Positions 1 to 25,176 of a stretch of 25,176 nt of DNA are shown in pieces. The notes under the pieces are model-generated. The model saw only the letters and a program-made list of their open reading frames with translations, had not been told where the DNA came from and did no database searches. Origin of the DNA: Anaerolineae bacterium (GTDB lineage: Bacteria; Chloroflexota; Anaerolineae; Aggregatilineales; Phototrophicaceae); contig JADLHH010000181.1 in assembly GCA_020848855.1 (NCBI GenBank), positions 1-25,176 of the forward strand, in the 5' to 3' direction. How positions within the stretch are numbered: the first letter of the stretch is position 1; each line of letters begins with the position of its first letter. Made by a program: the position numbers and the translations under genes.

Positions 1-2
1 AC

Positions 3-629
3 ATTGCGCCACTGCCGGAACTGGTTGAAATTGCCGAGGAACACAACATCCTGCTGATGGTGGACGACGCGCACGGCGAAGGCGTGCTCGGCAAGGGTGG
101 GCGCGGCATCGTCGATCATTTCGACCTGCACGGGCGGGTCGATATCGAGGTCGGCACGATGAGCAAAGCCTTCGGCGCGGTCGGCGGCATCGTGGCGGGC
201 AAGCAGGTGATCGTTGACTGGCTGCGCCAGCGCGGACGTCCGTTCCTGTTTTCGAGCGCCATGACCGTGCCAGATGCCGCCGCCTGTCTGGCAGCGGTCG
301 ATATCCTGGAAAGCTCGGACGAGCTGGTCAAGCGCCTGTGGGCGAACGCCGAATTCATGAAGCGCGAGATGCAGACGCTCGGCTTCGACATTGGACACAG
401 CGAAACGCCGATCATCCCGGTGATGCTTGGCGAGGCGGCGGTGGCGCAGCAGTTCAGCCGGGCGCTGTTCGAAAACGGCGTGTTCGCGATGGCAATCGGC
501 TTCCCGACCGTCGCCAAAGGCAAAGCACGCATTCGGGTGATGAATACTGCCGCGCACTCGCAGGACGATCTGGAGCAGGCGCTGGCGGCATTCGAATCGG
601 TCGGCAAAACACTGGGTGTGATTCGCTAA
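3..629 (+). CDS. kbl: 2-amino-3-ketobutyrate CoA ligase (glycine C-acetyltransferase), 3' part
   Basis: The gene enters from the left edge; 208 codons are visible, ending in TAA at 627-629. It is a PLP-dependent alpha-oxoamine synthase. The visible part carries the motif [11 protein letters not shown], in which Asp and His contact the PLP cofactor, and GTMSKAFG, in which the lysine forms the internal aldimine. The text around these ([18 protein letters not shown]) is typical of KBL rather than of BioF or HemA. KBL cleaves 2-amino-3-ketobutyrate with CoA to glycine and acetyl-CoA. The next gene starts one base after the stop and encodes a threonine dehydrogenase that supplies this substrate, which strongly supports the call. 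About half of the usual ~395 residues are missing to the left. Confidence 0.93.
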
Positions 630-630
630 C

Positions 631-1656
631 ATGGCAGCTATCCGCAATAAGGTCGTCCTCATCACCGGGGCAAATGGCGAAGTCGGACATGGGCTGATCG
701 AGCAGTTGAGCGCGTCGGGCGAACACGACATCCTCGCGCTGGACGTGATGGAACTTGAGCCGTCGCTGCGCAGCAAGGTGCAGGCGACGCTGATCGGCGA
801 CATTCTCGACCAGGACTTGATCCAGCGCATTACCAGCCGTTACGAAATCAACACGATCTTTCACCTGGCGGCGATGCTCTCGACGCGCGCCGAATTCACG
901 CCGGAAGCGGCACATCGCGTCAACGTCGAGGGGACGCTCAACCTGCTCAAGCTGGCGAGCGAACAGTCGCGCTCGCTCGGCTACCGGGTCAAGTTCCTAT
1001 TCCCAAGCTCGATTGCGGTTTACGGGCTGCCAGACCTCGCCACGAAAGACGCCGCGCCGCCCGCTGGCGAAGAGGACTTCAACCAGCCGACGACCATGTA
1101 CGGCTGCAACAAGCTCTACTGCGAGCATCTGGGGCGTTACTATGCCGACCATTACCGCCAGCTCGCCGCCGCGCCGGAACCGTACACGCTCGACTTCCGA
1201 GCGCTGCGCTTTCCCGGCTTGATCAGCGCGATTACGCTGCCGAGCGGCGGAACCAGCGACTACGCGCCGGAGATGATCCACGCCGCAGCCAGAGGCGAGC
1301 CGTATCACTGTTTCGTGCGCCCGGAAACGCGGATTGCATTCATGGCGATGCCGGACGCCATTCAGGCGCTGCTGAAACTGGCGGAAGCGCCGGTCGAGCG
1401 GCTGTCACGCCACGTTTACAACGTGACCAGCTTCAACCCGTCGGCGGCGGAGATTGCCGGAATTGTCGAAGGGGCATTCCCCACCGCGCAAATCGACTTC
1501 GTGCCCGACGTGCGCCGGCAGGCGATTGTCGATTCTTGGGCGGCGCAGGTAGACGACAGCGCCGCGCGCCGTGACTGGGGCTGGCAGCCGGACTACGATC
1601 TCGACTCGGCGTTCAAGGATTACCTCATTCCGACGATCCGCCGGCGCTATGCCTGA
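631..1656 (+). CDS. tdh: L-threonine 3-dehydrogenase, epimerase (extended SDR) type
   Basis: This is a 341-residue extended short-chain dehydrogenase. It has the NAD-binding glycine motif at residues 13-19 (GANGEVG), a Ser-Ser pair at 126-127 and the catalytic pair Tyr157/Lys161 (YGCNK). The C-terminal half matches the UDP-glucose-4-epimerase-like threonine dehydrogenases, for example RFPGLISA, PSGGTSDYAPEM, FMAMPDAI, YNVTSF and DSWAAQVDDSAARRDWGW. It would oxidise L-threonine with NAD+ to 2-amino-3-ketobutyrate, the KBL substrate. ATG at 631 is one base after the kbl stop, so the two genes are almost certainly co-transcribed and translationally coupled. Many bacteria instead pair kbl with the zinc medium-chain dehydrogenase Tdh. 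A related sugar-acid dehydrogenase of the same fold is less likely given the partner. Confidence 0.9.
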   Translation: MAAIRNKVVLITGANGEVGHGLIEQLSASGEHDILALDVMELEPSLRSKVQATLIGDILDQDLIQRITSRYEINTIFHLAAMLSTRAEFTPEAAHRVNVEGTLNLLKLASEQSRSLGYRVKFLFPSSIAVYGLPDLATKDAAPPAGEEDFNQPTTMYGCNKLYCEHLGRYYADHYRQLAAAPEPYTLDFRALRFPGLISAITLPSGGTSDYAPEMIHAAARGEPYHCFVRPETRIAFMAMPDAIQALLKLAEAPVERLSRHVYNVTSFNPSAAEIAGIVEGAFPTAQIDFVPDVRRQAIVDSWAAQVDDSAARRDWGWQPDYDLDSAFKDYLIPTIRRRYA

Positions 1657-1675
1657 TTCCGAATGACCTGATTCT

Positions 1676-1700
1676 GTAGGGGCGCACGGGGTGCGCCCTA
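1676..1700. repeat. GTAGGGG-type palindrome A, possible bidirectional terminator
   Basis: A perfect 8-bp stem (GGGCGCAC at 1680-1687, GTGCGCCC at 1691-1698) closes a GGG loop. The outer bases GTAGG/CCTA belong to the GTAGGGG...CCCCTAC family found five more times in this window. It lies between the convergent ends of tdh and the YvlD-like gene, so it could terminate from both sides. There is no long T tract. Confidence 0.6.
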
Positions 1701-1715
1701 TTTGTATCCGCAAAC

Positions 1716-2096
1716 CTATTCGGCATCCTCGTCAAAGCCGATGCTCTTGAGCACCCACTCGACAATAATGGCAGCGACACCCATGACGATACCGCCGAGC
1801 AGCGCCGAGCCGAAGCCATCGACCAGGAAACGCTCCGGCAGCAACGCCGCCGTCAGCATCAGCATCAGCGCGTTGATGACGAAGATGAACAAGCCCAGCG
1901 TGAGTATTACCAGCGGGCAGGTCAGCAGCTTGACGATGGGCTTGACGAAGGCGTTGATGATCCCGAACACCAGCGCGATCACCAGCAGCGTGCCGATTTC
2001 GTTGTCGGCGATGTGAATACCCGGAAGAATTGACGCCGTGATGTACAGCGCAACCGCGTTGATCACCAGACGGATGATGAAATTGCGAATGAGCAT
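1716..2096 (-). CDS. Small membrane protein of the YvlD / 'phage holin family 4' type
   Basis: This is a 126-residue hydrophobic protein with about four predicted membrane segments (roughly residues 5-25, 35-53, 60-88 and 98-118). The central stretch NAFVKPIVKLLTCPL followed by TLGLFIFVINALML is the signature of the family often auto-annotated as 'phage holin family protein' (Bacillus YvlD-like). The name is misleading: these are chromosomal membrane proteins of unsettled function, and nothing phage-like surrounds the gene. It ends in an acidic tail (FDEDAE). The start lies 9 bases after the menA stop, so it is probably the last gene of the menA transcript. Confidence 0.75.
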   Translation of the reverse strand: MLIRNFIIRLVINAVALYITASILPGIHIADNEIGTLLVIALVFGIINAFVKPIVKLLTCPLVILTLGLFIFVINALMLMLTAALLPERFLVDGFGSALLGGIVMGVAAIIVEWVLKSIGFDEDAE

Positions 2097-2105
2097 GTTC
2101 CCTCC

Positions 2106-3029
2106 CTAGAACCAGGCGATGCCGAGCGCGCGTGTGACCAGCGCCAGCCCCCAGCCGACAACCAGCCACAAGCCGAACTGTCCATGCAATCTGGCGGTAC
2201 GCCCCATCGCCTGATGCAGCAGCGGGACATCCTCGCTCGCCCGAATGATGCCGATCAGCCGGCAGGCTTCGGGAGCCGTGACGAGCACCAGCAGGGTCGT
2301 CACCGGCATCACGCCGAGCAGGATGAGCGCGCCGATCATGACGTAGGCGCCGCCCACCAGAATTACATACTCAATACGTGCGCCACGCCTTCCGAGTTTC
2401 ACCGCCAGCGTGCCTTTGTTGACGGCGCGGTCGGCGTCGAGGTCGCGGACGTTGTTGGCGTGCAGGATCGCCGCGACCATGAAGCCAATCGGCAGCCCGG
2501 CGACGACCGGCGTCCAGCTAAAATTGCGCGCCATGACGAAGTACGCGCCGAGCACCATCAACGGTCCCATGAAGATGAATACGGCGATTTCGCCCAAGCC
2601 GTTGTACGCCAGTGGGAATGGTCCCGCCGTGTAAGTGATCACCACCAGCACGCCGCCCAAGCCGATCCAGAACAGCAGCCAGCCAGTCTGTGTGAGCAGA
2701 AACAGCCCAATGATCACGGCGACGGCGACCGTCACGACCGCGCCGATCAGCACGTCGCGCGGCGTCAGCACCGCGTTCTTGATGATCATGCCCTGCCCCG
2801 CCGTCTTGTGCTCGTCTGCGCCGCGACGAAAGTCGAAATACTCGTTGATCAGGTTGGCGGCGATTTGCAGCAGCAGCGCGGCGATCAGCGACAGGACGAA
2901 GCGCACGAGGTCGAACACGCCGTCCTGAATGGCGATGACCGCCGCCAAGCCGAGCGGGGCGTAGGTCGCGGTCAGGGTGCGTGGGCGCGCCGCCTTGTAC
3001 CACGCGGAGAGAGTTTCGTTGGACACCAT
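2106..3029 (-). CDS. menA: 1,4-dihydroxy-2-naphthoate polyprenyltransferase (UbiA family)
   Basis: This is a 307-residue integral-membrane prenyltransferase. The N-terminus (WYKAARPRTLTATYAPLGLA) is typical of MenA. The first prenyl-diphosphate/Mg2+ motif is at about residues 59-72 (NLINEYFDFRRGAD, with Glu63 where many members have Asp). The second is NNVRDLDAD at about 192-200. Hydrophobic helices fill the rest. MenA attaches the polyprenyl tail to DHNA to make demethylmenaquinone, implying a menaquinone respiratory chain. I chose ATG at 3029. The same frame opens further upstream at 3089, but those 20 codons fall in a repeat element and are not family-like. A UbiA-family enzyme with another aromatic acceptor cannot be fully excluded. 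Confidence 0.85.
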   Translation of the reverse strand: MVSNETLSAWYKAARPRTLTATYAPLGLAAVIAIQDGVFDLVRFVLSLIAALLLQIAANLINEYFDFRRGADEHKTAGQGMIIKNAVLTPRDVLIGAVVTVAVAVIIGLFLLTQTGWLLFWIGLGGVLVVITYTAGPFPLAYNGLGEIAVFIFMGPLMVLGAYFVMARNFSWTPVVAGLPIGFMVAAILHANNVRDLDADRAVNKGTLAVKLGRRGARIEYVILVGGAYVMIGALILLGVMPVTTLLVLVTAPEACRLIGIIRASEDVPLLHQAMGRTARLHGQFGLWLVVGWGLALVTRALGIAWF

Positions 3030-3040
3030 TGAGAGCCTTT

Positions 3041-3108
3041 TGAACCGCCAAAACGCCAAGACATACATGATTATATCTTCTTGGCGCACTCGGCGTCCTG
3101 GCGGTTCA
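3041..3108. repeat. CCGCCAAG-type interspersed inverted repeat
   Basis: The left arm TGAACCGCCAAAACGCCAAG (3041-3060) pairs with the inverse of the right end (3089-3108), 17 of 20 positions matching. A second internal copy, CTTGGCG at 3080-3086, can pair with CGCCAAG at 3054-3060 in an alternative hairpin. The centre (3061-3079) is AT-rich. The element occupies the gap between the GNAT gene and menA on the transcribed strand, so it would be present in the mRNA leader of menA. Confidence 0.7.
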
Positions 3109-3134
3109 GGGATGTGGTTGGCTTTGAAAAGACT

Positions 3135-3671
3135 TCAGTCGAGCGCTTTCGCCATGTTGGCAATCGGCAGCGTCTCACCGTCGGGCATCGGCGCGTCGCC
3201 ACGTCCCGTCACCTGATAACCCAGCGCGGCGTAAAGCGGTTCGCCGGGGAGCGTGGCGGCGAGTTCCATCCGGCGAAAACCCCGGCTGCGAGCGGCGTCT
3301 TCGCACATTTCGATGATGCGCCTGCCAATACCCCGCCGCGCCCAGCCAGGATGCACGAAAAATGCCCGTATCCGCGCCGCATCGCGCGCCGGGTCGAGCA
3401 GGTTGTCGTCGTCGGATTTCATCTGGTCACCGCCGAACAGCGTCTTGCGCTTGCTCCAGCCGCCGCAGCCGGCGTACTGGTCGCCATCGACGGCAGCGTA
3501 ATAGGTCTCGTCGGCGATCAACTGAGTGTCAATGCCGAAGATGTGGATGATGGCGCTTTCGATCTGGTGGGGCGTGTAATAACCGACGCTCAGCGCCCGC
3601 ACCGATTCGGGGATGAGCGCTTTCAGCGCCGGAATATCCTGTTCGGTCGCCAGCCGAATGATGACGGTCAC
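3135..3671 (-). CDS. GNAT-family N-acetyltransferase
   Basis: This is a 178-residue GNAT domain protein. It begins IRLATEQDIPALKAL, the usual first strand and helix of the fold. The acetyl-CoA pyrophosphate loop is FFVHPGWARRGIGRRII (R-R-G-I-G-R), and the C-terminal strand region is LYAALGYQVTGRGDAPMPDGETLPIANM. The start codon is GTG at 3671, one base after the TAG stop of the hydroxylase gene, so translation is probably coupled to it. The acceptor substrate cannot be told from sequence. The location suggests an accessory role in, or regulation with, the hydroxylase operon, but that is inference only. Confidence 0.82.
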   Translation of the reverse strand: MTVIIRLATEQDIPALKALIPESVRALSVGYYTPHQIESAIIHIFGIDTQLIADETYYAAVDGDQYAGCGGWSKRKTLFGGDQMKSDDDNLLDPARDAARIRAFFVHPGWARRGIGRRIIEMCEDAARSRGFRRMELAATLPGEPLYAALGYQVTGRGDAPMPDGETLPIANMAKALD

Positions 3672-3672
3672 G

Positions 3673-6483
3673 CTACTTCACGTCCTGCCATGCCGTGTAG
3701 ACTTCGCTCTGCCCGCTGACCATCGCCCGGTACAGCGCGTCCTGATCGACCGGCAGGTTGAACACGCGCACGCCGACCGCGTTGTAGATGGCGTTGGCGA
3801 TAGCGGGCGAGGTGTTGATCGACGGCAGCTCGCCGACACCCTTCGCGCCGAACGGTCCATCGGTGGTCTTGTGCTCGACCAGATGGCTGATGATCGCCGG
3901 CGTATGCTTGATGCTCGGCATCTTGTAGCGCGAAAACAGCGTCGACCAGGGCACGCCGTCCTCGACAATGAAGGCTTCGGTCAGCGCGTTGCCCAGCGCC
4001 ATGACGATGCCGCCCTCGATCTGCCCCTGCGTTTGCAGCGGGTTGATCGCCCGCCCCACGTCCGCCGCCGAGATGATTTTGTGGACGGCGACTTCGCCGG
4101 TATTCAGGTCAACTGAGCACAGCGCGATCTGCGTCGCGTAGGAGAAGGCGAAGTGCATATCGCCGCCCGTGCCGAGCGGCTGGGTCTTCGGTCCGTAGTA
4201 TTCCTGCCGGATTCGGGTATCCATGCCCTGCTTGTGCGCCTGCCGGATCACATCGCCGAACTTGACGGCTGTACCATTCTGCCGCGCCAAGCCTTCCTCG
4301 AAACGCACGTGCCCCGGCGGGCAGTCGAGTTCTTCGGCGACGACCTTGGTCAGCATCTCGCGCAGGTTGGCGGCGGCGATGCGCACGGCATTGCCGCTCA
4401 TGTAGGTCTGGCGGCTGGCGGTGGTCGGTCCGCCGTTGGGCGTCAGATCGGTGTCGGAGAGCAGCACGCGCACCTGACTGAATGGCAAGCCCAATTCTTC
4501 GGCGGCGCATTGGGCGAGGACGGTGCTCAAGCCCTGCCCCATATCCGCCGACGACGTGCGCACCTCAACCGTGCCGTCCTCGAAGGCTTCGACCTCGGCG
4601 TCCGAGCGATCCGGCGCGCCGCCGCCCAAGCCGGTATTCTTGTAGGCGCAGGCGACGCCCCAGGCATACGCCTTGTCGTCCTCGCGCCATGACCAGCGGA
4701 AGCCGCCATTCAAGCCACCGCGCATGTCGCGCTCGCACAGGTCGAGCGTGTCGAGCAAGCCGACACTTTCGCGCAGAAGCTGTCCGGTCGCCGTCGTCAC
4801 GCCGACTTTCTGCGCGTTGATACGCCGGAATTCGACCGGATCGATGCCCAATTCCTGCGCCACCATGTCCATGTTCTGCTCGACAGCGAAGGCGCTCTGG
4901 GTCACGCCGAAGCCGCGAAACGCGCCGCTCGGCGGATTGTTGGTATACATGGCGAAGCAGTCGATTTTGGCATGGGGTACGTTGTAGGGTCCGGTCGCGT
5001 GGGTCGTGGCGCGGGTCATCACCTTGTCGCTCAGGCTGGCATACGCGCCGCCGTCGCCGTACAGCTCGGCTTCGACCGCCGTCAGCCGTCCGTCGCGCTT
5101 CGCCCCGGTCTTGATGCGGATCACAGTCGCGTGGCGCTTGGGATGGAACAGCAGCGATTCCTGCCGGGTGTAGAGCATCTTGACCGGGCGATTGGTGACC
5201 GTCGCCAGCAGCGCGACGTGAATCTGCCCGGCGATGTCTTCCTTGCCGCCGAACCCACCGCCGATCAGACAGCCTTTCACGCGCACGGCATCTTCCGGCA
5301 GATTCATGGCGTTGGCGATCTGGCTGCGATCCTGATAGGGAATCTGCGAGCCGACGTAAATCGTCAGCTTCTCGTGATCGGCGTCGTAGCCTGCCGGGAT
5401 GCCGATGGCGCATTCCGGCTCCAGAAACGCGTGCTCGGTGGTGGCGGTGTGATACGTCCGCTCGACAATCACGTCGGCTTCGGCGAACCCCTGTGCGATG
5501 TCGCCGTGCCGGACTTTGATGTGCTTGAGCAGGTTGCCGTCTTCGCGCCCGTCGTGAACCAGCGGCGCGTCCGGCTGATGCGCATAGACCGGATCGCCAA
5601 CGACTGGCAGCGGCTCATATTCGACTTCGATCAGATCGAGCGCCTGATTAGCGATCTCCTGTGTGTCGGCAGCGACGATGGCGACCGGATCACCCATGTA
5701 GCGCACCTTGTCGCCCGCCAGGACGGGCCAGTCGAGATGCACCAAGCCGTGAATGTTCTCGCCGGGCACGTCTTTGTAGGTCAGCACAGCATGGACGCCG
5801 GGCAGGGCTTTCGCCGCGCTGGTGTCGATGCTCAACACCTTCGCGTGCGGATAACGCGAACGGAGCGTCCGGGCGAACAGCATCCCCGCGAACGTATAAT
5901 CGTCGGTGTATTTGGCGCGCCCGGTGACGCGATCCACGCTGTCCTGAACCTTCTCGTTGTGCCCGACCGACTTCAGCGGCTCGATCACGACCGGCTCGTT
6001 GACCGGAAGCTTCGCCGCGCCTCGCTTCACCGCCGCCGCCGACCGGATGGCGTTGATCACGCTGGTGTAGCCGGTGCAGCGGCAGTACGTGTCCTTGAGC
6101 GCCACCTTGATGTCGTGATCGTCGGGATCGGGACACCGGTCGATCAGTGCCGCTGCGTTCATGATCAATCCGGCAGTGCAAAAGCCACACTGCACCGCGC
6201 CATGTTCGATGAACGATTCCTGAAGCGGGTGAAGCTGATCGCCATGCGCCAGCCCCTCGATGGTCAGGATGCTGCACCCCTGCGCCTTGAACGCCGGGTA
6301 GACACACGAATCGACGGGCGTGCCGTCGATATGCACCGTGCAGATGCCGCACTCGGCTTCGTTGCAGCCGATCTTCGTGCCGGTCAAGCTGAGGTCGTAG
6401 CGCAGGACTTCCGCCAGCGTCCGCGACTGCGGCACGTCGAGGGTATGCGATACTCCATTGACGGTCAGTTTTAGCTCTGCCAT
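3673..6483 (-). CDS. Xanthine dehydrogenase-type molybdenum hydroxylase, fused 2Fe-2S and molybdopterin subunit
   Basis: This 936-residue protein joins two subunits. Residues 1-150 form a double 2Fe-2S module: Cys40, 45, 48 and 60 (plant-ferredoxin type), then Cys99, 102, 134 and 136. From about 173 onward is the molybdopterin subunit, with GGGFGGKE at 408-415, GAFRGFG at 520-526 and the catalytic Glu885 in GAKGVGE. By eye, Glu415 and Arg491 align with the purine-contacting Glu802 and Arg880 of bovine xanthine dehydrogenase. Aldehyde oxidases replace these two residues, so purine is the favoured substrate. The FAD domain is a separate gene upstream (6818-7738). The 2Fe-2S/Mo fusion without FAD resembles E. 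coli XdhD. A GAGGTGAGG ribosome site precedes ATG 6483. No XdhC-type cofactor sulfurase gene is in the window. Confidence 0.92.
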   Translation of the reverse strand: MAELKLTVNGVSHTLDVPQSRTLAEVLRYDLSLTGTKIGCNEAECGICTVHIDGTPVDSCVYPAFKAQGCSILTIEGLAHGDQLHPLQESFIEHGAVQCGFCTAGLIMNAAALIDRCPDPDDHDIKVALKDTYCRCTGYTSVINAIRSAAAVKRGAAKLPVNEPVVIEPLKSVGHNEKVQDSVDRVTGRAKYTDDYTFAGMLFARTLRSRYPHAKVLSIDTSAAKALPGVHAVLTYKDVPGENIHGLVHLDWPVLAGDKVRYMGDPVAIVAADTQEIANQALDLIEVEYEPLPVVGDPVYAHQPDAPLVHDGREDGNLLKHIKVRHGDIAQGFAEADVIVERTYHTATTEHAFLEPECAIGIPAGYDADHEKLTIYVGSQIPYQDRSQIANAMNLPEDAVRVKGCLIGGGFGGKEDIAGQIHVALLATVTNRPVKMLYTRQESLLFHPKRHATVIRIKTGAKRDGRLTAVEAELYGDGGAYASLSDKVMTRATTHATGPYNVPHAKIDCFAMYTNNPPSGAFRGFGVTQSAFAVEQNMDMVAQELGIDPVEFRRINAQKVGVTTATGQLLRESVGLLDTLDLCERDMRGGLNGGFRWSWREDDKAYAWGVACAYKNTGLGGGAPDRSDAEVEAFEDGTVEVRTSSADMGQGLSTVLAQCAAEELGLPFSQVRVLLSDTDLTPNGGPTTASRQTYMSGNAVRIAAANLREMLTKVVAEELDCPPGHVRFEEGLARQNGTAVKFGDVIRQAHKQGMDTRIRQEYYGPKTQPLGTGGDMHFAFSYATQIALCSVDLNTGEVAVHKIISAADVGRAINPLQTQGQIEGGIVMALGNALTEAFIVEDGVPWSTLFSRYKMPSIKHTPAIISHLVEHKTTDGPFGAKGVGELPSINTSPAIANAIYNAVGVRVFNLPVDQDALYRAMVSGQSEVYTAWQDVK

Positions 6484-6510
6484 AACACCCTCACCTCATC
6501 ACCAGCTCAT

Positions 6511-6524
6511 GCGCCTTTCGGCGC
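6511..6524. other. Short hairpin in intercistronic gap of the hydroxylase operon
   Basis: GCGCC-TTTC-GGCGC (5-bp perfect stem) lies in the 54-base gap between the stop of the 91-residue gene and the start of the hydroxylase gene. It could tune translation or mRNA decay but has no T tract. It is short and may be chance in GC-rich DNA. Confidence 0.35.
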
Positions 6525-6537
6525 GGCGTTTCGGGGG

Positions 6538-6813
6538 TTAGCTGTTCTCGGCTTCCTTTGCTTTCCCATAAAACTCGTCCAGATACGCCTGCGCCTGAAC
6601 GGCTTCGTGCAGCACCACGTCGGCAATCTGGCGCAGCGTTTCGAGATTCTTCAGCACGTAACCATCCGTCTGCTTCAAATCTTCGCTCAGCAGCAGCGCG
6701 CCGCCGTGAATCACCGAAAGCATCCCGAACAGATCATGTTCCAGGACTTTCAAGGCTTCGTCGGGGTTTTGTCGCAGCAGATTTCTGAGAGTTTCACCAT
6801 CGGTTAACGCCAT
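6538..6813 (-). CDS. 91-residue helical protein resembling a stand-alone HisKA (DHp) domain
   Basis: I do not recognise a named family. The 91-residue protein is all-helical in character. Residues 25-41 (EHDLFGMLSVIHGGALL) follow the spacing of a histidine-kinase H-box (x-H-D-L-x-x-x-L-x-x-I-x-G-x-x-x-L-L), with His26 at the phospho-acceptor position. A second amphipathic helix follows at about 52-80 (YVLKNLETLRQIADVVLHEA), as in the DHp hairpin. The conserved Pro of the H-box is absent (Met31), and there is no ATPase domain. The start is 4 bases after the FAD-subunit stop and the gene ends 54 bases before the fused 2Fe-2S/Mo gene, so it is embedded in the operon. It may be a phosphotransfer, dimerisation or assembly protein; the kinase resemblance could be only structural. 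Confidence 0.7.
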   Translation of the reverse strand: MALTDGETLRNLLRQNPDEALKVLEHDLFGMLSVIHGGALLLSEDLKQTDGYVLKNLETLRQIADVVLHEAVQAQAYLDEFYGKAKEAENS

Positions 6814-6817
6814 AAGT

Positions 6818-7738
6818 TTATCCTAACCCAACGCCTTCGGCGTGCGCGACGCCCGTCCGGGCGCGTTCGACCGCCAACGGCAGCGTCTTACGCAGCAAAG
6901 TGCCGATCATGTGCTGCCGGTATTCGCCGGTCGCGCGGTATTTGCTGGTGCGCGGCTTAAGCGACTCGTGCGCCGCCCCGACCGCCCGCTCCAGGGCGGC
7001 GTCATCTGCCGGCTGCCCGCGCAGGGAGGCGCTCACCGCTTCCGCCAGAATCGGCGTCGGCGCGACCGGCGCGATACTGATTCGCGCATCCTCATAATAC
7101 GCCCGATCTTGGCTCAGCCGAACCCACACGGCACAGCCAAGTACCGGCAGCGCTACGCCCTGCGGGCGCATGATGCGGTGGAAAGCCGTCGCTTCGCGCC
7201 CGGTGCACAGCCGGAAGCGAAAGGCGACCAGCACATCGTGACGCGAATCGAGAGCCGAGATGCCGGGTCCCTTGAACAGCTTCGCCAGCGGCAGCCACTC
7301 ACGCCGACCGTCGCCCCAGGCGACATCGGCTTCGGCGTCGAGCGCCATCAGCGAGGTCGTGCCGTCGCCCGCTGGGAGCGCGTGGGCGACATTGCCCCCC
7401 AGTGTAGCGACGTTACGCACCTGCGGTCCGCCGACCACGCCGCAGCTTTCGACCAGACAGGTTGCCTGCGCTTCGAGCAGCGAGGACTGCGTGATAACGG
7501 TATGAGTCACCGCCGCGCCAATCGTGCAGACACCATCGGATTCGACGATGCGGGTCATCTCGCCGACGCGCGTCAGATCGACCAGCGCGTCCAGCCTGTG
7601 CGGCGTCTCGGCGTACTGAAGGTCGATCATCAAATCCGTTCCCCCGGCGATGATGCGCGCATTCCCGGCGTGCTCCGCCAGCAGCCGCAGCGCTTCCTCC
7701 ACCGTCGAAGGCGTATAGTAATGCTTCCAGATATCCAT
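6818..7738 (-). CDS. FAD-binding subunit of a xanthine dehydrogenase-type molybdenum hydroxylase
   Basis: This 306-residue protein belongs to the CoxM/XdhB/PucC FAD-binding family. The first FAD diphosphate motif is ARIIAGGTDLMIDLQ at about residues 28-42, and the second is GGPQVRNVATLGGNVAHALPAGD at about 102-124. The C-terminal CO-dehydrogenase flavoprotein domain follows (about 180-290). It passes electrons from the 2Fe-2S clusters of the partner subunit (3673-6483) to NAD+ or another acceptor. It is the first gene of the minus-strand operon. ATG 7738 is preceded by AGGGTGA at a good distance. The gene is divergent from the nucleoside importer that begins at 7915. Confidence 0.9.
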   Translation of the reverse strand: MDIWKHYYTPSTVEEALRLLAEHAGNARIIAGGTDLMIDLQYAETPHRLDALVDLTRVGEMTRIVESDGVCTIGAAVTHTVITQSSLLEAQATCLVESCGVVGGPQVRNVATLGGNVAHALPAGDGTTSLMALDAEADVAWGDGRREWLPLAKLFKGPGISALDSRHDVLVAFRFRLCTGREATAFHRIMRPQGVALPVLGCAVWVRLSQDRAYYEDARISIAPVAPTPILAEAVSASLRGQPADDAALERAVGAAHESLKPRTSKYRATGEYRQHMIGTLLRKTLPLAVERARTGVAHAEGVGLG

Positions 7739-7838
7739 AAGATTTCACCCTACCTCAGTTTAGCGTAAGGATGCTGTTGGAACAAGACGCCGAAGGCGCT
7801 ATAGTTATGGGCAAAGATGAACAAAAGCGGCGCGTGCG

Positions 7839-7857
7839 TTTGGTGAAAATCGCCAAA
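7839..7857. promoter_or_regulatory. Candidate operator palindrome between the divergent purine operons
   Basis: TTTGGTGAAAATCGCCAAA is a 19-bp imperfect palindrome of the form TTTGG-N-GA-AAA-TC-N-CCAAA. It lies near the middle of the 176-base gap between the hydroxylase FAD gene (start 7738, minus) and the permease gene (start 7915, plus). The length and symmetry fit a dimeric repressor or activator site controlling both directions. No regulator gene is adjacent. Confidence 0.45.
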
Positions 7858-7914
7858 TCAAAGCGCGTCTTTCTGTTGTAGATTAAGAACCTGTTTTTGG
7901 ATAGAAATGATTGC

Positions 7915-9048
7915 ATGAATCGCAAACTGACACTCTCCCGCGGCGACCTGATAGTCGCCCTCGCCCCCATCGTCGCCGTGCTGCTGGCGTTCGTCGCTGG
8001 CGCGGTCTTGCTGCTCATCCTCGGTGCTGATCCTATCAAAGCCTACGCAACGATGATCGACGGCGCATTCGGCAACCAGGCGAGCCTGTTCCGCACGCTG
8101 ACGCGCGCCACGCCCCTGCTGATCATCGCCATCGGCATCTGCATCGCCTTTCGCGGCGGCGTCATCAACATCGGCGCGGAAGGACAGGTGTTCATCGGCG
8201 CGATTTCCGCAGCGGCATTCGCGCTGGCAGCCGGCAATACGCTGCCGCCGCTGCTGTTCGCGCTGCTCACGCTGATCGTCGGGTTTGTGGCAGGCGCTGC
8301 CTGGGGCGCAATTCCCGGCTTCCTCAAAGCACGCTTCGACGTGAACGAAATCCTCAGCACGGTGATGATGAACGAGATCGCGACGCAGGTATTGCTGTAT
8401 ATGCTGAGCGGTCCAATGCTCGACCCGGATCAAATTGCCGCAGGGACGCGCGTGCCGCAGTCGGCGCAGGTTCCCGAAGGCACATGGCTGGCGCGGCTCG
8501 CGCCGCCATCCCAGCTCAACGTCGGGCTGTTCGTCGGGCTAGCAATGGCGGTCGTTGTCTACGTGCTGCTGTGGCGCACGACGATTGGCTATAAAATCCG
8601 CGCCGTCGGGCTGAACAAGGCGGCGTCGCGCTATGCCGGCATTTCGGTGCGGCGCTACGTCCTGCTGGCGCTGACGCTGAGCGGCGGGCTGGCGGGTTTG
8701 GCGGGCGCAACCGAACTGACCGGTATCAGCCACCGCATGGTCGAAGGCTTTGCCGTCGGCTATGGCTTCTCCGGCATCGTGGTCGCGCTGTTCGGGCGGC
8801 TGCACCCGCTGGGCGCGATCCCGTCGGCGTTCCTGTTCGGCGCGCTGCTGGTCGGCGCAGACAAGATGCAGCGCACGCTGCAGGTTCCAGCGGCGACCGT
8901 GACGACATTGCAGGGCTTGATCGTGGTGTTCGTGGTCAGCAGCGACTTTTTCATCCGCCGCTACACCGCCCGACGCCAGGCACGCGAGGCTACCCCCACC
9001 CCAACGACACCCAGCGTTCAGCAGTCCGCGCCGGAGGCAGCCGTATGA
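7915..9048 (+). CDS. Nucleoside-type ABC importer permease 1 (YufP/NupP-like)
   Basis: This is a 377-residue integral-membrane protein of the BPD_transp_2 family with about 8-10 hydrophobic segments. Recognisable segments are FRGGVINIGAEGQVFIGA, GFLKARFDVNEILSTVMMNEIA and AVGLNKAASRYAGISVRRYVLL. These match the first permease of BMP-dependent purine-nucleoside importers (Bacillus YufP, now NupP). The frame opens at a TTG at 7897, but ATG 7915 gives the usual short basic N-terminus (MNRKLTLSRGDL) before the first helix. A Pro/Thr-rich tail (TPTPTTP) ends the protein. The last four bases overlap the next gene (ATGA), so translation is coupled. Confidence 0.88.
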   Translation: MNRKLTLSRGDLIVALAPIVAVLLAFVAGAVLLLILGADPIKAYATMIDGAFGNQASLFRTLTRATPLLIIAIGICIAFRGGVINIGAEGQVFIGAISAAAFALAAGNTLPPLLFALLTLIVGFVAGAAWGAIPGFLKARFDVNEILSTVMMNEIATQVLLYMLSGPMLDPDQIAAGTRVPQSAQVPEGTWLARLAPPSQLNVGLFVGLAMAVVVYVLLWRTTIGYKIRAVGLNKAASRYAGISVRRYVLLALTLSGGLAGLAGATELTGISHRMVEGFAVGYGFSGIVVALFGRLHPLGAIPSAFLFGALLVGADKMQRTLQVPAATVTTLQGLIVVFVVSSDFFIRRYTARRQAREATPTPTTPSVQQSAPEAAV

Positions 9049-10001
9049 GCTTCGCACAGGTACTCGCCGAAGTCCTGCCGCTGACCTGGCTGTTCGCCGC
9101 GCCGTTCCTGTTCGCGGCACTGGGAGAACTATTCGTGCAGCGGTCGGGCGTGCTCAACCTCGGCGTCGAAGGTATGATGCTGATGGGCGCGTTCATCGCC
9201 ATCTACGTGGTCTCGCCACAAGGACTGGGCGCTCCACCGCTGGTGGGGCTGCTGGCGGCGGCGCTGGTCGGCGCGGTGATGGGGCTGGCAATGGCGGTTG
9301 TCAGCGTAACGCTGCAAGCCGAGCAAGGGATCAGCGGGATTGGCTTCACACTGTTCGGGCTGGGGCTGTCCAGCCTGTTGTTCCGGCTGCTGGTCGGCGG
9401 CGTGATCACGGCGCAGGGCGCAGGCTTTTTGCCGCTTCACATCCCGGTCTTGAGCGACCTGCCGGTCGTGGGCGATATCTTCTTCAAGCAGAACCTCCTG
9501 ACTTATGCCGCCTTCGCGCTCGTACCGATCTCGGCATGGGTGCTCAATCGCACGAAATGGGGGCTGCAAATCCGAGCAGTCGGGCAGAACCCCGCTGCCG
9601 CCGACTCGATGGGGATCAGCGTGGTGCGCGTGCGCTACGCGACGGTGATCTTCGGCGGGATGATGGCAGGCATCGCCGGCGCGACGCTGTCCATCGCGGT
9701 CACGTCGGTGTTTCAGGAGAACATGACGCGCGGGGATGGCTTCATCGCCGTCGCGCTGGTCTATTTCGGCGCGTGGTCGCCCGTGCGCGTGATGCTCGGC
9801 GCGCTGCTGTTCAGTATCGCCAATAACCTGCAAATCTGGGCGCAGATGCTGAATTTGCAGATTGCCGGGTCGGCAATTCCGCCCAACCTGCTGATCATGG
9901 TGCCCTACATCCTGACCATCGCCGTGCTGGTGTTCGCGCGCCAGCGCAAGCGTTCCGAACCTGCCGCGCTGACGAAGCCCTTCCGGCGCGGCGAGAACTG
10001 A
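9045..10001 (+). CDS. Nucleoside-type ABC importer permease 2 (YufQ/NupQ-like)
   Basis: This 318-residue multi-spanning protein is the second BPD_transp_2 permease. Its diagnostic segments are AALGELFVQRSGVLNLGVEGMMLMGAF near the N-terminus and AVGQNPAAADSMGISVVRVRYATVIFGG in the cytoplasmic loop that contacts the ATPase. It pairs with the 7915 permease to form a heterodimeric channel. ATG 9045 overlaps the upstream stop by four bases. After its stop comes a 167-base AT-rich gap before the binding-protein gene. Confidence 0.88.
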   Translation: MSFAQVLAEVLPLTWLFAAPFLFAALGELFVQRSGVLNLGVEGMMLMGAFIAIYVVSPQGLGAPPLVGLLAAALVGAVMGLAMAVVSVTLQAEQGISGIGFTLFGLGLSSLLFRLLVGGVITAQGAGFLPLHIPVLSDLPVVGDIFFKQNLLTYAAFALVPISAWVLNRTKWGLQIRAVGQNPAAADSMGISVVRVRYATVIFGGMMAGIAGATLSIAVTSVFQENMTRGDGFIAVALVYFGAWSPVRVMLGALLFSIANNLQIWAQMLNLQIAGSAIPPNLLIMVPYILTIAVLVFARQRKRSEPAALTKPFRRGEN

Positions 10002-10004
10002 CGA

Positions 10005-10104
10005 AGTTGAAAGTAAGTACAGTTAAAAGCAGGAAAAGTAAAAGACTGGCAACTGACGGTTGTTCTAATTTTCAACTTTTAACTGATTTTACTGGCTTTA
10101 CTGA
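10005..10104. repeat. AT-rich imperfect inverted repeat upstream of the BMP gene
   Basis: CAGTTAAAAG (10020-10029) pairs perfectly with CTTTTAACTG (10076-10085). An inner CAAC-TGACG-GTTG hairpin (10050-10062) sits between the arms, and weaker pairing extends outward. The stretch is conspicuously richer in A and T than the coding DNA on either side. It may be a repeat remnant or an mRNA structure in the leader of the binding-protein gene. Confidence 0.5.
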
Positions 10105-10122
10105 CATTAGGTCACGGTCGAT

Positions 10123-10139
10123 ACCCGAAACCGTCGGGT
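10123..10139 (+). other. Small hairpin in the BMP gene leader
   Basis: ACCCGA-AACCG-TCGGGT forms a 6-bp perfect stem with a 5-base loop, 29 bases before the BMP start codon and 17 bases before its GGAGG ribosome site (10157-10161). It may influence stability or translation of the highly needed binding protein. It does not resemble a purine riboswitch that I can recognise. Confidence 0.35.
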
Positions 10140-10168
10140 GTCGTTGCGAAAGATACGGAGGAAACGCG

Positions 10169-11182
10169 ATGAAGAAATATCTATTGTCTGCAGTGCTGCT
10201 GGTGTTGGTATTGAGCGTAGGCGTCGTGAGCGCGCAGGATGCGCCGTTCAAGGTGGCGATGGTCTTCCCCAGCACCATCACCGACCTGAGCTGGAGCCAG
10301 GCGATGTACGAAGCTTTCGTCTCGATTCAGGAAGAAATGGGCGGCGAAAGCGCGCTGGAAATCGCCTATACCGAGAACATGTTCGACGTGACCGCCGCCG
10401 AGCAGGCGCTGCGCGACTACGCCGACGATGGGTATAACCTGATCATCGCGCACGGCACGCAGTACGGCTCGCAGATGTTCAGCGTCGCGGCGGACTACCC
10501 AGAAACGTCGTTCGCATGGGGCACCGCGACTGACACCGGCGAAGAAGAAGGCTTGAGCAATGTCTTCGCGTACGAGGCAGCAGCCGAAGAAGGCGCTTAT
10601 GTCGAAGGCGTGATGGCGGCGATGATGAGCGAGACCGGCATCATCGGCATCATCGGACCGATTCCGGCGGGCGACGCACTGTTCTATGACAACGGCTTCA
10701 CCCAGGGCGTGCTGGCGACCAACCCGGACGCGCAGGTGCTGATCGCCTACACCGGCGGGTTCGGCATGACGACTGAAGCGACCGCGATTGCCCAGAGTCA
10801 GATCGCCGCCGGCGCGGACGTGCTGACCGGTTCTTCGCAGCAGGTCGTCGGCGCGATTGACGCCATCGCCAATGAAGGCGGCTACTGGTTCGCCACGCAG
10901 TGGGATCAGAGCGAGCAGTGGCCCGATACGGTCGTCGTCTCGCAGGTGTACGACTGGAAGCCGTCGCTGCAGGATATGATCGACAAGATCAAGTCGGGCA
11001 CGCTCGGCGGTACGGTCTACACCCTGACGCTGGAAAACGAGGGGCAGGTCTTCGTCTATGGGCAGGTCGAAATTCCTGAAGACGTGAAGGCAGCCGCCGA
11101 CGCCGCCATCGAGGGCATCATCAGTGGCGACATTGTCGTGCAGGCGGTGATGGAAGAAGCGACACCCGAAGCATCGTCGTAA
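10169..11182 (+). CDS. BMP-family (nucleoside-type) substrate-binding protein
   Basis: This is a 337-residue secreted binding protein. It has a clear signal peptide (MKKYLLSAVLLVLVLSVGVVSAQ, cleavage near residue 23-24) without a lipobox cysteine, so it looks like a signal-peptidase I substrate rather than a lipoprotein. The mature part follows the BMP/Med pattern: FKVAMVFPSTITDLSW at the start, NLIIAHGTQYGSQM, EEGAYVEGVMAAMMSETGIIGIIG and WFATQWDQSEQWPDTVVVSQVYDW. ATG 10169 has a perfect GGAGG 7 bases upstream. The frame runs open to 10007, but that part is non-coding repeat. The family binds nucleosides; autoinducer or sugar ligands are possible. The tail is EEATPEASS. Confidence 0.9.
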   Translation: MKKYLLSAVLLVLVLSVGVVSAQDAPFKVAMVFPSTITDLSWSQAMYEAFVSIQEEMGGESALEIAYTENMFDVTAAEQALRDYADDGYNLIIAHGTQYGSQMFSVAADYPETSFAWGTATDTGEEEGLSNVFAYEAAAEEGAYVEGVMAAMMSETGIIGIIGPIPAGDALFYDNGFTQGVLATNPDAQVLIAYTGGFGMTTEATAIAQSQIAAGADVLTGSSQQVVGAIDAIANEGGYWFATQWDQSEQWPDTVVVSQVYDWKPSLQDMIDKIKSGTLGGTVYTLTLENEGQVFVYGQVEIPEDVKAAADAAIEGIISGDIVVQAVMEEATPEASS

Positions 11183-11193
11183 TTGTGAATTTG

Positions 11194-11221
11194 GTAGGGG
11201 CACGATATATCGTGCCCCTAC
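11194..11221. repeat. GTAGGGG-type palindrome B (perfect, 28 bp)
   Basis: This is a perfect palindrome with 14-bp arms (GTAGGGGCACGATA and its complement) and no spacer. It starts 12 bases after the BMP stop and ends 12 bases before the ATPase start. It lies inside what should be one transcript, so it is more likely an mRNA-stabilising or attenuating structure than a strong terminator. Confidence 0.75.
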
Positions 11222-11233
11222 GGACGAGGTGTT

Positions 11234-12766
11234 ATGACAGCCACCCTTCCCTCCGGTCACAAGCGCATCGACTATATGGAGATGCGCCGCATCAGCAAGC
11301 GGTTTCCGGGCGTCCTCGCCAATGATAATGTCACGTTCGACACCAAAGCCGGCGAGATTCACGCGCTGCTGGGCGAAAACGGCGCGGGCAAATCCACGCT
11401 GATGAAAATTCTGTACGGCATGTATAAGCCAGACGCGGGCGAAATCCTGCTGGACGGCGAGCCGACCGTGTTTCATTCCCCGGCGGACGCGCTGACACGC
11501 AACATCGGCATGATCCACCAGCATTTCATGCTCGTGCAAACGCTGACGGTCGCCGAAAATATCGCGCTCGGCTTGAAGGCGGGCGGGCTGGTACTCGACC
11601 TTGACAGCGTGCGCGAGCGGCTGCTCAAGCTGGCGAGCGTCTACGGTCTGAAGGTCAACCCGGACGCCTACATCTGGCAGTTGTCGGTCGGCGAGCAGCA
11701 GCGCGTCGAGATCATCAAAGCGCTCTATCATGGCGGCGCGCTGGTGATCCTCGACGAGCCAACCGCCGTACTGACGCCGCAGGAATGCAGCGAGCTGTTC
11801 GTCACGCTCAAGGAGATGCGGGCGCAGGGGCACGCGCTGATCTTCATCTCGCACAAGCTCCACGAAGTACAGGAACTGAGCGACCGTGTCACCGTCATGC
11901 GCGACGGGCGCGTGATCGACACGACGCCGAACATCGACCTCGACCGGCGTAAGCTGGCGCGCATGATGGTCGGGCGCGACGTGGTGTTCCAGCCGGAACG
12001 TCCCGCTGTGACCGTCGGCGCGGTCAAACTGTCGGTACGCGACCTCAGGGCGGACAACGATCAGGATTTACCGGCGCTGCAAGGGGTCTCGCTCGACGTG
12101 CGCGCCGGCGAGATCGTCGGCTTGGCGGGCGTTTCGGGCAACGGGCAGCGCGAGCTTGCCGAAGCAATCGCCGGGCTGCGCCGTCCTACCAGCGGCGACG
12201 TTTCGATCAACGGACAGTCGGTGACGCATACCTCGGTCGCCGCCCGGCTGCGCGCCGGGCTATCCTACGTCCCCGAAGAACGCAATCGCGACGGCATCAT
12301 CGGCACGTTCTCGGTTGCCGAAAATGCCATCCTGCAAAACACGAGCCAATACGCGCACGGGCGCATCTTCTTCAACTTCGGCGACATCAACCGCCACGCC
12401 AGCGAGCTGGTGCGCCGTTACAACATCAAGACGCCCAGCACGCAGACGCCGACTAAAAATCTGTCCGGCGGCAACATGCAGAAGCTGATCCTCGCCCGCG
12501 AGCTATCACGCAAGCCCGCCGTGCTGATCGCGTCGCAGCCGACGCGCGGCGTGGACATCAGCGCGACCGAGTACATCCAGCACGTGCTGATCGAGCAGCG
12601 CAGCGCGGGAGTCGCCATCCTGTTGATTTCCGCAGATTTGGATGAGATTCTGGCGCTCTCCGACCGGATCGCCGTCATATACGAGGGAAAGATCGTCGGA
12701 ATCGTCGACCGCGCAGACGCCGATGTGGAAACGCTCGGAATGATGATGGCGGGCGTCCATGCCTGA
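11234..12766 (+). CDS. Nucleoside-type ABC importer ATP-binding protein, two NBDs (YufO/NupO-like)
   Basis: This is a 510-residue double nucleotide-binding-domain protein. The first domain has Walker A GENGAGKST (47-55), the signature LSVGEQQRVEI and Walker B LVILDEPTAVL. The second has a degenerate P-loop (GVSGNGQREL), signature LSGGNMQKLILAREL and IASQPTRGVDI. The degenerate second P-loop is normal for the RbsA/YufO/MglA class. It energises the permeases at 7915-10001. ATG 11234 has GAGGTG just upstream, immediately after palindrome B. The gene order permease-permease-BMP-ATPase differs from the Bacillus BMP-ATPase-permease-permease order. It converges with the phosphatase gene after a 29-base gap. 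Confidence 0.92.
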   Translation: MTATLPSGHKRIDYMEMRRISKRFPGVLANDNVTFDTKAGEIHALLGENGAGKSTLMKILYGMYKPDAGEILLDGEPTVFHSPADALTRNIGMIHQHFMLVQTLTVAENIALGLKAGGLVLDLDSVRERLLKLASVYGLKVNPDAYIWQLSVGEQQRVEIIKALYHGGALVILDEPTAVLTPQECSELFVTLKEMRAQGHALIFISHKLHEVQELSDRVTVMRDGRVIDTTPNIDLDRRKLARMMVGRDVVFQPERPAVTVGAVKLSVRDLRADNDQDLPALQGVSLDVRAGEIVGLAGVSGNGQRELAEAIAGLRRPTSGDVSINGQSVTHTSVAARLRAGLSYVPEERNRDGIIGTFSVAENAILQNTSQYAHGRIFFNFGDINRHASELVRRYNIKTPSTQTPTKNLSGGNMQKLILARELSRKPAVLIASQPTRGVDISATEYIQHVLIEQRSAGVAILLISADLDEILALSDRIAVIYEGKIVGIVDRADADVETLGMMMAGVHA

Positions 12767-12795
12767 CCGTTTCAGCCCGGCGTGACCGCGTGCAA

Positions 12796-13554
12796 TCACG
12801 CAGACGTAATTGCCATCACCTGCTCGAACAGCGTGCCGTTGGTCGCAACCGCTTCACCGGCGTAGATCGTCGCCTTGCCCTGCCAGTCGGTGAACGTGCC
12901 GCCGGCTTCTTCCATGATGACCCCGAACGGCGCGCAGTCCCACACCGCCATCTTCGGGTCGAGCATGATTTCGGCGCGTCCGGTCGCCACCAGCAGATAC
13001 CCGTACGAATCGCCCCACGTCCGCTGGATGTAGGTCGAGTCGATCAGCTTCTGCCACGCGGCGGTTTTATCGCCGTAGCCCTTCACGTCGCTCATCAACA
13101 GCACCGAATCCGCCAGGCTGCCGACGGACGAGACGCGCGCCCGCCGCCCGTTCCAGAAGCAGCCCAGCCCGCGCGCGGCGTAGACCGTCTCGTTGAGCGC
13201 CGGGAAGTGCGCCACGCCCACCAGCACGCGGTCGCCTTCGACCAGCGCCAGCAGGCTGCCGTAGAGCGGCACGCCCGCCGCAAATGACTTTGTGCCGTCG
13301 ATTGGGTCGATGATCCACGACAAGCCGCTGGAGCCGGGCTGCTCACCGTATTCCTCACCGATAATGCCATGATCCGGGAAGCGCGTACCAATCAGACTGC
13401 GCAGGCGTTCTTCAGCGCTGCGGTCGGCAATCGTGACCGGCGTATTGTCGCTCTTGCGCTCGACGGCGACGCCCGTCTGAAAATAGCCGAGCGTAATGCG
13501 TCCCGCCTGCCAGGAAGCATCGAGCGCGAAATCGAGCAAGGGTTGCAGGTTCAT
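12796..13554 (-). CDS. Inositol-monophosphatase-family phosphatase, probably histidinol-phosphatase (HisN type)
   Basis: This 252-residue protein belongs to the FIG superfamily of Mg2+-dependent phosphatases. Metal ligands are visible at Glu67/Glu68 (IIGEEYGE), in IIDPIDGTKSF (Asp83 and Asp86) and in the late motif WDCAPFGVIMEEAGG. The N-terminal KSDNTPVTIADRSAEE and the WDCAP motif read like the HisN-type histidinol phosphatases (EC 3.1.3.15) more than classical inositol monophosphatases, but 3'(2'),5'-bisphosphate or inositol phosphate substrates cannot be excluded. ATG 13554 has GAGG 5 bases upstream. The gene stands alone between palindrome C and the convergent ATPase gene, with no other histidine genes nearby. 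Confidence 0.82.
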   Translation of the reverse strand: MNLQPLLDFALDASWQAGRITLGYFQTGVAVERKSDNTPVTIADRSAEERLRSLIGTRFPDHGIIGEEYGEQPGSSGLSWIIDPIDGTKSFAAGVPLYGSLLALVEGDRVLVGVAHFPALNETVYAARGLGCFWNGRRARVSSVGSLADSVLLMSDVKGYGDKTAAWQKLIDSTYIQRTWGDSYGYLLVATGRAEIMLDPKMAVWDCAPFGVIMEEAGGTFTDWQGKATIYAGEAVATNGTLFEQVMAITSA

Positions 13555-13577
13555 GTATCCTCGTGTTGGTTGACATC

Positions 13578-13606
13578 GCAGGGACGGGTTTGAAACCCGC
13601 CCCTAC
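13578..13606. repeat. GTAGGGG-type palindrome C
   Basis: CGGGTTT (13585-13591) and AAACCCG (13593-13599) form the core, extended by GGGA/CCCC and a CCCCTAC right end. It lies between the stop of the first ThuA-like gene and the start of the phosphatase gene, both on the minus strand. It may end the ThuA transcript or lie in the phosphatase leader. Confidence 0.6.
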
Positions 13607-13617
13607 ACACGTTGCTG

Positions 13618-14352
13618 TTAGTCTGGCTCCACCGACCGCACCAGTTCCAGCGGCTCTTTGACGTGGACGACCGGGATGCTCGGTCCGTGCGTCGGCGCTG
13701 CCCAGCGCACCGCATTGGCGATCACGTGCCGGATCTCCTTCTGGTAGAAGATCGGGTAGGTCTCGTGACCGGGGCGGAAGTAGAACACCTTGCCCTGCCC
13801 GCGATAGTAGGCGCAGCCGCTGCGGAAGACCTCACCGCCTTCAAACCAGCTCACGAACACCAGCGAGTCCGGCTCCGGGATACCGAACGGCTCGCCATAC
13901 ATTTCGGCGTGCGGAATTTCGAAATAGTCGCCCAGCCCATCAGCTATCGGGTGCGCCGGGTTGACCACCCAGATACGTTCCTTCTCGCCAATTTCGCGCC
14001 ACTTCAGGTTACAGTTTGTGCCCATCAACGCCTTGAAGATTTTCGAGTGATGACCCGAATGCAGCACGATCAAGCCCATGCCGCTCAGGACACGCTCCTG
14101 CACCTTCTTGACTACTTCGTCTTTCACCTCGCCGTGCGCCATGTGCCCCCACCACAGCATGACGTCGGTGCTGGCGAGCACTTCGTCGGTCAAGCCGTGT
14201 TCCGGCTCGTCGAGCGTTGCCGTGCGCACGTCGGTGAAGCCGTGCTCGCGCAGCCCGTCGGTGATCACCGTATGGATGCCGTCAGGATACACCTTGATGA
14301 TCCGTTCGTTGTGCTTCTCGTGACGAAATTCGTTCCAGACGGTAATTCGCAT
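13618..14352 (-). CDS. ThuA-like (trehalose utilisation family) protein 1
   Basis: This 244-residue protein has the glutamine-amidotransferase-like fold of the ThuA family. It begins [21 protein letters not shown], with [14 protein letters not shown] next. Further family segments are [34 protein letters not shown] and the C-terminal [13 protein letters not shown]. Sinorhizobium ThuA acts with the oxidoreductase ThuB in trehalose/disaccharide catabolism through 3-keto sugars; the biochemical role of the family is not well fixed. It follows the Gfo/Idh/MocA gene after 8 bases, with a GAGG ribosome site, so it is the last gene of a three-gene operon. Confidence 0.85.
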
Positions 14353-14360
14353 AATATGCC

Positions 14361-15467
14361 TCAGTGTGCCTGCGCAATAGCAGTCTCCGGTATAGGTTCG
14401 GGGGATGCCACCGTACTTCCGAGCGCGACATAGCGCTCCTGCTCGGCGGCGTCATGCACGGCGTGCATGATGTCGAGGACGTGATAGGTCAGATCGCCAC
14501 CGGCGCGCGCCGTCTTCCCGTCGCGCAGCGCCCGCGCCATGTCGGCGAGTCCCAGCCCCCGGCTGTTGGACTCGAACGGGCGCGTAATCGGCACGTCTTC
14601 CCAGTCGGAGTGACCGGGCTTGTAGATGCGCACCGGTCCGCCGAAGGTGTTCGGATCGGGCACGCTGAGCGTGCCGTCCGAGCCGTAAATTTCGATGAAC
14701 GGCAGGTTAGCGCGCCAAACGTCGAAGCTCATGATGATCGTACCGATCGCGCCGCTGGCGAAGTGCAGCAGCCCGCTGACGTGCGTCGGCACTTCGACCT
14801 TGATCAGCCTGCCGTATTTCTTCGGGCTGGTGATCGTGCGCGTGGGGAACGTGATACGCGTTGCCCCGCTGACCCCGGCGACCGGACCCACCAGCGCGAC
14901 CAGCGCCGTCAGGTAGTATGGTCCCATATCGAACATGGGACCGCCGCCCACCTGATAATAGAATTCCGGGTCTGGATGCCAGCTTTCGTGCCCGTGGCCC
15001 ATCATGAACGCCGTCGCCGCGACCGGCTCGCCAATCGCGCCCTCGTCGATCAACTGTAGACAGGTCTGGATGCCCGCGCCGAGGAAGGTATCAGGCGCGC
15101 CGCCGACCAGCAAGCCCTTCGACTTCGCCAGCGCCAGCATCTCACGCGCGTCCTCGCGCCGGATCGTCAGCGGCTTTTCGTTGTAGACGCTCTTGCCCGC
15201 GCTGAGCGCCGCCATCCCAATATCGGCGTGCGCCTGCGGGGTCGTCAGGTTCAGCACGATTTCGATCTCAGGATCAGCCAGTAGCGCGTCGAGCATACAC
15301 ACCTTTGGAATGCCGTACTCGTCCGCCCGCTCCTGTGCTCGCTCCCTGACCAGATCGGCGCAGGCGACGATTTCGATGTTGCCGAAGCGGGGCGCGTGTT
15401 TCAGATAAATACCGCTGATCGCGCCGCAGCCGACTAAACCGACCTTAACCTTGTCGAGTGCTTCCAT
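14361..15467 (-). CDS. Gfo/Idh/MocA-family sugar oxidoreductase (ThuB-like by context)
   Basis: This is a 368-residue NAD(P)-dependent dehydrogenase. The N-terminal Rossmann motif is [16 protein letters not shown] (about residues 8-23). The family EKP motif lies in [10 protein letters not shown] (about 92-101), with its Lys in the catalytic region. A C-terminal alpha/beta substrate domain follows, with [19 protein letters not shown] and [20 protein letters not shown]. It is flanked on both sides by ThuA-like genes in the same direction, with spacings of 8 and 9 bases. This suggests oxidation or reduction of a sugar or glycoside at C3, like ThuB, but the substrate is not visible from sequence. 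ATG 15467 follows GAGGG. Confidence 0.88.
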
Positions 15468-15476
15468 ATCTGTCCC

Positions 15477-16121
15477 TCACCGGGTCGCCCAGAGCAGCCC
15501 TCGCTTTACGATCTCACGCGCTTCCGGCACGTCAAAATCGACAGCCTGATGTCCAAGCGAGCAGTAGAAGACTCTACCGCTGCCGTAATGCCGCTTCCAT
15601 ACCACCGGCATCACCGTGCCGGCGATCCAGCTCGCGTGTTCGCCACTGAATGTCGTCGTCGCCAACACGTCGTTAGACGGGTCAACATGCATGTAGTACT
15701 GTTCCGAGTGCATGTTGAAATTGCTCAGCCCAGCCGTGATCGGGTCGTCGTGATTGGTGATATTCACGCGGTAGTCGATGATGTTGCCGGGGTGCGCCAC
15801 CCACTGCCCGCCGACCATAAACTGGTATTCGGTGTTATTGCGGAAGGAATCCGCCATGCCGCCGTGCCAGCCGCCAATGCCAACACCACTTTTCACCGCC
15901 GCCAGCAGCCCTTTTTCCTGGTCGCCCGTGAGCGTGGACATGGTGTAGACCGGCACGACGAGGTCGAGCGCGGCGATTTTGTCATAGTCGAGCAGTGTAT
16001 CGAGCGTATCACTCACTTCGACCGCATAGCCCTCGGACGTAAGGATGCCGGCAAACAACTCGGCGGTTTGCTTCGGCTGGTGACCTTCCCATCCGCCCCA
16101 GATAAACAATGCAGATTTCAT
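15477..16121 (-). CDS. ThuA-like protein 2
   Basis: This 214-residue ThuA-family protein starts [27 protein letters not shown]. It contains [35 protein letters not shown], a family signature, and [22 protein letters not shown], and ends [19 protein letters not shown]. It is clearly diverged from the other ThuA-like protein in this operon (13618-14352) and is 30 residues shorter, so the two are not a recent duplication. It is the first gene of the operon; the next start is 9 bases after its stop. About 160 bases of non-coding DNA separate it from the sensor-kinase gene. Confidence 0.85.
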
Positions 16122-16154
16122 GATATTCCATCCATGTGACGCAGCGTAGACACG

Positions 16155-16181
16155 CGGCAGCCGAAAGCGTCCCGGCAGCCG
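16155..16181. promoter_or_regulatory. 9-bp direct repeat upstream of the ThuA operon
   Basis: CGGCAGCCG occurs at 16155-16163 and again at 16173-16181, 18 bases start to start, about 35-60 bases upstream of the ThuA-like 2 start codon. It could be a tandem regulator site. The GC-rich sequence makes chance recurrence possible. Confidence 0.25.
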
Positions 16182-16280
16182 CCCGCAACAAGTTTAACAT
16201 GTTCGCAATATTCAGCCACAAAGCTTAAAGAAGCTGACGTGTCATTCGGGGCAATGTGGAGAGCCGTGGACGAGGTGAAT

Positions 16281-17444
16281 TCAGGGAAGTGCCGGCGCGG
16301 GCTTGAGCGGCAGCGTGAAGGTGAAGGTCACGCCCTGCGCCGGGTCGCTCTCCACCCAGATTTTGCCGCCGTGCGCCTCGACAAAGCCGCGCGTGATCGC
16401 CAGACCCAGCCCTGCCCCGCGATGCCCGTCCTGCGAACGGGAACGCGACGCCTCTTCGCGGTAGAAGCGGGTGAACACCTGTGACAGGTCGAGCGCCACC
16501 ATACCCGCGCCGTTGTTTTGCACCGAGACGCGCACCGAGTCGCGGTCGCGCTGCGCGCGCAGGGTGATTTGCCCACCTTCCGGCGTGTAGCGCAGGGCAT
16601 TGTCAAGCAGATTGCTCAGCACGCGCTGGATTTTGTCCGGGGCGATGTAAACCAGATCGACCTTCGGATCGAGTTCTCCGTTCACCGTGATCCCCTGCTG
16701 ACGGGCGCGAACGCGAATACTACCCAGCGAGTCCGAGATCAGGTCACGCAGCGAAATTATCTGATAGTCGAGCTTGATGTGCCCGGCGTCCAACTGCGCC
16801 AGTTCAAGCAGGTTGTCGATCAGCCGGGTCATGTTCTGAACTTCGAGTTCCATATTGTGCAGGTAGCGGGCGGTGGTCGCGGGATCGGTCACAACGCCGT
16901 CGATCATGGCTTCGATCATTGCGCGGATCGCCGTGACCGGGGTGCGCAGGTCGTGGGACGACCACGCAATCAGGTCGCGTCGCTGCTGATCGAGGCGGTG
17001 CTTCTCTTCATCGACCTGCTGCAAACTGGTCACCATGTCGTTGAAGCGGCGGGCGAATTCCGCCAGCTCGTCGTTGCCCTCGACGCGCAGGCGGGTTTCG
17101 AGCTTCCCCTGCGCGATCTGTTCCGCCGCCTTCGCCATCTCGCGGATGCTCTCGGTGAGCGCGCTCGACACGAAAAATCCGAAAATCAGCGCGATCACGC
17201 CGGCGAACACCAGCAGCGCCCCGGTGACCGCGAGGTCGTACTCGTTGATGAACATCAACTGCGCCGACACCCACACGTTCAGGAAGATCAGGGCGACCGT
17301 CAGGAACATCGTCACCAGCAGCGCCCAGCGCAGGCTGCGCAAGTAGCGCACCAGCCGCAGCCGGTAGGCGGTGTACGCTCCGCTGATGGACAGCACGGCG
17401 ATCACCATCATCAGCAGGAGCAGCGTGCCTAGTTCGGGGTGCAT
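16281..17444 (-). CDS. Membrane sensor histidine kinase (HAMP-HisKA-HATPase)
   Basis: This is a 387-residue kinase with three hydrophobic segments (about 5-25, 39-62 and 72-96), a HAMP linker (about 97-149), a HisKA domain with phospho-acceptor His164 in SSHDLRTPV, and a HATPase domain. The N box is NLLDNALRYTPEG (278-290) and the G2 box is GAGLGLAI (343-350). In the G1 box the usual Asp is Asn (Asn310 in QNNGAGM), a variant also seen in some active kinases. There is no large extracytoplasmic sensor domain, so it may sense the membrane or a partner protein. It follows its response regulator after 48 bases. Confidence 0.92.
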   Translation of the reverse strand: MHPELGTLLLLMMVIAVLSISGAYTAYRLRLVRYLRSLRWALLVTMFLTVALIFLNVWVSAQLMFINEYDLAVTGALLVFAGVIALIFGFFVSSALTESIREMAKAAEQIAQGKLETRLRVEGNDELAEFARRFNDMVTSLQQVDEEKHRLDQQRRDLIAWSSHDLRTPVTAIRAMIEAMIDGVVTDPATTARYLHNMELEVQNMTRLIDNLLELAQLDAGHIKLDYQIISLRDLISDSLGSIRVRARQQGITVNGELDPKVDLVYIAPDKIQRVLSNLLDNALRYTPEGGQITLRAQRDRDSVRVSVQNNGAGMVALDLSQVFTRFYREEASRSRSQDGHRGAGLGLAITRGFVEAHGGKIWVESDPAQGVTFTFTLPLKPAPALP

Positions 17445-17492
17445 ACGACTTCTCCACGGCGTCCGGCGGCGTCAGCCGATGCGGGCGCTCGT

Positions 17493-18212
17493 TCAGGGTT
17501 CAAATTTGTAGCCGACCCCCCACACCGTCTGGATGTAGCCCGGCTCGCCGGGGTTTGCCTCGATTTTTTCGCGCAGGCGGCGGATATGAACCGTGACGGT
17601 GCTTTCGTCGCCGTAAAACTCATAGCCCCAAATCTGGTCGAGGAGCTGGGTGCGCGTGAACACCTGTCGCGGGTGACGCGCCAGAAACAGCAGCAGGTCG
17701 AATTCCTTGGCGGTGAGCACGACCGACGCGCCGCGCACATGTACTTCGTGGCTGAGCGGGTCGATGCTCAGTTCCGCGAACGCGATTGGTTTTTCGTCGA
17801 CATCCGCCGCCGCGCCGCCCGTGCGACGTAAGACCGCCTTCACCCGCGCAACCAGTTCGCGCGGGCTGAACGGCTTGACCACGTAGTCGTCCGCGCCAAG
17901 CTCGAATCCGGCGATCCGGTCAAGCTCGCTCGTGCGCGCCGTCAGCAGAATGACCGGGGTATTGTTGTTCGCGGTCGGCGTCGAAAGCCTGCCGCTGCCA
18001 CGCAAAGCGCGCGTGATGGCAAAGCCATCCACGCCCGGCAGCATGATATCCAGCACGACCAGATCGGGCGTCCGGGATTGCAGGTAAGCGAGCGCTTCGG
18101 TTCCCGTCCCGGCTTCGTCTACGTGAAACCCGGCGTGCTCCAGGTATTGACGCACGACTTCGCGCACGGTCATTTCGTCGTCGACCACCAGGATAGTCGT
18201 CTGTTTTGTCAT
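17493..18212 (-). CDS. OmpR/PhoB-family response regulator
   Basis: This is a 239-residue two-domain regulator. The receiver has the acidic pair Asp11/Asp12, phospho-acceptor Asp55 (LVVLDIMLPG), Thr91 and Lys113 (VVKPF). The loop at about residues 71-86 is longer than usual (GSGRLSTPTANNN). The C-terminal winged-helix domain is complete (VVLTAKEFDLLLFLARHP, then STVTVHIRRLREKIE and TVWGVGYKFEP). It is the first gene of a pair with the sensor kinase at 16281-17444. Its targets are unknown; the ThuA operon and the liv operon are its immediate neighbours. Confidence 0.93.
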   Translation of the reverse strand: MTKQTTILVVDDEMTVREVVRQYLEHAGFHVDEAGTGTEALAYLQSRTPDLVVLDIMLPGVDGFAITRALRGSGRLSTPTANNNTPVILLTARTSELDRIAGFELGADDYVVKPFSPRELVARVKAVLRRTGGAAADVDEKPIAFAELSIDPLSHEVHVRGASVVLTAKEFDLLLFLARHPRQVFTRTQLLDQIWGYEFYGDESTVTVHIRRLREKIEANPGEPGYIQTVWGVGYKFEP

Positions 18213-18273
18213 AACTGGAGATTATAGCCAGAATGATTGTGGAATGATTACGGGAAACAGATACAGCTTATCT

Positions 18274-18300
18274 GTAGGGAGCGTAACGCATTACGCCCCC
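18274..18300. repeat. GTAGGGG-type palindrome D
   Basis: GGGAGCGTAA (18277-18286) pairs with TTACGCCCCC (18291-18300) across a CGCA loop, 9 of 10 positions complementary, and is preceded by GTA. It lies just after the livF stop and before the response-regulator gene, on the minus strand. Here it could act as the terminator of the liv operon. Confidence 0.6.
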
Positions 18301-18313
18301 AATCACGACATCA

Positions 18314-19036
18314 CTAGTTTTCGCCCAGATACGCCTTGCGCACCATATCGTTCTTCATGAGGACTTTCGCGTCGTCCTGCAGCACGATTTCGCCGGTTTG
18401 CAGCACGTAGCCGCGATTGGCGACTTCCAGCGCCATCAGCGCGTTCTGTTCGACCAGCAGAATTGTCTTGCCTTCAGCATTGATGCGCTTGATGATCTCG
18501 AAGATCGCCTCGACCAGCACCGGCGCCAGCCCCATCGACGGCTCATCAAGCAGCAGCACGTCGGGGTCTGCCATCATGGCGCGCGCCATCGCCAGCATCT
18601 GCTGCTCGCCGCCTGAGAGCGTGCCGCCCTTCTGGGAAATGCGCTCCTTGAGACGCGGAAACATGGCGAAGGCGCGCTCCATGCGAGCGTGAATTTCACT
18701 TCGGCTGTCGACGTTCCACGCGCCGATTTCCAGATTTTCCTGCACAGTCAGCAGCGGGAAAATGCGCCGCCCTTCCGGTACGTGCCCGATACCCCGCAGC
18801 GTGATCTCGTGCGCCTTCATGCCGTTGATCACCTGCCCCTTGAGGCGCACACTGCCGCGCTTGGGACGCACAATGCCGCTGATCGTCCGCAGTGTGGTAC
18901 TTTTGCCCGCGCCGTTCGCGCCGACCAGGGTGACGACTTCGCCCTTGTTGACGGTGACGTTAATACCCTTGAGGGCGTGAATCTGCCCGTAGTAGGTATG
19001 CAGATTGTCCAATTCCAGCAGCGTTGTCGCGGTCAT
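18314..19036 (-). CDS. livF: Branched-chain amino acid ABC importer ATP-binding protein LivF
   Basis: This is a 240-residue ABC ATPase. It has Walker A VGANGAGKST, the signature LSGGEQQMLAMARAMM and Walker B VLLLDEPSMGLAP. LivF-typical segments are LDNLHTYYGQIHALKG, GHVPEGRRIFPLLTVQENLEIGA and LLVEQNALMALEVANRGYVLQTGEIVL. ATG 19036 overlaps the livG stop by four bases, so synthesis is coupled. It is the last gene of the five-gene liv operon and would form the ATPase heterodimer with LivG on the inner face of the membrane. Confidence 0.95.
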   Translation of the reverse strand: MTATTLLELDNLHTYYGQIHALKGINVTVNKGEVVTLVGANGAGKSTTLRTISGIVRPKRGSVRLKGQVINGMKAHEITLRGIGHVPEGRRIFPLLTVQENLEIGAWNVDSRSEIHARMERAFAMFPRLKERISQKGGTLSGGEQQMLAMARAMMADPDVLLLDEPSMGLAPVLVEAIFEIIKRINAEGKTILLVEQNALMALEVANRGYVLQTGEIVLQDDAKVLMKNDMVRKAYLGEN

Positions 19037-19821
19037 GATGCGATTTCCCCTTCCGTGCCCAGCGCCCGGCGACCGAGATAGGCTTCGACCACGCGGGTAT
19101 TGCTGCGAATCGCTTCGGGGTCGCCCTCGGCAATCTTCTCGCCGTAGTCCAGCACGCTGATATGCTCGCTGATGCCCATGACGACGCGCATGTCATGCTC
19201 GATCAGAACGACGGTCACCCCAAGCTCGCTCCGAATCCTGCGGAAAAGCGCCATCGCGGCTTCGCTCTCGTTCGGGTTCATGCCCGCCGTCGGCTCGTCC
19301 AGCAGAATGAGCTTTGGATCGCTGGCGAGCGCCCGCGCGATCTCGACGCGCCGCTGATCGCCATAAGGCAGGTTGCGGCTGACTTCGTCGCCCTTGCCGC
19401 CCAGCCCGACGAACTGAAGCAGTTCGCGCGAGCGGGTGCGAACCTGGTCTTCCTGATGCCGAAAGCTCGGCGGACGAAACACGGTCTGCCACAGCGAGAC
19501 GTTCAGGCGCGAATGCATCCCGACCATCACGTTTTCCAGAACGGTCATGTTGGAAAACAGACGGATGCTCTGGAACGTCCGCGCGATACCCGCCGCGTTC
19601 ACTTGATCCGGTCGCAGCCCGATGAGCGTGCGCCCGTTGAAATTGATTTCGCCAACATCCGGCTTATAGATGCCGGTCAGCAGGTTGAAGAACGTGGTTT
19701 TGCCCGCGCCGTTCGGTCCGATGATCGAACTGATGCTGTTCTCCTGAATGCCGATGCTGACATCGCGCACCGCGCGGATGCCGCCGAAGGATTTGCTGAG
19801 ATTCTTGACTTCCAGCAGCAT
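19033..19821 (-). CDS. livG: Branched-chain amino acid ABC importer ATP-binding protein LivG
   Basis: This is a 262-residue ABC ATPase. It begins VKNLSKSFGGIRAVRDVS and has Walker A GPNGAGKTT, the LivG-style signature NLPYGDQRRVEIARALA in place of LSGGQ, and Walker B LILLDEPTAGMNPNE. The insert GIARTFQSIRLFSNMTVLENVMVGMH is typical of LivG. It lies 6 bases after livM and overlaps livF by four bases. The C-terminal YLGRRALGTEGEIAS is slightly longer than the usual ending. Confidence 0.95.
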   Translation of the reverse strand: MLLEVKNLSKSFGGIRAVRDVSIGIQENSISSIIGPNGAGKTTFFNLLTGIYKPDVGEINFNGRTLIGLRPDQVNAAGIARTFQSIRLFSNMTVLENVMVGMHSRLNVSLWQTVFRPPSFRHQEDQVRTRSRELLQFVGLGGKGDEVSRNLPYGDQRRVEIARALASDPKLILLDEPTAGMNPNESEAAMALFRRIRSELGVTVVLIEHDMRVVMGISEHISVLDYGEKIAEGDPEAIRSNTRVVEAYLGRRALGTEGEIAS

Positions 19822-19827
19822 GATGCC

Positions 19828-21270
19828 CTACCCTTCGTGGCTGTGGCGCGGGTCGATTTCAGAAGCGATCACCGGTTCATCCAGCCGCGCGATCTCGTCC
19901 GGCTGCGCGTGCTCGCGCATTTCCATCTTGCGGCGCGCCTCAGGCATCAAACCCGCCGGGCGGAAGATGGTCATGACGATCAGCAGGATGCCGAAGACGA
20001 AGCGCTGGTATTTTGCCGGCTCAAGCTGCGAGGGCCAGTCGCGCAGGTGAAAATTGATGATCGGCACCACGTAGTCGATATTGCGCAGCGCGTTGACCTG
20101 AAGCGAGAAGTTAGTCAGGATTTGCAGGTTGAGCAGCGTGACGATCATCGCGCCCAGGATGACCCCTTTAATGCCGCCCAGCCCGCCGACGATCACCATC
20201 GCCAGGATGCTGATCGACTGAATCAAACTGAAGCTCTCCGGGCTGACAAATGTCTGCTTGGCGGCGTACAGCACGCCGATTGCCCCGGCGAATGCCGCGC
20301 CGGAAGCGAACGCCAGCAGCTTCATGCGCACCAGCGGAACGCCCATCGCAATCGCGGCGACTTCGTCCTCGCGGATCGCCGTCCAGGCGCGCCCAACCGG
20401 CGAGTCGTCCAGCAGCCGCGCAACCAGAATGATGACTGCCAGCAGGACGATAGCGATGAAATAAAACAGAAGCTGCTGCGCCACCGGCTGAGCATTCGGT
20501 ATATTGATGTCGAGTGCAGTCGCGGTTGAGGTCGTGAAATTCACGAGAAAGTCGGGGAGCGGCGGTCGCAGCACGCCGGAAAGCCCCTGCGCGCCGTTGG
20601 TCAGGTTGAACGGCTGGTCAAGGTTGCGCGCCAGCACGCGAATCATCTCGCCGAAGCCCAGCGTCACGATCGCCAGGTAGTCGCCACGCAGGCGCAGCAC
20701 CGGCAAACCCAGCAGAATACCGACACCGCCGGCGACGAGGATAGCGATCACGATGAAGATGTAAAACGCCCACGCCGGGACGATCAGCCCGCCCAGCATA
20801 AAAACGGTCTCCACGTTGGTCGATGTGAACATCGCCCACGTATACGCGCCGACAGCGAAAAAGGCGATGTACCCGAGGTCGAGCAAACCGGCAAAGCCGA
20901 CGACGATGTTCAAGCCGAGTGCAAGCCCGGAGAAAATCGCAATCTGGATCGACAATTCCAGATACTGACCGTCGTAAATGCCCAGCAGCGGCATCACGAC
21001 GATGATCAGCAGCAGCAGGAATGACGTTTTGGCGCGCCTCGAAAGCGGCGACGCCAGAATCACGAACGGCGACAGGATGAACGGCGGGAACGCGAGCGTG
21101 CTCCACAGTGGGAATAACAGGTTCCCGCGATCCAGGCTGACGAGGATGATCAGGGCAATCGCAATGTAGCCGACGATCAATGCGCCGGCGATACGGGGCT
21201 GGCGTATCCAACTGCGGAAGGACATGCGCGCTTCAGCAGTCGGAGCAGGAAGAGGCATATTCGTCGCCAT
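19828..21270 (-). CDS. livM: Branched-chain amino acid ABC importer permease LivM
   Basis: This 480-residue multi-spanning permease is longer than most LivM proteins. The core has LSIQIAIFSGLALGLNIVVGFAGLLDLGYIAFFAVGAY, then LPVLRLRGDYLAIVTLGFGEMIRVLARNL and SPVGRAWTAIREDEVAAIAMGVPLVRMKLLAF, the cytoplasmic coupling loop. An additional N-terminal region of about 100 residues carries extra hydrophobic segments. The C-terminus is a charged cytoplasmic tail of about 40 residues (EARRKMEMREHAQPDE). It pairs with LivH, whose stop lies 3 bases before this start. Substrate could be branched-chain amino acids, or amides/urea as in related Urt/Fmd systems; no urease or amidase genes are near. Confidence 0.92.
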   Translation of the reverse strand: MATNMPLPAPTAEARMSFRSWIRQPRIAGALIVGYIAIALIILVSLDRGNLLFPLWSTLAFPPFILSPFVILASPLSRRAKTSFLLLLIIVVMPLLGIYDGQYLELSIQIAIFSGLALGLNIVVGFAGLLDLGYIAFFAVGAYTWAMFTSTNVETVFMLGGLIVPAWAFYIFIVIAILVAGGVGILLGLPVLRLRGDYLAIVTLGFGEMIRVLARNLDQPFNLTNGAQGLSGVLRPPLPDFLVNFTTSTATALDINIPNAQPVAQQLLFYFIAIVLLAVIILVARLLDDSPVGRAWTAIREDEVAAIAMGVPLVRMKLLAFASGAAFAGAIGVLYAAKQTFVSPESFSLIQSISILAMVIVGGLGGIKGVILGAMIVTLLNLQILTNFSLQVNALRNIDYVVPIINFHLRDWPSQLEPAKYQRFVFGILLIVMTIFRPAGLMPEARRKMEMREHAQPDEIARLDEPVIASEIDPRHSHEG

Positions 21271-21273
21271 GAC

Positions 21274-22464
21274 TCACACCTTCTCGTCTACGCGCTCGCC
21301 GAGCAGACCGCCGGGACGGAATATCAGGATCAGGATGAGAATCGCGAACACGAAAATATCCGTCCACCGCTGACCGAGCGCCGGGAAGTAGACCAGCACG
21401 CCGTTGAGGAACGCTTCGAGCATCCCGATCGTCAAACCACCGAGCAGCGCGCCGGTCACATTGCCGATACCCCCCAGCACGGCAGCCGTGAACGCCTTCA
21501 CGCCGGGGATGAAGCCGACGTAGGGGGTGATCGTGCCGGCATTCAGACCGAACAGCGCACCCGCCGCGCCGCCGAACGCCCCGCCGATGAAGAACGTCAG
21601 CGAGATCATCAGGTTGACGTTGATACCCATCAACCCGGCAGTAAGCTGATCCTGCGAGACGGCGCGAATGCCCCGCCCCAGCTTGGTGCCGTTGACGAAC
21701 CAGTTGAGCGCAACCAGCGTGATCACCGCGCCGATCACCATGATGACCGATGTCGGTTTGACATTGACGGTCGTGCTGCCAAAGACCACCGGGATGTTCG
21801 TGGTCAGCCAGGGAAGCTCGTTTTTCGGATAGGTCAGGTTGAAGTCGTTACGCGTCATCGCTTCGAAGGCGCGCACGACATCGATCAGAAAGAACGACAC
21901 ACCGATTGCCGAAATGAGCGGCACGAGCCGCGGCGCATTTCGCAGTGGACGATAAGCAACCCGCTCGACCGTCACTGCCAGCAACCCGCTGCCGAGCATT
22001 GCCGCCAGAACGACCACCAGCAGCAGCAGGATAGGATTCCAGTCAGGCAGCGCGCCGCCGATATCGAGATGAGTCAAAACCTCGAAGCCGACGACCGCGC
22101 CGAACATGAAGATCTCGCTGTGGGCGAAATTGATGAATTTCAACACGCCATATACGAGCGTATACCCCAGCGCGACCATCGAATAGACAAAACCGATGCT
22201 GATGCCACTGATGATCATGCCGGGAAGCTGGCGCGAAATTTGATCCGCCAGAAAGATGGGGGCTTTGGGGTTCGGCTGGGGGAAAATCACCGAGGTAAAA
22301 TACGCGATCGCGGTCAGAATGACGGCGATCCCGATGATGAAAACGAGAATCTGCAAAACCGGGTAAATCAGAAATCGGTAAGCCCAATTTCCACTTACGG
22401 GCGGAGTCGAAAACCACTCGACGAACCCCGCCAAAGAATTCCTGGGACGTTCCGCTAGCTGCAT
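21274..22464 (-). CDS. livH: Branched-chain amino acid ABC importer permease LivH
   Basis: This is a 396-residue permease from ATG 22464. The LivH core is SGISIGFVYSMVALGYTLVYGVLKFINFAHSEIFMFGA, with the coupling loop GRGIRAVSQDQLTAGLMGINVNLMI and the end LIFRPGGLLGERVDEKV. About 75 extra residues with one hydrophobic segment (LQILVFIIGIAVILTAIAYF) precede the core. The frame is open up to a TTG at 22518, but that codon lies inside palindrome E. ATG 22464 with AGGTGGGGG upstream is the better start. The gene is second in the operon after livJ. Confidence 0.9.
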   Translation of the reverse strand: MQLAERPRNSLAGFVEWFSTPPVSGNWAYRFLIYPVLQILVFIIGIAVILTAIAYFTSVIFPQPNPKAPIFLADQISRQLPGMIISGISIGFVYSMVALGYTLVYGVLKFINFAHSEIFMFGAVVGFEVLTHLDIGGALPDWNPILLLLVVVLAAMLGSGLLAVTVERVAYRPLRNAPRLVPLISAIGVSFFLIDVVRAFEAMTRNDFNLTYPKNELPWLTTNIPVVFGSTTVNVKPTSVIMVIGAVITLVALNWFVNGTKLGRGIRAVSQDQLTAGLMGINVNLMISLTFFIGGAFGGAAGALFGLNAGTITPYVGFIPGVKAFTAAVLGGIGNVTGALLGGLTIGMLEAFLNGVLVYFPALGQRWTDIFVFAILILILIFRPGGLLGERVDEKV

Positions 22465-22500
22465 AAGCCGCCCCCACCTGCAGTTGCGCAAATTGTGAAT

Positions 22501-22527
22501 TAGGGCGGGTTTATTCAACCCGCCCCA
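22501..22527. repeat. GTAGGGG-type palindrome E
   Basis: GGGCGGGTT (22503-22511) pairs perfectly with AACCCGCCC (22517-22525) across a five-base loop, and is preceded by TA. It lies between the end of livJ and the start of livH, inside the operon. Its core resembles palindrome C. Confidence 0.65.
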
Positions 22528-22586
22528 GGATGATAAGGCTATATTTCGGCGCTTGCGCGCCCCGTATTACGAGCCGGCAGCGACGC

Positions 22587-23798
22587 TTAGCTGCTCGCCT
22601 CTTCGGCGGCGTACAGCGGCGACGGAATCTGAATCTGGGAGATGACGGTGTTGTTGCCCCACTCCGCCGGGTCAGCCGATGCGACTTCGAAAATGAAGAA
22701 GTTCGCCAGCTCGCGGTCACCATGATCATCGAACGTAATCATGCCGGTCAGACCGTCGTATTCGGTGGTCGCGCGGACTTCAGCCGCCACCGCTTCACGG
22801 GTGGGGATTTCGCCGCCAGCCGCTTCGACAGCGCGCTCGATCGCGGCGAGAATGATACCGGTCGAGTCGTAGGACTCCGCGCCGTAGGTCACCGGCGGCT
22901 CGCCGAACTTCTCGGTGTAGCTGTCAACGAACGCAGCCGAGTTCGGGAACGCCGAGACAGGACCACCTGCCGACGTATAATGCACGCCGACGACTGCCGT
23001 GCCAGCCAGTTCGGCGAAGTCGGGGGCGTCGAGACCATCGGGACCCAGGAATTCGCCGGTGTAGCCCGCTGCGTAAAGCTGGTTGACGAACACGCCAATC
23101 TGGTTGTAGATGCCGCCGAAGTAGACCACGTCCGGCGACAGCGCCAGGATCGGCTGGATGATGCCTTCAAAGTTCGAGGTTTCTTCCGTGCCTTCGAAGC
23201 CGAGGACGGTGATGCCCGCCGCCTCGATGTTGTCGCGGAAGAACGATGCAACGCCCAAGCCGTAGGCGGTGGTGTCGTTCAGAACGTAGGCGGTGGTGTA
23301 ACCGCGCTCGACAGCGAACTGCGCGCCCACTGCGCCCTGCGCGTCGTCACGACCGCACACGCGGTTGACGGTCGGCAGTTCGCGGTCCGTGATCAACACA
23401 TTGGTGTTGGCGGGCGAAACCATGACGAGGTTGTTCTGGTTGTAGACTTCCGACGACGGAATGGCGACACCACTGTTCAGGTGACCAACCACGCCGAGGA
23501 TCGCCGCATCGGCGACCATCTGCTGAGCGTTGGCAACGCCCACGTCCGGGGTCGCCTGATCGTCGAACGGCACGAACTGCAGGTCGAAGCCCATATCACG
23601 CAGCGACCCACCCAGTTCTTCAATCGCCAGCTCGGTCGCATTACGGATACCGATGCCCAACTGCGACTGACCGCCCGACAGCGGGCTTGCTGAAGCGATC
23701 TTGATGACCTTTGCCGCCTGCGCCTGAACCAGCGACGCGCCAAGTGTCATCACCAACACGAGCACAAGTACAATCATCGAAAGTCGTTTGCTATTCAT
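22587..23798 (-). CDS. livJ: Branched-chain amino acid-type substrate-binding protein LivJ
   Basis: This is a 403-residue periplasmic-binding-protein-like type 1 receptor. It has a signal peptide (MNSKRLSMIVLVLVLVMTLG..VQAQA, about 26-28 residues) with no lipobox cysteine. The mature part starts VIKIASASPLSGGQSQLG and continues with VPFDDQATPDVGVANAQQMVAD, VVGHLNSGVAIPSSEVYNQ, AYVLNDTTAYGLGVASFFRD and DVVYFGGIYNQIGVFVNQLYAAGY, all typical of LivJ/LivK. I chose ATG 23798 because GGAGAGG lies 6 bases upstream and the signal peptide begins there; the frame runs open to 23858. The ligand is probably a branched-chain or related amino acid. The C-terminus (AAEEASS) resembles that of the BMP protein. 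Confidence 0.92.
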   Translation of the reverse strand: MNSKRLSMIVLVLVLVMTLGASLVQAQAAKVIKIASASPLSGGQSQLGIGIRNATELAIEELGGSLRDMGFDLQFVPFDDQATPDVGVANAQQMVADAAILGVVGHLNSGVAIPSSEVYNQNNLVMVSPANTNVLITDRELPTVNRVCGRDDAQGAVGAQFAVERGYTTAYVLNDTTAYGLGVASFFRDNIEAAGITVLGFEGTEETSNFEGIIQPILALSPDVVYFGGIYNQIGVFVNQLYAAGYTGEFLGPDGLDAPDFAELAGTAVVGVHYTSAGGPVSAFPNSAAFVDSYTEKFGEPPVTYGAESYDSTGIILAAIERAVEAAGGEIPTREAVAAEVRATTEYDGLTGMITFDDHGDRELANFFIFEVASADPAEWGNNTVISQIQIPSPLYAAEEASS

Positions 23799-23850
23799 AC
23801 CAGCCTCTCCAATGTACATAACACACACTAAGTGTAACTTGCCGCCACCC

Positions 23851-23864
23851 TGACCCATTGGTCA
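23851..23864. promoter_or_regulatory. Palindrome in the livJ leader (candidate operator or hairpin)
   Basis: TGACC-CATT-GGTCA is perfectly symmetric in its 5-bp arms. It lies about 50 bases upstream of livJ and downstream of the predicted start of transcription. A second short palindrome, ACACT-A-AGTGT, is at 23825-23835. Either could bind a regulator or form an mRNA hairpin. Confidence 0.3.
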
Positions 23865-23911
23865 AGCCAACTGAACAGTCCGCTCCGGTTTTGGATAGAG
23901 GCAACAAACAC

Positions 23912-23939
23912 AGTATAACAAATCTTACAAAACTTACAA
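23912..23939 (-). promoter_or_regulatory. Predicted sigma-70 type promoter of the liv operon
   Basis: On the minus strand, TTGTAA (23939-23934) and TATACT (23917-23912) are separated by 16 bases, close to the -35/-10 consensus. The surrounding DNA is AT-rich, unlike the rest of the window. A leader of roughly 105 bases to livJ is implied. CTTACAA occurs twice here (23924-23930 and 23933-23939). Confidence 0.55.
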
Positions 23940-24040
23940 GATAATAGGGCTGTTTTAATATTTACACAAAATGATGTCCGACAAATTGGCGGCACTTCTG
24001 CACACGACTTCGCAATCCAGTCCAGAGCGCCCGCGCCCAC

Positions 24041-24210
24041 CCAATTACCCCAGGGCAAACGCATCAAAACCATCATTCGGGCTATAAAACATAAGGGTTT
24101 GTAGGGGTGCAGCGTGCTGCGCCCCTACGTTACGGTTGAACCCATATAAGTCGGTGTGAACTTCCTTGAAATCATGATCGAATTTGATGCGTTTACCCTG
24201 CCAATTACCC
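24041..24210. mobile_element. MITE-like element: 150 bp, 18-bp terminal inverted repeats, 10-bp target duplication
   Basis: The element is 24051-24200. Its left end CAGGGCAAACGCATCAAA (24051-24068) and right end TTTGATGCGTTTACCCTG (24183-24200) are inverted repeats matching at 17 of 18 positions. Immediately outside both ends is the same 10-mer, CCAATTACCC (24041-24050 and 24201-24210), as expected for a target-site duplication. It encodes no plausible protein, so it would need a transposase in trans. Ends starting CAGGG and a 10-bp duplication would suit an IS4-like DDE transposase, but that is a guess. It lies between the livJ and xylA promoters and contains palindrome F. Confidence 0.85.
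24101..24128. repeat. GTAGGGG-type palindrome F, inside the MITE-like element
   Basis: GTAGGGGTGCAGC and GCTGCGCCCCTAC are 13-base arms with one T/G wobble and a two-base centre. It sits near the middle of the 24051-24200 element. It has the same outer bases as palindromes A-E. Confidence 0.7.
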
Positions 24211-24241
24211 ACAAACCAGCGGCAAAATGCCCGATTCGCGG

Positions 24242-24247
24242 TATAGT
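24242..24247 (+). promoter_or_regulatory. Possible -10 element of the xylA promoter
   Basis: TATAGT lies 39 bases upstream of the xylA start codon. No convincing -35 hexamer is present at 16-18 bases upstream, so an activator may be needed. The right end of the MITE-like element is about 42 bases upstream of this site. A ribosome site AAAGGA lies about 10 bases before the ATG. Confidence 0.35.
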
Positions 24248-24285
24248 ATTTCCTACTTACTAAAACCGAAGAAAGGATTTGAAGC

Positions 24286-25176
24286 ATGGCGGATTACAGC
24301 CCAAAACCTGAAGACCGCTTTACCTTTGGTTTATGGACGGTCGGGAACATCGGTCGTGACCCGTTCGGCGGACCCGTCCGCAGCCCGATTTCACCGGTCG
24401 ATATCGTGCATCTGCTGGCGGAAGTCGGCGCGTATGGCGTGAACTACCATGACAACGACCTGATCCCGATTGACGCCACGCCTGCCGAAGCCGACAGCAT
24501 CTTTCAGACCTTCAAGCAAGCGCTCGCAGAGACCGGCATCAAAGTCCCGATGGCAACCACCAACCTGTTCACGGACCCGGCGTTCAAGGACGGCGCGTTC
24601 ACGTCCAACGATCCCAAAGTACGCGCCTATGCCATGCAGAAAGTCTTGCGCTGCATCGACCAGGGGGTGGAACTCGGCGCGGAAGTGTTCGTGTTCTGGG
24701 GTGGGCGCGAAGGCGTCGAGACCGATGCCAGCAAGAAAGCCTCCGACAGCCTGAAGCGGATGCGCGACGCGATCAACTTCTTCTGCGACTACGTCACCAG
24801 CCAGAAGTACAACCTCAAGCTGGCGCTGGAACCCAAGCCCAACGAGCCGCGCGGCGATCTTTACCTGCCGACGGTCGGCGCGATGCTCGGCTTCATCGCC
24901 ACGCTCGATCACCCGGAGATGGTGGGCGTCAACCCGGAAGTTGCCCACGAGCACATGGCGGGGCTGAACTTCATGCACGCCGTCGCGCAGGCATGGGACG
25001 CCGGCAAGCTGTTCCACATCGACCTGAACGACCAGATGTTTGGGCGCTACGACCAGGACTTCCGCTTCGGCTCGGCGATGCTGAAGCAGAATTTCTTCCT
25101 CGTCAAGTTCCTCGAAGACGTGGGCTACAACGGCAGTCGGCACTTCGACGCCCACGCCTATCGCACCGAAGATTAC
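24286..25176 (+). CDS. xylA: Xylose isomerase, actinobacterial (class I) type, 5' part
   Basis: The first 297 residues are present and the window ends inside the gene (the usual length is about 385-395). The protein matches the short class I xylose isomerases of the Streptomyces/Actinoplanes type: [21 protein letters not shown] at residues 8-28, then HDNDLIP (His55 and Asp58, catalytic), [65 protein letters not shown] and HFD. All divalent-metal ligands expected from the Streptomyces enzyme are in place, the last being Asp288. It interconverts D-xylose and D-xylulose (and glucose/fructose) in the cytoplasm. ATG 24286 follows AAAGGA. Neighbouring xylose genes, if any, lie to the right. Confidence 0.95.

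Follow-up and report, generated by a model that had tools for sequence, protein, structure and literature searches.

Insertion sequences of the ISAs1 family are described as having ends of 14–22 bp that start with CAGGG and as producing 10-bp target duplications (PMC11946415), and ISArsp11 is a published example (PMC6305408). Bacterial MITEs are described as small, multicopy and well folded, with inverted repeats like those of intact elements and a target duplication (PMC4133298), and GTAG-tagged REP palindromes have been reported from Chloroflexi (PMC3733652). In the 25,176-nucleotide stretch of DNA analysed here (the window), the element at 24051..24200 resembles each of these in part. As in the ISAs1 family, its ends belong to the 14–22 bp class starting with CAGGG and are accompanied by a 10-bp duplication; unlike the complete members of that family in related genomes, which measure 1191–1245 bp, it is 150 bp long and lacks a transposase gene. 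With the bacterial MITEs as described in that source, it shares the small size, multiple copies in relatives, inverted repeats that resemble an intact element's, the target duplication and a good fold, but it is visible as a single copy in this window. Its core starts with GTAG and recurs dispersed in related genomes, as do the palindromes reported from Chloroflexi, whereas here the core is enclosed by ISAs1-type ends inside a target duplication. The element is an ISAs1-type MITE, a known kind, and its family is large in related genomes and has been mobile there. A literature search, covering few subscription titles, returned no description of an ISAs1-derived MITE in Chloroflexota. The analysis assigns a previously unnamed repeat to an identified family of insertion sequences and shows that, in a Chloroflexota group known here mainly from draft metagenome assemblies, MITEs of the ISAs1 type are abundant and have moved.

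Sequence comparison defined the architecture of the element, which as a whole has no assigned strand. The left terminal inverted repeat, CAGGGCAAACGCATCAAA (24051..24068, + strand), has an end of the ISAs1 kind and agrees with the right one, CAGGGTAAACGCATCAAA (24183..24200, read on the − strand), at 17 of 18 positions, position 6 being the sole difference. The left target duplication, CCAATTACCC (24041..24050), recurs letter for letter on the right (24201..24210), both copies being strandless. The preliminary description had given a length of 150 bp, inverted repeats of 18 bp matching at 17 positions and an identical 10-mer on each side, all of which proved exact. The inverted repeats were scored by comparing the first 18 bases with the reverse complement of the last 18. 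By this measure, the runner-up in the window (an inverted repeat flanked by exact 10-bp direct repeats) reached 11/18, and the best score in 200 first-order Markov sequences of window length was 13/18, attained by six of them. Since the simulations peak at 13/18, ends matching at 17/18 together with an exact 10-bp duplication exceed chance. ISAs1-like ends were found within the window only at 24051 and 24186–24200. Treated as single-stranded DNA, the 150-bp element had a fold z of −5.2, which none of 200 shuffles equalled, and an Rfam search of 23800–24400 gave nothing up to E = 1. No transposase gene and no listed open reading frame of ≥120 aa lies inside the element. It thus combines the marks of a MITE (short, without a transposase gene, and with terminal inverted repeats at 17/18 inside a target duplication at 10/10) with both the end class and the duplication length of ISAs1 derivatives; because no ISAs1 transposase is encoded in the 150 bp, it was filed as a non-autonomous relative and not as an insertion sequence.

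Related copies were sought with the end pattern CAGGGNNANYGCATCAAA in 98 genomes of the family of G005, using the reversed pattern as control. The pattern was present in 52 of the 98 genomes and its reversal in none, the maximum being 169 ends (89 + 80) in G472; copies of the ends in relatives, for which the preliminary description had proposed to search, were therefore found. A shorter 15-base end occurred in 61 of the 396 genomes of the class (reversed control, 3/396), and the longer pattern was adopted because many single 15-base matches look like coding sequence. Among 20 genomes picked for many ends or pairs, six contained end pairs spanning 136–166 bp. The nearest full-length relatives (L287, L374 and L375 in G431, and L431 in G429) are 153 bp long and share 110 identical positions (72%) with the window's element. 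Copies of 153 bp with the duplications AGCATATCAG and CAATTAATAC were found in G376, together with a third copy, L199, that has unlike flanks on either side. For L199 and L203 of this genome, the right flank of one copy equals the 10 bases to the left of another, a pattern that resembles recombination between copies, or misassembly. Whole-element DNA searches, one of which scored no more than eight candidates per genome, gave matches dominated by the core palindrome. G354, which has 13 ends, was considered as a MITE genome and rejected: two complete ISAs1 elements account for four of these ends, and four further ends lie about 110 bases from a contig start and are perhaps broken copies. Scanning of viral contigs with the end pattern yielded at least 120 stretches, two of which (L037 and L039) were inspected; by our judgement, the stretches mostly read like single matches within genes. 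On one of these contigs (L039:1-75), an ISAs1-like end stands beside repeated partial copies of its own first bases (GGTTTACCCTG repeats).

To describe the target duplications, 90 distinct paired elements, the window's included, were assembled non-randomly from loci hand-picked from listings with a preference for pairs; the set includes doubtful pairs (e.g. of 60 and 417 bp) and interrelated elements, so that the counts are not independent, and 89 of 260 ends were partnerless. An exact duplication of 9–11 bp flanked 44 of the 90 pairs, the window's among them (10 bp in 33, 9 bp in nine and 11 bp in two), one pair had 6 bp and 45 had none, while 4445 trials that paired the flanks of different elements produced 10 bp in two and 5 bp in four. 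Past mobility was further addressed through empty sites, for which 16 joined flank pairs were prepared; nine of these, from elements of G428 and G425, were searched against 20 genomes, scoring at most 17 candidates per genome. For the L392 element of G428, G425 has a cleanly empty site with a single target copy, and the alignment, of 160 identities and 17 mismatches, has its two gap columns at a distance from the junction. The L303 site is empty apart from six additional bases; at the L396 and L382 sites, the element is missing from flanks that have diverged around the junction; and at the place of the L313 insertion of G428, the corresponding region of G425 (L474, G425:C174:5000-5450) has about 90 bp of other DNA and no MITE. 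For L309, L393, L395 and L383, no junction-crossing match was present among the matches listed. The search for empty sites advocated in the preliminary description thus succeeded for the L392 element; the insertion in the window itself yielded no such site. With ends in 52 of 98 relatives, duplications at 44 of 90 pairs and one empty site, the original reading of a non-autonomous transposable element is upheld. Its further proposal of a recent insertion agrees with the perfect duplication, although the insertion cannot be dated.

A possible autonomous partner was recognised in the relatives. In G339, an end of this kind is located at the stop codon of an open frame of 374 aa, which matches the ISAs1-family transposase (NF033564, 7e-126; also PF13808 and PF01609). 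The nearest ends in relatives were those of a 1245-bp ISAs1 element in G354, which has ends agreeing at 18/18 (CAGGGCAATCGCATCAAA) and a 10-bp duplication (AATCTGTGCC), and which matches the window's ends at 17/18 and 16/18. Complete ISAs1 elements with an exact 10-bp duplication were found at four of 17 transposase loci (in G354, G376, G425 and G407; 1191–1245 bp); seven of the remaining loci had no end pair, and the others were weak (two weak only), cut or without the full duplication. No complete ISAs1 element at the 17 loci had the same ends as the window's element. The ends and 10-bp duplications resemble those of complete ISAs1 elements, and the family that had been left unnamed is ISAs1. 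Of the 20 chosen genomes, seven had an ISAs1 match, which exceeded the cut-off in five.

Because transposases and complete ISAs1 elements occur in relatives and the published ISAs1 features agree with the element, mobilisation in trans by an ISAs1 transposase is the best mechanism, and we infer that the feature is very probably a MITE moved by an ISAs1-family DDE transposase. Under this mechanism, the cell's transposase would recognise the 18-bp ends and cut there, and would then join the element to a staggered target, the repair of which would give rise to the 10-bp duplication. The ISAs1-like ends, the intact 10-bp duplication, the relatives of the same build and the empty site of one relative all support this explanation, and the 45 of 90 pairs without an exact duplication count against it, as do the scarcity of ISAs1 matches in the 20 chosen genomes and the failure of the 17 transposase loci to yield ends identical to the window's. 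Differing from it only on present mobility, the element could be a relic, namely a MITE of ISAs1 origin that lost its host transposase and is now immobile, which we regard as a serious possibility though short of an even chance. ISAs1 matches are absent from the drafts of G463, G464 and G472, where ends are most numerous, and 18 of the 98 family genomes have one at E ≤ 1e-30, which speaks for a relic; against this stand the perfect 10-bp duplication and the ends at 17/18. The absence of ISAs1 from the drafts is itself weak evidence, because draft assemblies often lose insertion sequences. It is improbable that a different transposase family, also making 10-bp duplications, moved the element and that its ends resemble those of ISAs1 by convergence: such a reading would accommodate the lack of an ISAs1 element with identical ends in the MITE-bearing relatives examined, but the agreement of a complete ISAs1 element at 17/18 and 16/18 and the equal duplication length speak against it.

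Pattern search of the window placed a 28-bp GTAG palindrome, GTAGGGGTGCAGCGTGCTGCGCCCCTAC, in the core of the element (24101..24128, no strand). A second one, GTAGGGGCACGATATATCGTGCCCCTAC, is perfect and stands alone at 11194..11221 (no strand), between an ORF ending at 11182 and an ORF starting at 11234, with no ISAs1-like ends nearby; shuffled sequences yielded no such palindrome. The window's palindrome class was found in 12 of the 98 genomes, with a maximum of 30 copies in G442. Counts of a looser GTAG pattern, with those of its control in brackets, were 123 (5) in G376, 30 (5) in G441, 13 (12) in G431, 12 (8) in G429, 5 (9) in G425, 5 (10) in G428, 4 (1) in G454, 4 (5) in G427 and 1 (1) in G456. 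Inside the elements, GTAGG[GA] or its complement occurred in 49 of 90, compared with 10.2 upon base shuffling, the elements being related and the count therefore not independent. Given these palindromes, the element might instead be a REP/REPIN-like unit that a RAYT moved through the GTAG palindrome, with the outer repeats incidental. Only the core at 24101–24128 has the GTAG palindrome of REP/REPIN units, such palindromes are dispersed in 12 of the 98 genomes, and RAYT-like genes exist in the group (in two other genomes, both below the curated cut-off). However, the 10-bp duplication borders the ISAs1-like ends on their outer side and does not adjoin the palindrome, and a GTAGG[GA] core, present in 25 of the 44 elements with a duplication, is lacking in the other 19, which makes this reading very unlikely.

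Apart from the mechanism of movement of the window's element, the origin of the cores was considered. A tentative and rather doubtful proposal is that, in these Chloroflexota, ISAs1-type MITEs repeatedly capture GTAG palindromes of the host for use as a core. A single element would then serve two unrelated transposases as substrate, a DDE enzyme through its ends and an HUH/RAYT enzyme through its core, and the MITEs of each genome would spread its palindrome type. In G431, one 28-mer is present seven times: three copies lie inside elements with recognised ends (L287, L374 and L375), two (L461 and L462) are flanked by sequence like the MITE interior, and two are without such ends or clear likeness (L463, and L439, which shares a few flanking bases). 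Against capture, the looser GTAG count does not exceed its control in G425, G428, G427 and G456 and is barely above it in G431 and G429, and the GTAGG[GA] core is missing from 41 of the 90 elements. If the GTAG cores were host-captured, they would represent a natural case of REP-like palindromes being spread by a second, unrelated transposase. As to the RAYT-like genes, the family matches were at L226:1156-1794 (G030) and L217:1192-1797 (G434), with 56.6 and 61.4 bits against a cut-off of 80, and each of these frames holds an in-frame GTAG palindrome that leaves the reading frame unbroken.

On one side of the element lies a livJ-like gene for a branched-chain amino acid binding protein (22587..23858, − strand; NF011933, 176.8 bits, below the cut-off of 477); on the other, a gene for xylose isomerase of the xylA_Arthro type (24286..25176, + strand; TIGR02631, 480.6 bits, over the cut-off of 447) is cut by the window end. 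The closest xylA match has 86% identity (G423). The preliminary description had placed the element between the livJ and xylA promoters; its position between the two genes holds, and the promoters are not established, a scan of the livJ–xylA region having predicted a single weak promoter-like site (23939–23912, − strand) where shuffles average 0.7. Inside the 150-bp element, the scan predicted no promoter-like or terminator-like sites, and the proposed alteration of xylA control is therefore unproven. Downstream of the element, TATAGT at about 24242–24247 is, on a by-eye reading, a possible −10 box of xylA. Any influence of the element on its two neighbours, xylA and livJ, is probably slight or absent.

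Orthologous loci were compared by examining 318–1000 bp upstream of xylA at each of 30 loci, drawn from the 58 of 98 genomes with a xylA match. Neither an ISAs1-like end nor a GTAG palindrome was present upstream in any of the 30, and thus the element's 170 bp is not conserved intergenic DNA. The strong fold and the location between two genes might suggest plain intergenic DNA, such as a structured xylA regulatory region, but this reading is scarcely credible in view of the chance test (simulations at most 13/18), the copies in 52 of 98 genomes, the lack of an Rfam match up to E = 1 or a terminator-like site, and the 30 orthologues. Within ≤1500 bp per locus, livJ lay near xylA at just one of the 30 loci, L249, where a further gene separates the two, and the set therefore does not provide strict empty sites. 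A search with the livJ protein gave relatives at 13 loci, with best segments of 57–60% identity; seven of these loci are titled Anaerolineae, Anaerolinea, Chloroflexi or Chloroflexota, and the remainder bear other names, which makes an anaerolinean Chloroflexota the probable host. One locus, L005 (JAHHHY010000001.1), is titled as the cyanobacterium Pleurocapsa minor, yet its livJ region resembles Chloroflexi, and its genome is grouped in one family with an Anaerolineae assembly, so the name may reflect a binning or labelling error.
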